From Pelosinus sp. UFO1 (GTDB lineage: Bacteria; Bacillota; Negativicutes; DSM-13327): a stretch of 64,000 nucleotides of DNA. The stretch covers positions 2,571,693-2,635,692 of the forward strand of contig NZ_CP008852.1 of assembly GCF_000725345.1 (NCBI RefSeq). The letters are read 5' to 3'. A program made the position numbers and the translations under genes. Positions 1 through 64,000 of the stretch are shown piece by piece. The notes beneath the pieces were generated by a model. It did no database searches and had not been told where the DNA came from. It was given only the letters and a program-made list of their open reading frames with translations. How positions within the stretch are numbered: position 1 is the stretch's first letter; each line of letters starts with the position of its first letter.

Positions 1-107
1 CCGCCCAAACGGCCCGATACACCATGTTTGATAGATAATTTATTAAAATGAGTAAATGTTCCATACCACAATCCATTACTCCCATAATTTAAAGTAAATT
101 TTTCCAT
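1..107 (-). CDS. pgeF: Polyphenol oxidase / peptidoglycan editing factor family (YlmD, YfiH), N-terminal fragment
   Basis: Only the first 35 codons are inside the window; the gene continues past the left edge. The visible N-terminus has the pattern NGLWYGTFTHF followed by HGVSGRLGG, which resembles the HGVSTRxGG motif that opens YfiH/YlmD proteins (multicopper-oxidoreductase fold, acting on purine nucleosides or editing peptidoglycan precursors). Context supports the call, since ylmD normally lies a few genes downstream of sigE-sigG-ylmC in Firmicutes. The ATG start follows a GGTGGTGG ribosome-binding stretch. It lies 18 bp downstream of the radical SAM gene, so it is probably cotranscribed with it. 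Confidence 0.6.
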   Translation of the reverse strand, partial: MEKFTLNYGSNGLWYGTFTHFNKLSIKHGVSGRLG

Positions 108-125
108 CGTACCACCACCCTCTCG

Positions 126-1865
126 TTATTCATTCTTACATACGCCACAACGTGTACATCCTGTAACACATGGAGCAGTAAACTTCTCTAATTCAGCCTC
201 TTTCAATTCTTGCGCTAAGTAAGATGAATCTAATCCCATATCTAATTGTTGCCAGGGTAATATCTCATTCTGTTGATCTCGCTGCCTATATAAATAGTGT
301 TCTTCTGAAAGAAAGTTCGCCTTCATTGCCTGTTTAAACCCCTTACTACCACCCCTTCTATGGGCTTCTAGTAAGGCTACAGCCAGGCGACGATCCCCTC
401 TAGCTAATATAGCTTGAATATAAGCCTCTTTTGGTGACTCAACCAAAACTTCAATACCTTTTCTCTGGCGTAAACTAGAATTAATAAACTTCAGTCTTGC
501 CTCGATCATTGAAACCTGAGCCATCGGCATCCATTGGAAAGGCGTAAAGGGCTTAGGAATAAACGGGTTAACGCTGAGTGTTAATTTCCCTTTACTACCT
601 AGTGACTCCATATATTTTTTTATATTTTCAGCCATAATAACAATCTCTTCAATATCCTGTTGTTCTTCTGAAGGCAGCCCAATCATAATATACAAGCGAA
701 TGTGAGGAATACCTGCTTTGATGGACATATTGATCGCATTAAATAAATGTTCATCACTAATCGTTTTATTGATAATACGACGTAAACGAATACTTGCTGC
801 CTCGGGGGCCAGGGTAGTCGTCTTATGCTTACTCACAGCTAACCCATGAATTAAACCCTCTGTAAGGGAGTCTGCCCTCAAAGAGGCCACAGACATATTC
901 ATTCCTTGCGCTAAAATCAAATTGCACAACTCATCAATCTCAGGGTAATCAGAAATAGCTGCGCCCATCAAGCCCACTTTATTACGAAACTTTTTTGCCT
1001 CTAAAATTGCTGTTTTCAATTTTTCCAAGGATCTGACACGAGGATTACGATAACAATATCCTGCCATGCAAAAGCGGCAATGCCGCCCGCAGCCACGAGC
1101 TACTTCAATTAAAAACATATCTCTAAACTCAGTATCAGGAGTTACAATGACCGTTTGTGCCTCATACTTATCTAAGTCCTGAATCCAGCGTCGCCCGACC
1201 TGATTCGGTATCCCCTCGGAATGTATAACCTTTTCAATTGTTCCATCTTCTTTGTATTTTACCTGATAAAAACAGGGTACATAAACACCAGAAAGTTGTG
1301 CCATTTGGAACAAAATTTCCTGCCGCGAGAGCCCGCGCCCCTTTGCATTGTAATAGGTATCGAGAATCTCATGAATTACCTCTTCCCCTTCACCAATGAT
1401 GCAAATATCTATGAAATCAGCTAATGGTTCCGGATTAAAGGTAGCACATGGTCCTCCGACTATAATAAAAGGATCTCTCTCACTACGGTCAGCAGCTAAT
1501 AAAGGTATCTTCCCTAGGGTTAAGATTTGCAAGAAATTAAAATAGTCCATTTCAAAGGTTAAGGAAAAGCCAATTAGAGGGAATTCATATAGCGGCCGCT
1601 GTGTTTCAACTGTCATTAAGGGTGTATTGGTACGAACATATTCTGGTTCTGTTTTTTTATCAGGTAAAAATAAGCGTTCACATGCTGTGTCGCCTCTTGA
1701 GTTAATTTGCTGGTAAATAATTTGAAACCCTAAATTAGACATACCTACATGGTACGTATTAGGATATACTAGCGCAAAACTCTGCTTCGATCCAGGAGCA
1801 AAAACCATTGCTCCCTGTTCCTCAGCTAAGGTTTTTTGTAGTTTTTCTTTTAAAAGCCATGTCAA
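126..1865 (-). CDS. Radical SAM protein of the TIGR03960 type
   Basis: The protein is about 579 aa. A cobalamin-binding-like N-terminal region (residues about 30-170, with GGPCATFNPEP) precedes a radical SAM core with cysteines near 259, 263 and 266 (CGRHCRFC, a CX3CX2C cluster for a 4Fe-4S centre). The tail has a cysteine cluster, CVTGCTRCGVC. Members of this family usually sit beside a DUF2344 gene and RNase G; here the neighbours are nrdD and pgeF. The substrate is not known. I prefer the TTG start at 1865 because GGAG lies 8 nt upstream; a GTG at 1874 overlaps that site. Confidence 0.85.
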   Translation of the reverse strand: MTWLLKEKLQKTLAEEQGAMVFAPGSKQSFALVYPNTYHVGMSNLGFQIIYQQINSRGDTACERLFLPDKKTEPEYVRTNTPLMTVETQRPLYEFPLIGFSLTFEMDYFNFLQILTLGKIPLLAADRSERDPFIIVGGPCATFNPEPLADFIDICIIGEGEEVIHEILDTYYNAKGRGLSRQEILFQMAQLSGVYVPCFYQVKYKEDGTIEKVIHSEGIPNQVGRRWIQDLDKYEAQTVIVTPDTEFRDMFLIEVARGCGRHCRFCMAGYCYRNPRVRSLEKLKTAILEAKKFRNKVGLMGAAISDYPEIDELCNLILAQGMNMSVASLRADSLTEGLIHGLAVSKHKTTTLAPEAASIRLRRIINKTISDEHLFNAINMSIKAGIPHIRLYIMIGLPSEEQQDIEEIVIMAENIKKYMESLGSKGKLTLSVNPFIPKPFTPFQWMPMAQVSMIEARLKFINSSLRQRKGIEVLVESPKEAYIQAILARGDRRLAVALLEAHRRGGSKGFKQAMKANFLSEEHYLYRQRDQQNEILPWQQLDMGLDSSYLAQELKEAELEKFTAPCVTGCTRCGVCKNE

Positions 1866-1949
1866 TATGATCACTCCATTTAAAACGCTCTATACTTCTA
1901 GACAATATTGATTCTTAATCAAATAAATTACAAATTAAAATCCATTTTT

Positions 1950-3956
1950 TTACAAATGCGCTACACGTTGCTCCAACTCTTCATGTTTTGCATCATTAAA
2001 GCGGTCAATCGTACTTAAATATCCAGTAATCCGCCTAACTCGCTTAATCTCCGACGCGGCGCACACAGGACAAACGTCCTTATCAATCACGCCAAGAAAG
2101 CCACACTTTTCGCAAAAGTCAACAGGGAAGTTAATGCCTGCATAACCCATATCCGATTGTTGCATATAACGAATAATCTCTTCTACCGCATCAAGGTTAT
2201 TAATTGGTGGGGCTGCAAATTCAACATAGCTAATATGGCCTGCATTGGTATACTTATGATAAATGGCTTCTAACTTAATTTTATCATGTACACTAACGGA
2301 ATAATTCACGGGAAGATGAAAAGAATTGGTATAATACTCTTTATCCGTCACGCCAGGAATTAAGCCATACTCATGGCAATCCATTTTCACAAAACGTCCT
2401 GCAAGTCCTTCTGCTGGCGTAGCTAATAAGGTGAAATTAAGTTTAAATTTATCCGTAGCTCTATCTACCTTATTCCGCATAAAGGCTACAATTTCTTCGC
2501 CTAAAATTTGAGATTCTTCTGCTTCACCATGATGATTGCCAGTCAAAGCAATAAGTGTTTCAGCTAAACCAATAAAACCAACTGACAATGTGCCATTTTT
2601 TATCACTTCGGCGATAGTGTCGTTTGGCTTTAGTTTATCTGAATCCAGGTATAGCCCCTGTCCCATTAAAAATGGCATATCCTTTACCTTCAGTTTAGCC
2701 TGCACTTGATAACGGTGTAATAATTGCTCACAAGTTAAATCTATAAGATCTGATAAACTCTGATAAAATTTCATTAAATTTCGTTCGGCTTTAATCGCTA
2801 ATCTAGGCAAATTTATCGTTGTAAAGCTAAGATTTCCTCGCCCATCCGTTACTTCTGGGCCACATACATTGGACATTACTCTCGTACGGCATCCCATATA
2901 ACCAACCTGATCGCCATAGGGCTTATTAAATGACGCATCCATAAAACTAAAAGTAGGATTCAGCCTTTGGGAGGCCACTCGAATTGCTAATTTAAATAAA
3001 TCATAATTAGGGTTACCTTTACGCAGGTTAACCCCTTCTTTCACCCTAAAAATAATATTAGGGAAAATAGGATTTTCACCATGTCCTAATCCCCTCTCAT
3101 AAGCAAGCAAAAGATGTTTTGTTACCATACGCCCAGCGGATGTAATATCTCCACCCACATTAATACTCGAAAAAGGAACTTGCGCTCCGGCTCTACTATG
3201 CATGGAGTTTAGATTATAAATAAAAGCCTCCATAGCCTGATATACTTCCTCTTCCTTGCATCCATCCATAAATGGGGCCATATCACGATCAAAAAAGGCA
3301 AAGGATTGACCACCATGCATATCATTTTGTGAACTTTGCAAAATAATGGCGGCTAAAGCTGCTGCTGATGTTGGCCGTTTTGGCGGACGAATAAAACCGT
3401 GCCCATTATTAAAGCCATTCTTTAATAATTTTCCAAGAGGGATTTGCACACAAGTTAGTGTTTTTCCATAAAAGTCCAAGTCATGTATATGAATATCCCC
3501 TTTGATATGGGATGACGCTATATGTTCAGGAATAAGGCGATTCAAATAATAGGCTTTACTAGCAGCACTAGCAATTTGTAGCATTTTCGCTGAAGGCGAG
3601 TTTGATATATTCGCATTCTCCCGATTGGTTTCTACCAATATTTCCGCAACCGCATCCATCAAGTAAGACTGGCCATCTCGCATACGAGTTCGCTTATCTC
3701 TATACAAAATATATGCTTTCGCAGTTTTAGCATGTCCCTTTTCAATCAGTATTTTTTCAACAGCATCTTGGACCTCTTCTACACCAAAAGTCCCAGCACT
3801 ATATTCCTGTTTTAAGAAACGTAAAACATCCAATGTTAATTCCATTGCTAATTGTTTATCTGCTCCACCAACTGCTTTAGCTGCTTTAAAAATTGCTTCT
3901 GTAATTTTATTTTCGTCAAATACAACCTCACGTCCATCTCGTTTCTTGATTTTCAT
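1950..3956 (-). CDS. nrdD: Anaerobic ribonucleoside-triphosphate reductase
   Basis: This 668-aa protein reduces ribonucleoside triphosphates to deoxy forms under anoxia using a glycyl radical. It begins with an ATP-cone allosteric domain (KRDGREVVFDENKI, residues 1-95). It ends with a zinc site of two CxxC pairs (C615/C618 and C629/C632) and the glycyl-radical loop RRITGYL, with the radical glycine near 645. Length is normal for the family. It follows nrdR with a 38-bp gap, so both are probably in one transcript. The activase NrdG is not in this window. Confidence 0.95.
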   Translation of the reverse strand: MKIKKRDGREVVFDENKITEAIFKAAKAVGGADKQLAMELTLDVLRFLKQEYSAGTFGVEEVQDAVEKILIEKGHAKTAKAYILYRDKRTRMRDGQSYLMDAVAEILVETNRENANISNSPSAKMLQIASAASKAYYLNRLIPEHIASSHIKGDIHIHDLDFYGKTLTCVQIPLGKLLKNGFNNGHGFIRPPKRPTSAAALAAIILQSSQNDMHGGQSFAFFDRDMAPFMDGCKEEEVYQAMEAFIYNLNSMHSRAGAQVPFSSINVGGDITSAGRMVTKHLLLAYERGLGHGENPIFPNIIFRVKEGVNLRKGNPNYDLFKLAIRVASQRLNPTFSFMDASFNKPYGDQVGYMGCRTRVMSNVCGPEVTDGRGNLSFTTINLPRLAIKAERNLMKFYQSLSDLIDLTCEQLLHRYQVQAKLKVKDMPFLMGQGLYLDSDKLKPNDTIAEVIKNGTLSVGFIGLAETLIALTGNHHGEAEESQILGEEIVAFMRNKVDRATDKFKLNFTLLATPAEGLAGRFVKMDCHEYGLIPGVTDKEYYTNSFHLPVNYSVSVHDKIKLEAIYHKYTNAGHISYVEFAAPPINNLDAVEEIIRYMQQSDMGYAGINFPVDFCEKCGFLGVIDKDVCPVCAASEIKRVRRITGYLSTIDRFNDAKHEELEQRVAHL

Positions 3957-3994
3957 AACTACACCATATCCTCACTTTTAGAGTTTTAACTTGC

Positions 3995-4453
3995 CTATTC
4001 CTTATTCTTCATTAATAATTTTAATTCATCCATAAAATTATTAACATCTGTAAACTGACGATAGACGGAAACGAACCGCACATAGGCCACTTGATCCAAT
4101 TCCTTTAGCCGTCTCATTACCATTTCACCAATCTGACCAGTCGATATTTCCCGCTCCATCGTATTACGAATATCCCGTTCTACCATTTCTCCAACCTCTT
4201 CAATCTTGCCAATGGGAATATCTCTCTTTTCACAGGCTCTTATAATTCCAGTTAATAATTTATTTTGTTCAAATATTACACGGCGTCCGTCTTTTTTCAC
4301 TACGATTAAAGGTGATTGTTCTACCATTTCATAGGTAGTAAAACGACGCATACATTCTAAACACTCACGTCTACGTCGAATTGAATTTCCTTCTTCTGCC
4401 CCTCGTGAATCAATAACTCTACTTTCTATACAACCGCAAAATGGACAACGCAT
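3995..4453 (-). CDS. nrdR: Transcriptional repressor NrdR
   Basis: At 152 aa this is the usual NrdR length. It has an N-terminal zinc ribbon (C3, C6, C31, C34), an arginine-rich stretch between the pairs, and an ATP-cone domain starting near residue 48 (IVVKKDGRRVIFEQNK) that matches the one in NrdD downstream. NrdR senses ATP/dATP and represses ribonucleotide reductase genes. The start has AAGGGGGA four bases upstream. I did not find a convincing NrdR box pair in the 290 bp upstream, so autoregulation is not shown here. Confidence 0.95.
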   Translation of the reverse strand: MRCPFCGCIESRVIDSRGAEEGNSIRRRRECLECMRRFTTYEMVEQSPLIVVKKDGRRVIFEQNKLLTGIIRACEKRDIPIGKIEEVGEMVERDIRNTMEREISTGQIGEMVMRRLKELDQVAYVRFVSVYRQFTDVNNFMDELKLLMKNKE

Positions 4454-4669
4454 AATGTCCCCCTTCCAGATCTATTAACATATTGCTCCCATCAAGATGG
4501 TTCTATACTTAACCACCAATTTTAAAGGATCAACAAGCCTTTTTCACTTATGAATCTTTAACTATTTTGTTTTACTAGATGTTGTGTTTTAATATTTACT
4601 TTACGCCATATCTTGTGCTTCTCCTGCTAAATTTATTATTATTTTTATTTAATCATAATAAAAAAAATG

Positions 4670-4705
4670 AAACGATTGCTACTTTTAAAGAATTTGCAAT
4701 CGTTT
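4670..4705. terminator. Bidirectional hairpin terminator downstream of ylmC
   Basis: A perfect 10-bp stem (AAACGATTGC / GCAATCGTTT) with a 16-nt loop is flanked by T-rich DNA on the plus side and A-rich DNA on the other side. It can end minus-strand transcripts leaving ylmC and separates ylmC from nrdR-nrdD. Confidence 0.8.
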
Positions 4706-4745
4706 TATATTTTTTTATATGTAAATACGACTATTCTTCAACTTT

Positions 4746-5021
4746 TTACTTATCCAGATGCTTCATATCAGCAAAAGCTGTGGTTTCAACTAAAATAACA
4801 TCAAACCCTATTTTATTAATTTTATCCCAAGGAATTACAATGTCTTCACTACGACCAAATAACCCTAAGAATCTACCATTTCCTGGCACCACAATCGCTG
4901 TTAGCTTACCGCTTTCCACATCGATTTCGATATCTGTGATCGCTCCCATTCTTTTACCATCAACAATGTTGATTACTTCTTTAAGCTTAAGATCTGATAC
5001 ACAATTGGTAATACCTTTCAC
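4746..5021 (-). CDS. ylmC: YlmC/YmxH-type PRC-barrel sporulation-associated protein
   Basis: The protein is about 91 aa and consists of one PRC-barrel domain: LKLKEVINIVDGKRMGAITDIEID, then a GRFLGLFGRSEDIVIPWDKI strand pattern. Family members follow sigG in spore formers, which fits this locus. Function is unknown; PRC barrels usually bind RNA or protein partners. The GTG at 5021 is preferred because a GGGGGGTGG site ends 5 nt upstream. An ATG at 5042 would put that site inside the coding region. Confidence 0.85.
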   Translation of the reverse strand: MKGITNCVSDLKLKEVINIVDGKRMGAITDIEIDVESGKLTAIVVPGNGRFLGLFGRSEDIVIPWDKINKIGFDVILVETTAFADMKHLDK

Positions 5022-5100
5022 AACATCCACCCCCCAATACATTCTATGAGGGACAAGAATATTTATGATATATCCGTAGAACGTGAATATCGCTATCCAT

Positions 5101-5277
5101 TCATGGTTCTTTTTTAGATTTTTCTACATATGCTAGACACTCATGACCCGAAGCCCTCCTGACAACATCAGCAGGCGATGATGAACTTTTAATCCCCATT
5201 GCCTTGCACCCAAAAGGGAAGTTCTTATCCCAAGTAGTATAAAGATAAATACAGTTACGGCATAAGGGTCTTTCCAT
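5101..5277 (-). CDS. Small conserved cysteine-containing protein
   Basis: A 58-aa protein with the pattern CRNCIYLYTTWDKNFPFGCKAMGIKS and a later HECLAY. I recognise this as a small widespread Firmicute family of unknown function, with four cysteines that could bind a metal. The ATG at 5277 has GAGGTGG 7 nt upstream; an in-frame ATG at 5283 is too close to that site. It stands alone in a minus-strand series of small genes. Confidence 0.7.
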   Translation of the reverse strand: MERPLCRNCIYLYTTWDKNFPFGCKAMGIKSSSSPADVVRRASGHECLAYVEKSKKEP

Positions 5278-5389
5278 TATCATTTCCACCTCTAAAATAA
5301 GTAAACCACCAAAGTACAATAACCTTCAATACAATGCCCTTTGTACTGCGTTACTGTACCCTTGTGGTTTGCAATCTAAGTAATTATTT

Positions 5390-5620
5390 TTACGCTTTAT
5401 AGTCAATAGTTACCCCGATGGTCCCAGCACTGTGGCTAGCATGATTTGATGATTTTTCTTTCTCTTCCTCAGCTTGTTGATTTTCTTGTTGGGGTTGATG
5501 TTTTTTCTTAGGGTCTGGCATATATTCAGGTCTCTTGAATAAACGTATGCGTCCTATAGGCTTAACTCGTAATGTTTTCTCAATTCCTTCGATTGGCAAA
5601 ATACCTCGATCTCTTTCCAA
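5390..5620 (-). CDS. Small hydrophilic protein, function unknown
   Basis: A 76-aa protein with a TTG start 8 nt after GAGGTG. The N-terminal half is basic (KTLRVKPIGRIRLFKRPEY). The C-terminal half is low-complexity, rich in Gln, Glu and Lys, and ends in AGTIGVTIDYKA. I do not recognise the family. No membrane segment or signal peptide is visible. Its good ribosome-binding site supports expression. Confidence 0.5.
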   Translation of the reverse strand: MERDRGILPIEGIEKTLRVKPIGRIRLFKRPEYMPDPKKKHQPQQENQQAEEEKEKSSNHASHSAGTIGVTIDYKA

Positions 5621-5691
5621 AACATCATCACCTCTTTAAACCCTTTAATTTATTTAAACATGCTTCTTTATACCTGTCAATCATTTAAGTC

Positions 5692-5928
5692 TTACAGTTT
5701 ATTATTTATAAGATTAGGATCAAAAAGTGGCATTTTATCCGTTTGAATCAGCGCATTAACAATTTCTTGTTCAAAGATTGATAATGCGGTCATTTCAACA
5801 CGCTCAACATATTCAATAAAGGTACAGGACCCTTTTGTTATGGCTTGATAAAGTCCATTTTTTTTATCCTTTCTTTCCATCACGAAACCACGAAATAACC
5901 CTTGACACTTTTTCCTTTCATATGTCAT
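5692..5928 (-). CDS. Small protein, function unknown
   Basis: A 78-aa protein with a clear GAGGTG site 5 nt before the ATG. It has two cysteines and a predicted helical middle (FIEYVERVEMTALSIFEQEIVNALIQ). I do not recognise a domain. It lies between the porin gene and two other small unknown genes, all on the minus strand with separate ribosome-binding sites. Confidence 0.5.
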   Translation of the reverse strand: MTYERKKCQGLFRGFVMERKDKKNGLYQAITKGSCTFIEYVERVEMTALSIFEQEIVNALIQTDKMPLFDPNLINNKL

Positions 5929-6041
5929 ATCATCACCTCATAGTAACCTATGAAAAAACAACTTTTAATAGCACTATAGATAGTAAATAAGGTTTAAACT
6001 ATCCTTTTATGTAATACCAGTAAACAGTAAATATGAAAAGA

Positions 6042-6063
6042 ACACGAACTCACATGTTCGTGT
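6042..6063 (-). terminator. Terminator of the porin gene
   Basis: An 8-bp inverted repeat (ACACGAAC / GTTCGTGT) lies 15 bp past the porin stop. On the minus strand it is followed by TTCTTTTC. Confidence 0.75.
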
Positions 6064-6077
6064 CTTTCTCAAAAAAG

Positions 6078-7016
6078 TTAAAATTTATACGCAACAGTTG
6101 CACGGAAAGAAGTGTTATCTTTCGCTATTGATTCAGTTGCAATATTACTTCTATATAATAAGTTCAATGAGGTTGTTTTATCAAAGGTGTGGTTATAAAT
6201 ATAATAAGCACCTTTTTGACCATTATCCCAATCAGTAGCAATATTGGATTTACTGCCAGTATTATGAGAATACGCAGATAATGTATTTTTACTGTCGAAT
6301 GCATAACTTACCCCTAGAACAAGGGCGTCATTGTTGGTATCAGCATCTGATCTAAGATAATCAGCTACAAAATTAGCTTTACCAGTAGCATATTGCACAT
6401 CGGTACCCCAATAAGTTTTATCACTGCCAGCATTAGGATTAGACTTAGCAATGGTACCTCCTACAGTCCATTTTTTTGCTGGACTATAAGAACCATGAAG
6501 GGAATAAACTTTGTCTTTAGTAGTTTGATCACTTTTACCAGCAACGAATTGTAATGAAGTCACACCCGATTTTCCATCTACAACTAAACCATCAAGGAAA
6601 GACATATTCTCCCCAATATATGACTCACTGCTATAGAGCAGAGCAGTTGGCGTAATTGATACACCTTGACGTCCTAATTTATATTTAAAATCTTTACCTT
6701 TGAAGATTATGCCATATTGATCAAGAGTAACTAAACCGTTATTGCCATATTTATTTTGATCAAAATCTGCACCAATTTTGTCGCCACTCAAACTTTGAGC
6801 CGCAAAGCGAGCAAATAAGTCTACATTCTTATCTAAAGCAGTTTTAGCATTCAAGCGAAAACTAAATATTCCACCTTGAGTATCGGCCACAGTGTCTTTG
6901 GTATTTGAGCGATACTGGGTTTTAATTTGACTATCGAATTCGACAGGTGCGGCAAAGACAGCACCCGCGGTTAGAGCCATAGCGGCAGCAAGAGCAGTTG
7001 TTATTATCTTTTTCAT
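6078..7016 (-). CDS. Outer-membrane porin-like beta-barrel protein
   Basis: A 312-aa protein with a classic signal peptide (KK, a hydrophobic alanine-rich core, and a VFA-A cleavage pattern near residue 22). The rest alternates short amphipathic strands, many starting or ending in aromatic residues, and ends in AYKF. A terminal phenylalanine is the usual BAM-recognition signal of outer-membrane barrels. It therefore implies a diderm cell, one basis for placing the host in Negativicutes. The substrate is unknown. It has its own long upstream region and a terminator, so it is probably a single-gene transcript. Confidence 0.85.
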   Translation of the reverse strand: MKKIITTALAAAMALTAGAVFAAPVEFDSQIKTQYRSNTKDTVADTQGGIFSFRLNAKTALDKNVDLFARFAAQSLSGDKIGADFDQNKYGNNGLVTLDQYGIIFKGKDFKYKLGRQGVSITPTALLYSSESYIGENMSFLDGLVVDGKSGVTSLQFVAGKSDQTTKDKVYSLHGSYSPAKKWTVGGTIAKSNPNAGSDKTYWGTDVQYATGKANFVADYLRSDADTNNDALVLGVSYAFDSKNTLSAYSHNTGSKSNIATDWDNGQKGAYYIYNHTFDKTTSLNLLYRSNIATESIAKDNTSFRATVAYKF

Positions 7017-7415
7017 TTTAATTCCTCCGACGTTACTTATTCTTCCCCATGGCTCTTGGTACTGCAGATCTCCAGATTTATTTGGCCCCGCCCACCAGCC
7101 TATCTTGCAACTACTTCCTAATGTTTATTGATCCTCACCTCCATATCACATAGGAACATTACAAAAAATTAGGTTTTACATTGCATTCTACATATAAATA
7201 TCAAATTCCTTCTTATCTAAATACATTTGTATTTTTAAATAGTACATTTTCCATTTTTATCTAAAAAAGCAAATTAAATTATCATAAAAGTACTTTCAGG
7301 AAACCATAAAATAGATTTAATCTAGCATTCGACTAGGTATAAAAGAACATGATATAATAAACGTAATCCAATTTTTTTCTGCCGAATTAACAATTACAAA
7401 AAGGAGGGACATTAC
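7017..7415. other. Non-coding region upstream of the porin and of a divergent small ORF
   Basis: This 399-bp stretch has no convincing gene. The porin ribosome-binding site (GGAGGAATT) is at its left edge. The part at 7040-7110, read on the minus strand, is GC-richer than its surroundings and can form local stems, so it may be a structured 5' leader. On the plus strand a TATAAT at 7353-7358 precedes the small ORF that begins at 7416; its -35 is weak. Confidence 0.4.
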
Positions 7416-7553
7416 TTGAACTTACTAGCTCAACTACTTGAGAAAAAGAAAAAGGCAAATGAGAATAATAAGTCTTTTTTGAAAGCTGCAAAAGGCAAAG
7501 CCGGCAATACCAGCCACCAAATTCCTATGAGAAAAACTGGCAGAGGTAAATAA
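7416..7553 (+). CDS. Small basic peptide, 45 aa
   Basis: A TTG-initiated ORF follows a near-perfect AAGGAGGG site with a 7-nt gap. The peptide is lysine- and asparagine-rich (KKKKANENNK, then GKAGNTSHQIPMRKTGRGK) and has no membrane segment. A -10 hexamer upstream and a terminator at 7579-7602 give it a complete transcription unit. I do not recognise it. The strong translation signal makes it more likely than a chance ORF. Confidence 0.55.
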   Translation: MNLLAQLLEKKKKANENNKSFLKAAKGKAGNTSHQIPMRKTGRGK

Positions 7554-7578
7554 TCCTCAATATAAAAACAGATCCTAA

Positions 7579-7602
7579 ATGACAGAACATATGCTCTGTC
7601 AT
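7579..7602 (+). terminator. Terminator after the 45-aa ORF
   Basis: The perfect 8-bp repeat ATGACAGA / TCTGTCAT is followed by TTTTATTTT on the plus strand. Confidence 0.8.
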
Positions 7603-7666
7603 TTTTATTTTGCCCTCACATAAAATCATACTATGAATATATTGTCTATCTTTTATGGAGGATAAT

Positions 7667-9138
7667 ATGAATGCACTATATGTGAGAGTCTCAACAGATG
7701 ACCAGGCCCTTAAGGGCTATTCACTAGACGACCAAATCGAGGCATGTCGCAAACATTTATTAGCACTTGGCTCTACCAACGTAGAAGAATATATTGACAA
7801 TGGCTACAGTGGCGAATTCTTAGAACGTCCAGGCCTTGAAAGGCTACGGGAAGATCTGCAAAAAGGCATAATTAAAACAGTAGCTATTTATGATCCTGAC
7901 CGTCTTTCCCGCAATCTTACCAATCAATTGATCATTGCTGCAGAAATAGAGAAAGCTGGTGCAACTATTACTTTTGTAACGGGTGACTATGACTCCTCCC
8001 CTGAAGGCCATTTATTTTTCAGCATGAAGGGTGCCATATCTGCCTATGAAAAAGCAAAAATACGTGAACGCACCTCTCGTGGCCGGCGAGCAAAAGCAAA
8101 TAAAGGAAAAATCGTCTTTAATGCTCACCCTTTTGGTTATGACTGGGATAAAAAAAATAGCATGTATATGATTAATGAAGAAGCAGCTAGAACCATACGC
8201 TTGATTTATGATTTATGCATTAATCACGGATTTGGGTCTAGAAAAATTGCCTTAGAATTATTGCACCTCGGTGTTGTTGGCATTAACGGACGCCCACTCT
8301 CAACCTGTACTGTCTCACGTATACTCACCAAAGAAATGTACCATGGACAACACCATCTATTTAAACAAAAAACCAGTAAAACTGGCCAAAATACACGTGA
8401 AATAAAAACCAATCCTCAGGAGTTATGGATTCCCGTCAATATACCAGCTATAGTAACCAGAGAAATATGGGAAGCGGCCAAATGCAAATACAAAAAAATA
8501 AAAAATTAGCAAAACGTAATAATAAGCACCGTTACCTGCTGCGAGGATTATTATATTGTGCCCTCTGCGGACGCTCCATGACGGCCTATGCTCGCACTTC
8601 TAAACGTAAAACAGGTGACGATGTAATCTATTATTATTATTCCTGCATTTCGAAAGAGTCAAGCTCCTATGCACTTAATGGTACTCCCTGCACATGCCGT
8701 AGAATTCCCGTGGATGATTTGGATTCTGCCGTTTGGGAATTTATTATTTCTATCGCCAAAAATAATAGTCAGTTAAAAGATTACTTATATTCCAAAAATA
8801 ACCTCACTTACTCAAAAGAAATTAGCTACTTAAATAACCTCCAATTAGAACTTAAGAAAAAACAGATGAATACTATGCGCTGGTATCATGAAAACACAAT
8901 CGACTACGAAACAGCAGAAAAGGCATTAAAGAATATTAACTCAGAATTAGAGACTATTCATACCACCCTTTCTGAATTAACAATATCTCAAGAAAAAGAA
9001 AACCAGCTGGTTCTATCACCAGCTGATTTTTTAAAAGCCAAAACCTTTAAAGAAAAACGGAATGTACTCACGAAACTTCCCTATCGCGTCTATGCGGCGC
9101 GGCAAGAGGAACATTTTGAGTTCTTTTTTGAAAGATAA
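7667..9138 (+). pseudogene. Large serine recombinase, frameshifted
   Basis: Two overlapping frames encode one serine recombinase. The first (7667-8509) holds the catalytic domain (YVRVSTDDQ with the nucleophile serine) and the recombinase domain. The second, entered near 8490-8506, holds the zinc-ribbon region (CALCGRSM) and coiled coil. The break is at adjacent A7 and A6 tracts, so one lost A explains it; adding one base restores KKNKKLAKRNNKH. It could be a true pseudogene, a homopolymer sequencing error, or less likely programmed slippage. It is clearly homologous to the prophage integrase at 56403-57815. It is convergent with spoIIR, as the integrase is with sigE. ATG at 7667 follows TGGAGG. 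Confidence 0.85.
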
Positions 9139-9211
9139 TTTGCCGTCTCTTTATATTGTCATTTGTGTATCTGATACGTTAAGATCTGACGTCTTTAACA
9201 TATTTTTGCCT

Positions 9212-9271
9212 CCTAGCACAACTCTGCTTGTTCCATATATTATATGAGAACAGTGAATAAATGTGCTAAGG
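9212..9271. repeat. 60-bp imperfect dyad between recombinase and spoIIR
   Basis: Arms read inward as CCTAGCACA...TGTTCCATATA and, from the other side, CCTTAGCACA...TGTTCTCATATA, meeting near 9240. No T-run follows, so it is not an ordinary terminator. A 50-60 bp dyad beside a serine recombinase gene is the expected shape of an attachment site, which makes it a candidate att remnant. Confidence 0.45.
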
Positions 9272-9284
9272 AGTAATAAACTCT

Positions 9285-9893
9285 TCATTTAACATTTTCC
9301 TTCCATAATTCAACGAGCTTAAAACGGAATTCAATTTTTCCATCTTGTTGTTCCTGGTTATCCGCATATCCTTGCTGTTTTGGTATAGCGGTCGCATTTG
9401 TTATATCAATGAAACACAGGGGAGGAAATAATACGCACCACCAATTTTTCCCCTCTGCCTTACCTATTAAGATTCGTACTGCTTCATATTTTCCAGCTGG
9501 CAGCACCAAATTACCATATGCTTTTATCGGAAAATCGAACATTCCAATCTCAATATCTACTGGATACTGAGCGCCATTCTTACTTAAAACTTCTTCACTT
9601 ATTGTAATGAGCTCTTGTTTATGCGCAACTACAACCTTCTTTGCAGCCTCTTTATTATTGGCAGCTTCTAGGTAAGGTGCCAAATAAGCAATTACTGCAT
9701 CGCGCACTTTCAATTTTAACTGCTGATCTTCCGTGTTGTCACTGTTAGCCAGTACATGTAAGCGAATTAAATCTTCTTTACCAACAGATACAGGCAAGCT
9801 TTCTCTACCCTGTAACGTTAAAAATCCCCAGCCTGCTATTATAAAAAAACCTAAACCTAGTAAACCAAATCCCCATAATAATTTTCTCTTCAC
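9285..9893 (-). CDS. spoIIR: Stage II sporulation protein R
   Basis: A 202-aa protein with an N-terminal signal/anchor segment (residues 5-25) and the family core LIRLHVLANSDNTEDQQLKLKVRD, then a PAGKYEAVRILIGKAEGKNWWCVLFPPLC motif that is diagnostic for SpoIIR. SpoIIR is made in the forespore and triggers SpoIIGA in the mother-cell membrane to cleave pro-SigE. It starts with GTG, 9 nt after GGGAGA, and lies 21 bp downstream of sigG, so the two are probably cotranscribed. Its targets spoIIGA and sigE are also in this window, 47 kb away beyond the prophage. Confidence 0.95.
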   Translation of the reverse strand: MKRKLLWGFGLLGLGFFIIAGWGFLTLQGRESLPVSVGKEDLIRLHVLANSDNTEDQQLKLKVRDAVIAYLAPYLEAANNKEAAKKVVVAHKQELITISEEVLSKNGAQYPVDIEIGMFDFPIKAYGNLVLPAGKYEAVRILIGKAEGKNWWCVLFPPLCFIDITNATAIPKQQGYADNQEQQDGKIEFRFKLVELWKENVK

Positions 9894-9914
9894 AGTAAAT
9901 TTTCTCCCACCTGT

Positions 9915-10688
9915 TTATATATATTTACGCATATGACCAAGGGCTGCTTTTTCTAATCTTGAAACTTGCGCTTGCGATATTCCAATTTCATCAGCGACTT
10001 CCATTTGTGTCTTACCTTCAAAAAATCGCAAATTAAGAATATGTTTTTCTCTATCGCTGAGCCTGCGTAATGCATCCTTAATAGCCACCCCTTCTAGCCA
10101 ATTAAAATCCAGTTGTTTATCATCACTAATTTGGTCCATCACAAAAATAGGATCACCGCCATCATGATAAATTGGCTCGAATAAAGAAATTGGTTCTTGA
10201 ATCGCATCAAGAGCAAATATTATTTCTTCCCGTTGAATTTTGAGCTCGTCAGCAATCTCCTTTATAGAAGGCTCCCGGGAATGTCTGCTGACGAGAGAAT
10301 CCCTTACCTGCAATGCTTTGTAGGCAATATCCCGCATAGACCTACTAACTCGAATGGGATTATTATCACGTAAATAACGACGTATTTCACCAATAATCAT
10401 CGGTACAGCATAAGTAGAAAATTTGACGTTTTGCGAAAGGTCAAAATTGTCGATTGCTTTCATTAGACCAATACAACCAACCTGAAACAAATCATCTACA
10501 TATTCACCCCGATTATTAAACCGCTGGATTACACTAAGAACCAATCGCAAATTGCCATAGATTAATTGTTCTCTTACCGATAGTTCTCCATTTTGTAGCA
10601 CCACAAACAATTCACGCATTTTAGTAGCGGAAAGCACCGGGAGTTTCGCTGTATTAACACCGCAAATTTCCACTTTATTTATAATCAT
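9915..10688 (-). CDS. sigG: Forespore sigma factor SigG
   Basis: A 257-aa sigma-70 family factor, nearly collinear with B. subtilis SigG: NKVEICGVNTAKLPVL at the start, the region 2 core NRGEYVDDLFQVGCIGLMKAIDNFD, and the region 4 helix-turn-helix MEVADEIGISQAQVSRLEKAALGHM. It directs late forespore transcription. ATG at 10688 is chosen because GGGGGGA lies just upstream and the protein then begins like its relatives. It is normally next to sigE; here the prophage separates them. A sigmaF/sigmaG-type promoter remains on the sigG side. Confidence 0.97.
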   Translation of the reverse strand: MIINKVEICGVNTAKLPVLSATKMRELFVVLQNGELSVREQLIYGNLRLVLSVIQRFNNRGEYVDDLFQVGCIGLMKAIDNFDLSQNVKFSTYAVPMIIGEIRRYLRDNNPIRVSRSMRDIAYKALQVRDSLVSRHSREPSIKEIADELKIQREEIIFALDAIQEPISLFEPIYHDGGDPIFVMDQISDDKQLDFNWLEGVAIKDALRRLSDREKHILNLRFFEGKTQMEVADEIGISQAQVSRLEKAALGHMRKYI

Positions 10689-10743
10689 TTTTTTCCCCCC
10701 ATTGGTTTCCATAAATCCATTTTAATAAATACCATACATGAGC

Positions 10744-10772
10744 ATTATTGCCATGCATAGTTAGTTTTATTC
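10744..10772 (-). promoter_or_regulatory. Candidate sigmaF/sigmaG-type promoter of sigG-spoIIR
   Basis: Read on the minus strand, GAATA is separated by exactly 15 bp from GGCAATAAT, close to the GYATA-N15-GGNNANANT pattern of forespore promoters. It ends 55 bp before the sigG start and lies on the host side of attL, so the prophage does not disconnect it. Confidence 0.6.
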
Positions 10773-10890
10773 ACAGAACCATCGTAAACATTAATTGACA
10801 ACACCTATTTTAGCTATCATTAGCAGGATATTTAAGTAAAATTGTAACGATCTACTACCAACAATTGTTACTATTTTTCTGCATAAAAAA

Positions 10891-10923
10891 AGACCTAGCT
10901 TAGCTAAGTCCTTTGTTAGGTCT
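10891..10923 (-). terminator. Original sigE terminator, now separated from sigE
   Basis: AGACCTA / TAGGTCT stem with a 19-nt interior, followed on the minus strand by seven Ts. It overlaps the stop codon of the stranded sigE tail at 10922-10924. It would be the natural end of the spoIIGA-sigE transcript in a prophage-free chromosome. Confidence 0.75.
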
Positions 10924-10972
10924 ATTCCATACGTAGTATTTCCTTACGTAACCTTTTTATAATTCTTTTCTC
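10922..10972 (-). pseudogene. Stranded 3' end of the host sigE gene
   Basis: On the minus strand this encodes EKRIIKRLRKEILRME and a TAG stop, which matches the C-terminus of SigE proteins (B. subtilis has EKRIIKRLRKEF). Nine of 16 residues equal the present SigE tail. It has no upstream gene: sequence past 10972 is phage DNA. It lies 234 bp upstream of sigG, where the end of sigE normally lies. I read it as the host part of an att split, not as an independent sigma gene. Confidence 0.85.
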
Positions 10973-10980
10973 AATACGAA
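10958..10980. other. attL, left prophage junction
   Basis: The shared core TTTCTC (GAGAAA on the sigE strand) is at 10967-10972 and recurs at 57857-57862. The surrounding ATTC-TTTTCTC here compares with ATTC-GTTTCTC at the other end. Host sequence (sigE tail) is to the left and phage sequence to the right. The crossover probably falls at the GA step of the core. Confidence 0.7.
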
Positions 10981-11020
10981 TATCACAAAACATGATAATA
11001 TAAAGTTTCCTTCTATTAAA

Positions 11021-11051
11021 TATATGCGTAGTTTATTATACTATGCATATA
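11021..11051. repeat. 12-bp inverted repeat near attL
   Basis: TATATGCGTAGT and ACTATGCATATA face each other across 7 bp with one mismatch. The following 50 bp has alternating purine-pyrimidine runs (GCGCACGCATGTACACGC). It lies 50 bp inside the phage end and is not part of a gene. It may be a protein-binding site for integration or replication, but no function is shown. Confidence 0.4.
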
Positions 11052-11116
11052 TTTTTTTGCGCACGCATGTACACGCACCCGCACACACTAACCGCGACCC
11101 TGTTTCACGCAAAAAA

Positions 11117-11143
11117 AAGCCTCAACATCTAGCGTTAAGGCTT
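11117..11143 (-). terminator. Terminator of the leftmost prophage operon
   Basis: Stem AAGCCTTAA / TTGAGGCTT with an 8-A tract on the plus strand, which reads as eight Ts on the minus strand. It ends the ParM-ParR-FtsK operon transcript. Confidence 0.8.
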
Positions 11144-11195
11144 GTTTTTGTACGTATTAGCGAATAGCTCACGAATAGGCAAACGTATATCAACA

Positions 11196-11483
11196 TTATA
11201 TTAAATCGCAAAATTGTTTAAATAACATCATAGCCAATCCTATAAAAATTCCTACAGCTGCTAGGTAACTTCCATTTGCGACTAACCTAGCAATCTTACT
11301 TCCACCAAATGCTGATAATATCATTGGACCTACTATACTTATAATCCCACAAGCAAATATAGCAAGTGTTCCATTCACGTATATCTGAGCATCGGAACTA
11401 GATCCAGATATTAAGTCCCTAAGTCCAGCATAGCAAATTGTTGGTGTTAAGCAACTAAAAATTATTAATATGATTTCACGCAT
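11196..11483 (-). CDS. Small membrane protein with signal-like N-terminus
   Basis: A 95-aa protein with three hydrophobic segments: a signal-like N-terminus ending in CYAG, then two membrane helices near residues 45-65 and 72-90. The layout (signal peptide plus two helices, under 100 aa) resembles VirB2/TrbC-type pilins or holins, but no motif proves either. The ATG at 11483 follows AGGGAGGT and overlaps the previous stop codon, implying coupled translation with the winged-helix protein. It is the last gene of the left operon. Confidence 0.6.
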   Translation of the reverse strand: MREIILIIFSCLTPTICYAGLRDLISGSSSDAQIYVNGTLAIFACGIISIVGPMILSAFGGSKIARLVANGSYLAAVGIFIGLAMMLFKQFCDLI

Positions 11484-11928
11484 TGCGTAAAACCTCCCTA
11501 GCATTATTTATAAAATCATCGTTGACCATGATCGTACTATCTCCTGGTAATTTAAAAACCTTATCGGTAATGTAATGCTCTCTAATGGCCCCAGTTACCG
11601 TATTTATGACCGTACAGATTGAAGTATCATAATTAAATGATATACGCTCCCATGACTTACAGCGTTTCTCAAGCCACAATCTAGCCCAGTTTATACCTAT
11701 ACGCTGCAGGGGATTTTTGTGAACATCTATGTAATAAAAATATGGTGATGTTTGAGTACAGCGTTTAATTTTACCTTGCTGATACAATGCCGACAATCTC
11801 CTTTGGGCCACTCTAGCGGATGGATATAGTAGGAGTTGTATTTGTTTTGCATCCAATACGCCCCACTCCGTTAGAGTTTCGATAAGCCTGTTGTCCCTTT
11901 GCTTTCCCGCCCGTCTGAAATTGTTCAA
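11476..11928 (-). CDS. Replication-relaxation-type winged-helix protein
   Basis: A 150-aa protein. The N-terminal 60 residues (NRLIETLTEWGVLDAKQIQ, then ARVAQRRLSALYQQGKIKR) form a winged helix as in the Replic_Relax family found on conjugative elements and plasmids of Gram-positive bacteria. Such proteins are thought to work with replication initiators or FtsK-like ATPases. The TTG at 11928 is chosen because GGAGGTG lies 7 nt upstream. It overlaps the end of the FtsK gene by 116 bp in another frame. Confidence 0.65.
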   Translation of the reverse strand: MNNFRRAGKQRDNRLIETLTEWGVLDAKQIQLLLYPSARVAQRRLSALYQQGKIKRCTQTSPYFYYIDVHKNPLQRIGINWARLWLEKRCKSWERISFNYDTSICTVINTVTGAIREHYITDKVFKLPGDSTIMVNDDFINNAREVLRNA

Positions 11929-12988
11929 TCTGCTGCACCTCCTCGGGATCAAGATAAGGTGTTTGTATCTCAATTAGTTCCCTTCCGTTTCTCCACATGG
12001 CCCTTCCTGGTATGGATGGTAATAATGCGCCCTCGCCTGAGTCTAAAATGATACGGCTATCTATGTTTGATATTACTTGGTAACATAAGCGGCCTGAAAA
12101 ATTTGCCTTTGCATCTCCAAATGACTTGCTGGTGAATATTTTGGATGATGGCCTTTGCGTAGCAGCTACATTGCAAATTCCTACTGACCGGCACAATCTG
12201 AGTAATGTCTCTAGGTCTTCCTGTGCATCCTTATCTTTTAATTCTGCCAGCTCATCAATAATTAGTACGATATATGGTAATTTCGTTACGCATTTGGCAT
12301 TATATTTACCGATATTAACGAATTTAGATTGTTTTAATAATAGTTGCCTTTTCCGCATCTCCTGCACAAGCCTATCCAGTGCCTGACAAGCGGTTTCTAA
12401 TTCGGTCACTAGCATGACACGATTTTCAAGATAGTTATACTCTGACATTTTCAAGTCAATCAATACTATCACAGGCGGCTCTGGAAGGTTTAATAATGAG
12501 TTAGCGATAACATGTATAGCATTTGATTTGCCACCGCCTGTAGTTCCTCCTATTAGCATGTGGGGCAATGATGCGAGATCGATAACTTCTAAGCCACGCT
12601 TGCTATACCCTATTGGTATTGGCAAGATTCCTTTAAGTGGATAATCTGCCGAATAAGTAAAATAATCACCTAGTAGATCGGTACTGATATTTAATATTGC
12701 CATTTTACCGGATTGACTGATATCTACCTGAACATTGTTTCCGCCTGCTGCATCCTTGAAATAATCTAGCTTGCTATAAAAATCTTTAAAACTAACCCCT
12801 GCAGGGAGTGCAATAGTAAATGTATAGCCGTTAGCGATTTTCTTCTTAGCGTGGATTTGTGGCCTTCGCTTATCTTCCCATAGGGCTTCGATCGTTTCTG
12901 TAACGGCTAGAGGTATTTCCATGTTCAGCATTGGCATTATAATTGATCGAATATCGTTTTTTATTTCAGCAAAAATATTTTCCTTCAT
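11813..12988 (-). CDS. FtsK/SpoIIIE-type DNA translocase ATPase
   Basis: A 391-aa P-loop ATPase with Walker A GGTTGGGKS (residues 147-155) and Walker B YIVLIIDELAEL (240-251), followed by the FtsK-type AATQRP motif and a conserved RLCYQVISNIDSRIILD segment. It lacks membrane helices and the gamma DNA-reading domain of chromosomal FtsK, so it looks like the translocases of plasmids and integrative elements. ATG at 12988 follows AGGAGG. Its neighbours (ParM-like actin, RHH protein, Replic_Relax protein) suggest a role in DNA movement or segregation. Confidence 0.85.
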   Translation of the reverse strand: MKENIFAEIKNDIRSIIMPMLNMEIPLAVTETIEALWEDKRRPQIHAKKKIANGYTFTIALPAGVSFKDFYSKLDYFKDAAGGNNVQVDISQSGKMAILNISTDLLGDYFTYSADYPLKGILPIPIGYSKRGLEVIDLASLPHMLIGGTTGGGKSNAIHVIANSLLNLPEPPVIVLIDLKMSEYNYLENRVMLVTELETACQALDRLVQEMRKRQLLLKQSKFVNIGKYNAKCVTKLPYIVLIIDELAELKDKDAQEDLETLLRLCRSVGICNVAATQRPSSKIFTSKSFGDAKANFSGRLCYQVISNIDSRIILDSGEGALLPSIPGRAMWRNGRELIEIQTPYLDPEEVQQIEQFQTGGKAKGQQAYRNSNGVGRIGCKTNTTPTISIR

Positions 12989-12999
12989 ATAATATCCTC

Positions 13000-13242
13000 C
13001 TATAAAAATCCACATATCTCATGATCCAAATCCTCGCTTATTACTGGCATAACTACGGGCTCCGCTCTCCCGACCAGTCTCCTACTCAATAACTCTTCTA
13101 TATAAATAGCTATCCCCGGATCAATCCCGCCTTGCATTTCTGCCCTGGCCTTATCGCGAACCCATGCGGAAAAATTATTTAGCTGGCAAATATACTTCCA
13201 TACTTCCTGATCGTTGATATAAACTAATTTTTGGTTTGCCAT
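13000..13242 (-). CDS. ParR-like ribbon-helix-helix adaptor candidate
   Basis: An 80-aa protein. Residues 5-38 (KLVYINDQEVWKYICQLNNFSAWVRDKARAEM) have the strand-helix-turn-helix spacing of ribbon-helix-helix DNA-binding proteins, and the C-terminus is an acidic tail ending in HEICGFL. It overlaps the 3' end of the ParM-like gene by 19 bp. In type II partition, a small RHH protein encoded just after ParM links the filament to a centromere, and position and size fit that role. Sequence similarity alone is weak. Confidence 0.55.
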   Translation of the reverse strand: MANQKLVYINDQEVWKYICQLNNFSAWVRDKARAEMQGGIDPGIAIYIEELLSRRLVGRAEPVVMPVISEDLDHEICGFL

Positions 13243-14051
13243 TTCATATCACCTAATACACCAAGTCCTATAGCATTATCCCAAACTGGTTCTTCGCTAG
13301 TTTCTGCTGTTGGATAGTATTGTTTTAACCAGGGCTCCAAAAGAATAGCTCCCCCACCAGCTAATAACACAGGGTATTTAATACTTAACAATCTTTTAGA
13401 TATATCAGCGTAAATTCTCCGGGTTAATTGACTGGCAATCATATCACCTGGATTTTCAGCAGCATTTTCTAACTCTAGGCATCCGTAATTTAATGTGAAG
13501 CTATCCACATCTCGAAACCTACCATTAAATACACAGACCACGTTAACTGTCCTGCTTCCGATATCAATAACAATGCAATTAAGGTACCTGTTTTTTCTTG
13601 CCCAATATGCTCCCCCGCCCTCGATGCCAACTGCTATATCATCCTCGGACAACCTAATATTATGACGTTGGCCATTAACTGTTATGATGTGATTCCCTGA
13701 CAATAAATTGATATACTCTTTTTTTGTTGCTTGATCGTGTTGTTCCACTGGTAAGCCTGTTACTACCCGAATATCTGTCTCACTCGCTAGCAGCGCAATT
13801 GCTGTCAAGGATAATATGGCGGTGTCTTCGTGGATCTTGCTGCGGGATACCATTTCACGACGGAACCTAGATTCGCGCTCTGCGAGTTCTCCCAGGAAGT
13901 TCCTCTGCCCGTTGATAATAACGTCATAATCTCCATAATCACCTATCTTTAGTTCTCTTGGCTCTCCTACTGTTGATTTAATGCTGGCCCTTCGATTTCC
14001 GGTTATAGCCTTTAGAGTGTCACGACCACAGTCGATTGCTATTACTTGCAT
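13224..14051 (-). CDS. ParM/Alp-type actin-like segregation ATPase
   Basis: A 275-aa actin-fold protein with phosphate-1 loop VIAIDCGRDTLKAITG at the N-terminus, phosphate-2 CIVIDIGSRTVNVV near 165 and an adenosine motif LLAGGGAILL near 232. It is shorter than MreB and lacks its membrane helix, and resembles plasmid ParM/Alp proteins that polymerise to push DNA copies apart. The ATG follows GGAGG. The next gene encodes an RHH protein, and a 12-bp-periodic palindrome array lies upstream of the operon, together forming a candidate type II partition system. Confidence 0.8.
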   Translation of the reverse strand: MQVIAIDCGRDTLKAITGNRRASIKSTVGEPRELKIGDYGDYDVIINGQRNFLGELAERESRFRREMVSRSKIHEDTAILSLTAIALLASETDIRVVTGLPVEQHDQATKKEYINLLSGNHIITVNGQRHNIRLSEDDIAVGIEGGGAYWARKNRYLNCIVIDIGSRTVNVVCVFNGRFRDVDSFTLNYGCLELENAAENPGDMIASQLTRRIYADISKRLLSIKYPVLLAGGGAILLEPWLKQYYPTAETSEEPVWDNAIGLGVLGDMKWQTKN

Positions 14052-14052
14052 A

Positions 14053-14355
14053 TCATCTACCTCCAGCAGAAATAATACATCTTTTCAAATTCATGCGAGT
14101 TACAGAATCAGCGACAGTGTTACTCCCTTTTACCGGGCAGTATTCAAATATTTCTCCATTAATCTTTTTAACTTGATGGTACGTAAACATATAGCCACAC
14201 TCAGGACAACCATCTTCTTCTCGTTCTAGCTTCCATGAGTACACTACAAAATGCAGCCCACAAACTTGACAAATATAGCTGTGAGCAAAAGTCCCTTGTT
14301 TCTCTGCTATTCCCATTTCACCGATCAAAACTTTATCAACTAACCATTTATCCAT
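14053..14355 (-). CDS. Zinc-ribbon protein leading the ParM operon
   Basis: A 100-aa protein with CQVCGLHF and CPECGYMF, two CxxC pairs 31 residues apart that should form a zinc ribbon. It ends one base before the ParM-like start, so it is cotranscribed and probably translationally coupled. It is the first gene after the palindrome array. Function unknown; it could be a small DNA-binding regulator. Confidence 0.6.
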   Translation of the reverse strand: MDKWLVDKVLIGEMGIAEKQGTFAHSYICQVCGLHFVVYSWKLEREEDGCPECGYMFTYHQVKKINGEIFEYCPVKGSNTVADSVTRMNLKRCIISAGGR

Positions 14356-14370
14356 TTAACCCGCCCCTTT

Positions 14371-14402
14371 CTATATAGTTCTCCATATGGTTTGCTATAT
14401 AG
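14371..14402. repeat. Three palindromic octamers at 12-bp period, candidate parC/operator
   Basis: CTATATAG (14371-14378), CCATATGG (14383-14390) and CTATATAG (14395-14402) are each perfect palindromes and are spaced 4 bp apart. The array starts 16 bp upstream of the first gene of the ParM operon. RHH proteins of partition systems bind such short iterated sites, so it may be both centromere and operator. Confidence 0.55.
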
Positions 14403-14470
14403 ATATGCACGATTATTGATTCTGATACACTTTTATTGAATAATTTTCACTAAAATAGATAAAAATAATA

Positions 14471-14492
14471 ACGCTCCTTTAAATTGGAGCGT
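14471..14492 (-). terminator. Terminator of the XRE gene at 14479
   Basis: ACGCTCC / GGAGCGT stem overlapping the stop codon of the XRE gene, followed on the minus strand by TATTATTTTTA. Confidence 0.75.
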
Positions 14493-14715
14493 CTTCAAGT
14501 AAATCTTGTAAATTTATCTCTGGGAAATCATGTTTCAGTTTATTCCAGCAATCCCAAATATGATCCCTCGTAGGTTCATTAACATGTCTTTCCCATTTAT
14601 TGTATATCGTACGTTCTACTCCCAAATAAATTGCCATTTCTTTTTGGTTAATTCCCTTACCGCGCTTAGCAGCTAATTGTAACCGCCAATATTCTAATCT
14701 ATTTCTGCATTCCAT
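14479..14715 (-). CDS. XRE-like helix-turn-helix protein
   Basis: A 78-aa protein. Residues 21-45 (GINQKEMAIYLGVERTIYNKWERHVNEPT) form an XRE-type helix-turn-helix. It has its own terminator and is separated from the ParM operon by the palindrome array, so it could regulate that operon or the divergent secreted-protein gene. No dimerisation or ligand domain is present. Confidence 0.65.
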   Translation of the reverse strand: MECRNRLEYWRLQLAAKRGKGINQKEMAIYLGVERTIYNKWERHVNEPTRDHIWDCWNKLKHDFPEINLQDLLEDAPI

Positions 14716-14790
14716 ATAATCACGCCTTGTCCAATTATTACCATTATGTTATTCTATATTTAATAAAAATATCCTTTAAGGAGATTTAAA

Positions 14791-15339
14791 ATGATTAAAA
14801 CACTCATCATGTTATTACTCTTATTCTCAATTCCTTATACCAGTGCAGCTACTCCGAATAGTGATATAGTTATAAACAATATCGATAAGGTCCTTTTAGG
14901 GTTTAAGTATTCCAATACTTCTACATGGGGTATGACTACTCGAAGCGTACATGAAGATATTATTGATAAAAATGTTGCACCAGTATTAATAAAAAACAAT
15001 TGTGAAATTGTCACTGACATAAAGTACCTAGATAAATTACAAAGTAAAGGATATGCAGACTCTACCAGTGCTGAAAAAGCGGATTTGCTAGACATTTATA
15101 AAGATGATGGTTTTCTTTACTTAATTTTTATAGAAGTTGATCCTGTAAGGCGTGCTGCTGGGATGGGTTACGAATCATCTGCTCACGTTAAGATTATCGA
15201 TATGAGAAAATCAAACTATATTTTCAGTGGTAAAGTAAACGGAATGACAAAATGGGGTGGTGCGGGGACTGCATCTTCTAATGTAGGAAAAGAAATTAGA
15301 AAGATTTTAGAGGAAAAAGTATTTCCACCAAAAATGTAA
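14791..15339 (+). CDS. Secreted protein of unknown function (candidate lysogenic-conversion gene)
   Basis: A 182-aa protein with a signal peptide (MIKTLIMLLLLFSIPYTSAA, cleavage near residue 20). It lies on the plus strand among minus-strand phage genes, with its own AAGGAGATTT site and a bidirectional terminator, so it is an independent unit. The mature part has a mixed alpha/beta pattern (DGFLYLIFIEVDPVRRA, SAHVKIIDMRKSNYIFSG, GKEIRKILEEKVFPPKM) that recalls periplasmic CsgG/DUF4136-like folds, but I cannot assign a family. In a diderm host it should reach the periplasm or outer membrane. Confidence 0.7.
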   Translation: MIKTLIMLLLLFSIPYTSAATPNSDIVINNIDKVLLGFKYSNTSTWGMTTRSVHEDIIDKNVAPVLIKNNCEIVTDIKYLDKLQSKGYADSTSAEKADLLDIYKDDGFLYLIFIEVDPVRRAAGMGYESSAHVKIIDMRKSNYIFSGKVNGMTKWGGAGTASSNVGKEIRKILEEKVFPPKM

Positions 15340-15352
15340 TCTAGAATAATAT

Positions 15353-15382
15353 AACTCCCCAAGCAATTAAGCCTGGGGAGTT
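15353..15382. terminator. Bidirectional terminator between converging genes
   Basis: Perfect AACTCCCCA / TGGGGAGTT stem with a 12-nt loop. It sits between the convergent genes at 14791 (plus) and 15384 (minus) and has TTCATTTT after it on the plus strand. Confidence 0.85.
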
Positions 15383-15383
15383 T

Positions 15384-15623
15384 TCATTTTCGTTCCATAA
15401 ACCACTTGCCCTGATCACAAAATAAATAAACCTGCTTATTACATATCCTGCAAGTATACCTCATTCCCATCCCACCAGCTTTTAATGATGCAGCTTGGCG
15501 AACGTCTAGGAGCTTGTCAACCTCAAATACCCGCCCATCTTCCCATTTAATTGATAATGGTCTAATGTTTCCTTGTATATCATGTCTTGCTGTTACTTCT
15601 ACGAAAACCTTGTAATTGCTCAT
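15384..15623 (-). CDS. Small conserved protein under a LexA-type box
   Basis: A 79-aa protein: VFVEVTARHDIQGNIRPLSIKWEDGRVFEVDKLLDVRQAASLKAGGMGMRYTCRI then a CxxC-containing end and KWFMERK. I recognise this as a widespread small Firmicute family of unknown function. ATG at 15623 follows AGAGGTG. An SOS-type palindrome lies 17 bp upstream, so it should be damage-inducible. It is a single gene with its own terminator. Confidence 0.7.
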   Translation of the reverse strand: MSNYKVFVEVTARHDIQGNIRPLSIKWEDGRVFEVDKLLDVRQAASLKAGGMGMRYTCRICNKQVYLFCDQGKWFMERK

Positions 15624-15640
15624 ATATTTCACCTCTAAAA

Positions 15641-15654
15641 CGAACATATGTTTG
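15641..15654 (-). promoter_or_regulatory. LexA-type SOS box
   Basis: CGAACATATGTTTG differs at one base from the Firmicute LexA consensus CGAAC-N4-GTTCG and lies immediately upstream of the gene at 15384-15623. Confidence 0.65.
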
Positions 15655-15724
15655 TTTTTATTGTAAGGTTTTTTGAAGTGAATGGCAAGTAGTAGTTGTT
15701 GGGAATTGTTTTACGTGTTATTCG

Positions 15725-16249
15725 TTAAAGTGAAAATGTGTTCTCTAAACATTTTATCGTCAATAATAGCTCCGCACGCTCTTTTATTTTATCATTATTA
15801 TCTAGAACATCATTAATCCATCTTTCAATAGCCACGCAGATATCTTCACAAAATATATCAACTTGTAGTTGTAATGTATTATTTAATTTGTTTAAATGTA
15901 TAGTACCCCGCCCATGTGGTGCCACAAAATTAAAGTCTTCTAATATTTTTCTTGCTTTTTGACCTGTAATGTCTTGAGAACCTTGGTGTAAATAAGAACA
16001 TCTCAATGCGTAAAAATCATCAGCATTTAGAAACACATGAGTAGTCTCATTAGCCCCTATTTTACGCGTATATTTTAAAAGCATATATTTGTTATACCAA
16101 TTTTTATATCTCATACCTGTATTAAGAAGATTAGGGCTTTCTAATTTACTACACATATCAGGTAAGGCAAGAGCCAGAGCTAATGCTGCATACCAGTTTT
16201 GCTCATTAATGGATTTCCTAACGGCATCAACAAATACTTTTATACTCAA
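15725..16249 (-). CDS. HEPN-like protein, possible defence or abortive-infection RNase
   Basis: A 174-aa mostly helical protein. It contains DFYALRCSYLHQG, where R83 and H88 form the RX4H signature of HEPN domains, many of which are RNases in toxin-antitoxin or abortive-infection systems. The N-terminal part is a helical bundle (NWYAALALALALPDMCSKLE). TTG at 16249 is chosen because AAGGAGAG lies 8 nt upstream. No antitoxin gene is adjacent: the gene stands alone between the SOS-box gene and the lysis operon terminator. Inactive HEPN-fold relatives are also common. Confidence 0.5.
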   Translation of the reverse strand: MSIKVFVDAVRKSINEQNWYAALALALALPDMCSKLESPNLLNTGMRYKNWYNKYMLLKYTRKIGANETTHVFLNADDFYALRCSYLHQGSQDITGQKARKILEDFNFVAPHGRGTIHLNKLNNTLQLQVDIFCEDICVAIERWINDVLDNNDKIKERAELLLTIKCLENTFSL

Positions 16250-16322
16250 TACTATCACTCTCCTTTTATTATTTATCTTTTCGGTATAATCCATTAATAA
16301 CCTTTTAATATAAATAAAAAAA

Positions 16323-16354
16323 GCCCCGCCCTACCGATTAAGGTAAGACGGGGC
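16323..16354 (-). terminator. Terminator of the late/lysis operon
   Basis: GCCCCGYCYTACC-type stem around 14 bp (GCCCCG / CGGGGC at its base), followed by seven Ts on the minus strand. Confidence 0.85.
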
Positions 16355-16361
16355 CTATAAT

Positions 16362-16928
16362 TTATTTCCGTTTAAGCAAATACCCACCTGCAGCAGTACC
16401 AAGTATCCATCCGATCCGTTCCTTCTTGCGAGAAGATTTTTCTTTTTTCATTTCTTCCGCATTTATTTTTGCTTGTTTTTCTAGCTCTTGATTAGCAATT
16501 AATCTTGCTTGAGCGTTCGCCATGTCGGTAACATCTATTTTAGTGGTAGAAGATGTAGAAAACTTAAGTTCTCCATTCTCACCTATTTTGACATCCGGTT
16601 GACCAGATACATTAGGCACTTCAACTTCTTGACCATTTACAATGGCAATAACTTTCCCTTGTCGCTCCACAAATTGCAGGATAGCACCCTCTTGGCTTGG
16701 GGCTTGTACGGTTACCTCTCTGATTGTCTCGGTTTTAGTATTTATCACTTGCTGGGGTAATGTGACAACGGTTTGCGTATTGGTTTTCTGTGCTTGATCA
16801 ATGATGTGCTGTTTCCACTGTTGGTATTCTTGCCTGCCCCAAAACAAAAGGGCCAGTACAACGACTAGCCCCAAGAAATATTTCCAATTATTTGCGATAA
16901 ACGACTTGCTTGCATCTAGATTGATCAT
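16362..16928 (-). CDS. Membrane-anchored protein of the lysis cassette, possible inner spanin
   Basis: A 188-aa protein with one N-terminal membrane helix (residues 15-32, YFLGLVVVLALLFWG), a long periplasm-facing helical and charged region, and a short hydrophobic C-terminus (IGWILGTAAGGYLLKRK). It is the last gene after holin, amidase and DUF6527. Phages of diderm hosts need a spanin to breach the outer membrane, and this gene is in the right place, but no outer-membrane lipoprotein partner is seen. ATG at 16928 lies 2 bases past the previous stop. Confidence 0.5.
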   Translation of the reverse strand: MINLDASKSFIANNWKYFLGLVVVLALLFWGRQEYQQWKQHIIDQAQKTNTQTVVTLPQQVINTKTETIREVTVQAPSQEGAILQFVERQGKVIAIVNGQEVEVPNVSGQPDVKIGENGELKFSTSSTTKIDVTDMANAQARLIANQELEKQAKINAEEMKKEKSSRKKERIGWILGTAAGGYLLKRK

Positions 16929-16930
16929 CT

Positions 16931-17230
16931 TTATAAACAACTCCAATCTGGTAATTCTACTGTTTGTCCTGCTAATGCGTGAGTGCAATCATTCAGAAAC
17001 TGAATTTTACCATCAGTAACAAAACTATGACAACAACATTGCCGATGGTCGTCACCTTCATCCCATTTAACTCGTATTGACGGTGAAATAGTTGGGCTAT
17101 CTGCATTGCCGTTATACTGCCATACTGGTTGGTCTTCAAATGCTTCAACATTAACCTTGTGTGGATATTTACAACCAGGGCAGTCGAATAATAGTGATTT
17201 ATTGTTATTGCAAAAATTTACTTTTGGCAT
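16931..17230 (-). CDS. DUF6527-like phage protein
   Basis: A 99-aa protein with CPGCKYPH near the N-terminus and the C-terminal pattern CHSFVTDGKIQFLNDCTHALAGQTVELPDW, which I recognise as the DUF6527 signature found in many phages next to lysis or tail genes. The cysteines and histidines probably bind zinc. Its role is unknown. It is packed between amidase and the membrane-anchored protein with gaps of 0-2 bp. Confidence 0.75.
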   Translation of the reverse strand: MPKVNFCNNNKSLLFDCPGCKYPHKVNVEAFEDQPVWQYNGNADSPTISPSIRVKWDEGDDHRQCCCHSFVTDGKIQFLNDCTHALAGQTVELPDWSCL

Positions 17231-17773
17231 TTATAAACCTCCTACATAATCAGTAATACCCCTAGCAATTGCCCTAGCAAACTGATCACGCTTACCTTCA
17301 TCTGCTAATAACGCTTCATCATCTGCATTGGAAATAAAGGCTGTCTCTACCAACACTGCTATTGCATCAGTATTGCTTAATACATACAGGCCATTAACGT
17401 GAGGCGTAGCATTTTTAATACCACGGTCAGCCGTACCTATTGTATTAATAATTTGTGATTGGATACACGTTGCTAGTTTTTCGCCACCAACCGATCCATT
17501 ACAGTACCATGTTTCACTACCTTTTGCCTCCGTGTTAGCAGCCGCATTGCAATGAATAGATACAAATAAATCTGAACCAAAGGCATTAGATGCACCGGTA
17601 ATTTGATATAGTTCGTTTTCCTGTACCTCTAGCACGTCATAGCCTACATTACGAAGATAACTAGAAACACGTTGCATGATATCCCTTGCAACAACAGCCT
17701 CTTGCAATCCAGTTGCCCCTTCTGCCCCCGGATCTTTTCCTGGGTAATGTCCGCCGTTAATTGTTATTTTCAT
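17231..17773 (-). CDS. N-acetylmuramoyl-L-alanine amidase (endolysin)
   Basis: A 180-aa single-domain Amidase_3 enzyme that cleaves the bond between MurNAc and L-alanine. Visible zinc ligands are H9 (NGGHYPGKD), E25 and H74 (SIHCNAAAN); the catalytic glutamate is E143 (VLVETAF). No cell-wall binding domain is present, which is common in endolysins acting on thin diderm peptidoglycan. It overlaps the holin stop by one base and starts with a bare ATG and no signal peptide, so it depends on the holin for release. Confidence 0.93.
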   Translation of the reverse strand: MKITINGGHYPGKDPGAEGATGLQEAVVARDIMQRVSSYLRNVGYDVLEVQENELYQITGASNAFGSDLFVSIHCNAAANTEAKGSETWYCNGSVGGEKLATCIQSQIINTIGTADRGIKNATPHVNGLYVLSNTDAIAVLVETAFISNADDEALLADEGKRDQFARAIARGITDYVGGL

Positions 17774-18240
17774 TATTTATCCCCTCCTGTGATTTCAGTC
17801 TGCTTTCTTCCTAACATGGCAATGAGCGGATCAACGCCTTGCATACCCATGTCTCGTAAATTCTCTAGAATACTTTTCGCCTCAATTAAAGCTAGATATG
17901 CGCTCATAATCTCAGTGGCAGCATGGCCCACAGAATATCCTATAATAGAAAATTGCTCTAATTGATGTGCGGCTATCAGAGCAAGCATGTACCAGATTAT
18001 TTTTTTAAGGCCTTCTCTCATTCCCCGGCTACTAATCGTGTCAGTTTGCCAAGCCTTTATAAAACCACCTGCATCTTTCGAAAGCACACCCCATTTTGTC
18101 AGCCAATCCAATACTACCAAGCAACCTAATGCCCCTAATCCCGCATTGTAATCACCAAATAGCCATGTAAGACAAACGCTTAACAATATTTTTATCTGCC
18201 ATGCCTCAATAAGTTTTTCCCAGTGTTTAACTATTTCCAA
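17773..18240 (-). CDS. Phage holin, family 4 type
   Basis: A 155-aa membrane protein with hydrophobic segments around residues 15-45 (LLSVCLTWLFGDYNAGLGALGCLVVLDWLTK) and 75-110, with the SSRGMREGLKK loop typical of toxin-secretion/phage-lysis holins (TcdE/Cph1-like). It permeabilises the inner membrane and precedes the amidase. A TTG near 18240 after GGGGGGTGG is the likely start; an in-frame TTG at 18255 lies upstream of that site. Confidence 0.88.
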   Translation of the reverse strand: MEIVKHWEKLIEAWQIKILLSVCLTWLFGDYNAGLGALGCLVVLDWLTKWGVLSKDAGGFIKAWQTDTISSRGMREGLKKIIWYMLALIAAHQLEQFSIIGYSVGHAATEIMSAYLALIEAKSILENLRDMGMQGVDPLIAMLGRKQTEITGGDK

Positions 18241-18325
18241 TTCTCCACCCCCCAAAAATTTATATAAAAATAACCGCTACTTAGCGGCATGGTTCCTTCG
18301 GCATATCGTCACCTACAATAAAAAT

Positions 18326-18341
18326 AGAGCCCATCGGCTCT
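18326..18341 (-). terminator. Hairpin after the tail-fibre gene
   Basis: AGAGCC / GGCTCT stem followed by ATTTTTA on the minus strand, between the large tail protein and the holin. Confidence 0.6.
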
Positions 18342-18360
18342 TATACGAGTTTAATACCTA

Positions 18361-21285
18361 TTAATATTTAGACACTTTATAGATTGTAGTACCGTTTATC
18401 AAGAATATACAACCTGTCTGCTCGCCAACATAACTAGTAACTAAAGGTATTTTAACCCAACTTATAGCATCTTTACTGAGGTATGTACACCGCGACATGC
18501 CACAAACTACATAAATTCCTTGTGCTTTAACAATGCCAAGACTCGCTTCTTCCATTTCTAAAACACACTCAGCTTTAGTTATATCGTCAATCTCTGCAAG
18601 TTTTCCTTTAAAAACACCAGCTGAACTTCTTTTAGGTAATCCAGTTGTTCGCCCAGTTATTGTTACATAACCACGGTCTATCCCTTGTTCGTCTGATGCA
18701 AACAAAAAAGTTTGGTCTTTATCATCATTGAGGATAAAACCTACTGGTCGTTGCACGGCGTTTTCTGTGCTAGTCAAGCGGTAAATGTGGCGATTAGCGT
18801 AGCGATAGGTATATGGGTCGAAAAATTCAAAGTCGTCGATTTGCGGCACACTGATAAAGAGTACCCACCCATTTGGATATTTCTCGCCGCAGGAGATAGC
18901 AAAACCGTCCTTTGTAGCATTACTACTATGGATATGGTGCACTGGCAAATATTCGTCAACACTGTTATAGTTCTGCAACAATTCAAAGGTCGTAGGTGTT
19001 AAATATTTTACCTTGTAAAATCTCCCGTTTCCGACACCATTACTGTCTAATCCCCCTGTATTAGAAGCATTAATTGTGTTTTCAAGGAAAGAATATAATC
19101 CGCTAAAATTTTTCTTGAAGCAAATCAAATCGCTAGTAACAAAACCATGCGGGGCAGACGTTGTTACAATAGCCTTTCCGCCAGAAGTCGCAATACTAGA
19201 TACTGTTATCGGGGTTTCGTATTGAAAGCAATTAATCGGCTCTTTCGCCGCGCCAGTAGGCAGAATGTAATTTCGTCTGACAACTGACAATTCACCTGCG
19301 CTATATGCGCCTATGGAAGAATAGTCGAAGTTATTCCCAAATTTGGAAACATATGCCCCGGAGCCTAATTCATGCAAAACAACCCAAATTCGACCACCAT
19401 CAGTAGTGCCAAGAATAACATGTTTTGTAGCGTTAATTCCGTTGTACGGTACATACACGGTGCACTTAGATTTAACCGAAAAAGGATTAGCTAAATATCC
19501 AGACATGGTGTATGGGAATGCTGCATCTTGTGGATTTGTTCCAAAATCAAAAGGATGTACAGCGCGAATTAATTTCATTCCGTTTTTATCAAGTATTGGC
19601 GATAAACCACCACTACCATAAGGCGTAGCATCTGCTTTCACACCACCTATATTGCTAGTATGTTGATTATAATTCCACGCAGGTAATCCAGGTTCGTATT
19701 TGTAAAGTTTTTGTTCCTCTGATGTTAACGAAGCATTCGCCGAAGGAATCCGTTCAGAAGATACAAAAGTATCATCCGACACTCTATAAACTGGTTCGTA
19801 AATAGCAGATAAATCGAAGTCAACCATGCCGCCGTTTGTAGTTTTATCGTCACTTGCTGCTGCCGGGTAATTATGATATATATTCCCAAGTCTAGTAAAA
19901 AAACATAGTCTCATGCTTGTTTCACGCGAATAATTTGAAACATCTGGTCCACCCTTTTTAAAAGGTATAAATCCTATAGCACCTATAGAATCTCCTGTTT
20001 TCCAGTTAGGCAATGAGGTAATATCAACAGTCCCTGCATTTACTCCGTCTGTTACGGTTAAAATAGTACTAGCTAAAAAAGCTTTCCAATTTTCCAGGGA
20101 TGCCCATTTAGTAGCATTTACAATGCGCGATACATTAAACCCATCACCATGAAAATAGCTCCCATCCTCAGCCGTGAATAGTGAAACATCAGTAAATAAA
20201 TTTGCAAATGACATTGTTATATTGTTTCCTGTTCCCGTCATTGTTGGTACTGCGCCGCGTATTTTGGTTACTTCTTTTAAATCTTTAATCAAAAACTGTC
20301 TTCTACCACTGGTTGTGATTGTCATTGCATTTCCGCCAACAACTCCTGCGCCAATCTCATAAACCTTACCTATCTCGGCATTTAGATTGTTTTGGGGGTA
20401 CAATTCAGCAGTTATTACTCCGCCTGTACCTACTATTGAGTCAATGGTGCAAATAACCGCTTTAGCTTTAATATCTGGCGTAAAGGAATATATCCCCCCT
20501 ATTGCAGTTGTAGCAGTAAAAATCCTTTTATGAAGAGGCGAAACATCTACAGGAGAGCTTGGGTATTCTAACAGATATGTTCCTGTAGCCGTTCCTGTAC
20601 TAATAATACTTGCCGTAAATGTTGCATAGGCGTAAATATTATTAATATAGAAAGTGGTTGGCTTAACTATTTTGATTTTATTATCCACAGATATAGCGCA
20701 AGGTTCATCAGTATAGAGTAAATTCCCGGCGTAAGCACTATTAGCCAACACCGCTAATTCAATTGTGTTTGCACCATCGTTGCCGGAAGGAATAATGGTA
20801 AGTTTAAAATGTTTTTGCGTTCCTTTTGTAAAAATGTTTTTTGTTACGCCAGGTGATATTGGTTGGTAATCTATTGGTATTGCGATTGTTGAACCAAATT
20901 GCCATACCTTATATGCATATAATGGGCTATCTACCGCGCCATTAAAGGTAATGGTAAGGCTTTCATGCGCCGCCAAAGAACTTGCTGGGATTTTAAAGAT
21001 TGTTTCGCCTTTTTTGAGCGATATTGTATTCCCAGATAATTCCGATGATGTATAACCAACTACTTGAGACGAAAACCAAAGACCAGTTGTTTTATCAAGC
21101 TTATTAACTTGAAAAGCAACGGTTGCCCCATAATCAGCGGCACCATTATTCTCAATTATGATAGTAAGTTCTTTTCCATATTCAACTGGGACACTTACGG
21201 CTTTACTTGTTAAAGCATTGGTTGCAATTTCTATGCGGTCTATAATTTCAACCGTTTTTAGTTTTGTTGGCGATAATAAAGGCAT
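18361..21285 (-). CDS. Large tail protein, probable receptor-binding or side-fibre protein
   Basis: A 974-aa beta-rich protein without catalytic motifs that I can identify. It comes after the J-like protein, DUF2793, a BppU-like protein and an alanine-rich fibre, the usual place of the host-recognition protein. The C-terminal 150 residues (WVKIPLVTSYVGEQTGCIFLIN at the end) look like repeated beta blades of the kind that score events against time-lapse values in fibre tips. Sequence of such proteins varies fast, so function rests on position. Confidence 0.55.
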   Translation of the reverse strand: MPLLSPTKLKTVEIIDRIEIATNALTSKAVSVPVEYGKELTIIIENNGAADYGATVAFQVNKLDKTTGLWFSSQVVGYTSSELSGNTISLKKGETIFKIPASSLAAHESLTITFNGAVDSPLYAYKVWQFGSTIAIPIDYQPISPGVTKNIFTKGTQKHFKLTIIPSGNDGANTIELAVLANSAYAGNLLYTDEPCAISVDNKIKIVKPTTFYINNIYAYATFTASIISTGTATGTYLLEYPSSPVDVSPLHKRIFTATTAIGGIYSFTPDIKAKAVICTIDSIVGTGGVITAELYPQNNLNAEIGKVYEIGAGVVGGNAMTITTSGRRQFLIKDLKEVTKIRGAVPTMTGTGNNITMSFANLFTDVSLFTAEDGSYFHGDGFNVSRIVNATKWASLENWKAFLASTILTVTDGVNAGTVDITSLPNWKTGDSIGAIGFIPFKKGGPDVSNYSRETSMRLCFFTRLGNIYHNYPAAASDDKTTNGGMVDFDLSAIYEPVYRVSDDTFVSSERIPSANASLTSEEQKLYKYEPGLPAWNYNQHTSNIGGVKADATPYGSGGLSPILDKNGMKLIRAVHPFDFGTNPQDAAFPYTMSGYLANPFSVKSKCTVYVPYNGINATKHVILGTTDGGRIWVVLHELGSGAYVSKFGNNFDYSSIGAYSAGELSVVRRNYILPTGAAKEPINCFQYETPITVSSIATSGGKAIVTTSAPHGFVTSDLICFKKNFSGLYSFLENTINASNTGGLDSNGVGNGRFYKVKYLTPTTFELLQNYNSVDEYLPVHHIHSSNATKDGFAISCGEKYPNGWVLFISVPQIDDFEFFDPYTYRYANRHIYRLTSTENAVQRPVGFILNDDKDQTFLFASDEQGIDRGYVTITGRTTGLPKRSSAGVFKGKLAEIDDITKAECVLEMEEASLGIVKAQGIYVVCGMSRCTYLSKDAISWVKIPLVTSYVGEQTGCIFLINGTTIYKVSKY

Positions 21286-21298
21286 TTAATAGTCCCCC

Positions 21299-22492
21299 TT
21301 AATTTATTGTTACTGCCGGAATTACCGTAGGCAATCCATCAACATATGTAATAGCTGCCTGTGTGACTGTAAATGTTCCTAAGTGCGAAATGTGAGTAGC
21401 AGAAATAATTGTCACATTGCCGTCGTTGTTATAAGTGATGGTAAGCACTCCAGTTGCATTGTCTGGCCAAGTTATATTTAACGGTGAAGTAGGTCGTCCG
21501 TATTGGTTATAACTTATTGTCGAAGTAATGGTATATGCTTCGCTTCTAAACCATGACTTTATTGAATCCTTTAGAGTTAACAAAGCATTGCTATTAAGCA
21601 TCCCATAATTTGTGATATTTGTTGCTGTTGATCCTAATGTTATGCTTAAAGTAGAGGTTGCAACATAAGTTACCCGCATATACGCCGCGTTGCTCGGTGA
21701 TGCTGTCGTGTAATTCGTATAAGATCCATCCACAGATGATATAAAAGTCTTATTTGAGTCATAGTAACAGATATAACGTACAGTACTAAAAAAATAACTC
21801 GTACTAGCCGATATAGGAATAAAATCTGTTGTCTTCCAACCAGATTGCGTTGATGTCGCTCCAGTAGTCTTGTTGAGGATTGTATCTAAATAACTCGCAA
21901 TCGAATTAACAAGGTTATTGCTTGAAACATAAACATCTGTATTTTTTACAGCATTACTTGCTAGTGGCGGTACATAAGCTGACTTTTGCCAACTGCCTGC
22001 ACCACTTGCACCTAGCTTAATATACTGACCATTATTTGTTATTGTTGGATCGTTGGTGACTAAACAAATCGCATTAGCACCATGGGCCAAATCAGTGTTC
22101 ATTAATGCAACTGTAGTAAATGCTAGGCTACCAATATTTTGAGCTGCAAGATTCGCTGCATTAGCTGAACTCGCGGCTGCAAGATTTGAATTATCAGCTT
22201 CTATTGCTTTTTGTGTAGCAATTACAGCTTGCCCAGTAGCTTCAGTCGCTTTGGTTGTGGCTATTCCTGCCTGAGTAACCGCTGTAGCAGTAGACTCTAT
22301 AACAGCATTTTCAATTGTTTCGTTAATATTAGTTTCCGACTGTAATACATCATTTTTAACGTTTTCCACTATGGTTATTGCAGCTTGAGCTGCATTAGCG
22401 GCATTCGTTACCTGCGCAACTGATGCTGCCGATCCTTGATCTATAACAACTATATTATCTGTTCCTCTTACTACTATTACATTATCTGCCAT
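21299..22492 (-). CDS. Tail fibre protein with alanine-rich coiled-coil repeats
   Basis: A 397-aa protein. Residues 20-115 are alanine/threonine-rich heptad-like repeats (TQAGIATTKATEATGQAVI and similar) that form trimeric fibre shafts. The remainder is beta-rich with a repeated short motif around SISYNQYGRPTSPLNI. Its start overlaps the preceding BppU-like stop, so the genes are coupled. Probably a trimeric tail fibre joined to the baseplate. Confidence 0.65.
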   Translation of the reverse strand: MADNVIVVRGTDNIVVIDQGSAASVAQVTNAANAAQAAITIVENVKNDVLQSETNINETIENAVIESTATAVTQAGIATTKATEATGQAVIATQKAIEADNSNLAAASSANAANLAAQNIGSLAFTTVALMNTDLAHGANAICLVTNDPTITNNGQYIKLGASGAGSWQKSAYVPPLASNAVKNTDVYVSSNNLVNSIASYLDTILNKTTGATSTQSGWKTTDFIPISASTSYFFSTVRYICYYDSNKTFISSVDGSYTNYTTASPSNAAYMRVTYVATSTLSITLGSTATNITNYGMLNSNALLTLKDSIKSWFRSEAYTITSTISYNQYGRPTSPLNITWPDNATGVLTITYNNDGNVTIISATHISHLGTFTVTQAAITYVDGLPTVIPAVTIN

Positions 22493-22848
22493 TATTTCGT
22501 TACCTCCGCTGCTACATAAAACCCGCCTACTAAATTTGTTTCCACATATTCACCAGCACCGGACCACTGATTGTCATATACATATTTCGTGAAATCGTTT
22601 GGAGTTGGTCCATCTGCTGGAATACTTGCCATTTGTGTTGATGTTAAGTAAAAATAATACCATCCGTTTACCGCATCTGTTACAACTACTATTGCTTCTG
22701 CCAACACTCCACTCTGCGTTGTTGTTTTTATCTGACATTTACCTGCTAAATTCGTTAAATCAACAGGGGTATCACCTCGCCTCCATTGGATTGGTCCTGA
22801 ACTAAAACTATTTCCTTGTCTTGCATAAAAATCATGTATTCCTGCCAA
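22492..22848 (-). CDS. BppU-like baseplate or tail protein
   Basis: A 118-aa protein beginning MAGIHDFYARQGNSFSSG with a beta-sandwich pattern DTPVDLTNLAGKCQIKT and WYYFYLTSTQMASIP, resembling the N-terminal domain of baseplate upper proteins (BppU) that attach fibres to the tail tip. It is directly before the coiled-coil fibre gene, overlapping by one base. Confidence 0.55.
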   Translation of the reverse strand: MAGIHDFYARQGNSFSSGPIQWRRGDTPVDLTNLAGKCQIKTTTQSGVLAEAIVVVTDAVNGWYYFYLTSTQMASIPADGPTPNDFTKYVYDNQWSGAGEYVETNLVGGFYVAAEVTK

Positions 22849-22862
22849 TCAAATCACCATCC

Positions 22863-23207
22863 TTATATTGCCGTAATCAACCAAGTTGATGATCCACGCT
22901 TATAATACTTATCTTCATCTATTACATAGAGTAACCATCCTTGACGCGGAATGTAGTAATCCCACGCTCCACCAATAAACTGTGCTATCTGTCCATCTTT
23001 CCCCGCCCATACACCAGTGCTACTTGATGGAATAATATAAGCGTCTCCTTCTAATGGAGACGCTGGCGGAGCTGTCATATCTTTATCTTTTACGGTACGG
23101 TCTACCAAAAAGTCTAGCAGATTCAATCCTTGGTTATGTGTAACTTCTTTTTGTGCCTGCGACTGCACGATATAGGGCAGTCCCAAGTTTGGTGTTTTAT
23201 CTGACAT
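22863..23207 (-). CDS. DUF2793-like tail protein
   Basis: A 114-aa protein beginning MSDKTPNLGLPYIVQSQAQKEVTHN and continuing through a GDAYIIPSSSTGVWAGKDGQIAQF segment. This is the signature of DUF2793, a small domain encoded beside J-like tail-tip genes in GTA-like and other siphophages. It overlaps the J-like stop by one base. Role unknown, presumably fibre attachment. Confidence 0.8.
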   Translation of the reverse strand: MSDKTPNLGLPYIVQSQAQKEVTHNQGLNLLDFLVDRTVKDKDMTAPPASPLEGDAYIIPSSSTGVWAGKDGQIAQFIGGAWDYYIPRQGWLLYVIDEDKYYKRGSSTWLITAI

Positions 23208-25702
23208 TAAATAATTTCCTCCCTTACTGTTCCTCTTCCGCGAGTTTCGCTAATTTGATAAATTCTAACGGTGATATTACTTTGTACACTACCAAAATCA
23301 GTTATTTGGTTAGCGACAGGGTATGTTGCTATTTTTGCTGTAACTGCTATTGTCCTTTTTACTGTACTACCACTCATAATATCGACTTCATATTTCTCAG
23401 ATGTTTCGTTTAGGGGAGCATCTGAAAGGTCCTTCCACTCACCGTCATAGCGAGTTCTACGCATCCATGTCAAAGTAATATCTCCATTACTGTTTCTCAC
23501 TCCCTCTACATGACAAGGTGCAAACGGTTTACTCATTGTTGCATTGTCCGTAAATGTCGTATTTGTGTATGTTAAATCGTCAACTGACTGTGTGGTTGGT
23601 CCAATCCGATATTGCCTTGCTGTATACCAATCACTACTATTTGATGTAATCTTGCCTAAAGTATTGGACGTTAGTAATACAAATCGCTCATTAATTGCAT
23701 GTTGGCTAATTTTACTCTCGGTACCTAGTCTACCACGCAATAATCCTGACAACCTGTAAGTGTCGGTATTCAAAAGCGTAGCTGTAGTAAACTGCACTAT
23801 TTCATTTCCTATTACTGCTGCATTATAGCCATTCAGTACATCTATTTCTGGTCTAGATTCCAATGTTCCGTTAATTAAAACAATATCTATCGTATTTTTA
23901 TTATCCCAGAAATGTTCAGCTCCTGCGGCTAATTCAGTAATTGCATATCCCATTATTGCGTTTGCCGTGTGTTGTTGTAACAGGTCATACGTAGATCCAT
24001 CATCGGACGTTTTAAAGATGTTGACTCCTGCGTAAACTTGACCAGTAGCTGCAAAATAAATCGAATCTGTCGCGCTGGTATCTCCAGGTAATTTTGGTAT
24101 ATCTATAAACTCAAAATATACTTGTGTGGCTGCATCTCCTTCACCTAATACTGTACTAGGATCAATGACTCTCTCCACTCGTTCATAAATAGTACCTGCA
24201 ATTGCCACTGCTGATATTTTATTTAACCCCGGTTTTCCAAAAGATGATTGAGCCACGATGCAAGGATATAAGTTTCCTAGTTCATCTTCAAGTTTTAGCA
24301 CATCACCCGGTAATACATCGGCATATTTACTTCCTAGAACTGTCTCGTAGGCAGTGCGATTTATCCATGCCTCATATAGTTTAGTATCCGCTAGTTCTTG
24401 CGCCTGCGAATCCGTCATTACTAGGCCTGAATCAATTGATGATTCTGTTTTCCCACTAGTTAATTGACGTTTACTAGATATTGTTTGATCTTGGTAATCA
24501 AAATCTGGTGATACATATTTTACAGTTACACTTCTAGGTAATTCAAGTTCGTCCGTTATTGTAATTTTTAGAGGTTCTGTGCGTTCTGTTTCATAGGCCC
24601 CCATATCTTCATATGGGATGATTAATGCATTTTCAGCGTGGCGCTGACGAAAATATATTTTCCCATCTCGTTCTACACCATCGAATAAATGCGTTAACAT
24701 TAATGGTTCAATTTTATCACGTCCACTACTAGCACGCTCAACACTATAACCATTGACTGTAATCCCTTCAAGATCTGTAGTGTCTATATCAGATTGCTCT
24801 AGACCAGATTCAACAGTTATTTCTTTTATGACTTCGCTTAACCCATTTCTTTCTATTTCTATTTCAAATGTAAAATTTGGGATTCTACGACCAAAGTCAT
24901 CTGTATAGATATCTTTAAAGATAATATAGGCTAACCCTCGATAAGCAGGTACGTTCCCAGTGCCCTCGATTGATTCCATGTAACTATCTGGTAATTGGTC
25001 CTCTGTACCTGAATGGATTGTAAATTCATGTTTTGCTGTATGTGGCTCAACCTTCAGTATAAATGTTGCACCATCTAGAATCGTATCCTCGGTAGATTTT
25101 TTATCAATAATGAACGACACAAATCCATTACTATAATAGGTTCCAAAATGAGCATCCGCATATTCTATACCGCTACTATCCTTAACACCTAAAACTTGCG
25201 AACTATCAACGTTTTTTGCTGTAAGCGTCCATGTTGATGTGGTTTGAGAATCTACACTTGCAAAAGTAAGTTTATTCTTATATTCTCCTGTTACTACGTA
25301 TTTTGATTCGTATAAAGGAAATGCTGCCCCATCAGCCCATACACGTTTAATACGATTGATTGGCCCTTTACCAATTGCTACTGCGAAAGAGACACTGTAA
25401 GTGTAGGTTGTTACTTTCGCACCGCCTCCTTTTCCACCTTGTCGACTCGTTTTTTTATGTTCTACATATTTCGTACCCCACATGATGTTTCCAGCAACTC
25501 GTGCAGCACCTCCATATATTTTTCCAATGCTTTTTCCGTATGTTGATGTTTGGATTTGTAATCCTGACATCTTTGCCCCTTCAATTTTTTGTGGGAAGAG
25601 ATAATTTTGATCGACATAGCTTCCAGCCATTGTCGCAACTCCTACCCAAAACGCATTCCATCCTGATCCTTGCGCTAACGCTGTAAATAAAATAGTTGCC
25701 AT
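23207..25702 (-). CDS. Tail-tip hub protein, GTA/lambda J-like
   Basis: An 831-aa protein of the Phage-tail_3/GTA type. The N-terminus is a hydrophobic stretch, followed by a hub region (TSTYGKSIGKIYGGAARVAGNIMWG and a glycine-rich loop), barrel-like domains, and fibronectin-like segments near 700-800 (PCHVEGVRNSNGDITLTWMRRTRYDGEW). It forms the distal tail hub and contacts the receptor or membrane. Order DUF2460, DUF2163, NlpC/P60, J matches gene-transfer-agent and lambda-like tail tips. Confidence 0.8.
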   Translation of the reverse strand: MATILFTALAQGSGWNAFWVGVATMAGSYVDQNYLFPQKIEGAKMSGLQIQTSTYGKSIGKIYGGAARVAGNIMWGTKYVEHKKTSRQGGKGGGAKVTTYTYSVSFAVAIGKGPINRIKRVWADGAAFPLYESKYVVTGEYKNKLTFASVDSQTTSTWTLTAKNVDSSQVLGVKDSSGIEYADAHFGTYYSNGFVSFIIDKKSTEDTILDGATFILKVEPHTAKHEFTIHSGTEDQLPDSYMESIEGTGNVPAYRGLAYIIFKDIYTDDFGRRIPNFTFEIEIERNGLSEVIKEITVESGLEQSDIDTTDLEGITVNGYSVERASSGRDKIEPLMLTHLFDGVERDGKIYFRQRHAENALIIPYEDMGAYETERTEPLKITITDELELPRSVTVKYVSPDFDYQDQTISSKRQLTSGKTESSIDSGLVMTDSQAQELADTKLYEAWINRTAYETVLGSKYADVLPGDVLKLEDELGNLYPCIVAQSSFGKPGLNKISAVAIAGTIYERVERVIDPSTVLGEGDAATQVYFEFIDIPKLPGDTSATDSIYFAATGQVYAGVNIFKTSDDGSTYDLLQQHTANAIMGYAITELAAGAEHFWDNKNTIDIVLINGTLESRPEIDVLNGYNAAVIGNEIVQFTTATLLNTDTYRLSGLLRGRLGTESKISQHAINERFVLLTSNTLGKITSNSSDWYTARQYRIGPTTQSVDDLTYTNTTFTDNATMSKPFAPCHVEGVRNSNGDITLTWMRRTRYDGEWKDLSDAPLNETSEKYEVDIMSGSTVKRTIAVTAKIATYPVANQITDFGSVQSNITVRIYQISETRGRGTVREEII

Positions 25703-26142
25703 TAATCTACTACTCCAGGAAATTGAAATGCGTGCCGGATGCGCTTCTGCCAGTTTTCATCCATTCTCGTTTCTATGACTTTTCCAATTCCAAAGTCACC
25801 GCAAGCATGAATAAAAAATCCATCATATGATACTATTCCTAGATGGTGATCAGGGAATTTTTCTTTCATGGCAAATGTCAAAATATCTCCCGGTTTTACT
25901 TCCCTAACTGATATTTCTTTTAGATGTTTTTGAATCTCAGGATACATTTTTTCTTCACGACAATAGTAAAATGCCGTTTGCGGATAATCTACATTATCAG
26001 CAATACTAATTCCTGTTATTTCTTTATATATTCCGCGCACAAATCCGATACAATCACAAGCTACACCTTTTAAACTTTGTTGATGTTGCCATTTTGTGCC
26101 GATCCATGATCTTGCCGTCTTTATTATTTCATCTCGATTCAT
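25702..26142 (-). CDS. NlpC/P60 tail peptidase
   Basis: A 146-aa cysteine peptidase. The nucleophile C31 lies in CDCIGFVRG, and histidines H100 (DHHLGIVSYDG) and H112 (IHACG) complete the site. It corresponds to the lambda K/GTA g14 type and probably degrades peptidoglycan during DNA entry. It overlaps both neighbours by 1-4 bp. Confidence 0.9.
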   Translation of the reverse strand: MNRDEIIKTARSWIGTKWQHQQSLKGVACDCIGFVRGIYKEITGISIADNVDYPQTAFYYCREEKMYPEIQKHLKEISVREVKPGDILTFAMKEKFPDHHLGIVSYDGFFIHACGDFGIGKVIETRMDENWQKRIRHAFQFPGVVD

Positions 26143-27002
26143 CTTTTTACACTGCTCCCTTCAGATACAGTATTAGCAGATCCCTGTGACGGATAACTGG
26201 CTGCATAATCATTCCCAGGTACGTGTGGCTCACCGCGAAAATTAATGACATTATTAAATTTATTCTTACACGTTGAAAAATTACCGTCACATCCGGCAAT
26301 ACACTTAAATGTATCACCGACTGCAACGGTAAATGTTACAGGAAGAAATGTCATAATCTTACCATTAATCTGTTTATATTCTTTAATCTCAAATGATTTG
26401 CCATTATTATTTCCGCTGGTAAACTCTAATAGGCCGTAATCAAAGTATTTATCTATATTTACTAAATTGGTATCAAATGTACCGTTTTCATGCACTGCTA
26501 TAACTTGTCCTATAAAAGTATAACTGGTTAAGCTTTTACCGCATTTTGCGTCTCCTATGGTAGCTCTACATGTTTTTTGGTATATGTCGCCCGATTGTTG
26601 TTGGTACGCTTGCATTAAACCTCTTATTTCAGCTGTGAATGCTTGTTTTCCCATGGATATTTGTCCTAATGTTCCACGGCGGATCACACGTATAGGATCA
26701 TTTGTATTTTTCCAGTTACATAAGAATATTTGAATTGCAGCCCCGTCATAACGTCCTGTTAGTATATCTTCTTTTGTTACTTTCTCGCTATCTATCATTC
26801 CGTCTACATCCAAGTTGTCAACTGCCATATCACGGGATGTTTCCACGGCTGTTGGAGTAAATCCAGTAGCTGCTTCATAGGTTACTCCGCCTATCAATAT
26901 ATCCTGATCATGACTGGTAAATCCCATAATAGCACCATCTGCAAGGGTTAATTTCCAACACCATGCGATTGTCGTAACTTCATTTTGAAGCCATGAAATC
27001 AT
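26139..27002 (-). CDS. DUF2163/BR0599-type tail protein with cysteine cluster
   Basis: A 287-aa protein of the GTA g13 type. The C-terminal domain has CIAGCDGNFSTCKNKFNNVINFRGEPHVPG, the BR0599 signature. The analogous region in lambda L holds an iron-sulphur cluster, so these cysteines may bind metal. It builds the tail tip with the DUF2460 and J-like proteins and overlaps both neighbours by 4 bp. Confidence 0.88.
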   Translation of the reverse strand: MISWLQNEVTTIAWCWKLTLADGAIMGFTSHDQDILIGGVTYEAATGFTPTAVETSRDMAVDNLDVDGMIDSEKVTKEDILTGRYDGAAIQIFLCNWKNTNDPIRVIRRGTLGQISMGKQAFTAEIRGLMQAYQQQSGDIYQKTCRATIGDAKCGKSLTSYTFIGQVIAVHENGTFDTNLVNIDKYFDYGLLEFTSGNNNGKSFEIKEYKQINGKIMTFLPVTFTVAVGDTFKCIAGCDGNFSTCKNKFNNVINFRGEPHVPGNDYAASYPSQGSANTVSEGSSVKR

Positions 27003-27637
27003 ATTTTTACCTCAATCAGCGATATTTCCGACATTGAATAGTTGTTAAAATCCTCAATGCTGGTGGGAATATAATCTGCATCAAAACGAACTGGTACATC
27101 AAATTCAAAATCAGCGGTAATAAGTTTGCCGATTAAACTGGTATTGGTGATAGTGATTGCTCCCGATTTATGATTAATCGTAATCCCAGTATTTATATAA
27201 TTTCCTGCGGCATATAAAATGACTGTCCCCTCTACGGGCTTTCGAATGATGCGGGTTTCGCTTTCCTCTCCTGATATATACTTTTTTAATAGTTGCATTT
27301 GACAGGGAACTACATCTACGGTACCGATGATTTGATTTACCGCTTTATAATCTGACCAATCTTTATATCTAAAACCATATGCTCTGCCTTTTCTACACCG
27401 CCTAAAGGTAATTAACTTTGTAATATCCTTTTCATTTTTAACACCATGGGCAACATTATATTTACATCTGCCAAATTCCCAGTTTTGGTTTCTCTGCTCA
27501 CTAGCTGAAGAAGTAGTCATGATGTCAGTGGAGTATTCTGGCCCACCTTCTGCGCCATAACTGATTCCTTCAGGAAACCTTATTTCATGAAATGAATTAC
27601 TGGATGTATATGGTTTTGGTATTATATAATCCGACAT
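26999..27637 (-). CDS. DUF2460 tail protein
   Basis: A 212-aa protein: FHEIRFPEGISYGAEGGPEYSTDI at the start and RAYGFRYKDWSDYKA in the middle are the DUF2460 hallmarks (GTA g12, distal-tail type). It links the tail tube to the tip complex. It directly follows the tape measure with a one-base overlap, as in gene transfer agents. Confidence 0.88.
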   Translation of the reverse strand: MSDYIIPKPYTSSNSFHEIRFPEGISYGAEGGPEYSTDIMTTSSASEQRNQNWEFGRCKYNVAHGVKNEKDITKLITFRRCRKGRAYGFRYKDWSDYKAVNQIIGTVDVVPCQMQLLKKYISGEESETRIIRKPVEGTVILYAAGNYINTGITINHKSGAITITNTSLIGKLITADFEFDVPVRFDADYIPTSIEDFNNYSMSEISLIEVKI

Positions 27638-30600
27638 TATCCATTCCTCCTAAATGCCCGTTGCATACCTCTTGCGGCAGCTGAACCAACTTGACTGCGT
27701 GATTGCCTAAATGATCCAGCATCAGGTGTTGAAACATTCATATTCACAACCACTGGTCGTTGACTTTGTCTTTGCTGTGATTGACCGCCACTTAGAATAT
27801 TTCTAGTTTCATTAGCAGTATGCACATACCCTCCGCGATTAAAATTAATTAATTCAGGACCTTCTTCACCGACTAAGGCTAAACCGCCAGGATAAGAACC
27901 GCCTTTTGCAAAAAATTTTTTCACACTAAGCTTATTTAATTGATTTTGTCCATAGTCACTTATTTTTGGTGTTTTTGAGCTACCTGTCCCGCTCGAAAAA
28001 CTATTTAAAATATTACTAAACCAATTTTGCAAAGGTTGAAAAATCAATTGTTGATAAGCCATTTCAGCGAACATATTTTCTATAGATGTCGAAATATCTT
28101 TTATCGTTCCTTTAATACCTTCTCCTAGACTTTCTACTCCTGTAAGCATGTTTTTAAAATGATCCGAAGTCTTACTATTAACGTTATTCCATGTCTGCAC
28201 CATGTTGTCAGCTAAATCAATTTGCTGATCCTTGATTCTTCGTATAGCTTCGCTTGCTGCAGTAGTCATGTTGCGCCCTGATATTTGTTGCAATTGTTCG
28301 GTGGCGGTTACTTTTTCTTGTTCAAGCTTAACCCGGTCTTCCTTGGAGGTAGTTGCTGCCGTTATTTCAGCATCAATTGCGGTAATCTTAGACTGCAATG
28401 CCTGCCGATTTAATGCATCAATTTCAGCATATGTTTTCCCTTCAAGCTGTCTTAGCATGTTATTATGCTGCACGTCCAAATCATATTGCTGTAGTTTATT
28501 ATCACGGATTTTTTTATTACGGGCAATTAATGCAAGCTCTTTTTTCTGATCAATCTCTTCATTAATTTTTGCTTGTACATTTTCGTATCCATCGCCTTTT
28601 CTTCCAACTTCTTTCTCACGTTCTTCTTTTTCTTTTCTGATTTTTTCCAACTCAATTTGATATTCAGCCTCGGCTTGTGCTTGTTTGTCATTGAGTATTT
28701 GAGCACCCATTAATGCACCATTATTTTTTAAAGCAGTCCATGACTCATTCCATACTTTGTTTATTTTAGCTGTGGCTATTTTTTCATACTCAACCATTTT
28801 ATCTCTAACGGCTTGTGTTTCTATTCCGTATTTCCCAAAATCAATGGCTGATTTATCAAGATCACGTTGCATGTTTGCAAGTTCATCTTTGAGTTTCATT
28901 GATGATAATTCGAAAGTAGTGCTTGATTCTTCTGTTATTTTTTCATTGAGTTTCGCCATCATATCGGCTATTTTATCGTTGAGTTTTTGAGATTCTTCAT
29001 AAGCCTTTTCAGCTGCTCTTGCTTCTTTTGCAGAATTATCTTTTTCTGCTCCAGGAAATTTTAATCCTAAGGCATTAGGGTCAATATTTGGCATTGCAGG
29101 TATTGGCGGGGTATTTCCTTCTTCCATATCTTTTCTAGTCTGATCATAGCTATATTGCTTTTGATATTCATCAGGGGTTAATTCAACTCTAACAGTTTTC
29201 TTAACTATCTCTTTTTTAGGAATAAATCCCTTGTTGGTATACTCTTCTTGTTCAACTTCTTGATTTTTGTAATACTTCCCATCTTCATAAAATACTTCAG
29301 CTTTTTTATTATAGCTATCAATACGGTTCTGATTTTTGAAGTAGTCAATTGCTACGCTCGTTGCCCAAGCAGCTGCTACTCCAACACCTAACCATCCACC
29401 TGCAAGGGCTAGAACAGTTTTCCCTAAACTTCTCACTGCATTACCCATGGCCCCTGCACCTGTGACCGCGGCAACTTGGGCTTCCCTTGCAGCTACAATG
29501 GTGGCTAAATGAGCATCCCGTACAGCGATTAATTGCGTTGCTAGTAAAAAATTACCGTCCTTTGCCATTTTAGCGGCTTGCAATTGCATTAGTCCCGCTT
29601 CTTCTGCTGTTACGCCTAATTTAATATAATCAGCAGCAAGGCCACGTATTTGTCCAGCAAGAACAACATTACCTGATTCCTCTGCTCTTAAAATACCAGC
29701 CGATAAGATTGCATTTTCTTTCTTGGCTACTGCTTTTGCTTTTTCAGCAGCAATGATAGTTGCTGCTGCTCCTTCGACCATAGCCATTTCTTGTGCAATG
29801 AATTTTTGTGCCAAGATACCTTGTTCGGCATATGCTGTTGTTGTCGCCATTACGGTACGCCCTAGCAGACTATTCGACGCTACTGCTCCATTTGTGGCAG
29901 CTGTAACATTTGTATACATGGTTGCTATATTTTGCAGGACATACCATGTAGCAAGCCCACGACCTACAGCGACCACATTGTCAGAAACCCATCCCGCTGC
30001 CGTACCTGCAACTTTAAGGGCAGGAACAGCAACTGTAGTAACTGGTAAAAATAACTCCTGTAGATCATCACCTATTTTTACGATTTTTGTTGATATATTG
30101 GTTAAATCTTTTTGCAGTTCAGGATTTATTTCCACTACCTTTGTTTCTGCATTTATGGTGATAAGTTTATTTCCAATTTCACCTAGCTGATTTTTAATTG
30201 CATCAAATATAGGCACTGTTCCAGTAGATCCAAGTCTAGTGATACCCTCTTTGATTTGATCAATTTTCCCAGAAAATGTGTTTTGAGTGTATTCACTAGC
30301 TACTTTAAAACCTTCGAGACGAGCCATTAAGAACTTGAATAACCCCTCAGAAGATTCCTTTGCTGCTTTAATATCTTTGTCTTTAAGTCCTAAAGCAGTG
30401 GCTAGTGTGCTGCTGGATGCTTGTATGCCACCTTGTACTAAATCACGCAATTCCTGTACTAACTGAGTGTTATTCAACCCTAGAGACTTAACTGCATTTA
30501 CACCCGTACTAGTTAATTGTACAATTTCCTGCATGGTCATTTTCGCGGCAAGACCTGGGCCTAATAGTCCACGATAAGTATTAACCATTTCTTCTGACGT

Positions 30601-30981
30601 GGCAGCAGTTCTTAGAGCCTCATCATTCAACTGTCGCATAGTATCCTTTGAGATACTTATTGCATCGCCCCACTGCATTGTCTCGCCATTTAGCGTAGTC
30701 ATGGACATGAGAATTCCCGCAATACCAATTTCATTTGTTTCCATGGTTCTGCTGAAATTCAGTGTCATATTCATGGCACCACTCGCTGCTGAACTAAGGG
30801 CATTATAGGCCATAACTCCAGCAGCAACTCCAGCGGCATTATAAACCGCGCTACTAGATGAAACACGGCTCATATTTGACACTTGCTGCGTGGCTCGCGC
30901 TACGGAATCTTCTAGTTGTTTAAATGCACCGCTCGCTTGGTCAAATGCCACTATTTTTATTTGTACATCTTTTGCTCCCAT
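27637..30981 (-). CDS. Tail tape measure protein
   Basis: An 1114-aa protein. The N-terminal third is helical and alanine/serine rich (PF20155-like tape-measure N-terminus: RTMETNEIGIAGILMSMTTL). Hydrophobic helices lie near residues 530-550, long charged coiled coils at 680-960, and a glycine-rich tail with GEEGPELINFNRGGYVHTANET, a motif common at tape measure C-termini. The length predicts a tail of roughly 150-170 nm by the usual 0.15 nm per residue rule. It starts in a TAATG overlap with the frameshifted chaperone extension. Confidence 0.93.
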   Translation of the reverse strand: MGAKDVQIKIVAFDQASGAFKQLEDSVARATQQVSNMSRVSSSSAVYNAAGVAAGVMAYNALSSAASGAMNMTLNFSRTMETNEIGIAGILMSMTTLNGETMQWGDAISISKDTMRQLNDEALRTAATSEEMVNTYRGLLGPGLAAKMTMQEIVQLTSTGVNAVKSLGLNNTQLVQELRDLVQGGIQASSSTLATALGLKDKDIKAAKESSEGLFKFLMARLEGFKVASEYTQNTFSGKIDQIKEGITRLGSTGTVPIFDAIKNQLGEIGNKLITINAETKVVEINPELQKDLTNISTKIVKIGDDLQELFLPVTTVAVPALKVAGTAAGWVSDNVVAVGRGLATWYVLQNIATMYTNVTAATNGAVASNSLLGRTVMATTTAYAEQGILAQKFIAQEMAMVEGAAATIIAAEKAKAVAKKENAILSAGILRAEESGNVVLAGQIRGLAADYIKLGVTAEEAGLMQLQAAKMAKDGNFLLATQLIAVRDAHLATIVAAREAQVAAVTGAGAMGNAVRSLGKTVLALAGGWLGVGVAAAWATSVAIDYFKNQNRIDSYNKKAEVFYEDGKYYKNQEVEQEEYTNKGFIPKKEIVKKTVRVELTPDEYQKQYSYDQTRKDMEEGNTPPIPAMPNIDPNALGLKFPGAEKDNSAKEARAAEKAYEESQKLNDKIADMMAKLNEKITEESSTTFELSSMKLKDELANMQRDLDKSAIDFGKYGIETQAVRDKMVEYEKIATAKINKVWNESWTALKNNGALMGAQILNDKQAQAEAEYQIELEKIRKEKEEREKEVGRKGDGYENVQAKINEEIDQKKELALIARNKKIRDNKLQQYDLDVQHNNMLRQLEGKTYAEIDALNRQALQSKITAIDAEITAATTSKEDRVKLEQEKVTATEQLQQISGRNMTTAASEAIRRIKDQQIDLADNMVQTWNNVNSKTSDHFKNMLTGVESLGEGIKGTIKDISTSIENMFAEMAYQQLIFQPLQNWFSNILNSFSSGTGSSKTPKISDYGQNQLNKLSVKKFFAKGGSYPGGLALVGEEGPELINFNRGGYVHTANETRNILSGGQSQQRQSQRPVVVNMNVSTPDAGSFRQSRSQVGSAAARGMQRAFRRNG

Positions 30982-31295
30982 TATTTCTCCTTTCGCGAAT
31001 TATCAATTGTCATACGTTCCAGCAATCTTAATTTCGCAAAATCAGCAGGGTTTAGATCTACATCTAGGAGTTCAATGACAAAATTAATAGCGGTATAATC
31101 TAAACCGATTACGCCGCCATCAATTACTCGCCACTGAGTCTGTATGTTTTTCCAAATACCCCATATCCTTTTGTTTTCGAAAAATAAATTAGGACATTTA
31201 TTTTCGCACTTGGGGCAGTCAGTATTAAGCTTAGCCTTTTGGCATACTTCGCAATACTCTGCCTTTTGCAGATACCACTCCCAAATGCTTCTTAG
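30981..31295 (-). CDS. -1 frame extension of the tail assembly chaperone (GT)
   Basis: The -1 frame is open from the slippery site at 31295-31301 to a TAA at 30981-30983, adding 104 residues to the 121-aa chaperone (225 aa total). It has no start codon of its own at the upstream end. The extension has four CxxC-like cysteines near its start (YCEVCQK, then DCPKCENKC) that could bind zinc, then a helical end (DFAKLRLLERMTIDNSRKEK). This mirrors lambda G/GT, where the GT form recruits tail tube and tape measure. Confidence 0.85.
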   Translation of the reverse strand, partial: LRSIWEWYLQKAEYCEVCQKAKLNTDCPKCENKCPNLFFENKRIWGIWKNIQTQWRVIDGGVIGLDYTAINFVIELLDVDLNPADFAKLRLLERMTIDNSRKEK

Positions 31296-31657
31296 TTTTT
31301 TATTGCTAAATCATCATTATATGTCATATTGTAAGTTCTAAGTGCAATGTAATTTGCTATGTTGTTACTTACATTATCAAGCTGTCCAGGGTAGATGTTG
31401 TCAATGATCCAGTCGTAAGTATCTTCAATTAATTCTCCAAACTTTCTATTTTCACCAGTTTTAGGTTTGCTAAAATTGCAACCCGCTTCATCCATAGCCT
31501 TACGTTCTTTTCTTGTGAGCGGTCGTGGTTCTGGCACAGTCCCAGCTGCTATTAGCTCAAGTAAAATCTCTCTATTTCTAGCTTCTTGCGCTTCGCGTTT
31601 TTCTTCCCGCTCTTTTGCCTCTTTTAGTTCTAATTCTCTAATTTCTTGTTCAGCCAT
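31292..31657 (-). CDS. Tail assembly chaperone (G-like)
   Basis: A 121-aa protein with a charged helical N-terminus (repeats of EREEKREAQEARN) followed by an acidic folded part ending in YNDDLAIKN. It lies between the major tail protein and the tape measure, the invariant site of tail assembly chaperones. Its last sense codons contain a slippery heptamer, so a fraction of ribosomes should continue into the -1 frame. Confidence 0.82.
   Translation of the reverse strand: MAEQEIRELELKEAKEREEKREAQEARNREILLELIAAGTVPEPRPLTRKERKAMDEAGCNFSKPKTGENRKFGELIEDTYDWIIDNIYPGQLDNVSNNIANYIALRTYNMTYNDDLAIKN
31295..31301 (-). promoter_or_regulatory. Programmed -1 ribosomal frameshift site
   Basis: On the minus strand the heptamer is A AAA AAC in the zero frame (ATA AAA AAC), directly followed by the TAA stop of the short product. 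This is a canonical X XXY YYZ slippery sequence. The -1 frame stays open for 315 nt to the tape-measure start. Confidence 0.85.
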
Positions 31658-31678
31658 TTTAAACTACCATCCTTTTTA

Positions 31679-32623
31679 TTAATATGTTGCTTGTCCATTA
31701 ACTAACGTTACGACGATTACTGCATTTTCCACACTGTTACGATAGAACCCCTTAAATGACAATTCCACTACAACACCTTTCGGGCCGTCAATTGTTGGGC
31801 TATTACGTTCATACATTAGTTCAGGGATTTTAAATTCTAATGAGTGCGTGCCATTTGTTAATTTTAATGCTATTTTTGATGTTGTTCCTGCCATGGCTTT
31901 GTTTAACAAGGTAGCATCCGTGAATAAAGCTGTTACATTACCGGATACTCCAATAATTCCCTCATTAACACTTCCCCTAAAGCCACCACTACCCAAAACA
32001 TACGTGTCACCGTCAAGTCCCATATCTAAGTTAAGATCTGCTTTTGTGACAACCGCTAATGATACTCCATTATCCGTAATCGATGCTTGAAAGTTACCGA
32101 ATTTAGTAAGTGGAATAGGCGTTAGCGTTGTATCAAAACTTGCATTAGAGATCGTTTCTTTTGCTCCCATAACATCAATGTTAGCAGTTAAATCACCATC
32201 TCCACCAAAGCTGATCCCAAACTTTCCAACCTTACACCCGTTAAATAAAAAATACTGGCCAATGTCAGGGAATGCTTGTTCTAACACTAATGATGGTTGG
32301 CTTAGACCAGGTTTAAAAACATGTGTATATGGTTCTGATGCTCCCGTTGTCACTGGATCTCCAAAAATCGCTTTAAGCCAGTACCCAATACCTAGTTCAT
32401 CCACTGGCACTGCAATTGATCCTGAAACGTCAATAAACCCCATACTTGGTTGAGCAGGATCACGTCTCCCTGTTATTGTTTTATCTTCCGAAAGATTTTG
32501 TTTCGATTTAACTTTTGATGATTGGATTGGCATTAAAATACCGTTTGGCACCGCTGGTGTCGTATTATAAGTTGTCTCAAAATCCATTGCCAGCTGTCCA
32601 CGGTAACCTTGTGCTTGTGTCAT
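31679..32623 (-). CDS. Major tail tube protein
   Basis: A 314-aa beta-rich protein with the tail-tube pattern KVKSKQNLSEDKTITGRRDP, then VSGSIAVPVDELGIGYWLKAIFGDP and YTHVFKPG. It is preceded by GGAGGTAAAT and lies just upstream of the tail chaperone gene. It should polymerise into the tail tube along the tape measure. Confidence 0.88.
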   Translation of the reverse strand: MTQAQGYRGQLAMDFETTYNTTPAVPNGILMPIQSSKVKSKQNLSEDKTITGRRDPAQPSMGFIDVSGSIAVPVDELGIGYWLKAIFGDPVTTGASEPYTHVFKPGLSQPSLVLEQAFPDIGQYFLFNGCKVGKFGISFGGDGDLTANIDVMGAKETISNASFDTTLTPIPLTKFGNFQASITDNGVSLAVVTKADLNLDMGLDGDTYVLGSGGFRGSVNEGIIGVSGNVTALFTDATLLNKAMAGTTSKIALKLTNGTHSLEFKIPELMYERNSPTIDGPKGVVVELSFKGFYRNSVENAVIVVTLVNGQATY

Positions 32624-32632
32624 ATTTACCTC

Positions 32633-33112
32633 CTAATACTCTAATTTCGTACCCATTGTCACCTGCATGTTTAGCGTCAAATTCATCCTCCCTGGGTACT
32701 GTGGGAAATTGCTACCTGGGTCAATATCATAATCAGCCTCGTTGACTGGGTAACTTGGATTTAATTCTGCTACTGTCTCCAGTATTAGTTGTCCAAGTGT
32801 ATCTGTTTCAACGAGTCCTGGGTATGAGATATCGTTTCCTGAAACAATAGGATTTTTGTTATAAATGCACCATGCAATAGTCGCCATATATGTATTTTCT
32901 GGTTTTCCTGCACCTTCTAACTTTGATCCAGGCAGTAAAACTATATATGGACAATCGTCAGCTATAGGCGGGCTCTTTTCATCATAGCCATCATACAATT
33001 TAAATGTCTTGCCGTATTTTTCTTGACAAAATGCCTCTATCTCTGCACTTCCCCTAATAGCTACGCGCCACCGCTCGGAAATATCAGTAACCTTAATTGT
33101 CGGTATAAACAT
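32633..33112 (-). CDS. Tail terminator / tail completion-like protein
   Basis: A 159-aa protein (RWRVAIRGSAEIEAFCQEKYG, then PYIVLLPGSKLEGAGKPENTYMATIAW) placed between the minor tail protein and the tube gene, where siphophages encode a protein that caps the tube. I assign the role by position; sequence motifs are weak. Confidence 0.6.
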   Translation of the reverse strand: MFIPTIKVTDISERWRVAIRGSAEIEAFCQEKYGKTFKLYDGYDEKSPPIADDCPYIVLLPGSKLEGAGKPENTYMATIAWCIYNKNPIVSGNDISYPGLVETDTLGQLILETVAELNPSYPVNEADYDIDPGSNFPQYPGRMNLTLNMQVTMGTKLEY

Positions 33113-33651
33113 TACACACCTCTTGACTTATTGATATACTCAAATATCTTATCCTCTACCTTTGGACTGATCTTTCCTTCTAGAGCCTTGCGCATAGGAT
33201 CAAATGTCTCACGAGCAGGGATAATCATGGCTGGTTTTGCTGATAAAGGAACGTTTCTAGATTTAAAATAATCACGCATTTTCTGCGTGATTGTCCTTAC
33301 TTGTCCTGCTTCAATTTTTTCACCGCGTTTGATTGCTGAATTTGAAATCCACCCAATTGATTCTGACAAATCAGCAGGATCATATTTTGCTCTTACGGCA
33401 CTCGCCATTTTACCAAGTACCCCAAATGTTTTTTTGTTTGTTTTTTCAAGTTTTGCCCTCATTTCCGCAGGCATAAATTTTGCGTATCTTACTCCACCAG
33501 GCGCACCACTTTTAATGCCATCTTTTATTTCTTTACGGACAAATAAACCAGCTGCCTGCATGCCCTTACGAATCCATACAGGCTGGTTTTTAATCATATC
33601 TTGTAAAAATGGTGTAGCTCCGTCAGATATGTCTATTTTCATGTTTGCCAT
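33112..33651 (-). CDS. Minor tail / HK97 gp10-like morphogenesis protein
   Basis: A 179-aa basic protein, lysine-rich, with a helical core (IRKGMQAAGLFVRKEIKDGIKSGAPGG). It resembles virion-morphogenesis and HK97 gp10-type proteins at the head-tail interface. It overlaps both neighbours by one base. Confidence 0.65.
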   Translation of the reverse strand: MANMKIDISDGATPFLQDMIKNQPVWIRKGMQAAGLFVRKEIKDGIKSGAPGGVRYAKFMPAEMRAKLEKTNKKTFGVLGKMASAVRAKYDPADLSESIGWISNSAIKRGEKIEAGQVRTITQKMRDYFKSRNVPLSAKPAMIIPARETFDPMRKALEGKISPKVEDKIFEYINKSRGV

Positions 33652-34007
33652 TACATTGCACTCTCATTTGCAGTGCATTCGATACGGTATACTCCAGCGG
33701 AATAATTAACTATGTGAGCATAATTCCAAGTTTTGTTTTCATAGGTAATCGTATCGCCTAGTTTCGGATCAAGAATAACAGTAGTAACTGATCCGTCTGG
33801 TTGTTTTATTGAATTTGATTCCTGAACCTCAAAAAATGCCCTATCAGATGTTCCTTGCTGTCCAAAAGTATTACCTTTAGCATTATCCTCACCAATCTCT
33901 ACTATGGCCAAAATTGCGTTATTGTTATATAAAACACTCTCAGCATGTTCATTAGGATTAAAAATGATGATATCCAAGTCAGCTATCATTAAATCTTTTA
34001 AATTCAT
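33651..34007 (-). CDS. Head-tail joining protein
   Basis: A 118-aa protein with a small beta-barrel-like pattern (GDTITYENKTWNYAHIVNYSAGVYRIEC) as seen in FII/stopper-type head-tail connectors. Position between the decoration protein and the gp10-like protein supports the role. Confidence 0.6.
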   Translation of the reverse strand: MNLKDLMIADLDIIIFNPNEHAESVLYNNNAILAIVEIGEDNAKGNTFGQQGTSDRAFFEVQESNSIKQPDGSVTTVILDPKLGDTITYENKTWNYAHIVNYSAGVYRIECTANESAM

Positions 34008-34052
34008 TTTACACCTCCTAGATAGGAGAAAAGAGAGGGATTATCCCCCTCT

Positions 34053-34385
34053 TTAATAGTTAAGCAGCACAGTTGCTGTTGTATCTGCGGTTGCTTTCAC
34101 ATTCATAGCGTATCCGATATGTGTATTACTTGTTGAAACATTAGTAATCTTATTAGCTGTATCATCCCAGAATAACTCATCGCCAATACCCCAGTTAACT
34201 CCAGTTGCGGATGGGCATGTTCCGATTCCTTCTAGCAATACTGCACCTGTTGCGCCGTTAGCAATATTAGTTAATGCAATGCCACATATCTTCCCTAACG
34301 GAATTACTTGTCCTACCACAATATCTGCTGTAGCCGTGTAGTCAATGCTTCTATCATCTTGCATAAAAGTAAATTCTTTAGCCAT
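34053..34385 (-). CDS. DUF2190-like capsid decoration protein
   Basis: A 110-aa protein with the DUF2190 pattern ATADIVVGQVIPLGKICGIAL and ANGATGAVLLEGI. Such proteins are encoded directly after the capsid gene and stabilise the head. A hairpin separates it from the capsid gene, and it has its own ribosome-binding site. Confidence 0.82.
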   Translation of the reverse strand: MAKEFTFMQDDRSIDYTATADIVVGQVIPLGKICGIALTNIANGATGAVLLEGIGTCPSATGVNWGIGDELFWDDTANKITNVSTSNTHIGYAMNVKATADTTATVLLNY

Positions 34386-34412
34386 ATTATTTAATTCCTC
34401 CTAATTTTAATA

Positions 34413-34433
34413 GGCCGTAAATACTACGGCCTT
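34413..34433 (-). terminator. Intercistronic hairpin between capsid and decoration genes
   Basis: AGGCCGTA / TACGGCCT perfect 8-bp stem followed by TATTAAAATT on the minus strand. It lacks a full T-run, so it may be a leaky terminator or an mRNA-stabilising stem setting the ratio of capsid to later products. Confidence 0.55.
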
Positions 34434-34439
34434 AATTTA

Positions 34440-36383
34440 TTACACTCCTACGTTTTTATAGAATCCACGGAAGTCTAGCGCACTTACGCCAACGTCATGC
34501 CGAATACGGTACTCCATACCGTCCACATCAAAACCAACACGCGATTCCATAACTGGGGTATCTACGCCGTTAAGATAATTGACCTCGATAGTATCTACTA
34601 GTCCAGGGTTAGCCGCTAAGTACCATCCTGTAGCATTTGTTAGCATAGCGTCAGAAACTAAAGTTAATTTATTGAAAAATGGATTCATTGTCTGGTTTGA
34701 TTTAGTAGGATCAACACTTGAACCTATAAGTTGAGACCCTGTTACCATTAAATCAACTGGAACAATTAAAAACTCAGGATCAATGTTCAAATATTCTTTT
34801 TTACCAATGTTTTGTTGTTTACGCATCAAAGCAGCGGCTACACCTAAAGAAATTACCGACATTGCAGTACCAGTCCCTGTTAAATTTCCATGGTTAGCGT
34901 GGAACAGTGCTACATTGTCTAATGTTATAGCAGCATTATTGTTTAAAATATCATATACCATGCGATTAATCATGCGCTTAGCCGCCATGGAATACTTATT
35001 AGGTAAAGTAGATAATGCGCTCATATCATCATTGATGATAGCTTGGCGAGATAATGACCATTTACGACCATACGTGCCGAGTTGAACAGTGCTTTTACCT
35101 TCACTGACTTCAGCGTGTTTAAATTCACCCAGTTCTGTTAATGGCTTCAATTCGTCTGCTTCAGATAGGCGCAATCTGGTAGCTGTTTTAAAATCAGACA
35201 AGCTACCTTTACGTGTCCAAGTCTGAAATGTAGTTTGTGCAGCATTGTATGCCTGTGACATTGATTTATTGGCGATGTTAGCCAAGATATTAGGAAAATC
35301 AGAAGTTCCAGTGATTGCGTCGCGCACAAGCCCCATAGGATCATTGTACCCTGCACGTTTTCCTGTTTGACGTTCATAGCAATCACGAGCAAGGTCTAAA
35401 AGCTTCATACCTCGGAAATTTTCTGCTCCTGTTGCTGGTTTTTCATTAGTTAAGCCGCAACGCATAGCAAGTCCATCAGTAACGGCTGCTCGGAACTTAT
35501 CGGCTTCGTCAGCGCCGACAGAGAAGTTAGGTCTTGCTGTTCTTTCTGCTTGTATTTTTTCAAGAATTGCAGACCGAACTTGATCGACTGTTTTACCTTC
35601 AGTGATATATGTTGACGGATCAACATCAAAATTACGACACATGGTCGTAATTTCAGTGGTACGTGTTCTTTCCTGCTCGATGGCGGCAGAGCGAATAGCA
35701 TCCGCAGCCTCTTGTGCTTTTCTTGTTTTTTCTGCTTCAATAGCGGCCAATTGTTCTGGTGTCATATTAAAATCACTCCTCATTTCTTCTTCTGAATTAC
35801 AATCGCAAGGAATATTACCGCATTTTTCGCAACTCACAGTAAGTTCCTTGCTTCTACCAACACCAACAGATGAATCTGCTGGAATAGTCACAATAGATAT
35901 TTCAATAACCTTCCATTTACGGGCAACATAACAAGGTCCAGCAAAGCGCCCATCACTAGACATAGCATTAGCCTCTACATATTCCCAATCTTCTGGTTCA
36001 ACACTATATCTGCAACTAACTGCTTTCAGAGTTCCACTAATTACTTTTTTAAAGTACTTATCACTTTCCTCATCATCGTCGAATCTAACTACTGCTTCTC
36101 CTCGATAATTAACAATAACAGCGGACTCAATTCCACCTATCGGTAAGTCCCAATTATGATTAAATAACAGTACACCAATGCTATTTAATTGAGTCAAATC
36201 GCAAGCACCTGGAGAGTGATCAAGTATCTCAATATCTCCCCATCTAACTACTTCCGTAGTCTCACTCGAAAAAGATAGAGGAACTGTTCTTTTTTCAATA
36301 TCAATACCTGCTTTTTCGAATGTCATACTACGTTGCAACGGTTCCTTATTGCCCCATGCGGGGTTTTTATTCCTCTGCGCCAT
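34440..36383 (-). CDS. Fused prohead protease and major capsid protein
   Basis: A 647-aa fusion. Residues 20-180 form an HK97-type serine prohead protease (NHNWDLPIGG with the catalytic histidine, SGTLKAVSCRYSVEPEDWE with the serine, then EISIVTIPADSSVGVGR). A cysteine-rich link (CEKCGNIPCDC) and a charged scaffold-like helix follow (residues 205-270). The rest is a Mu gpT-like capsid domain (GTYGRKWSLSRQAIINDDMSALS). A self-cleavage after the scaffold is expected but not shown. No separate capsid or protease gene exists in the window. Confidence 0.88.
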   Translation of the reverse strand: MAQRNKNPAWGNKEPLQRSMTFEKAGIDIEKRTVPLSFSSETTEVVRWGDIEILDHSPGACDLTQLNSIGVLLFNHNWDLPIGGIESAVIVNYRGEAVVRFDDDEESDKYFKKVISGTLKAVSCRYSVEPEDWEYVEANAMSSDGRFAGPCYVARKWKVIEISIVTIPADSSVGVGRSKELTVSCEKCGNIPCDCNSEEEMRSDFNMTPEQLAAIEAEKTRKAQEAADAIRSAAIEQERTRTTEITTMCRNFDVDPSTYITEGKTVDQVRSAILEKIQAERTARPNFSVGADEADKFRAAVTDGLAMRCGLTNEKPATGAENFRGMKLLDLARDCYERQTGKRAGYNDPMGLVRDAITGTSDFPNILANIANKSMSQAYNAAQTTFQTWTRKGSLSDFKTATRLRLSEADELKPLTELGEFKHAEVSEGKSTVQLGTYGRKWSLSRQAIINDDMSALSTLPNKYSMAAKRMINRMVYDILNNNAAITLDNVALFHANHGNLTGTGTAMSVISLGVAAALMRKQQNIGKKEYLNIDPEFLIVPVDLMVTGSQLIGSSVDPTKSNQTMNPFFNKLTLVSDAMLTNATGWYLAANPGLVDTIEVNYLNGVDTPVMESRVGFDVDGMEYRIRHDVGVSALDFRGFYKNVGV

Positions 36384-37887
36384 CTTGCGCACCAACTCCT
36401 TTCGTTGTTTGATTTGGCGGATCTTCGAATAGTGAAGGATCTAACGGCTGTTGATCTTGTATATAAATATCTAATTCCAGTCCTAATTCTTCAGCCATTG
36501 CTTTTTCAGTTGCAGCCTGTTCTAAAACCTCCTGCCAGTCCTTGCCTTGCGTCCCACAAACCTCTGCAAGCGTTGTAATACCGGCTTTTAATTCCTCTTT
36601 GCTTGCATTAACCTCTTTTAGCGGATCAATCCACGTCCATCCAGGTGTTACCCATACGCAATCAAAGTATCGTTCTTGATCACTAAAAAAGTCTGGGGCA
36701 TTTATCAGACCCGCTAATACGCAAGCTGTAATAAATTCCTCCCAGACAGGCTGGCAAAAGTGTGTAATTAAAAAACGTTGTATCGGTATGAATGTTTTTC
36801 TATCTTCCAGCAGGTTTTGACGTGCTGCAGAAAAATTACCATCAATTTTACGGGTTACAACGTCAGCAGAAAGACCAACACCAGCAGCTGTCTTTCTTGA
36901 TTGTATTTCTACGTATTCACGAGCAGTACCAGCATTGCGCTTTGGCTCAGCAAAGGTCATTTTTTGCCCTGGTCGCAAATATTGCACTATGCCTGGTGTG
37001 AGATTATCAAGCTTTTGACCTTTATCATTTGTCATTGTTCTGCCAGTAGTTTGTCCGTCATCCGTTTCCACGAAAGCAGCAAAGCAAGCCGCTACCCTTG
37101 CAGCAATCATTTCTGCATCAAGGTATTCATCAATGTTATGAATGCGTTGCATTACTCGCGCTAATTCTGATATTCCACGTACCTGCGTTGCTTGCTTCTT
37201 CTTCCACAAGTGGATCATGTTTTTAGCTTCAATACGATAAGGCTCATATGTTTGAAATCCTTGTGGATCTATATGATAAAACCAATATGCGACGGGTCGC
37301 AAGGTATCTTTAACCTCTACGCCCGATAATATGGCATTATCCATATATGAAAGATTCATACTGCCTACTCGATCTGGCTCCATCATTTGTAACTGAAACG
37401 GTATTTTTGCTTTTTCAGAAGTCTTATTAAAAAAAGCTTCGCCATCATAGCACCAGCGCCGAATCGCTAGTGACTGTAATTCATAGAAATCACTTTGCCC
37501 AGTTATATCGCAGTTTTGCGGTTTTGCCCATATTTTCCATAGTGTTTCAAGGGTTTTATTCGTTTTTACGTCCAGTTCTCCTGATTTTTTGCGGACTTTT
37601 GGCTGTGGTTTAATTCCTGTACCTACTACATTACGGTCTAATGCACTCGCAACACCTTCCGCAAGATCACTATTGCGTTCCAAATTCCTAGCCCTTTTAC
37701 GAATAATATCACGTTGGTGGCGGTCTATTTGCTCGGCTGTGCCATCAACTGTTATCCAATCATTTCCGAGCCTATCAGTTCTTGCCGCATCATAGTTTCT
37801 AACCTCATTAATACCGGCCTTTGCCCATGCTCGTTTAAGAGCCCAACTTGGTGATACTAACTCAATTGCCTTTTCTATAAAACTCAT
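36367..37887 (-). CDS. Lambda-family portal protein
   Basis: A 506-aa portal of the lambda gpB/PF05136 type: NYDAARTDRLGNDW at the start, GTGIKPQPKVRKKSG, and the stem region (KIDGNFSAARQNLLEDRKTFI). It forms the dodecameric ring for DNA entry. Its end overlaps the protease-capsid start by 17 bp and its start overlaps the gpW-like stop by 4 bp. Confidence 0.95.
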   Translation of the reverse strand: MSFIEKAIELVSPSWALKRAWAKAGINEVRNYDAARTDRLGNDWITVDGTAEQIDRHQRDIIRKRARNLERNSDLAEGVASALDRNVVGTGIKPQPKVRKKSGELDVKTNKTLETLWKIWAKPQNCDITGQSDFYELQSLAIRRWCYDGEAFFNKTSEKAKIPFQLQMMEPDRVGSMNLSYMDNAILSGVEVKDTLRPVAYWFYHIDPQGFQTYEPYRIEAKNMIHLWKKKQATQVRGISELARVMQRIHNIDEYLDAEMIAARVAACFAAFVETDDGQTTGRTMTNDKGQKLDNLTPGIVQYLRPGQKMTFAEPKRNAGTAREYVEIQSRKTAAGVGLSADVVTRKIDGNFSAARQNLLEDRKTFIPIQRFLITHFCQPVWEEFITACVLAGLINAPDFFSDQERYFDCVWVTPGWTWIDPLKEVNASKEELKAGITTLAEVCGTQGKDWQEVLEQAATEKAMAEELGLELDIYIQDQQPLDPSLFEDPPNQTTKGVGAQDGAEE

Positions 37888-38096
37888 GATCTATCCCACT
37901 GGCAGTATGTACGATTATCTCCTGACTGACTAGCTATGCGAGCTAGTAGATCTTTTTCCCTTGCATACAGTGCTGGTAGTTCTGATCGTCTAACAAGCCT
38001 GCCACTAGTACGATATTCGATAGCGGTTTCAGCATCTGCAATTGCTTTTTGTACATTATTAAGTTGTTCTTGTAATGTTATTGCCAATAGTTTCAC
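37884..38096 (-). CDS. gpW-like head-tail joining protein
   Basis: A 70-aa helical protein with the gpW pattern QEQLNNVQKAIADAETAIEYRTSGRLVRRSELPALYAREKDLLARI. The gene lies between terminase large subunit and portal, as lambda W does. It starts after a strong AAAGGAGGTG site. Confidence 0.8.
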   Translation of the reverse strand: MKLLAITLQEQLNNVQKAIADAETAIEYRTSGRLVRRSELPALYAREKDLLARIASQSGDNRTYCQWDRS

Positions 38097-38192
38097 CTCC
38101 TTTCACTGCTATTTAACTATTCATTACTTTCATCATTAATTTGTTGTGCATTATTAGCAAAATAATTACTTACCTTTTTATATTCCTCTCTC

Positions 38193-40064
38193 TTACCTAT
38201 TAAACCAATTACTAGTATTAGAAAACCAGCCACCCGAATTTTGAGTAGCTGGTTTTTCTTCGTCAATATCATTTTCTTCATCTTTAATCGGTCGCAAGTA
38301 TCTCACTCTGCACATTTCAGCAGCGGCAGCAGAATAAACTGCGCAGTCAAGCAAGTGATTAGCAGATCCACTAGTTATCTTTTGCCATTCCTCTGTTATT
38401 TCCCCTGTTCGTTTATCCTTCAACGTGACTTTCTGCTCACTAGTTAAGTGATCAACATATTCTTCAGGGCAATCTTTAAATATGCTCCAACTTCCATGGT
38501 CTGTAGGGTCTTTACGCATCCTACCAAATAACATATCTTTGAAAAAGTGTCCATCTACAATCCATAACTTTAGTCCACCATATCCATCTTTATCAATATT
38601 TGTTACGCTATATGGTGCTGTCAGACGTTTTGATGAACCTTTAACGGGCCTGCATACTTCAGGAAATCGTGAACAGAATTCATATACTTCATCAGTTCTA
38701 AAACCCGAGTCAATAGCTGCTAGATTAACGATGAACGGCTCACCATCTTCATTGCAATATTTCTGATCAATTATAACCTGTTCTAACTCAAACCAATTTT
38801 CTATCCTCCCATACTCTATTAGCTTACCCGTTACATATGGTCCCCAAGCTTTGATTTCATACCAAAAGTGATTTAATTGAATATCAACTCCTGCGGTTAT
38901 GAGTTGAGTTCCATCGGGAACAATGCCACGTTCCCATTGATGTTGTTGTTTTAATAAATCAGCTGACTTATTTTCGCTAACTTCATCTTTCCATGGTTCA
39001 CCTAACCAAGAATTTACAAAGTTCATAAATTTTTCAGGAAATGGCTTTGACTTAATAAATTCTGCTGCCACATCACCAAATGTCAACCACGGTGAATAGA
39101 TACTATTAATATGAAAGCCGACCTTCCTTACCGTATTCACGGTGTATTGTCGGTTTTTCCATTTGCCTGCTTTAAGCATATTTAATTTATGATTATCATT
39201 TATAACTCCATTACACTGCTCACACTCGTACCAGGCTGTATCTTTAGCAGTTTTTGCTGTCGATCCTTTTGGCCATTTAATACCCTTTAATTTCAATGTC
39301 TGTTCATGTCCACAATGCGGACATGGAACGTGGTAATCCCGGATTACATCACAGTCAAGTAATTCCTGCCAAATAGCTCCTGTAATTAGTGTAGGCGTAG
39401 AACAATATAATATCTTTCGATTATTTTTATATGTTTTAGTACGTTCTTTGGCTAGTGGTATTGGACCAGCTTCGCGACCAGCAAACTGAGGAAATTTATC
39501 CGTCTCATCAAAAATAATATATCGGCATGGACGCGTTGCCAAATCAGCTGGACTATTAGATCCAATCAACGCTGCGTACATTCCTGGAAATTGCAATTCA
39601 CATTTACTGGACTTATTTTTTATAAATTTCTCTTTCAATGCAGGTGATTTTTCCAGCATTGGTTGTATTCTGTTTTCACTGGTCCATTCTGCGAGATCGT
39701 CAATAGGGTATATGATAATTGTTGGGCTTGGGTCCTGGTCAACGATATACCCTAGCACATTCATAAGAGCCTCAGTACCGCCGATCTGTGAAGCTTTGCA
39801 GAATACTATCTCCTCGACTTCAGGCTCATTATACTGATCCATAATCTCCCTTAGATAAGGGGTACGTTCAGTTCTCCACGGCCCAGCTTCATTTGATGTT
39901 TTACCATCGAGAATTCTATATTTATCTGACCACTCGGATACTGTCAGTCGTTCTGGTGGTTTCCATGCTTGTTTCTCAATATCAGACCAGTTAGGTTTTA
40001 CCCTTCCTTGGCGTGTACGCTCCGTCGCGGCTATAACTTTCGAGGAGGTAGTAGACTTCATCAC
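38193..40064 (-). CDS. Terminase large subunit, GpA family
   Basis: A 623-aa packaging motor. The ATPase part has the adenine/Walker region EEIVFCKASQIGGTEALMNV and Walker B RYIIFDETDKFP. A zinc ribbon (CPHCGHE, CEQCNG) and a nuclease domain follow, with acidic residues around AGVDIQLNHFWYEI. GpA-type terminases cut cos sites with staggered ends. It overlaps the small subunit gene by 74 bp. Confidence 0.95.
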   Translation of the reverse strand: MMKSTTSSKVIAATERTRQGRVKPNWSDIEKQAWKPPERLTVSEWSDKYRILDGKTSNEAGPWRTERTPYLREIMDQYNEPEVEEIVFCKASQIGGTEALMNVLGYIVDQDPSPTIIIYPIDDLAEWTSENRIQPMLEKSPALKEKFIKNKSSKCELQFPGMYAALIGSNSPADLATRPCRYIIFDETDKFPQFAGREAGPIPLAKERTKTYKNNRKILYCSTPTLITGAIWQELLDCDVIRDYHVPCPHCGHEQTLKLKGIKWPKGSTAKTAKDTAWYECEQCNGVINDNHKLNMLKAGKWKNRQYTVNTVRKVGFHINSIYSPWLTFGDVAAEFIKSKPFPEKFMNFVNSWLGEPWKDEVSENKSADLLKQQHQWERGIVPDGTQLITAGVDIQLNHFWYEIKAWGPYVTGKLIEYGRIENWFELEQVIIDQKYCNEDGEPFIVNLAAIDSGFRTDEVYEFCSRFPEVCRPVKGSSKRLTAPYSVTNIDKDGYGGLKLWIVDGHFFKDMLFGRMRKDPTDHGSWSIFKDCPEEYVDHLTSEQKVTLKDKRTGEITEEWQKITSGSANHLLDCAVYSAAAAEMCRVRYLRPIKDEENDIDEEKPATQNSGGWFSNTSNWFNR

Positions 40065-40518
40065 GCAACACCCTTTCCACCTCTCTTATTGATTGATTTG
40101 CAATTTGTGGTGCTATTTTTTTTTCGAATTGCCTAAGACCTGATTTTAATTCTAATATCCTAGAAGCCCATTCCATTTGTACATCATCAATTTTTATTAA
40201 ATCTCCTTGAATTTTATCAAGGGATATCTTTTCTTTTTCTGATTTTATTTCCCTGAAATCAGCATCAGCTTTTAATTTTCTTGCTTCATCACTAAGGACT
40301 TTCTGCTCCCCGTTGCCAGTCGTAGCCCCTTTTCCAAGCCATTCATTTAGTTTTTTTATGTCCCAGCTTCCGCGACCTTCTTTAGGTGCTCCTTTCTTAG
40401 CCCAACCTGACAAAGTTTCACGAGTAACACCAAAAAAAATACAAGTGTCTGAAGTGCTATGAACAAAAGTCCTGTCTGCTTTTTCCATATTATTTTTTTC
40501 AGTCTTTTTTACAACCAT
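39991..40518 (-). CDS. Terminase small subunit, Nu1-like
   Basis: A 175-aa protein with a winged helix-turn-helix at residues 20-60 (DTCIFFGVTRETLSGWAKKGAPKEGRGSWDIKKLNEWL), the pattern of lambda Nu1, followed by a coiled coil. It recognises the packaging site and brings in the large subunit encoded just downstream. Confidence 0.88.
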   Translation of the reverse strand: MVVKKTEKNNMEKADRTFVHSTSDTCIFFGVTRETLSGWAKKGAPKEGRGSWDIKKLNEWLGKGATTGNGEQKVLSDEARKLKADADFREIKSEKEKISLDKIQGDLIKIDDVQMEWASRILELKSGLRQFEKKIAPQIANQSIREVERVLRDEVYYLLESYSRDGAYTPRKGKT

Positions 40519-40539
40519 CGTTACCTCCGTTTGTCAGAA

Positions 40540-40620
40540 TGTCAACCTAAAAAAACAATTTTTATGCGAGGAAATGGCGGGGTTTTCCGACCTTCGGTCG
40601 TTTTTCGCTTAGGGAGTACC
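40540..40620. other. Candidate cos region upstream of terminase
   Basis: A GC-rich patch (GGAAATGGCGGGGTTTTCC, then CCGACCTTCGGTCG hairpin) sits in a non-coding gap directly before the small terminase gene. Lambda-like phages with GpA terminases carry cos here. This is inferred from position and base composition; cohesive-end positions are not determinable from sequence alone. Confidence 0.35.
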
Positions 40621-40622
40621 TT

Positions 40623-40880
40623 TTATTCCATAAAATGTATAATATTATCTCCCGCACACTCACTTTTACCCATTTCCCGTGTCTTGTTAATGGTTATAAA
40701 TACAGGATTTACATTGCTATGTTCCCTATGGTAAAGGTAATCGCCTGTGTATATTCCACCAGTTGCCATACGGTTCATAGCCAATCTAACAGCTTGTTTA
40801 TATTCGGGACAATTATTACAAAGATTAACTCTGAAATTATATTGACACCTTTTACATACACCATTATCATGCTCAGCCAT
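40623..40880 (-). CDS. Small cysteine-rich phage protein
   Basis: An 85-aa protein with CKRCQYNFRVNLCNNCPEY, likely a zinc-binding knuckle at the N-terminus, then a RLAMNRMATGGIYTGDYLYHREH segment. Family not recognised. It overlaps the start of the next gene in the late operon by one base and lies between HNH and terminase genes. Confidence 0.55.
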   Translation of the reverse strand: MAEHDNGVCKRCQYNFRVNLCNNCPEYKQAVRLAMNRMATGGIYTGDYLYHREHSNVNPVFITINKTREMGKSECAGDNIIHFME

Positions 40881-41071
40881 TAGTTACTCACCCACTTGTT
40901 TCCACGCTTATACCCCTTCGGCTCACTCTCTCGCATTAACTCCCGCGTTTCATCTTTGGGTTTCCTTCGCCCCATAGTACAAAAGCGTTCCGCAGTATGG
41001 TCAAGTTCAGGAGCTGTACACTCTTTGCTAGTATAGTATATACATTCTCTATCTCCACACCTTACAATCAC
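40880..41071 (-). CDS. Small cysteine-containing phage protein
   Basis: A 63-aa protein. The CGDRECIYYTSKECTAPELDH pattern with a later C resembles DUF1540-like small metal-binding domains. The C-terminal half is basic (RRKPKDETRELMRESEPKGYKRGN). It is part of the gene string HNH, this gene, 40623, terminase. Confidence 0.5.
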   Translation of the reverse strand: MIVRCGDRECIYYTSKECTAPELDHTAERFCTMGRRKPKDETRELMRESEPKGYKRGNKWVSN

Positions 41072-41088
41072 ACTACCACCTCTCTATT

Positions 41089-41397
41089 TTAATAGGTATA
41101 AATACAAGCCCATACGTCAGGATACAACTCGCTTAAATAGTTGCGGCAATGCCCTTTTATTTCTTCTGCATGTTGGCGATTTTCTCTGAGTTGATGGTGT
41201 TTATAGCATAGTGTACAACCCTTTTCCTTTATGTCTTCCTTGTATGATCCGCATGGTTCGTGATGAAATTTTTCTCCTAAAGGAACGCGACACTTGCAGC
41301 CTGGTACAATACAGGTGTAATTGTCGCGTTCATGAATTTCTTTATTTAATTTTGCTAACGGCTTTCCCGTGAGCCTTATTACCTCTCTCTTTTGCAT
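41089..41397 (-). CDS. HNH endonuclease-like protein near terminase
   Basis: A 102-aa protein with CIVPGCKCRVPLGEKFHHEPCGSYKEDIKEKGCTLCYKHHQLRE, giving the paired cysteines and HH-N/H arrangement of HNH nucleases. HNH genes next to terminase are common in cos phages and needed for packaging in some. It is the first gene of the late operon after the terminator at 41442. Confidence 0.72.
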   Translation of the reverse strand: MQKREVIRLTGKPLAKLNKEIHERDNYTCIVPGCKCRVPLGEKFHHEPCGSYKEDIKEKGCTLCYKHHQLRENRQHAEEIKGHCRNYLSELYPDVWACIYTY

Positions 41398-41441
41398 TGC
41401 AGTATCATCCTAATATTTTAGTCATTTTGGGCATAAAGAAA

Positions 41442-41464
41442 GACCCATCCGTAAAGGATGAGTC
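41442..41464 (-). terminator. Terminator between early and late operons
   Basis: GACTCATCC / GGATGGGTC stem followed by TTTCTTT on the minus strand. It lies in the 190-bp gap between the early gene at 41590 and the HNH gene. Confidence 0.75.
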
Positions 41465-41584
41465 TGTATGTCACGTTATGTAAACCTTTTAGAGTCCGTA
41501 CCAATTGACTTGATTATCTCATATTTGTAAAGTTGTGTCTATACTTAGTTTTAAATTATTTATCGTCACAATATAAAAGAAAAA

Positions 41585-41600
41585 CCGCCTTAATTTGCGG
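41585..41600 (-). terminator. Terminator overlapping the stop of the 64-aa gene
   Basis: CCGC / GCGG stem with AAATTAAG loop, followed by TTTTTCTTTT on the minus strand. Confidence 0.6.
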
Positions 41601-41784
41601 CTCTTAACTCTTTTTTATTAAAATACATAATGTCATTTTTAAACATCCTTGGAACCGATAAAGGAAATATATCGTGAAGTACTCCATAGCGATACCACGG
41701 GTTTGATTGTGTCCCATATGGTCCTTCCATTGCTTTAATTGTACCGGAACCATATTTTGTTGTAACTCTTTCGCCAATTTTCAT
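41590..41784 (-). CDS. Small phage protein with SH3-like N-terminus
   Basis: A 64-aa protein beginning KIGERVTTKYGSGTIKAMEGP, a short beta-barrel pattern as seen in KOW/CAP-Gly-like modules. Function unknown. It is the last gene of a four-gene operon driven by the promoter at 42564-42592. Confidence 0.55.
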   Translation of the reverse strand: MKIGERVTTKYGSGTIKAMEGPYGTQSNPWYRYGVLHDIFPLSVPRMFKNDIMYFNKKELRAAN

Positions 41785-41785
41785 T

Positions 41786-41974
41786 TCAACACTCCTTAAT
41801 TATTCTTTGATTAAACCATTCTAGTTCTATGTAATTAATTTCTCCTGTTGCTACCTCTAATACCATATGGTTACAACAATCATCGAAGTATTTTAAGTCT
41901 TGACCTAAGTACTTGAATAAGCGTGGAGTTTTTGACAATTTGTGACTCATTAAAAATTCTTGATTTATTTTCAT
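41786..41974 (-). CDS. Small phage protein, function unknown
   Basis: A 62-aa protein with KTPRLFKYLGQDLKYFDDCCNHMVLEVATGEINYIELEWFNQ. No family recognised. It has a good AGGAG site and lies one base from the next gene. Confidence 0.5.
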   Translation of the reverse strand: MKINQEFLMSHKLSKTPRLFKYLGQDLKYFDDCCNHMVLEVATGEINYIELEWFNQRIIKEC

Positions 41975-41988
41975 TACTTAACTCTCCT

Positions 41989-42138
41989 TTATAAATCATT
42001 AAAGCATTTTATAGCTTCATCATAATTTTTAGTGAATAGCAATGTCTTCCCAATACTTCTATTTATTTTTTCAACCGCATAATATCCACACTCATATTTA
42101 TTTAAATAGTAATCGCCTTTACTCTGTAATGTTTCCAT
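41989..42138 (-). CDS. Small phage protein, 49 aa
   Basis: A short ORF preceded by GGAGGCGGTAAAG. It encodes METLQSKGDYYLNKYECGY and ends AIKCFNDL. The shared leader GGAGGCGG(T)AAAGATGGAAA is nearly the same as that of the next gene upstream, a sign of local duplication of translation signals. Family unknown. Confidence 0.55.
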   Translation of the reverse strand: METLQSKGDYYLNKYECGYYAVEKINRSIGKTLLFTKNYDEAIKCFNDL

Positions 42139-42200
42139 CTTTACCGCCTCCGTTATATTTTTGAATGCTGCGCCCCGAAGGGCGCAACAGCTTGCAATCT

Positions 42201-42527
42201 TTATAGGTGCGTATCCATGCCGGTTATACTTGTAAAAATAGTTTGCAATTGATCTTCATAGACCCCGTTAAATTCTTGAATGACTTCGTTTTTACCATCG
42301 GTCCATTCATACGTTTTTTTATTAACTCTACCAGCTGTAATTTTAAGAAACTTCATTGTATATGTGTCAGTTTCATCTAAAGTGATGAATAAGCGATTTG
42401 CTTTACTTTCATTCTTGACAAGTGTCATTCTTAGTGTATTGCCATCAGCCAAAAAGTTTTTACTGCCTGTCATTGCTATAAATTTATTTCCGCCCAATTG
42501 ATTTAAAATTTCTCGCGTTATTTCCAT
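42201..42527 (-). CDS. Phage protein, function unknown (108 aa)
   Basis: The protein has a beta-rich pattern (KFIAMTGSKNFLADGNTLRMTLVKNES, then FKLTAGRVNKKTYEW-like). I recognise it as a type found in Firmicute phages next to DUF6471-like regulators but know no function. It is first in the operon under a consensus promoter, so it should be well expressed. Confidence 0.6.
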   Translation of the reverse strand: MEITREILNQLGGNKFIAMTGSKNFLADGNTLRMTLVKNESKANRLFITLDETDTYTMKFLKITAGRVNKKTYEWTDGKNEVIQEFNGVYEDQLQTIFTSITGMDTHL

Positions 42528-42555
42528 CTTTACTGCCTCCGTTTATTTAACTTCT

Positions 42556-42667
42556 ATGTTTAAATTATAATCTAAGATGTTTATATTGTCAATGCTTTTT
42601 AATCATCTATGTTTATTTATTTACAAAGATGATTAAATTTGTTACAATGAAAATAAAAAGGATGTTT
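42556..42667. repeat. ATGTTTA repeats and AATCATCT inverted repeat, candidate operators
   Basis: ATGTTTA occurs four times in the divergent promoter region (about 42556, 42577, 42610 and 42663). Separately AATCATCT (42601-42608) and AGATGATT (42627-42634) form an inverted repeat. They overlap the promoters of both divergent genes, so they may be the binding sites of the DUF6471-like protein. Confidence 0.5.
42564..42592 (-). promoter_or_regulatory. Consensus sigmaA promoter for the 42201-41590 operon
   Basis: TTGACA and TATAAT separated by exactly 17 bp on the minus strand, the best housekeeping promoter in the window. It is divergent from the DUF6471-like gene and overlaps repeats of ATGTTTA. 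Confidence 0.85.
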
Positions 42668-42670
42668 ATT

Positions 42671-42928
42671 ATGCCAAAAACAGATAAGCTGCCAGATAAT
42701 GAAGCTAGGGAAATTGAATTTGAAATAAAAAAACAAATTGCTGGTGCAGGTTCAAATGTATCTGATATTGTTAAACGGTTAAATGAAGAATACGGTACTT
42801 CAGATACGCCACAGGCTATAACTAGACAATTAAAACAAGGTACAATCCCTTTATGGAAAGTCTTCCGCATTGCAAATGTGTTGGGCTATGAAATTCAATG
42901 GATAAAAAAAGAAACGTCCACCAATTAA
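42671..42928 (+). CDS. DUF6471-like putative regulator
   Basis: An 85-aa protein: REIEFEIKKQIAGAGSNVSDIVKRLNEEYG then AITRQLKQGTIPLWKVFRIANVLGYEIQWIKK, the DUF6471 pattern and a helix-turn-helix-like fold. It is on the plus strand, divergent from a strong minus-strand promoter, which is how autoregulated repressors are placed. ATG at 42671 follows AAGGATG. It is the only plus-strand gene in the early region. Confidence 0.7.
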   Translation: MPKTDKLPDNEAREIEFEIKKQIAGAGSNVSDIVKRLNEEYGTSDTPQAITRQLKQGTIPLWKVFRIANVLGYEIQWIKKETSTN

Positions 42929-42940
42929 GGTAGACGTTTC
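42911..42940. terminator. Bidirectional terminator between DUF6471-like gene and zinc-ribbon gene
   Basis: GAAACGTC / GACGTTTC stem flanked by A-runs on the left and T-runs on the right. Confidence 0.82.
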
Positions 42941-42943
42941 TTT

Positions 42944-43252
42944 TTATCTACTTTCATATAATTTATTATTTAATTCTGATAGGGATTTTTTAGTGCTTTT
43001 AGGCTTTTTATTTCCGCTAGAGTTACTCCCTCCACCCAATACCCATGGCCCTACAGGCTTTACTTCTGTTTGTCTATGAGTTGGTGCCATCTCTTTCATT
43101 AATTTATAAATCTCATCATTTATTTTTCTGTCTGCATCTTCGTCGTTTGGGTAAACTTTAGTTTTGCACTTAGGACATACATGTATTCGCTCCTTGGTAT
43201 GATAGATCATTAATATTCTACAATTTTGGCAAAACCATTGTTCACACTTCAT
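42944..43252 (-). CDS. Zinc-ribbon phage protein
   Basis: A 102-aa protein with CEQWFCQNCRILM and HVCPKCKTKVY, two knuckles of a zinc ribbon, followed by a disordered glycine/serine/lysine tail. It lies after parB in the same direction with a 24-bp gap. Function unknown; it could be a DNA- or RNA-binding accessory. Confidence 0.6.
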   Translation of the reverse strand: MKCEQWFCQNCRILMIYHTKERIHVCPKCKTKVYPNDEDADRKINDEIYKLMKEMAPTHRQTEVKPVGPWVLGGGSNSSGNKKPKSTKKSLSELNNKLYESR

Positions 43253-43276
43253 ATTCTCACATCACCCGCCCGTAAT

Positions 43277-44230
43277 TCATTCTTGAAACATGTTTGCTCC
43301 CATGACGGCGAAGACTTCTTTATCTACTGTCTTTATGCAAAGATTTAAAAGCCTTATATACTCAGTGTTTTCTGTCTTTTCTCCTGTTTCATTCTTTCGG
43401 TCATGCTCGGCTATGCTTAATCTTTGTTCTAAATTCCCTTTTATCTTTTTAGCTGCATTGATCGTTATTTGTGAATTTTCTATGACCAATTCATCTGGTT
43501 TACGCTTGGCTTTTTGCACATCTTTTAATTTCGTTGTGCCTTTTTCTTTGTGGTCTTGATATACTGCCTTTTGATCTGCCACTGAAAGGGTTGCAAGCTC
43601 CGCAGCAGTAGAGAAATTTATATCACCTTTTTTAAATTCTTCTTTGTATTCTTCGGTTAAATTACTATCAATCCGTTCATATCTGCCTACTTGTGTTTTG
43701 GATATGTTTAACGTTTCGGCAAGCAATTCCTGAATGCGTCCTGGTAGATTATGTTCTTTTTTATATTCAGCGAATAATATTTTTAATTCTTTTAATTGCT
43801 CAGTCTTTTCCCAGTCTGATAGGACACGAGCTGTAGAGTTAGTATGTATTAATAAAATTCTTTCTTTAATGCTCTCAAAATTAGTTTTTAATGTTGCTGG
43901 TACAAATTCATATTTTTCCTTTCCCTCTTCTACTAGGGCTATACATGCAAGTCTCCGCCTATGCCCTGCTATAGCTTCATATTTTTTAGTACCCTCTATC
44001 GGTTTTAGAATGAGATTTTGCTGTACTCCGCCAAAGAGTTCAATACTATCTTTCAGGTCTAAAATATCGTTTACGTTATATCGATTGTTTGGATTTGGAA
44101 CTATATCAAATACACTAACTTTTATAATTTCAAAAGGATCTGATTCGTTTTTTACATTTGGTTTAATATTTTCGTTGATTGGCTTGTCAAGTCCTAATAA
44201 TTCTTTAATGCCCACTTTCTTTTCTTTCAA
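43277..44230 (-). CDS. parB: ParB/RepB/Spo0J-type partition protein
   Basis: A 317-aa ParB with the N-terminal nuclease-like fold (VSVFDIVPNPNNRYNVNDILDLKDSIELFGGVQQNLILKP), the box II motif GHRRRLACIAL that binds CTP, and a helix-turn-helix at LAETLNISKTQVGRYERI. It spreads from a parS-like site and works with ParA encoded just upstream. TTG at 44230 is chosen since AAAGGAG lies 8 nt upstream. A near-perfect palindrome, candidate parS or operator, lies 16 bp upstream. Confidence 0.92.
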   Translation of the reverse strand: MKEKKVGIKELLGLDKPINENIKPNVKNESDPFEIIKVSVFDIVPNPNNRYNVNDILDLKDSIELFGGVQQNLILKPIEGTKKYEAIAGHRRRLACIALVEEGKEKYEFVPATLKTNFESIKERILLIHTNSTARVLSDWEKTEQLKELKILFAEYKKEHNLPGRIQELLAETLNISKTQVGRYERIDSNLTEEYKEEFKKGDINFSTAAELATLSVADQKAVYQDHKEKGTTKLKDVQKAKRKPDELVIENSQITINAAKKIKGNLEQRLSIAEHDRKNETGEKTENTEYIRLLNLCIKTVDKEVFAVMGANMFQE

Positions 44231-44245
44231 CGTTTTCACTCCTTT

Positions 44246-44262
44246 GTATCCAAATTGGATAC
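44246..44262. promoter_or_regulatory. Candidate parS / ParB operator palindrome
   Basis: GTATCCAAATTGGATAC is a 17-bp palindrome with one central mismatch, in the 33-bp gap between parA and parB. I saw no second copy in the window. ParB-type proteins often bind a site inside or beside their own operon. Confidence 0.5.
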
Positions 44263-44263
44263 A

Positions 44264-45019
44264 TTAACTTTTCAGATATTCTTCGGCTAGTTTCATATAG
44301 TCAACTGCCGCGGAACTTCTGCGCGAGTATTCGGCAATCGGTTCTTTAGAAAATGTGCTCTCTCTCATTTTCTTAGTATCTCGAATGTGTGTAGCAAAGA
44401 CAGGGTAATTATCTTGATTTTTTAGTCCTTCCCGGTATTCCTCGCTCGTTTCATCTTTTACATACTTGGTCACTAGACAACCTCGAAAGAATAAAGAAGG
44501 GTTTGTTTCTCTTGCCGTTTGAATTAGGTCTGTAAGCTGATTTAGTCCCCAAAATCCATAGATGTCTATGTTTAATGGTACAATCACTTCGTCACTGGCG
44601 ACCAATGCATTATCTGTACCAATGGTTAGATATGGCGAATTGTCAATAAAGCAAAAATCATATTCATTCTGTACTTGGCTTAATGCATTCTTTAAAATCA
44701 TATTTTTCCCGATAATATTGTCGTCCTTGGTAATAATTTCAAATGCATCTTTTAATTCTTTATTGGCTGTAATGATATCAAGGTTTTCATATTCTGTATG
44801 ATAAATTGCATTTCTAATATCTATTCGTTCGGTCAATACATTGGCAATAGTTACATTATGGTGCTGCATCTCAAGGAATTTTGTCGCGTTACCTTGTGGA
44901 TCTAAATCTATTAAAAGCACCTTTTTATTAAAATATTGACTTAAAATATGACTTAGATTTACGGCTGTTGTTGTTTTACCTACGCCGCCTTTGTTGTTTA
45001 CGATAGATGTTGTTTCCAT
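44264..45019 (-). CDS. parA: ParA-type partition ATPase
   Basis: A 251-aa ATPase with the deviant Walker A NNKGGVGKTTTAVN (residues 8-21), the LIDLDPQGNATKF motif and FIDNSPYL for Walker B. It positions DNA with ParB. No N-terminal helix-turn-helix is present, so it is a type Ib-like short ParA and operon control probably rests with ParB. ATG at 45019 follows AAGGAGG. Confidence 0.94.
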   Translation of the reverse strand: METTSIVNNKGGVGKTTTAVNLSHILSQYFNKKVLLIDLDPQGNATKFLEMQHHNVTIANVLTERIDIRNAIYHTEYENLDIITANKELKDAFEIITKDDNIIGKNMILKNALSQVQNEYDFCFIDNSPYLTIGTDNALVASDEVIVPLNIDIYGFWGLNQLTDLIQTARETNPSLFFRGCLVTKYVKDETSEEYREGLKNQDNYPVFATHIRDTKKMRESTFSKEPIAEYSRRSSAAVDYMKLAEEYLKS

Positions 45020-45029
45020 GTGGGCCTCC

Positions 45030-45533
45030 TTATACACTTAATTGTTTTAGAAATTTTGACTCAGTATGTTCTTTACTCACTACTGTGAAGACGTGGACTT
45101 CATCGACTACTACACTTTCTCTTCCTGGAGTTCTTTTTACAGTTGGTGGGTAATCTATCATTTCAAGGTATTTTGTAGGAACGCCTATATAGTTTGAGTC
45201 GTCGGTAAATAGTTCAATGTTTCCAAAGGTCAAGTGTGTTCTGTTGATAGGTTTTGATTGTTCACATACGATACTGTGATACAGTGCATATATTTCATCC
45301 TCGCTTGCACCTGTGCAGACTCTCATTTCATCTTTACCTTTATACAGCCAAACATTTTTTTGCTTAGCTTCTAGTTTGCACTGGATTTTCCAAAATTGAT
45401 CTTCGGTAACACTGAGCATAAACCAATGTGTTGCAATTAAATTCAGTTCATGAATTTGAAATAATCCGAATTGACCAATTGATAGGATATTCTTTGCTAC
45501 TTTATTTACAAGGACTAGTTTTTCACCTTCCAT
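45030..45533 (-). CDS. Phage protein upstream of parA, function unknown
   Basis: A 167-aa protein (EGEKLVLVNKVAKNILSIGQFGLFQIHELNLIATHWFM...). No recognised domain. It ends 10 bp before parA with the same direction and may belong to the partition operon. The C-terminal end is basic with a coiled appearance (EHTESKFLKQLSV). Confidence 0.55.
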   Translation of the reverse strand: MEGEKLVLVNKVAKNILSIGQFGLFQIHELNLIATHWFMLSVTEDQFWKIQCKLEAKQKNVWLYKGKDEMRVCTGASEDEIYALYHSIVCEQSKPINRTHLTFGNIELFTDDSNYIGVPTKYLEMIDYPPTVKRTPGRESVVVDEVHVFTVVSKEHTESKFLKQLSV

Positions 45534-45537
45534 CTTT

Positions 45538-45777
45538 TCAAACGTCTCCTTTGGTTACCTTTGCTAGAGGTGTTTTATCACGCCATTTTCCTTTCACGAG
45601 TTGGAATCTTCCAAACACTATCATTTTTGCTTCTGGTGCTTTATCTTCATCGGAGAATAAGTACCATTTCTTTTCTGGGTCAACTATTAAAATAAATTTA
45701 GTTAATCCTTTATTTGCTGCATATACCTTAGCTCCACTCTTAGCGGTTCCCTTTGAAGGATATGGATTACTTATCAT
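45538..45777 (-). CDS. Small phage protein, function unknown (79 aa)
   Basis: It has a beta-rich pattern with GKWRDKTPLAKVTKGDV at the end and YAANKGLTKFILIVDPEKKWYLFSDEDKAPEAKMIVFGRF in the middle. No family recognised. It overlaps the upstream gene by 11 bp. Confidence 0.5.
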   Translation of the reverse strand: MISNPYPSKGTAKSGAKVYAANKGLTKFILIVDPEKKWYLFSDEDKAPEAKMIVFGRFQLVKGKWRDKTPLAKVTKGDV

Positions 45778-45997
45778 GTATAGCCGCCTCCTTTTCTTTT
45801 GTCTTTAATTCACAGAAATACCTTAACGCACATCCAAGTGTATAGGTATTTTTTTCTTTACATGGGCTAGAACGATAGATTCCTTTGCATGGGATACTTT
45901 CTACAATTACCTTTAGTCCCTTTTCTGTGGCTTGTCCTAGCTTTGCCAGCTTCATAAGTTCCAGTGATCCCATGTTCTTTAATGATTTCTCGTTCAT
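45767..45997 (-). CDS. Small cysteine-containing phage protein (76 aa)
   Basis: The protein contains SIPCKGIYRSSPCKEKNTYTLGCALRYFCELK, four cysteines that may bind zinc. ATG at 45997 overlaps the upstream stop (ATGA), implying coupled translation; an alternative ATG lies at 46003. Function unknown. Confidence 0.5.
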   Translation of the reverse strand: MNEKSLKNMGSLELMKLAKLGQATEKGLKVIVESIPCKGIYRSSPCKEKNTYTLGCALRYFCELKTKEKEAAIHDK

Positions 45998-46137
45998 TTC
46001 CATTCCCCTGATTCTTCTAGATGAAATTTACCATCATCAGAACATGAATGACATTCCACTATGTCATTTTCCATAAGAACCCCAAAATCATTTCCTTCAT
46101 GCCTCTTTCTGCATTTTTTGCAATATGCGATAATCAT
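45994..46137 (-). CDS. Small zinc-ribbon phage protein, 47 aa
   Basis: A short ORF with AYCKKCRKRHEGNDFGVLMEND and ECHSCSDDGKFH, a full two-knuckle zinc ribbon. It is joined to the genes on both sides by ATGA overlaps, which supports it as a real member of this operon. No family assigned. Confidence 0.65.
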   Translation of the reverse strand: MIIAYCKKCRKRHEGNDFGVLMENDIVECHSCSDDGKFHLEESGEWK

Positions 46138-46514
46138 CCCGCTTCTACCTCCAACATGGCTAATAAGGATGCCTTACATATTGCCTCTGGTGCCGTTTTT
46201 GATTTATATCCACGCCAGCCATTCCCATTTTTTAAAACCCTAAAATGATAATAGTCTTTTGGAGTATCAATCATAATTATCAGTAATCCATCATCTTTAA
46301 GCTTTTTAACGATTTCCCATGCTGCTGCAATGTCTAGTGCGTAATCTTTACATGATTCGATATCCTGGCAACCTGTGTCATTATGGATTGAAATAATAGT
46401 TATATGATCATGCATGATATGCTTTGCTACTAATAGGCTTAACTCATGACCTTTAGCTGCTAATACCTGCTCTCTGGTAATGAATTGATCTATTTGCTCA
46501 TAATCAGCTTTCAT
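46134..46514 (-). CDS. Phage ABA sandwich domain-like protein
   Basis: A 126-aa protein. ESCKDYALDIAAAWEIVKKLKDDG, then KTAPEAICKASLLAMLEVEAG match the alpha-beta-alpha sandwich domain common among small phage proteins. The role is unknown. Start overlaps the previous stop. Confidence 0.65.
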   Translation of the reverse strand: MKADYEQIDQFITREQVLAAKGHELSLLVAKHIMHDHITIISIHNDTGCQDIESCKDYALDIAAAWEIVKKLKDDGLLIIMIDTPKDYYHFRVLKNGNGWRGYKSKTAPEAICKASLLAMLEVEAG

Positions 46515-46708
46515 CGTTTACACCTCGCATTTTTTCTAAACGTATACTCAACCATATTACGCACATCTGCTGCTAAATTAACAGCATCATGGATCTCATT
46601 AGGTGATATTTTGGTTTCATTCATAAACTTTTCGAGGAAGTTTACAAGATTATAATATTGCGGGTCATTCCTGTAGCGTTGCCTTGCAATATATTCATGT
46701 TCTTTCAT
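46511..46708 (-). CDS. Small helical phage protein (65 aa)
   Basis: An all-helical protein (YNLVNFLEKFMNETKISPNEIHDAVNLAADVRNMVEYTFRKN). No family recognised. It overlaps both neighbours by 4-14 bp in the early operon. Confidence 0.5.
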   Translation of the reverse strand: MKEHEYIARQRYRNDPQYYNLVNFLEKFMNETKISPNEIHDAVNLAADVRNMVEYTFRKNARCKR

Positions 46709-46871
46709 CTACTGCACACCCCTCCGCCAGCAATTCAGCATCTGGTCCCTCGCCATACAACTCCGCGCACCTCTTAGAGTCAGGATTATATAAAAACACA
46801 CAACCATCACCACTAACACTGCAAGAATAACGTCCCTCTTCAGGATCAAATGTAGCGCATTTACAACTCAT
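46695..46871 (-). CDS. Small cysteine-rich phage protein (58 aa)
   Basis: MSCKCATFDPEEGRYSCSVSGDGCVFLYNPDSKRCAEL has five cysteines and probably coordinates metal. ATG at 46871 follows GGAGGG and overlaps the previous stop. No family recognised. Confidence 0.6.
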   Translation of the reverse strand: MSCKCATFDPEEGRYSCSVSGDGCVFLYNPDSKRCAELYGEGPDAELLAEGCAVDERT

Positions 46872-47134
46872 TTCTGTCCCTCCCCCAGTAATTCGGCTCG
46901 TTTTTGGCAAGCTTTAAATCCACAACATTGCCTACAAGCATTCCATTTTTCGTTGTAGTGTAGGTGGTGGCAAATACCATTGTTACATCCAACCACCAAC
47001 CGCCCCAGCTCAGCGTAGATTTCTTGTTGCTCAATGAAGTCGGCAATTTCATCATATGTTTTATGAATATCCCTTACTTTCAACTTTGACCAATTACCGC
47101 GCATAATTTCTGCTGCTGTTTTAGCATCCATCAC
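46868..47134 (-). CDS. Small cysteine-rich phage protein (88 aa)
   Basis: An N-terminal helical part (AKTAAEIMRGNWSKLKVRDIHKTYDEIADFIEQQEIYAELGR) is followed by CNNGICHHLHYNEKWNACRQCCGFKACQKR with seven cysteines. Likely metal-binding; unknown role. ATGA-type overlaps with its neighbours. Confidence 0.55.
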   Translation of the reverse strand: MMDAKTAAEIMRGNWSKLKVRDIHKTYDEIADFIEQQEIYAELGRLVVGCNNGICHHLHYNEKWNACRQCCGFKACQKRAELLGEGQK

Positions 47135-47364
47135 CGTTTCCTCCCAAAGTCAACTCTTCCACTCTCATCTGCTTTGGCTAACACTTTTAAGCAAGTCTTA
47201 CATGTTACTTCTGACGAATTAGCTTCATATGTTTTATCATCTAACGTCCATACTTGATTACAAATACTAGCTAATTTCACGGAACTACCCAATCTAACCT
47301 TATAACCACAATGTAGTCTTTTCTTGCGTTCTATAATGTTTACTACTCCTATAAATGCCATCAT
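47131..47364 (-). CDS. Small zinc-finger-like phage protein (77 aa)
   Basis: The protein has LHCGYKVRL and later SEVTCKTCLKVL, a spaced set of cysteines with a histidine that resembles a small zinc finger. No family recognised; overlaps with neighbours by 4 bp. Confidence 0.5.
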   Translation of the reverse strand: MMAFIGVVNIIERKKRLHCGYKVRLGSSVKLASICNQVWTLDDKTYEANSSEVTCKTCLKVLAKADESGRVDFGRKR

Positions 47365-47834
47365 TCTCCCTCCCCATGAAAGGCGGTATCACCCGCCCAA
47401 TTCCAAAGCCTTTGCTGCCCTCTAGCTGGTATTGGGTCTATTGCTTGTATGTTGGCTAATATCCACGCATAACGACCTGGTGTATAATCACCAAATGCAT
47501 ATTCATTTCCCATTACCTTTACATCGTTTTCTAATATGGCAGCAACACGCTTCTGATCGCCTATTGTAAGCGATATTCTTCCAACTACTTTGAGGCAATC
47601 TACTAGGTTGGCTATTGCAATGACTGCACCATAATATTTACCTAGTATTGGGAACTGCAAGACATTTTTAAAAGTATCTGTAAAAGCAATATCTCTTTGC
47701 CACTGCCCCCAACCTTGTCCCGCATGAATCGCAATCTTACCCCGATACTTAGTTGACCATGATCTAGTCTCTATCTGCTTTGCACCGCAGGCAATTAGAC
47801 TCGCCCACGGTTGCAGGATGGTTATTGCTTTCAT
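47361..47834 (-). CDS. ASCH domain protein
   Basis: A 157-aa protein with ITILQPWASLIACGAKQIETRSWSTKYRGKIAIHAGQGWG at the start, the classical ASCH signature, and DYTPGRYAWILANI later. ASCH proteins bind or process nucleic acids (some act as RNases or N4-acetylcytidine hydrolases). In phages they occur among early genes. The substrate here is unknown. Confidence 0.9.
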   Translation of the reverse strand: MKAITILQPWASLIACGAKQIETRSWSTKYRGKIAIHAGQGWGQWQRDIAFTDTFKNVLQFPILGKYYGAVIAIANLVDCLKVVGRISLTIGDQKRVAAILENDVKVMGNEYAFGDYTPGRYAWILANIQAIDPIPARGQQRLWNWAGDTAFHGEGE

Positions 47835-48220
47835 GAATTTTCACCATCCTTGTTGATGAATTTTTCAATAAGCTTTTTCCCTATTTTTCTAAACTCTTGA
47901 TACCCTGGATTACTAGGGTCATTATTCGGCCCTAAAAATTCTTTAGGAGGCTTATTAAGAGCATTTTTATACATATTGAATGAGTTATCAGCTTTAAGCT
48001 TACGAATAAATTCTTGAGGCGGTTTTTCATTTAACAACGCCTCGCGTAATGCTCTATGGTCTGTATTGAACATAGATTCATAACACAACATTGCCCAATA
48101 GCATTCCTCATAGCTTGGCATTTTGCCGTCTTTCGCTGATTCAATGATCTCGCTTAACGTTCTCATGTTATCCGGCCCTTTAACTGTACACCTTATCGTT
48201 ATTTCACAATCTTTTGCCAT
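47831..48220 (-). CDS. Phage protein, function unknown (129 aa)
   Basis: Mostly helical (TLSEIIESAKDGKMPSYEECYWAMLCYESMFNTDHRALREALLNEKPPQEFIRKL) with a charged C-terminus. ATG at 48220 has GGGAGGGCGG upstream; an upstream ATG is less likely. Family not recognised. Confidence 0.55.
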   Translation of the reverse strand: MAKDCEITIRCTVKGPDNMRTLSEIIESAKDGKMPSYEECYWAMLCYESMFNTDHRALREALLNEKPPQEFIRKLKADNSFNMYKNALNKPPKEFLGPNNDPSNPGYQEFRKIGKKLIEKFINKDGENS

Positions 48221-48309
48221 GTTATCCCGCCCTCCCCAATATAACCTCTTTCCTACCATCCTCATGCAGGCCAACCATGTGCCTTGTAATCCTCAAACTT
48301 ACAGAGCAA

Positions 48310-48594
48310 TTATTTATCATTTTCCAAAATTCGCGGTAACAAGTCTTCATTTATCAGTTTTAAGAATTCTCGGTAGCAAAATAGGTACTGCAAAGGTTCA
48401 GGGACCTTTAAGTCTTTAGGCCATTCAGCCATAAGCATTTTCAATCTTTTTTCGGCTTCTAATCCCAGCCTTGCATGATTCATTAATTCATCCGTTAATT
48501 GTTTTTGTTCTGGTGTGGTATGTTCTCTACCGAAAGGCCATACAGCTACCATACATTCACCTTTTTCAATCTTTTCAATTACATCTGTTTCCAT
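48310..48594 (-). CDS. Phage protein, function unknown (94 aa)
   Basis: A helical protein: PEQKQLTDELMNHARLGLEAEKRLKMLMAEWPKDL. No recognised domain. The following 90-bp gap holds no ORF that I can support. Confidence 0.5.
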   Translation of the reverse strand: METDVIEKIEKGECMVAVWPFGREHTTPEQKQLTDELMNHARLGLEAEKRLKMLMAEWPKDLKVPEPLQYLFCYREFLKLINEDLLPRILENDK

Positions 48595-48630
48595 TAGTAA
48601 CCCTCCCTTACGCTCTAATGTATATAACCC

Positions 48631-49140
48631 CTACTTTTTTACCGTTCTATGTTTAACTTGCAACTGTGAAATAGTAATTGCAGTACGTTCCGATAAGTGC
48701 GTTTCACCTTTTTCAAATTCGGCTAAATAGCTTGTTACCGCTTCGACATCATCAAACCTATATTTAAATTCCGTAGCACCAAATATATAGTCATCTTTAC
48801 CGCAGTGGAAAAACCCTTGTCGCATGGCGTTGTGTTGCCCTGCAGTACGAGGTTTCTTTTCGATAACTGAATAATATGTATCCCCGAAGTTCTTTTGCAC
48901 CATTACAGCGTAATTTTCTGATACACCTTTTATCTCCATGGGCTTTTTCCAGTCGCTAACTTTTACTAAATCACCTACTTGCAAACTATCTAAAATAGCC
49001 TTAGTTACCTCTGTATAAGAAACATATCCTTTCATGTTCATTCTCCTTTTTTTCTTTTTACAATTATGTTTATCTAATATACGGTAATGTTCTCCGCAAA
49101 CATCACATTTGAAGCAACATATTACAGGCGATCTCCCCAT
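48631..49140 (-). CDS. Phage protein with N-terminal zinc knuckle and possible internal start
   Basis: The longer form (169 aa from ATG 49140) begins with CCFKCDVCGEHYRILDKHNC, a zinc knuckle. An internal ATG at 49035, with a perfect AAGGAG 7 nt upstream, would make a 134-aa form without the knuckle (GYVSYTEVTKAILDSLQVGDLVKV...). Both share the reading frame, so two products are possible. Family unknown. Confidence 0.55.
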   Translation of the reverse strand: MGRSPVICCFKCDVCGEHYRILDKHNCKKKKRRMNMKGYVSYTEVTKAILDSLQVGDLVKVSDWKKPMEIKGVSENYAVMVQKNFGDTYYSVIEKKPRTAGQHNAMRQGFFHCGKDDYIFGATEFKYRFDDVEAVTSYLAEFEKGETHLSERTAITISQLQVKHRTVKK

Positions 49141-49163
49141 TTCACTCACGCCCCTGTCTGGCC

Positions 49164-50438
49164 TTATAGGATTTTGCATGGATCTTTATAACCACGCCCA
49201 TTATTTTTACTAATCTCTCTTAGATCATGCCCTGAAGAATTTTCTATGTGCTCACTAACTTTTGGCTTGTCCTCAACATAGTAACGATTTGTTAATAATG
49301 TTGCCCCTGTTGTATTACATGGATCAACTACCTTACCCGCCCCTCGATCCGCGTAAACAATACTTTGACAATCACGGCAGCGGGCTTTTGGTCTACTAGG
49401 ATTCATATTGCAAAAATACTCGGCTCCACATTTACACTCTACGCGGTACCTTTCTTGTTCTGTTGTATATTCATATACTGGCTGCGGTCTAATCCAGTCT
49501 AGTTCCGGTAGTCCAGTTACATGTATAGCGACAACATTCTGCATATCAATTGTTATTAATTCGTCATTTACATGCTGAGAGCAAATGCTACGTGTTAAAC
49601 GATTGGGACGTTTAATTTCTTCCATGAGGCATTCAACCATTCGCGCTGGCAGACACATTGAAGGCTTTTCCCCAGTGTTGAGTAGAATTTCAATTGACAT
49701 GTAATCGCCTGTTTCCTCTTCGCTATCACATTCAAGGCTATCGTTTATTTGTTCAATGGTTAATTCTTCCACTTGCTGAATAAGGTTTCTATTCCTTTCA
49801 TATAGGGCTTTATAATCATTTTCCATTATGTTAATTTGCTGCTTGGCTTCTCTCAGTTCTACACATTCACAATCATCTTGTATTTTTGCTAGGGTTTCCC
49901 CGGTGTCGTTAGATGTAACGGCAGATACAATTCCTAGACTGGCAATCTCGTTTTCTTCTGGCATGGCATAACTGTACTGGCATTTGTTTTTTGCCTCAGG
50001 ATCAAACGGAAATACTTCATATTTATTTAAAACCCTACGTGCCGGGCACTCTTCGTAATCCGCCCTGGTGCAAGTTTTGCAGGTTGTCTCTATCACAAAG
50101 GAGTACCAGTCCTGAAAGTCTTCTACATTCATCGGTAACGTAGTTTGTAGTTCCAATATTTCTTTGTGAGCTTTCTTGGCCTCAGGTGTAGGCAGAAACA
50201 TTGGATGCAATTTAGCTACTGAAGCAGTTAATTTTTCGTCGGCTTCTTTATCTAATGCACTACGGCGGTAAGCAATGGCTTTATTTATTCTCGTTTTACC
50301 GTGCCGTAGTTCGGATAAAAACGCTTTATCCGTGCTTTCGAGTCCTGCATAGATATCGATTGCATCTTTAAGAACGTCGCTCATGCATATGGTCCGTATG
50401 AATTGCGCTTTTTCACTGCTTGATAAATAATTGTTCAT
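49164..50438 (-). CDS. DUF5651-like early phage protein
   Basis: A 424-aa protein. The N-terminal 75 residues (NNYLSSSEKAQFIRTICMSDVLKDAIDIY) match DUF5651. A cysteine group (CKTCTRADYEECPARR) follows at 115-135, a coiled coil at 195-230, and a zinc ribbon near 345 (CKCGAEYFCNMNPSRPKARCRDC). It is the largest early gene apart from rep. Role unknown, likely nucleic-acid related. Confidence 0.65.
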   Translation of the reverse strand: MNNYLSSSEKAQFIRTICMSDVLKDAIDIYAGLESTDKAFLSELRHGKTRINKAIAYRRSALDKEADEKLTASVAKLHPMFLPTPEAKKAHKEILELQTTLPMNVEDFQDWYSFVIETTCKTCTRADYEECPARRVLNKYEVFPFDPEAKNKCQYSYAMPEENEIASLGIVSAVTSNDTGETLAKIQDDCECVELREAKQQINIMENDYKALYERNRNLIQQVEELTIEQINDSLECDSEEETGDYMSIEILLNTGEKPSMCLPARMVECLMEEIKRPNRLTRSICSQHVNDELITIDMQNVVAIHVTGLPELDWIRPQPVYEYTTEQERYRVECKCGAEYFCNMNPSRPKARCRDCQSIVYADRGAGKVVDPCNTTGATLLTNRYYVEDKPKVSEHIENSSGHDLREISKNNGRGYKDPCKIL

Positions 50439-50523
50439 TTCTCCACCCCATTAATTTATTTTTTATGCCCTCGTTGCATGAGATGTTGGGCTTTCTTTAT
50501 GCTCCTCTGCCGTGAGGGCTTAG

Positions 50524-50940
50524 CTAAAAAGGGATTTCATCGTCTGGAAGTACTTCGTACCCAAAATTATCCATTGGACTTTTTTTATCAGATGCAGTAG
50601 TACCGTTACTTGATGCAGCTGTATGGGTTGATGGATTCTTGGTATCTAAAAATTCTATGTTTTGGGCAACTACATCAGCAGCACGTCGTTTAATTCCGTC
50701 TTTTTCATAATCACGGATTTGTAAACGCCCTTCCACTAGTACACGACGACCTTTTGTAAGGTTGTTTCCACAAACCTCGGCCAACTTGTCCCATACTACA
50801 ACAGGAATAAAATCAGCGCGTTTATTTTCACCATACCCTGTATCTACCGCCACACTAAAAGAAGCTACTGCTTTTCCCGTTTGGGTGTATCTGACTTCTG
50901 GATCGCGGGTTAGTCGCCCGACTATGATTACTTTGTTCAA
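50524..50940 (-). CDS. ssb: Single-stranded DNA-binding protein
   Basis: A 138-aa SSB: NKVIIVGRLTRDPEVRYTQTGKAVASFSVAVD OB-fold, flexible tail, and the acidic DDEIPF end that recruits host partners. TTG start after GGAGGCG. It follows rep and the zinc-finger gene, giving the classic Rep plus SSB set of rolling-circle systems. Confidence 0.97.
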   Translation of the reverse strand: MNKVIIVGRLTRDPEVRYTQTGKAVASFSVAVDTGYGENKRADFIPVVVWDKLAEVCGNNLTKGRRVLVEGRLQIRDYEKDGIKRRAADVVAQNIEFLDTKNPSTHTAASSNGTTASDKKSPMDNFGYEVLPDDEIPF

Positions 50941-51166
50941 GTTTTTCGCCTCCTTTTTTCTTTGGCTTACAAAATTTACAATCAGTATAGTAAGGGGTTT
51001 CGCTTGGTCTTTTGCAAATCTCGCAATGTGATGATAATGTACGCCATGTTACACCGCATTCCTGACATTCCATATTTACCATTGGACTTATATAACCAAC
51101 TACCCGCCCCTTGCCGTTGCATTTTAGGCAATAGTCTCTTGTAGTAGGTCCTGGTATGCATTTCAT
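50855..51166 (-). CDS. Zinc-finger phage protein overlapping ssb
   Basis: A 103-aa protein with repeated CxxC units (CLKCNGKG, CQECGVTW, CEICKRP, CKFCKPKK), like the DnaJ central zinc domain. Its last 29 codons overlap ssb in another frame. It starts 3 bp after the rep stop, so it is coupled to rep. Function unknown. Confidence 0.6.
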   Translation of the reverse strand: MKCIPGPTTRDYCLKCNGKGRVVGYISPMVNMECQECGVTWRTLSSHCEICKRPSETPYYTDCKFCKPKKKGGEKLEQSNHSRATNPRSRSQIHPNGKSSSFF

Positions 51167-51168
51167 TT

Positions 51169-51927
51169 TTATCCCCCTCTGAAAGTTATTTGATCGTCTT
51201 CTGGTATTTTTATCATGCGGTAATGTCGGTATGGATAATTATTTTCGGTAAATCCGCGATTGACAAAGGCTATATAGTACCCTTTGATTGGTTTTGGATC
51301 TTCTCGCCAACTACTGGCATGTACTGTCTTTATTTCCGGCACTGGATGGATTAGGTTTTTACTACTTGTCCACCGCAGTCCATGAACTTTTTCATCGGCA
51401 TTTGATGCATTGAAAGTGTTGTTACTTTCTTTGATAAAATAATTTGCTAGGCGTTCATGATCTTCTGGTTCGCCTGCAAACATCTGAATTTTTGTGAATC
51501 CTAATTGCCAATACTTTTTAATGTGCTTTATGCCTAACCCGATATTGTTTATTAGGATGTGGTGATGTATACGGCCTTTCTTATGTTCTGTTACCGCTAT
51601 ATATTTAAGTACGGCTCCTGCTTTCTTCCATTGGGTACGCAATTTATCAAGAAATTTATTAAGAAACTTTTTTGCCTCTTTTGGTTTTGGTTCTTCCATT
51701 TCTTTACCATAAGTGCAAGTAAGATAAAGATCATCTTCATGGAAGTTGGCACTCATTAGGTAATAGAGTTTTTCGTATGCCCTTCTTTCATTGCTTTTGG
51801 CTTGTGGTCCTGATGTAGGATTTTGGTTTTCTCTTCTTGGCCTTTTAGCGGAGCTATTTCTAATGGTGTGGTAATCGATGTTGTCAATTATCTTTCCAGC
51901 TTGTATCCTTTTCCTTTTATACGACAT
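51169..51927 (-). CDS. HUH rolling-circle replication initiator (Rep)
   Basis: A 252-aa protein of the REP ORF2/G2P type. Motif 1 is DLYLTCTYG (66-74), motif 2 is the metal-binding KGRIHHHILIN with histidines 121-123, and motif 3 is NYFIKES with catalytic Y163 and K166. It should nick one strand at the double-strand origin and start rolling-circle replication. No phage helicase, primase or polymerase gene is present in the window, so host enzymes must finish. A candidate antisense RNA lies in its upstream region. Confidence 0.88.
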   Translation of the reverse strand: MSYKRKRIQAGKIIDNIDYHTIRNSSAKRPRRENQNPTSGPQAKSNERRAYEKLYYLMSANFHEDDLYLTCTYGKEMEEPKPKEAKKFLNKFLDKLRTQWKKAGAVLKYIAVTEHKKGRIHHHILINNIGLGIKHIKKYWQLGFTKIQMFAGEPEDHERLANYFIKESNNTFNASNADEKVHGLRWTSSKNLIHPVPEIKTVHASSWREDPKPIKGYYIAFVNRGFTENNYPYRHYRMIKIPEDDQITFRGG

Positions 51928-52048
51928 GTAATTTCTCCCATTTCCAACTATTTTTCCTATTGAGGTATATTTATTTACGAATGGAATATACTACTCATAT
52001 AAGGTGTATAGTTTTGTCCTAAGATTAATTAGTTTTATCAAGTTTATT

Positions 52049-52070
52049 ACGGCTTCGAGAGCCGTTTTTT
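52049..52070 (+). terminator. Plus-strand terminator upstream of the antisense RNA promoter
   Basis: ACGGCT / AGCCGT stem followed by six Ts. It could end a plus-strand transcript from the rep 5' region, or insulate the promoter that starts two bases later. Confidence 0.65.
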
Positions 52071-52071
52071 A

Positions 52072-52100
52072 TTGAGTTTTTGTCGTATGTAGAGTATAAT
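52072..52100 (+). promoter_or_regulatory. Consensus promoter of the candidate antisense RNA
   Basis: TTGAGT and TATAAT with a 17-bp spacer on the plus strand, opposite to the rep operon. An 11-bp inverted repeat brackets the -10 and start site. Confidence 0.75.
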
Positions 52101-52131
52101 TAAAGCAAGTTGATTTTATATCTACATACGA
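52083..52131. repeat. 11-bp inverted repeat spanning the antisense RNA start
   Basis: TCGTATGTAGA (52083-52093) and TCTACATACGA (52121-52131), perfect arms 27 bp apart. One arm is in the promoter spacer and the other in the transcript. It could be a looping operator, or the extruded hairpin of a rolling-circle nick site. Confidence 0.55.
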
Positions 52132-52181
52132 TCTTTTTAGGAAACGCTTACAACTATTTGCCGTAGTTGTAAGCGTTTTTT
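52107..52181 (+). ncRNA. Candidate small antisense RNA, possible Rep copy-control RNA
   Basis: The predicted start is 7 nt after TATAAT. The end is a 15-bp stem (AAACGCTTACAACTA / TAGTTGTAAGCGTTT) and a T-run, giving about 75 nt with no ORF. It is complementary to the region upstream of rep on the minus strand. Rolling-circle plasmids such as pT181 use such counter-transcribed RNAs to limit Rep synthesis. This is inferred from signals and position. Confidence 0.55.
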
Positions 52182-52190
52182 ATTTATAAA

Positions 52191-52346
52191 CTAGTCCCCA
52201 GTCTTTTCCATCTGGTCAATTAACATTGTTTTAATTTCTATTGCTTTTGTACTCTGCCATTGGGATATAAGCTGCCTTCCCCACGTTAGGTACTTGCCGA
52301 ATGTCACTGCTACATACACTACGATTAAGGTCAGCACTATATCCAT
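52191..52346 (-). CDS. Small membrane protein (51 aa)
   Basis: An ORF with AGGGGGCG 6 nt before ATG. It encodes one N-terminal membrane helix (MDIVLTLIVVYVAVTFGKYL) and a polar tail. It overlaps the 3' part of the gene at 52231 in another frame. Small phage membrane proteins of this form are common, but none is assigned. Confidence 0.5.
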   Translation of the reverse strand: MDIVLTLIVVYVAVTFGKYLTWGRQLISQWQSTKAIEIKTMLIDQMEKTGD

Positions 52347-52542
52347 TATTGCGCCCCCTAATTTCGCTTAGCAAACGTTCACATTCATCCTTATCAACTC
52401 TTACACTGACAGGCCCTGACTTACTTTCGTATTCCAATTGTTTTTGAGCTAACCACTCACCGTAAGGTACTTTTTCAACATATGATACTGTGACAATGTC
52501 AGTTGAGGTACCAGGTTTTAGTGCGTCCATTAATACGCTCAT
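52231..52542 (-). CDS. Small phage protein (103 aa), function unknown
   Basis: A soluble protein (SVLMDALKPGTSTDIVTVSYVEKVPYGEWLAQKQLEYESKSGPVSVRV) that starts in an overlap with the AbrB-like stop. Its last 115 bp coincide with the 51-aa membrane ORF in another frame. One of the two may be shorter than given. Family unknown. Confidence 0.45.
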   Translation of the reverse strand: MSVLMDALKPGTSTDIVTVSYVEKVPYGEWLAQKQLEYESKSGPVSVRVDKDECERLLSEIRGRNNGYSADLNRSVCSSDIRQVPNVGKAAYIPMAEYKSNRN

Positions 52543-52799
52543 TATTTACTTACCACTTCACGCATACGGTTAATAAGATCTGGCGACACGATAGCTTGTT
52601 CTGACTCTAAAAACTCCCGAATCAATGCCCTTGGTGAATCTACTGCTGGCTCATACTTACGTAATATAATCCGGTCACTATCAACGTAAATTTCTAAAGC
52701 ATCTTTTTCAGCAATATCTAAGGTCCTTCTAAGTTCAATTGGAATTACAACCCTGCCTAGCTCGTCCACTTTACGAACAATACCTGTTGATTTCATCAT
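52542..52799 (-). CDS. AbrB/SpoVT-type transition-state regulator
   Basis: An 85-aa protein. STGIVRKVDELGRVVIPIELRRTLDIAEKDALEIYVDSDRIILRKY is a SpoVT_AbrB swapped-hairpin DNA-binding domain almost identical in pattern to host AbrB. The 35-residue C-terminal tail is unrelated to AbrB. A phage-borne AbrB-like protein could affect host transition-state or sporulation genes or the phage early promoters. Confidence 0.9.
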   Translation of the reverse strand: MMKSTGIVRKVDELGRVVIPIELRRTLDIAEKDALEIYVDSDRIILRKYEPAVDSPRALIREFLESEQAIVSPDLINRMREVVSK

Positions 52800-52815
52800 A
52801 TTTCCCCTTCACTAT

Positions 52816-53103
52816 TTAATTAGAAATATTTATTCCTCTTTTTTGCAATTCTTCCGTCCAAATTTCTTTCATCTCGTCCGAACAATGAGCCATTGCATCA
52901 ACCCATGTAGCACCACGCCCATTTTCCATTTGAAACTTCATTTGATAATACAAACTTTGTGGGTTATGAGGAAATAACGGGTCATGATCCACTGCACACT
53001 CTTGGCATACCTCAGCTCTTGGCGGCAACAACATCATAGATGACATTTGGATCTCCTCAATTTCAATGTTCTTTCCTCTACGCTTCCCTTTTGTAATTTT
53101 CAT
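52816..53103 (-). CDS. Phage protein, function unknown (95 aa)
   Basis: PPRAEVCQECAVDHDPLFPHNPQSLYYQMKFQMENGRGATWVDAMAHCSDEMKEIW is a pattern I have seen in Firmicute phages without function. Two cysteines and histidines may bind metal. Overlaps the next gene by 4 bp. Confidence 0.6.
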   Translation of the reverse strand: MKITKGKRRGKNIEIEEIQMSSMMLLPPRAEVCQECAVDHDPLFPHNPQSLYYQMKFQMENGRGATWVDAMAHCSDEMKEIWTEELQKRGINISN

Positions 53104-53315
53104 GGTTCAATCACCTTTCTAACGGTAATTCCGCTTTTTCTACTAATTACGCTTATGTATTGGATTTTTACATTTGGCTTTGGGTCCCAGCCTGGACGAT
53201 TAACGTTATTCCTGCATTTCTTGCACCTGCGTATAGCATTGATAAAACCTTCTAAGGCTCCTTCTTGCCACACACAAGTAATACATGATGCTCCTTGATT
53301 CTGGTATAAGCTCAT
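53100..53315 (-). CDS. Small phage protein with CxxC pair (71 aa)
   Basis: CITCVWQEG at the start and RRCKKCRNNVNRPGW later form two cysteine pairs, probably a zinc ribbon. Basic C-terminus. It overlaps both neighbours by 4 bp. Unknown function. Confidence 0.55.
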   Translation of the reverse strand: MSLYQNQGASCITCVWQEGALEGFINAIRRCKKCRNNVNRPGWDPKPNVKIQYISVISRKSGITVRKVIEP

Positions 53316-53473
53316 TTGTTTTTACCCCGGTTATATCCGTTATCAAAACCAGTATCATATCCTGTTTTATAACCTCTTTTTTCTATCTGAGTTATCGCGT
53401 AAAATAGGGTTACAAATACACCTGAAATAAAGGAAACGGTTACTATCGTCGCTACATACAATGTATGTTCCAA
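53312..53473 (-). CDS. Small membrane protein (53 aa)
   Basis: TTG at 53473 follows GGGAGG by 8 nt. One membrane helix (LYVATIVTVSFISGVFVTLFYAIT) precedes a repeat-rich tail (YKTGYDTGFDNGYNRGKNK, a repeating GYxxG pattern). Its leader region is overlapped by a candidate plus-strand RNA. Unknown function. Confidence 0.55.
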   Translation of the reverse strand: MEHTLYVATIVTVSFISGVFVTLFYAITQIEKRGYKTGYDTGFDNGYNRGKNK

Positions 53474-53488
53474 CCTAATGTCCTCCCA

Positions 53489-53517
53489 TTGACTGCTCAC
53501 ATACGGTGTGATACAAT
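53489..53517 (+). promoter_or_regulatory. Consensus plus-strand promoter
   Basis: TTGACT and TACAAT with a 17-bp spacer, opposite to the surrounding genes and 20 bp upstream of a terminator. Confidence 0.7.
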
Positions 53518-53523
53518 CCAATT

Positions 53524-53565
53524 AACTGATTTCTTAAGGGCCACTCTGCAAAGTGGTCTTTTTTT
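53524..53565 (+). ncRNA. Candidate short antisense RNA (about 42 nt)
   Basis: Starting 7 nt after TACAAT, the RNA would end at GGCCACT / AGTGGTC and seven Ts. It has no coding potential and is complementary to the DNA upstream of the small membrane gene at 53473. The layout repeats that of the rep-leader RNA 1.4 kb away. It could instead be a terminator for a minus-strand read, but the T-run is on the plus strand. Confidence 0.45.
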
Positions 53566-53761
53566 ATGCCCCAAAAGCTAAACACGCACCAATTAAAAAA
53601 CATGCAACTGCTCCAAATTGTAATAACATATCCCACAAAATACTCCATTGACTCGGCTTTGTTTGTTTGCTAACTCTGTGGATCTGCCTATATTCACCGA
53701 TACTAACGACGTTGCGCGGTTGTAACACTTCGATCACCTCCCTGTGCGAAATAATCTCCAT
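53564..53761 (-). CDS. Small membrane protein (65 aa)
   Basis: An N-terminal basic region (EIISHREVIEVLQPRNVVSIGEYRQIHRVS) and a C-terminal membrane helix (WDMLLQFGAVACFLIGACLAFGA). Tail-anchored layout. Function unknown. Confidence 0.5.
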   Translation of the reverse strand: MEIISHREVIEVLQPRNVVSIGEYRQIHRVSKQTKPSQWSILWDMLLQFGAVACFLIGACLAFGA

Positions 53762-53816
53762 TACCTAGCGTCTTGGTCACGCGGTTTAAGGCATAAGTTA
53801 ATTCAAGCTAACCTTT

Positions 53817-54098
53817 TTATAATTGGCGATTATGCCCTAGTCTTTTTCTGCTTTCAATATCACTTTTAAAACTTTTACCATGTATTACGCTATTAACTGC
53901 AAGTTTCATATCCAGTCTCCATCTAGTAATTTTCTTTACTGCAACACCACAACAAACGGCAATTTCATCATCCGTATGACCTTCTTTATGCAGTTTTTTA
54001 CGTTTTGCGTCTTCTAGGTCTTTGATAAAACGTTTTTTAAACTCTTCGAGTGTCATGCCGTTTATTAATCTACGTGCTGGTCTTAAATCTTTATTCAT
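53817..54098 (-). CDS. Helix-turn-helix phage protein (93 aa)
   Basis: KKLHKEGHTDDEIAVCCGVAVKKITRWRLDMKLAVNS has a helix-turn-helix of the homeodomain/resolvase-like type. The remainder is basic. It is in the early operon controlled from the immunity region and may be an early regulator. Confidence 0.55.
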   Translation of the reverse strand: MNKDLRPARRLINGMTLEEFKKRFIKDLEDAKRKKLHKEGHTDDEIAVCCGVAVKKITRWRLDMKLAVNSVIHGKSFKSDIESRKRLGHNRQL

Positions 54099-54286
54099 AA
54101 TGCATACCTCATTGCCAACCTTCTAACTAGGTTAGTTTTCTTTGATGCTTGCTTACGTTTTGGAATTAGTTTGCAACACAGACGATCATCCCTGCAAGTT
54201 GGCTCCATCTTCTTCCCTCCTGGTAGTACAGCCCATATTCGCGGTTCAAATCTTGATATTGGTTTACCGCATCTAGCGCAAAACAT
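54095..54286 (-). CDS. Small zinc-binding phage protein (63 aa)
   Basis: ATG at 54286 follows GGAGGTG. FCARCGKPISRFEPRIWAVLPGGKK and then TCRDDRLCCKL supply two cysteine pairs. Basic C-terminus. Unknown function. Confidence 0.6.
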   Translation of the reverse strand: MFCARCGKPISRFEPRIWAVLPGGKKMEPTCRDDRLCCKLIPKRKQASKKTNLVRRLAMRYAL

Positions 54287-54376
54287 TTTTTCACCTCCTA
54301 TGTATAATTTCATATGCATATGCATACTCTATACTGGGGGAATATTTAAATTTTTCGCAGTTATGAATAAAAAAAA

Positions 54377-54532
54377 TTATCTACACAAAACATTTGATAT
54401 AACCCGCCCTATATGTTGTTTAAACGACTCAGGAGGATCATTATATAAAATACCTGCTATTCTGTATTGAAACTTTACTTCTTGCTTAGTTTTAAAATTT
54501 TTATTTCTTGATTTTACTTCCACTACAGGCAT
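54377..54532 (-). CDS. Small phage protein (51 aa)
   Basis: A short ORF after the Cro-like gene with GGAG 8 nt before ATG. It encodes MPVVEVKSRNKNFKTKQEV then FQYRIAGILYNDPPESFKQHIG. The 90 bp after it hold only early leader sequence. Unknown function. Confidence 0.55.
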   Translation of the reverse strand: MPVVEVKSRNKNFKTKQEVKFQYRIAGILYNDPPESFKQHIGRVISNVLCR

Positions 54533-54535
54533 AGC

Positions 54536-54739
54536 TTACGCTCCTTCCGCTCTTTTAAATTCTATTTCTAGTTTTAAAACTTTACATGCCATAGCCGTTG
54601 AATCAGCGTTCCATCGCTTATTACCATTTAACAAGTTGTAAGTATATGTAGCCGAAAAGCCTATTTGCTTGGCAAAGTCAGGAATACTAATCTTTTGATC
54701 TTTTAGTTGTTCAACTACAACTTCAGAAAACTTATCCAC
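54536..54739 (-). CDS. Cro-like XRE regulator
   Basis: A 67-aa single-domain helix-turn-helix protein (ISIPDFAKQIGFSATYTYNLLNGNKRWNADS) starting at GTG, 8 nt after GGGAG. It is the first gene of the leftward early operon, divergent from the larger repressor gene and separated from it by six operators. This is the position of Cro. Without a C-terminal domain it should be a small dimeric repressor or activator. Confidence 0.8.
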   Translation of the reverse strand: MDKFSEVVVEQLKDQKISIPDFAKQIGFSATYTYNLLNGNKRWNADSTAMACKVLKLEIEFKRAEGA

Positions 54740-54765
54740 GTTTACAACTCCCTTTTCTTATGTTT

Positions 54766-54940
54766 TAACCTTATGGTTGAATTGTATCCCAATGGGTTAC
54801 TATTAACAATCATCATTTTAAGCCATAAGGATAGTATTTGAGAGTATTTGCAAGCATTATCTCCCTATAGCTTAAAAATACGCAGTTTTTTATTGTTTTT
54901 TAACCTATAGGGATATTGATTTTATTATCCTTATGGGATA
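54766..54940. repeat. Six 15-bp operators TANCC-N5-GGNTA in the immunity region
   Basis: Sites at 54766-54780, 54785-54799, 54819-54833, 54860-54874, 54901-54915 and 54926-54940 share the dyad TAnCC-N5-GGnTA, for example TATCCTTATGGGATA. Three successive centres are 41 bp apart. Site 2 lies between the -35 and -10 of the leftward promoter and site 6 in the spacer of the rightward one. This is a lambda-like multi-operator switch. Confidence 0.7.
54781..54809 (-). promoter_or_regulatory. Leftward early promoter (cro side)
   Basis: TTGTTA and TACAAT with a 17-bp spacer on the minus strand, overlapping operator 2. It drives the Cro-like gene and the early operon. Confidence 0.7.
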
Positions 54941-54949
54941 AGATATAAT
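54921..54949 (+). promoter_or_regulatory. Rightward repressor promoter
   Basis: TATAAT at 54944-54949 has only a weak -35 (TTTATT) 17 bp upstream, with operator 6 in the spacer. A weak -35 fits a maintenance promoter needing help or autoregulation. Confidence 0.55.
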
Positions 54950-54982
54950 CAAATAACGAAATGTTAGGGTGATTTTTTACAA

Positions 54983-55348
54983 ATGGAAAACAATATAAGA
55001 AAAATTAGATTGTCCCAAACAGATAAAAATTTAAGGTCTGGCAATAAGATAGCTGCTTTGCTTGGTATTACGCCTCAGTATTACTACAATTTAGAGACTG
55101 GAAGAGACGGTAAACGGCTAAATATTGATCATATTACCAAGCTGGCGAAGATATTTAATGTTTCTACTGACGAGTTATTAGCAGATAGTATCGTAATTGA
55201 TAATTTTGAAAACGTAGATGATAAACTAATGAAACTTGTCCTTAATGAAGAAAATGCACCTTACATTGTATTAAGTGCAAAAGCTAGAGAAAAAGGGCTT
55301 TCTCCTGAAACCCTTGAAAAGTTAATAGATTTATGGGCATCAAAGTAA
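54983..55348 (+). CDS. XRE-family prophage repressor (CI-like)
   Basis: A 121-aa protein. An N-terminal XRE helix-turn-helix (GNKIAALLGITPQYYYNLETGRDGKRLNIDHITKLAKIFNVSTDELL) is followed by a 50-residue helical tail, not a LexA-type peptidase domain. Lacking a RecA-cleavable domain, it cannot respond to DNA damage by self-cleavage, so an antirepressor would be needed. It faces away from the Cro-like gene across six operators and has its own terminator. Confidence 0.82.
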   Translation: MENNIRKIRLSQTDKNLRSGNKIAALLGITPQYYYNLETGRDGKRLNIDHITKLAKIFNVSTDELLADSIVIDNFENVDDKLMKLVLNEENAPYIVLSAKAREKGLSPETLEKLIDLWASK

Positions 55349-55349
55349 A

Positions 55350-55377
55350 AGAGGCACAGCAATTAAGCTGTACCTCT
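55350..55377 (+). terminator. Terminator of the repressor gene
   Basis: AGAGGCACAGC / GCTGTACCTCT near-perfect 11-bp stem followed by TATTTTTTAT. Confidence 0.85.
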
Positions 55378-55400
55378 TATTTTTTATAATTATGTATATA

Positions 55401-55541
55401 TTATTTTATAGGAATGCTTTTAAATTTATTTTCATACAACGGGTCAACAGCATATGTACCATTCGGCAATCTTAACCATGGTATTTCACCGTTAAAGTCA
55501 ATAAGTTTATATTCTTCTTTATCTATTGTTTCATTTGCCAT
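55401..55541 (-). CDS. 46-aa protein under a LexA box, candidate antirepressor
   Basis: A short acidic ORF (ANETIDKEEYKLIDFNGEIPWLRLPNGTYAVDPLYENKFKSIPIK). ATG at 55541 is preceded by GAGAGGCG. A LexA-type palindrome lies 31-44 bp upstream, next to a TATAAT. It sits between the repressor and int genes, on the strand opposite the repressor. Since the repressor has no cleavable domain, an SOS-induced antirepressor is the simplest explanation, by analogy with Tum or Coi-type systems; no sequence family was recognised. Confidence 0.5.
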   Translation of the reverse strand: MANETIDKEEYKLIDFNGEIPWLRLPNGTYAVDPLYENKFKSIPIK

Positions 55542-55571
55542 AATTAATGCGCCTCTCTTGTTATTTTGTAT

Positions 55572-55585
55572 CGAACATATGTTCT
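55572..55585 (-). promoter_or_regulatory. LexA-type SOS box
   Basis: CGAACATATGTTCT, one mismatch from CGAAC-N4-GTTCG. An ATTATA (TATAAT on the minus strand) is at 55597-55602, so the box overlaps the start site of the transcript for the 46-aa ORF. Confidence 0.7.
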
Positions 55586-55670
55586 ATTTGTATTTAATTA
55601 TACCATGAAAATAATATAAAATCTTAAAAACAATTAATACAGTTTATCTTATAATTCGACAATATAAAAT

Positions 55671-55694
55671 AGACCACCATTATTAAGGTGGTCT
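55671..55694 (-). terminator. Terminator of the XRE gene at 55740
   Basis: AGACCACC / GGTGGTCT stem with ATTTTAT following on the minus strand. Confidence 0.75.
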
Positions 55695-55739
55695 ATAAAG
55701 CGAGTTCTTTGTATTTTTGTTTTTCATTTTACATCATCC

Positions 55740-55964
55740 TCACTCAAACAAGTCTTCAGGATTGCAATTAAACGCCTTACAAAATCCTTGCACTTGTTTT
55801 TTATTAATAGATGTTTTTACACCTGTTGCAATATCACCAATTGCCGTCTTAGAGACACCTGACAACTCAGCAAGTCCCCTTATGGTAAGTCCGTTTTGAA
55901 TGCGAAGGGACTCTATTCTGAGTTTTTTCTTGAAAGTAAACCGCCTCCACTGGTATAAAGTCAA
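55740..55964 (-). CDS. XRE helix-turn-helix protein with doubtful start codon
   Basis: A protein of up to 74 aa whose core SLRIQNGLTIRGLAELSGVSKTAIGDIATGVKTSINKKQVQGFCKAFNCNPEDLF is a complete XRE domain. The Shine-Dalgarno GGAGGCGG is inside the upstream part, and no ATG, GTG or TTG follows it in frame; the only listed start, TTG at 55964, lies next to the predicted transcript start (TATAAT at about 55971). The gene may use a rare start or may have lost it. It may regulate int or the RHH gene. Confidence 0.6.
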   Translation of the reverse strand: MTLYQWRRFTFKKKLRIESLRIQNGLTIRGLAELSGVSKTAIGDIATGVKTSINKKQVQGFCKAFNCNPEDLFE

Positions 55965-56102
55965 TGTCTTATTATAACAGTTTTTGTCGGTTTTTGTAAT
56001 TCCCGCTTATCGTTTTGTAATATTCGTTTATTGGCATATAATTGCCTTTTGGGACAAAGTGGCAAATTCCTGCTTGACATACGATTTTCTTTTAAAAATT
56101 TG

Positions 56103-56124
56103 CTTAAGCTAGATGAAGCTTAAG
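56103..56124. repeat. CTTAAGCT / AGCTTAAG inverted repeat upstream of the RHH gene
   Basis: Perfect 8-bp arms separated by 6 bp, 50 bp upstream of the RHH start. A likely operator for an RHH or XRE regulator. Confidence 0.5.
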
Positions 56125-56174
56125 TCAGCTTACAACTATTACCTGTAATGATATTATTATTACGAGGTGAATAC

Positions 56175-56351
56175 ATGGGAGAATTAAAACATAGAGGGCA
56201 TTTTAGTACTACTGTACCAATTTGGCAAATTGATTCAATTAGAAAATTATCTACTGAAACAAAGATACCAATATCACGATTGACAGAGGAAGCTTTTGAT
56301 TATTTATTAACGAAGTATGGCATAGTTGAGAAAAAGAACCTACCAGGTTAA
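56175..56351 (+). CDS. Ribbon-helix-helix-like protein, candidate recombination directionality factor or regulator
   Basis: A 58-aa protein: HFSTTVPIWQIDSIRKLSTETKIPISRLTEEAFDYLLTKYG, matching the RHH strand-helix-helix spacing used for DNA binding. It is between the immunity region and int, and has its own GAGGTG site and terminator. Small proteins beside serine integrases can be directionality factors, so this is the best candidate, but a plain repressor is equally possible. Confidence 0.55.
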   Translation: MGELKHRGHFSTTVPIWQIDSIRKLSTETKIPISRLTEEAFDYLLTKYGIVEKKNLPG

Positions 56352-56368
56352 TTGGCAGGTTCTTTTTT
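56337..56368 (+). terminator. Terminator between RHH gene and int
   Basis: AACCTACC / GGCAGGTT stem, then CTTTTTTG. Confidence 0.8.
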
Positions 56369-56369
56369 G

Positions 56370-56397
56370 TTTACATTTTATCCTAATAGATTATAAT
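56370..56397 (+). promoter_or_regulatory. Integrase promoter
   Basis: TTTACA and TATAAT with a 16-bp spacer. The predicted transcript start falls at about 56404, at or next to the ATG at 56403, so that ATG would have no leader. Confidence 0.6.
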
Positions 56398-56402
56398 TAA
56401 TA

Positions 56403-57815
56403 ATGAGGGGAGTGTTTATTATTAATGTTATATATGCTCGGGTATCGACAGAAGAACAAAAGACAGGTTATTCTATTGATGCCCAACTAAAATCAGCTAA
56501 AGACCGTTATGCATCAATGGGAATAACAGATGTAGTAAATTTTGTTGATGACGGTTATTCTGGCGAATTTATTGAACGTCCAGCATTGGACAGGCTACGC
56601 CAAAGCATCAGGGATAAAACCGTGAGTAGGATAATGTTTTATGATCCTGACCGCATGAGTCGTAATTTAACAGTGCAGCTTATACTTGCCGATGAAATTG
56701 AAAAAGCAGGAATTGAATTGCTATTTGTGACTGGAGATTACGACGCTTCTCCAGAAGGACGTTTATTCTTTAGTATGAAAGGAGCAATTTCAGCATACGA
56801 AAAAGCTAAAATTAGAGAACGTACTATGAGCGGTAAAAGAGCAAAAGCAAGAAAAGGTAAACTTACTTTTAATGATCGTGCTTTGGGTTACGATTATGAT
56901 TACACTATTTGCAACTATATTATAAATGAGGAAGAAGCTAAAACAGTTAAGCTAATTTATGATATTTACTTAAGTGAGAACTTAGGAACAATATCACTTG
57001 CAATAAAATTAAAAGCAATGGGAATAAAATCTAAAAAAGGTAAAGATTTTTCTGGAGGGACTGTGTACCGAATTTTAAAAAATGAGATGTATGCAGGAAC
57101 AAAGCAAGCTTTTAAAATCTATGAGAAAAAAATTAGCCAATATAAGACTCAGAAAATAGCACGTGATCCTTCTGAATGGATACCAATCGAAGTCCCTGCA
57201 ATCGTCACTCGTGATCAATGGGAACGCGTTCAAGAAAGATTAATAGAAAATAAGTTGTTAGCAGCACGTAAGGTTAAACACGACTATTTATTGCGCGGAA
57301 AGATTATTTGTGGACATTGTGGATACGCCATGATTGGCATTACTAGCAACAAAAAAAATAACACCTACCATTACTACTCTTGTTCATCAAAAAACGTCTA
57401 TAAGCGTCCTTGCGACTCTAGGCTCCTAAGGTCAGATGAGTACGACGAGTTAGTATGGGACGAATTAGTTTATATTGCAGAAAACAATATAGAAATTACA
57501 GATAAAAAGACTGAAATTGTAGATAATGAAAAAATTAAAAAACATATCGATACATTAAGGCAAAGACAGTCCGCTTTAACAAAATGGGTAACGGATGGAA
57601 CTATTGAAATAGAAGCTGCAGATCAGCAGTTACAAACTATAAAAAAGGAAATAGACATATCTCAATCTATGCTTAAAGAAAAGCAACCAAAGAAAACAAC
57701 TTTTAACCCTGCTGCGATCTTGGAAGCTATAACCTTTGAGCAAAAAAGAAAAGCAATCTTGGATAGTGGTCTTAAATTCATATTAAAGAAAGGAGATATT
57801 GTTATTGATTATTAA
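56403..57815 (+). CDS. int: Large serine integrase of the prophage
   Basis: A 464-470 aa serine recombinase: resolvase catalytic domain with YARVSTEEQ (nucleophile serine), the recombinase domain with [34 protein letters not shown], a zinc ribbon (CGHCGYAM, later [11 protein letters not shown]) and a coiled coil. ATG at 56403 is the first start, but the only ribosome-binding site (GAGGGGAG, 56405-56412) lies after it. The homologous start is an ATT at 56421 (aligned with MNALYVRVSTDDQ of the 7667 recombinase). A rare ATT start would lower integrase yield. The stop overlaps the sigE stop by 4 bp, convergent. Confidence 0.95.
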
Positions 57816-58549
57816 CCCATCCGCATCATTTCTTTTTTCATCTTTTTTAAGATTCGTTTCTCTAGTCTAGATATGTAAGACTGTGATATCCCTAGCATAT
57901 CTGCTACCTCTTTTTGGGTACGCTCTAGCCCATCATCATGTAGTCCAAATCTTAATTCCATAATACGCCGTTCTCGACCACATAGTTTATTCATCGCAGC
58001 ATGTAATAAAGTTTTATCGACTTCCTCCTCTACAGATTTATAAATAATATCGTTTTCAGTACCCAATACATCGGATAATAGTAGTTCATTTCCATCCCAA
58101 TCAATATTTAGAGGTTCATCAAATGATACTTCTGCTCTTGTTTTACTATTGCGTCTAAGATACATCAATATTTCATTTTCAATACACCTTGAAGCATAGG
58201 TAGCTAATTTTATGCGTTTGACAGGATCGAATGTATTGACAGCTTTAATTAGGCCAATGGTACCGATGCTGACTAAATCTTCAATGCCAACACCTGTATT
58301 TTCGAACTTACGAGCAATGTAAACGACTAAGCGTAGATTCCTCTCGATAAAAATACTTTTTACTCCTAATTCACCTTTTTGCAAACGATTTAATAGAAAT
58401 ACTTCTTCATCATTACTTAAAGGGGGAGGCAGAACTTCTGTACTACCAACGTAAAAAACCTCATCCGTTTCTAATATTCCAAGCCACTGTAATATACCAA
58501 TCATTTTAAGTTTAATTACTATTTTAACTATAGACCATGTCATGCGCAT
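57812..58549 (-). CDS. sigE: Mother-cell sigma factor SigE, with phage-encoded C-terminus
   Basis: A 245-aa pro-sigma factor. The pro-sequence ends at [11 protein letters not shown], the SpoIIGA cleavage neighbourhood. Region 2 ([39 protein letters not shown]) and region 4 ([19 protein letters not shown]) are intact. The final [15 protein letters not shown] comes from the phage side of attR; the original end (EKRIIKRLRKEILRME) lies at 10922-10972. The gene overlaps spoIIGA by 10 bp, and its ATG follows AGAGGGGG. There is no terminator after the stop; transcription should run into int as antisense. Confidence 0.97.
57847..57870. other. attR, right prophage junction
   Basis: Core TTTCTC at 57857-57862 inside the sigE reading frame. 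Left of it (57812-57856) is phage DNA encoding the last SigE residues; right of it is host sigE. It is 42 bp beyond the int stop. Joining the phage sides of attL and attR gives ATTCG-TATTGAGAAA-CGAAT, a dyad centred on GA, as expected of a serine-integrase attP. Confidence 0.7.
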
Positions 58550-59478
58550 ACACTTGCCCCCTCTTTTTTGTATAGTTCATTTATTATCTGAGGATGCAGC
58601 AACCCAGCATATCTCCCATCCCCAGACAAAGCACCATTATAAATAGCAATAATCACATCATGAACTTCTATTAATTCTGACTTGCTCGCCACTAATAAAC
58701 AGTCTGCTTTAAAAGCCAACAACATGCTACGACTACCAATTGCGTGGTAGGGAATAATTTGAGTGCGGTCCAGCCACCTTATATCGGTGCATTGGGTTAG
58801 ATTCGTTAGCCAAAGATCAGGACTATTTTCTCGTAGATAAGTTACCACTCCCTCACTTAAAATTGGCTCCAAGGCACCTTGGTTAACAATGACTACAGGT
58901 TTGCGACCTACTGGTGTATATAATCCATTACCTGTATCGAGCATTGCAGTAATGTCAACCTTTTTGCCGTTATATTCAATTGTTGTCTGATATAAGTTTT
59001 GGCAATGTTTCTTACCAAGCAGCATGCTTCGCACAATGCTAACAATTAAGAAAATACCCAGGCACCCTCCAAATAGTAAATTTTCCCAAGAGAGTTTCAT
59101 AAGCACTGTTGTGAAGGTGTCCATATGATGATTAGTGTGCCAAAAATATAGCCATCCAACGATTGCTCCTCCTAAAATAAAGGATACAATATAAAAAGAT
59201 CCTAAAAGTAAAAGTAATTTACGTCTAGATTGATAACCAAAAGATATCAGAACTAACAATAGGGACATTGCTATCTTAACGAACGCTGTATTTAAGATAT
59301 CAGCGTTCGCTAACATACTAAATAAGACATAGCAACTTCCAATTGCGGCTGCTAACAGAATACGCCATATTTTGTATGTAATTCCTGCTGTCCAAGCCGT
59401 CAACAACAGTATCGAACTATTCATCATTATATTGATAATAAAAAGCACATCCGCATATATATACACATTTATTACCAT
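58540..59478 (-). CDS. spoIIGA: Sporulation sigma-E factor processing peptidase
   Basis: A 312-aa membrane protease with five predicted membrane helices in the first 150 residues and a soluble aspartic-protease domain with the DTG motif ([15 protein letters not shown]181). It cleaves pro-SigE in the mother-cell membrane after the SpoIIR signal. It is cotranscribed with sigE, overlapping it by 10 bp. Length is normal for the family. Confidence 0.95.
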
Positions 59479-59543
59479 CCCATCAATTTGTTGGTAATAC
59501 TCTTTTTATAATAATCTATTGTCCCAAAGCATAAGTTATTCTT

Positions 59544-59549
59544 ATTATA
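59544..59549 (-). promoter_or_regulatory. -10 of the spoIIGA-sigE promoter
   Basis: TATAAT on the minus strand 60 bp upstream of spoIIGA, with no good -35 at 17 bp. In B. subtilis the spoIIG promoter has abnormal spacing and needs Spo0A. An AGACGAA (one mismatch to TGNCGAA) lies at 59611-59617 upstream, so Spo0A control is plausible but not shown. Confidence 0.45.
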
Positions 59550-59620
59550 ACAAACAGGTCTTTTTTTTTTTGTAGAAATATGGTTTTATTTTCCATTTTA
59601 TTTGTCACAAAGACGAACAA

Positions 59621-59658
59621 AAAAAGCATGTGAAATTTCATTGTTTCACATGCTTTTT
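59621..59658. terminator. Bidirectional terminator after ftsZ
   Basis: AAAAAGCATGTGAAA / TTTCACATGCTTTTT, a 15-bp perfect stem with an 8-nt loop. Confidence 0.9.
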
Positions 59659-59719
59659 ATTCGTTTTTACTATTCATAATATATTTTAATTAATACTCAA
59701 AAAATAGCAATTATAGATA

Positions 59720-60766
59720 TTAACGTCTCATCCACGTTGGTATATCTAGGTCGCGAACCTTAAAAGGTTCTATTGTTGTACTCTCAATTTTTCCTGCAGC
59801 TAAATTCAGAGGTCTACCATCAAACCCTGTAGCAATCACTGTAACTCGTACTTCATCTTGGAAGTTTTCATCAATAACTGCACCAAATATGATATTCGCT
59901 TCTGGATCAACAGCATCAGAAATAATAGCAGCAGCCTCGTTCACTTCTAATAAACCTAAGCTTGGTCCGCCAGTAATATTCAATAAAACACCTTTAGCTC
60001 CTTCAATCGAAGTCTCTAACAAAGGACTCTTTATTGCTGCTTCTGCTGCAGCTACAGCTCGATTGTCACCTGAACCATAGCCAATTCCCATGAGCGCTGA
60101 GCCCGTATCAGTCATAATGGTTTTGACATCCGCAAAATCTAAATTAATGAGTCCTGGTACTGCAATTAAATCAGATATACCTTGTACACCTTGTCTTAAT
60201 ACATCATCGGCAATACGAAAAGCATCTATCATAGAAGTACGTTTATCAGCTACTTGCAACAACCGATCATTTGGTATAGTAATAAGAGTATCTACCTTTT
60301 CCTTTAATTTAGCAGTTCCAACTTCAGCTTGAGCTTGACGTCTGCGGCCTTCAAAAGAAAATGGTTTTGTAACGACACCAACAGTTAAGGCTCCCACTTC
60401 TTTAGCACATTCGGCAACAACTGGAGCTGCACCAGTACCAGTGCCGCCTCCCATTCCCGCTGTAACAAACACCATATCTGCACCGCGTAAAGCCTTAATA
60501 ATATCTTCGCGACTTTCTTGGGCTGCTTTTTCACCAATATCTGGATTCGCGCCTGCCCCAAGTCCCTTAGTTAGTTTTTCACCAATTTGTATGCGATAAG
60601 CAGCCTGAGAGTGCATTAACGCCTGGGCATCTGTATTTACAGTTATAAATTCAACACCATGCAAACCAGCAGCAATCATACGATTTACAGCATTGTTACC
60701 GCCGCCGCCTACACCAATTACTTTAATTGCAGCAAATCGATCTAAATCCATATCTAATTCAAGCAT
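59720..60766 (-). CDS. ftsZ: Cell division protein FtsZ
   Basis: A 348-aa tubulin-like GTPase with the [11 protein letters not shown] nucleotide loop, the tubulin signature [10 protein letters not shown] (near 105) and the T7 loop [11 protein letters not shown]. The C-terminal peptide is [10 protein letters not shown], the FtsA/SepF binding end. It lies 32 bp downstream of ftsA and has its own GGGGGA site. Confidence 0.98.
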
Positions 60767-60798
60767 TAAAATTTTTCCCCCTTATTAGTCACAAATGT

Positions 60799-61992
60799 TT
60801 AATTCTTAAAAAATTTATTACACCTATTCATCAATCGTTGCCAAGCGTTACTACCAGGAGCAACCTGAGGCTTGGACAGATTTTTCACAGCATATTTTAC
60901 TATACTATAACAAGCAGTATTTCCAGGTGAACTATATTCTGGAGGCAAATCGCTAGGATGTATAATTTCAACTGGAACCCCAAAGGTTGTCCCTATACAC
61001 TCTATAAAGCTTGGCATAGCTCCACATCCACCAGTTAGAAACACTTTTCCGATTTGAATCTCTTCTAACGATAGCTTTAAGTAATCAGATAATAAATAGA
61101 TAATTTCCGAGACACGACTTTCAACAATATCGTTTAAAAAATCATATGGAATGTGTTTATCTGTTGTATTATAAGCATTACAATCTAACGTAATTTCCTG
61201 TCCTCGTAATTGTTTATCCAGCTTCGCATAATATTTTTTTATTTCTTCAGCATGATTCCAAGAAATGGAAATACCTTGCATGATATCACTCGTAATGTAA
61301 TCTCCGCCTAAGGGTAATGATGCTGACAAAAAGACATATCCTTCCTGATATAGCGTTAACTCTGTCGTCCCTGCCCCGATATCCATAAGTAAAAAGTTGC
61401 CACTACTAGTAGATTTTATATTTTCCGTAACGACAATAGAATTTACTACCACATTTACAACATTTATACCTAACTCTTCGATAGCATTAACTAAGCTGTT
61501 GAGAATTTTTTTAGGTATGCTTACTATATGGGCTTGTACCTCTAAATGAGAGCCATTTTCTTGTAATGGTAATTCAACCCTTTGTTTATCAACAAAAAAC
61601 TTTTGCGGCAACACATGTAGAACTTCGTGATCTTCTGTAACAGCAACAAATGTAGCTGCGCGCTTCCCACGACTTATGTCATCCTGTGTAATCTGATCAG
61701 TAAGTAAAGGAGAAACACTTCCCAAACTATTAACGGCTTTAATTTCTATGCCGCTAATACCAATATAAGCATCTTTCACGCAAATATCAGTAGCTCCAAC
61801 TGCGCAATCAACCGCTTGTTTAATTGTCATCGCAAGTAACTTAGGATCAGAAAATATACCCTTTTTAAAACCTACTGTCGGCGCGGTTCCACTACCAGCA
61901 ACTAAAACGTTTCCATTAGTATCTAATGTACCAATAAATACCTTAATAGTGCTTGTCCCTATATCAATCCCTAAGATATATCTGCCATCCAT
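60799..61992 (-). CDS. ftsA: Cell division protein FtsA
   Basis: A 397-aa actin-like protein (YILGIDIGTSTIKVFIG at the start, LLMDIGAGTTELTLYQEG near 210) ending in NAWQRLMNRCNKFFKN, an amphipathic membrane-targeting helix. It tethers FtsZ filaments to the membrane. ATG at 61992 follows GAGGTTAG; an ATG at 62004 overlaps that site. Confidence 0.97.
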   Translation of the reverse strand: MDGRYILGIDIGTSTIKVFIGTLDTNGNVLVAGSGTAPTVGFKKGIFSDPKLLAMTIKQAVDCAVGATDICVKDAYIGISGIEIKAVNSLGSVSPLLTDQITQDDISRGKRAATFVAVTEDHEVLHVLPQKFFVDKQRVELPLQENGSHLEVQAHIVSIPKKILNSLVNAIEELGINVVNVVVNSIVVTENIKSTSSGNFLLMDIGAGTTELTLYQEGYVFLSASLPLGGDYITSDIMQGISISWNHAEEIKKYYAKLDKQLRGQEITLDCNAYNTTDKHIPYDFLNDIVESRVSEIIYLLSDYLKLSLEEIQIGKVFLTGGCGAMPSFIECIGTTFGVPVEIIHPSDLPPEYSSPGNTACYSIVKYAVKNLSKPQVAPGSNAWQRLMNRCNKFFKN

Positions 61993-62004
61993 GACTAACC
62001 TCAT

Positions 62005-62181
62005 TTGAAAGTATTATACATCATTCATTTATTTCAACATAAATACCAATTTCCCTTTTTTTATTCTAATAAAAAGACTTATATCCTAATAAAATATTTC
62101 AAAGGTCCCAATTATCGTAAACTAGAACAAATTTATACATTTTTTTACAAATAAAGACTTGAAATATCAACCTAAAAAAAT
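62005..62181. other. Non-coding region upstream of ftsA
   Basis: A 177-bp AT-rich gap. It probably holds the ftsA-ftsZ promoter, but I see no clear -35/-10 pair. No ORF is supported. Confidence 0.4.
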
Positions 62182-62205
62182 TTTGCCGCTCTTATGAGCG
62201 GCAAA
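62182..62205. terminator. Bidirectional terminator after sbp
   Basis: TTTGCCGCTC / GAGCGGCAAA stem with TTAT loop, followed by eight Ts on the plus strand and preceded by seven As. Confidence 0.9.
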
Positions 62206-62218
62206 TTTTTTTTATATA

Positions 62219-62548
62219 TTATTTTCTTAAAAAATAACGACGAATAATTGCCAGATTTTGAAATATACGCAACCCAAATGCTAATAATGCTACATAGTAT
62301 AAATCAATACCCAAGCGTTCTCCAATGTAAACTAAGCCTGCTGCCATTAACGCATTTGTGAAGAAGCCAGTAATAAACACTGTATTATCAAACTTCTCCT
62401 CAGCACCAGCTCTAAGACCACCAAATACTGAATCCAGAGAAGCTAGTAGTGCAACTGACATAAATTTAGCATACTCGACGGGTATGGTTAATGGAAAAAA
62501 GGCCCCAATAATAATCCCAACAATAAGTCCAATTAACGGTAAAGCCAT
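62219..62548 (-). CDS. sbp: Small basic protein, DUF1290
   Basis: A 109-aa membrane protein (LPLIGLIVGIIIGAFFPLTIPVEYAKFMSVALLASLDSVFGGLRA), the typical Sbp of the divIB-sbp-ftsAZ cluster. Three hydrophobic segments. Function unknown, linked to division or envelope. It overlaps the DUF881 stop by one base. Confidence 0.93.
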   Translation of the reverse strand: MALPLIGLIVGIIIGAFFPLTIPVEYAKFMSVALLASLDSVFGGLRAGAEEKFDNTVFITGFFTNALMAAGLVYIGERLGIDLYYVALLAFGLRIFQNLAIIRRYFLRK

Positions 62549-63240
62549 TACTTTCCACCTTCCTTTACCGGTTTAGCATATTCAAAACGAAAGGCACCTT
62601 TATATGCTGGTATTTGTACCATATCCTGTTTTTTAACACTTACCGAAATGCCCCAGAACTGTAATGTTTCTATTACTCCGCCCCTCATTTTAAGAGAATT
62701 TTCTAGGGTTTGTGGTTCACCAATTACTAATATCTCATATGGTGGTGAATAGCGTGTGTTATTCACTGATAAGGTTGGCCCAGCGCATCGTATTTCTGAA
62801 GTAGCAATCAATCTTTGTCCATTAATAGAAATAGCCTCAGCACCAGCTGCCCATAGTTCGTTAATTACTTTAAGCATATCTTCATCATGAATTAAATATA
62901 AGTTCGGATTTTCCCCTGGTTTTGATAATCTTTTACTATCATCGATGGTTATGACAAGGCCTGTACCAGAAACCGCAACCACACCAGCACCCATTTTAAT
63001 ATTCTCAACTTCTTTTGTTACCGATCCTACTTCTGTCGCTTGACGCAATTCATGAACCTGCTTGAGTAGTATATCACGTTCCTTTTCAGTCTGGCTTAAG
63101 CGTTGCGATAAGTCTTCAATACGCTGAAAAGGAATACTTGATCGAATATCCTGTGTCGTGCGAAATTGTACTGCTAGCATGAATCCCAGCACTACACAAA
63201 CAAAAGCAATAGCAGCCTGTCCCTGTTTAAGATGTAGCAA
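62548..63240 (-). CDS. DUF881 membrane protein
   Basis: A 230-aa protein with an N-terminal membrane helix, a coiled coil (residues 40-70) and the DUF881 core GVVAVSGTGLVITIDDSKR through AEAISINGQRLIATSEIRCAGPTLSVNNTRYSPPYEILVIG. These proteins are always in the ftsQ-sbp-ftsA-ftsZ cluster of Firmicutes, with a role in division or envelope still unclear. Confidence 0.92.
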   Translation of the reverse strand: MLHLKQGQAAIAFVCVVLGFMLAVQFRTTQDIRSSIPFQRIEDLSQRLSQTEKERDILLKQVHELRQATEVGSVTKEVENIKMGAGVVAVSGTGLVITIDDSKRLSKPGENPNLYLIHDEDMLKVINELWAAGAEAISINGQRLIATSEIRCAGPTLSVNNTRYSPPYEILVIGEPQTLENSLKMRGGVIETLQFWGISVSVKKQDMVQIPAYKGAFRFEYAKPVKEGGK

Positions 63241-63277
63241 CTTTTTTCTCCTTTCACTAAAACCACATTTTTTTAAA

Positions 63278-64000
63278 TTAATTTAACTGTTTTATCTTAA
63301 TAAACGGTGAAGCATACGTAAGATCAAGATATTCTACCATCATTTTTTTATTACCAATCTCATACAATATATCATTAGTTAGCTTTGCCTTATCAGACAA
63401 TCTATCACTACTCCCTAAACGAATATGCACTGATGAAATCGTATATGCATTGATTTGCTCTGGGGATGTAGCATTAACTTCAGAAATCTGATTTAAAACA
63501 TCTTCATTTAGTAGCGATAAATAATACAAAATACTCTTAATTTCTGGATTTTCAATTTTATCACCTACATATTCATCATCCAATCGAATTCCCGTAATAA
63601 TTGGCACATTCATCTTTTTGATATTTTTAACTACTGCCAGAACAACCCCCTGCTGATCTAATTCTAAAAAACCATAACTACCAGCAACATATGCCGTAGG
63701 CTTGCGTTCTTTTATGCTAATAACAATAGTAGCTGGAAATTTTCTTGATACATCAACTTCTGAAATCCTCAAATCGTGAAGCAAACGGGTTCTTATATCC
63801 GCAGCATTTAAATTAAAGATATTTAATTTCTCAGGTATCTCTGCTATCTGATATACATCTTCTACTGTTACATAGTGATTGCCTTCCACCACCACTGCCC
63901 CCACTGTAAAATAAGATGATTTGATAAATAACAGTCCTGCAATTAGGATAACTAGGACTAAAATAAGTCCAACAAACCTTTGACCCAGTATTGATCCTTT
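63278..64000 (-). CDS. ftsQ: Cell division protein FtsQ/DivIB, N-terminus beyond the window
   Basis: The gene runs off the right edge. The reading frame stays open from 63904 to 64000, encoding a membrane helix (RFVGLILVLVILIAGLLFIKSSYF), so a GTG at 63904 is not the true start. The POTRA domain follows (VGAVVVEGNHYVTVEDVYQIAEIPEKLNIFNLNAADIRTRLL) and then the FtsQ beta domain (KERKPTAYVAGSYGFLELDQQGVVL). It joins the divisome with FtsL/FtsB. 37 bp separate it from DUF881. Confidence 0.92.
   Translation of the reverse strand, partial: KGSILGQRFVGLILVLVILIAGLLFIKSSYFTVGAVVVEGNHYVTVEDVYQIAEIPEKLNIFNLNAADIRTRLLHDLRISEVDVSRKFPATIVISIKERKPTAYVAGSYGFLELDQQGVVLAVVKNIKKMNVPIITGIRLDDEYVGDKIENPEIKSILYYLSLLNEDVLNQISEVNATSPEQINAYTISSVHIRLGSSDRLSDKAKLTNDILYEIGNKKMMVEYLDLTYASPFIKIKQLN

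Follow-up and report, generated by a model that had tools for sequence, protein, structure and literature searches.

A small protein under a LexA box as candidate SOS-triggered antirepressor of an XRE-repressed Pelosinus prophage

How could a prophage whose repressor has no obvious means of cutting itself come to know that the DNA of its host is damaged? The question arises at the right end of a complete-looking prophage of about 46.9 kb, whose ends (about 10955-10972 and 57844-57862) we place by comparison with the empty site in a close relative; all coordinates are those of the 64-kb stretch of DNA analysed here, the window. This right end is a lysogeny region holding a Cro-like gene, a divergent XRE repressor gene, an ORF of 46 aa, a second small XRE gene, an RHH gene and a serine recombinase gene. 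The sequence-only reading had held that the CI-like repressor lacks a RecA-dependent cleavage domain, and we agree. Pfam finds HTH_3 in it and no protease domain, and the only S24 peptidase in the whole genome is LexA. It is in this respect the kind of non-S24 repressor that LexA-controlled small antirepressors have as their target. A genome-wide search found two M78 (ImmA) proteases, one with its own LexA box, both outside the prophage; no ImmA/M78 gene was found within it. A structure model of the repressor (pLDDT 45) was too poor for use. The features that matter for the argument are these:

54536-54739, minus strand: Cro-like HTH protein, 67 aa, start of the early operon (phrog_925, HTH_26)
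54740-54982: divergent cI/cro control region, 243 bp, in which 13-bp palindromes like ATCCYTATRGGAT, the proposed CI operators, cluster
54983-55348, plus strand: CI-like XRE repressor, 121 aa, HTH followed by a short C-terminal domain (PYIVLSAKAREKGLSPETLEKLIDLW); Pfam HTH_3 only
55349-55378, both strands: bidirectional terminator hairpin between the repressor gene and the 46-aa ORF, from folding
55401-55541, minus strand: 46-aa ORF (P0001), the proposed SOS-induced antirepressor; start ATG at 55541, stop at 55401, protein MANETIDKEEYKLIDFNGEIPWLRLPNGTYAVDPLYENKFKSIPIK
55552-55557, minus strand: ribosome-binding site GAGAGG of the 46-aa ORF, read from the sequence, ATG 10 nt downstream
55572-55585: LexA box CGAACATATGTTCT of the 46-aa ORF, 14 bp, exact match, also kept at seven other family loci
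55597-55605, minus strand: extended -10 TGG TATAAT (TGGTATAAT) of the predicted promoter of the 46-aa ORF, read from the sequence as a consensus match only, with no good -35
55669-55696, minus strand: terminator of the gene upstream of the 46-aa ORF
55740-55964, minus strand: XRE protein of the lysogeny module, 74 aa (PHROGs and Pfam searches)
56148-56351, plus strand: ribbon-helix-helix protein (Pfam RHH_3)
56403-57815, plus strand: serine recombinase, the prophage integrase (Pfam Resolvase/Recombinase, phrog_95)

The insertion site is sigE (57812-58549), which encodes a sporulation sigma factor. The prophage sits in the 3' end of this gene and gives it a new C-terminal end of 13 residues in place of IIKRLRKEILRME, the original end is displaced to the left junction, and the recombinase gene and the altered sigE end overlap by 4 bp. 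Another serine recombinase gene is split, its two ORFs (7655-8509 and 8425-9138) overlapping each other. It lies next to spoIIR at 7584-9138 of the window and is preceded by the near-palindrome AGAACATATGCTCT; it is probably a remnant of another element.

The 46-aa ORF had been described as having a proper ribosome-binding site and lying near the repressor on the opposite strand, and ORF, start codon and ribosome-binding site are all located as claimed. Read along the minus strand, the order is the upstream terminator (55696-55669), the -10, the LexA box, the ribosome-binding site, the ATG, the stop codon and the hairpin (55378-55349). The ORF should therefore be a one-gene transcription unit, since the previous gene ends in its own terminator upstream and the ORF has a terminator hairpin of its own. 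Since the LexA box lies just downstream of the extended -10, the operator would reach into the very start of the transcript; as read from the sequence, it would span about +5 to +18, just 3' of the predicted transcription start. The ORF and the repressor gene are convergent, tail to tail, 53 bp apart, a detail absent from the sequence-only reading, and the hairpin between them folds at -20.8 kcal/mol (z -6.4) on the minus strand and at -16 (z -3.9) on the plus strand.

We believe the ORF is very likely translated, because dN/dS is low among relatives of its product (0.05-0.23 among five of them in one genus, which indicates purifying selection) and because a family profile built without the window protein recovers it. 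The AlphaFold model of the protein is a hairpin plus helix (pLDDT 71, pTM 0.36), for which a structure search found no structural relatives. Two other ideas about the locus were set aside. The strong hairpin on both strands and the purifying selection on the protein in relatives speak against the ORF affecting the repressor gene by read-through or as an antisense transcript. If the prophage repressor governed the ORF, operator-like palindromes would be expected at the ORF promoter, and none were found there. The control region 54740-54982 holds 4 of the window's 13 strong palindrome sites where 0.05 would be expected, a count that is descriptive because the motif was drawn from that region.

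The next question is whether the box is what it seems to be. The consensus of the LexA box in B. subtilis is GAACN4GTTC (PMC4234289). The only exact match to it in the window is at the box of the 46-aa ORF, GAACATATGTTC, which has four occurrences in the 5.1-Mb genome. Boxes of the GAACN4GTTC type stand in the host genome upstream of lexA and the yneA-like gene (CGAACATAAGTTCT), a Y-family DNA polymerase IV gene, an ImmA gene and a radical-SAM gene for repair (names read from the sequences); the one at DNA polymerase IV is GAACATATGTTC, 36 bp 5' of the start. The lexA promoters in five genomes of three other genera each carry two or three sites like CGAACN4GTTYG. That the box at the 46-aa ORF is of the host's LexA operator type is well supported by this comparison, since the matching motif precedes lexA/yneA, DNA polymerase IV and the radical-SAM gene. 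The SOS control first proposed for the ORF is borne out to this extent, with an exact box at the promoter that matches those at host lexA and DNA polymerase IV. Judged by sequence alone, the gene stands directly under a LexA operator, as do the genes of GftA, GfoA, Tum and AntC. The prophage has one other gene with such a box:

15384-15620, minus strand: 78-aa ORF of no known family, with box CAAACATATGTTCG at 15641-15654, 21 bp before the ATG

It is distant from the repressor and sits with late genes, close to the late end of the prophage. Another prophage-like region of this genome (L065) has a relative of it under CGAACATATGTTCT. We also note an ImmA/M78 gene (L058 1575-2051, genome 2443374) that has a LexA box to itself (CGAACATTAGTTCT, 15 bp upstream of its predicted start).

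The protein had been thought to have no known family. For the curated libraries this is correct, as Pfam, PHROGs and NCBIfam give no match; beyond them it does not hold, since there are many relatives. A single-sequence search found relatives in the class, and a profile then gave 24 matches, plus three in other Bacillota, so that the family now counts 27 loci in spore-forming Negativicutes and a few other Bacillota. Members are found in Pelosinus propionicus, Sporomusa silvacetica and Sporomusa acidovorans. The protein or domain is about 40-60 aa long, with a core of about 32 residues and the motif YxLxDFxGxxxWxxxxxGxYxVDPxYxxxF. When the window protein is left out of the profile, it still scores 55.7 bits (E=3e-15, 20,000 targets), so it belongs to the family by its motif. 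Weak matches to long non-ribosomal peptide synthetase frames and to a ribF-like gene were dropped as chance. With the 46-aa protein, tblastn against 50,697 phage records gave nothing better than E=8, and tblastn against plasmids and profile searches of the PDB gave no match. By these searches the family is undescribed so far.

What connects the family to the repressor is its neighbourhood. Of the 27 small genes, 15 converge with an XRE gene and three more lie directly 3' of one, so at 18 of 27 loci (the window and 17 others) a partner-type XRE gene stands beside the small gene, convergent or operonic. The convergent partners are 121-137 aa long, at spacings from a 47-bp overlap to a 126-bp gap. 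The partners have a common C-terminal stretch, PYxxLxxKxxxxGLxPExLEKxIE (of the type PYxxL...GxxPExxxxxI). The other nine members have no partner-type XRE gene alongside, so the family may do more than bind XRE proteins. Four family members without such a gene (L047, L050, L092 and L094) may differ in function, and at L047 and L050 the genes that come after them encode similar-looking proteins (101-114 aa).

The LexA box follows the convergent arrangement. It lies 34-49 bp before the start codon in 8 of the 15 convergent loci and in none of the 12 others (one-sided Fisher 0.003, for loci that are not independent, as six of the eight come from one bacterial family). The eight are the window, a prophage in genome G306, which is of another family, and six loci of that one family in chromosomal surroundings (genus g40 and one neighbouring genus); they represent three separate lineages. 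In 407 kb of family loci, seven of the eight exact GAACN4GTTC sites are at family genes. The box is absent from 19 of the 27 loci in all, and because 7 of the 15 convergent loci are among these, SOS control is not general in the family. Its non-phage groups are genus g40 and loci with formate dehydrogenase in other Bacillota. In the G306 prophage a Tyr integrase gene, the box CGAACATATGTTCT, a 56-aa member and a convergent 123-aa XRE gene are followed by excisionase-like and phage antirepressor-like genes, and the same region is found on two IMG/VR contigs (proviruses) of more than 80 kb each. The XRE genes of the window prophage and the G306 prophage both occupy the repressor position of the lysis-lysogeny region. 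In one of these two, the metagenomic provirus L137, the usual ATG is ATA and the LexA box is intact; this copy may be decayed or use another start.

The two partners also diverge together. Distance matrices of the small protein and the XRE protein correlate at r=0.89 across 18 pairs, and with 12 distant representatives a Mantel test gives r=0.56 (p=1e-4). Among these 12, the small protein tracks the C-terminal domain of the XRE protein when the HTH is controlled (partial r=0.44, p=5e-4, a weak test with few pairs) and does not track the HTH when the C-terminal part is controlled (partial r=0.05, p=0.33); in the full pair set the partial correlations are positive for both parts. Because in the 12 representatives the divergence of the small protein follows the C-terminal part and not the HTH, this points to the C-terminal domain as the contact. 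The link of the ORF to the repressor, originally guessed from proximity, is carried part of the way by the pairing at 18 of 27 loci, by the co-divergence and by the like layout in the unrelated G306 prophage.

One further case bears on the C-terminal domain. The closest relative of the window repressor among 60 genomes, in G013, shares 61% identity with it over the HTH part alone, and its C-terminal half is different. In this region (L132 2258-3351) the repressor gene is followed by an ImmA-type protease gene, then by a 53-aa ORF that has a strong ribosome-binding site and the box AGAACATATGTTCT, and finally by an integrase gene. We rejected the 53-aa ORF as a family member (1.8 bits against the family profile); it could link SOS to ImmA activation. 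As G013 has another C-terminal half together with ImmA and another SOS ORF, the C-terminal half of the repressor and the damage-sensing device appear, in this one case, to have been exchanged together.

We believe the 46-aa ORF is probably an SOS-triggered antirepressor of the prophage that acts on the C-terminal domain of the XRE repressor. In the lysogen, LexA on the box just downstream of the promoter would silence the ORF, while the XRE repressor would hold the divergent cI/cro promoters. DNA damage would take LexA off, and the ORF would be transcribed as a one-gene unit. Its product would bind the short C-terminal domain of the repressor, which would then no longer hold its operators, and the lytic operon would be released. 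This chain, from removal of LexA through expression of the ORF and capture of the repressor to opening of the cro promoter, is the simplest that fits; binding, binding site and derepression are what we infer within it. Sequence comparison gives good support to the partnership with XRE genes and to the SOS control, and from there we infer the antirepression. The 46-aa protein probably disarms the repressor and wakes the virus, because a gene switched by damage lies tail to tail with the repressor gene and its relatives in bacteria and phages are paired alike.

The convergent pairing by itself does not give the sign of the effect. The small protein might instead be a cofactor of the opposite sign, a co-repressor or specificity factor that makes the repressor more stable or redirects it, and that under SOS delays or tunes induction. 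Pairing and co-divergence leave the sign undefined, many family loci have no LexA box, and in the three loci where the small gene is directly 3' of the XRE gene the two would be co-expressed. Against this, damage can induce a prophage that has neither a cleavable repressor nor ImmA only if some SOS signal reaches it, and a co-repressor switched on by damage would have the opposite effect, so we consider such a cofactor unlikely. Alternatively, SOS could induce in the protein a small toxin, or an inhibitor of some host process, which the XRE protein regulates or neutralises as an antitoxin. Many short proteins made after damage are toxic, and antitoxins include XRE proteins, but none of the results obtained here favours this reading. 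The genes, however, are mostly convergent and do not form one operon, the proposed CI operators are absent from the ORF promoter, and the XRE genes of both prophages sit where a repressor gene should be, all of which makes a toxin improbable.

It is quite unlikely, too, that the ORF is a bystander and that SOS induces the prophage by another route. Such a route could be the 78-aa gene, whose box is the second LexA box in the prophage, or an ImmA of another element that cleaves the repressor in trans; there are the two M78 proteases elsewhere in the genome, one under a LexA box, and MpaR of Listeria is a precedent for a trans-acting protease (PMC6872733). But the 78-aa gene is far from the repressor amid late genes, and a bystander would not be expected to be tied to XRE genes in many genomes as the 46-aa family is. 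With these other candidates in the prophage and the genome, the 46-aa ORF need not be the only SOS route. That the protein targets LexA or RecA, as GIL01 gp7 or DinI do, and not the XRE repressor, we find barely credible. LexA-controlled small phage proteins with such targets exist (PMC4551915); the co-divergence, however, is with XRE genes, and most family loci have no upstream LexA box.

If the 46-aa protein is an antirepressor, a wider proposal suggests itself, which we hold more tentatively and could see going either way. The 40-60-aa family would be widely used, dedicated antagonists of XRE repressors with one kind of C-terminal domain, coupled to DNA damage through LexA boxes in unrelated prophages and at chromosomal XRE loci, and prophages would swap the C-terminal half of the repressor together with its antagonist, be it this protein or ImmA with another SOS ORF. 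If this is true, the damage sensor is a swappable part of prophages. How damage is signalled to prophages with repressors incapable of self-cleavage is understood in a few enterobacterial phages and in the ImmA systems; the present work gives a candidate for Negativicutes and other Bacillota with a likely binding partner and domain named. The protein profile and the DNA signature can be used to find similar switches, and at the chromosomal loci one would expect XRE regulons that DNA damage opens even where the bacterium has no phage at the site.

How does the proposed switch compare with known ones? The last step has a parallel in the TF-smORF modules of Silpe et al. (2023), in which a neighbouring gene encodes a small protein that inactivates the master repressor; in the case shown, this happens without autoproteolysis of the repressor (PMC10432266). 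Those modules are SOS-independent and are switched on by a phage transcription factor, whereas the switch of the 46-aa ORF would be host LexA. SinR and SinI of Bacillus subtilis pair an XRE repressor that has a short C-terminal interaction domain with a small protein antagonist. The XRE profile matches the SinR structure 1b0n, mostly through the HTH, but the 46-aa protein has no match to the SinI domain among Pfam families up to E=1, and the likeness in the C-terminal domain is at the level of arrangement. ImmR/ImmA of ICEBs1 and MpaR of Listeria likewise tie an HTH repressor without self-cleavage to SOS by means of a separate antirepressor. Their antirepressors, unlike the 46-aa protein, are M78 metalloproteases, and both M78 genes of this genome are outside the prophage; an ImmA-type gene is present in G013, the home of the closest relative of the window repressor.

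Close parallels in regulation are the antirepressors GftA, GfoA and GfhA of the Gifsy prophages and FsoA of Fels-1 in Salmonella; in Gifsy, expression of the antirepressor alone induces the prophage (PMC3121763). These too are small phage proteins, LexA-controlled in Gifsy, that inactivate short non-cleaved repressors (PMC3121763). The Gifsy gene lies behind a dinI homologue near replication genes, in a host of another phylum, whereas the 46-aa ORF forms a transcription unit alone and converges on the repressor gene; searches of PHROGs, Pfam and the phage records found no sequence relation to them. Tum of coliphage 186 binds its cognate repressor and blocks operator binding, and Tum and AntC (N15) are SOS-regulated antirepressors (PMC3121763), which is the role proposed here. 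Tum has 146 aa with a DinI-like half, in contrast to the family members of about 40-60 aa, which are unrelated to it by the searches made. By those searches of family libraries and phage records, the 46-aa family is set apart in sequence from the Gifsy antirepressors, Tum, AntC and the TF-smORF modules. What is new is the protein family, the convergent arrangement, the use of this pair in chromosomal settings too and the domain that is the likely target.
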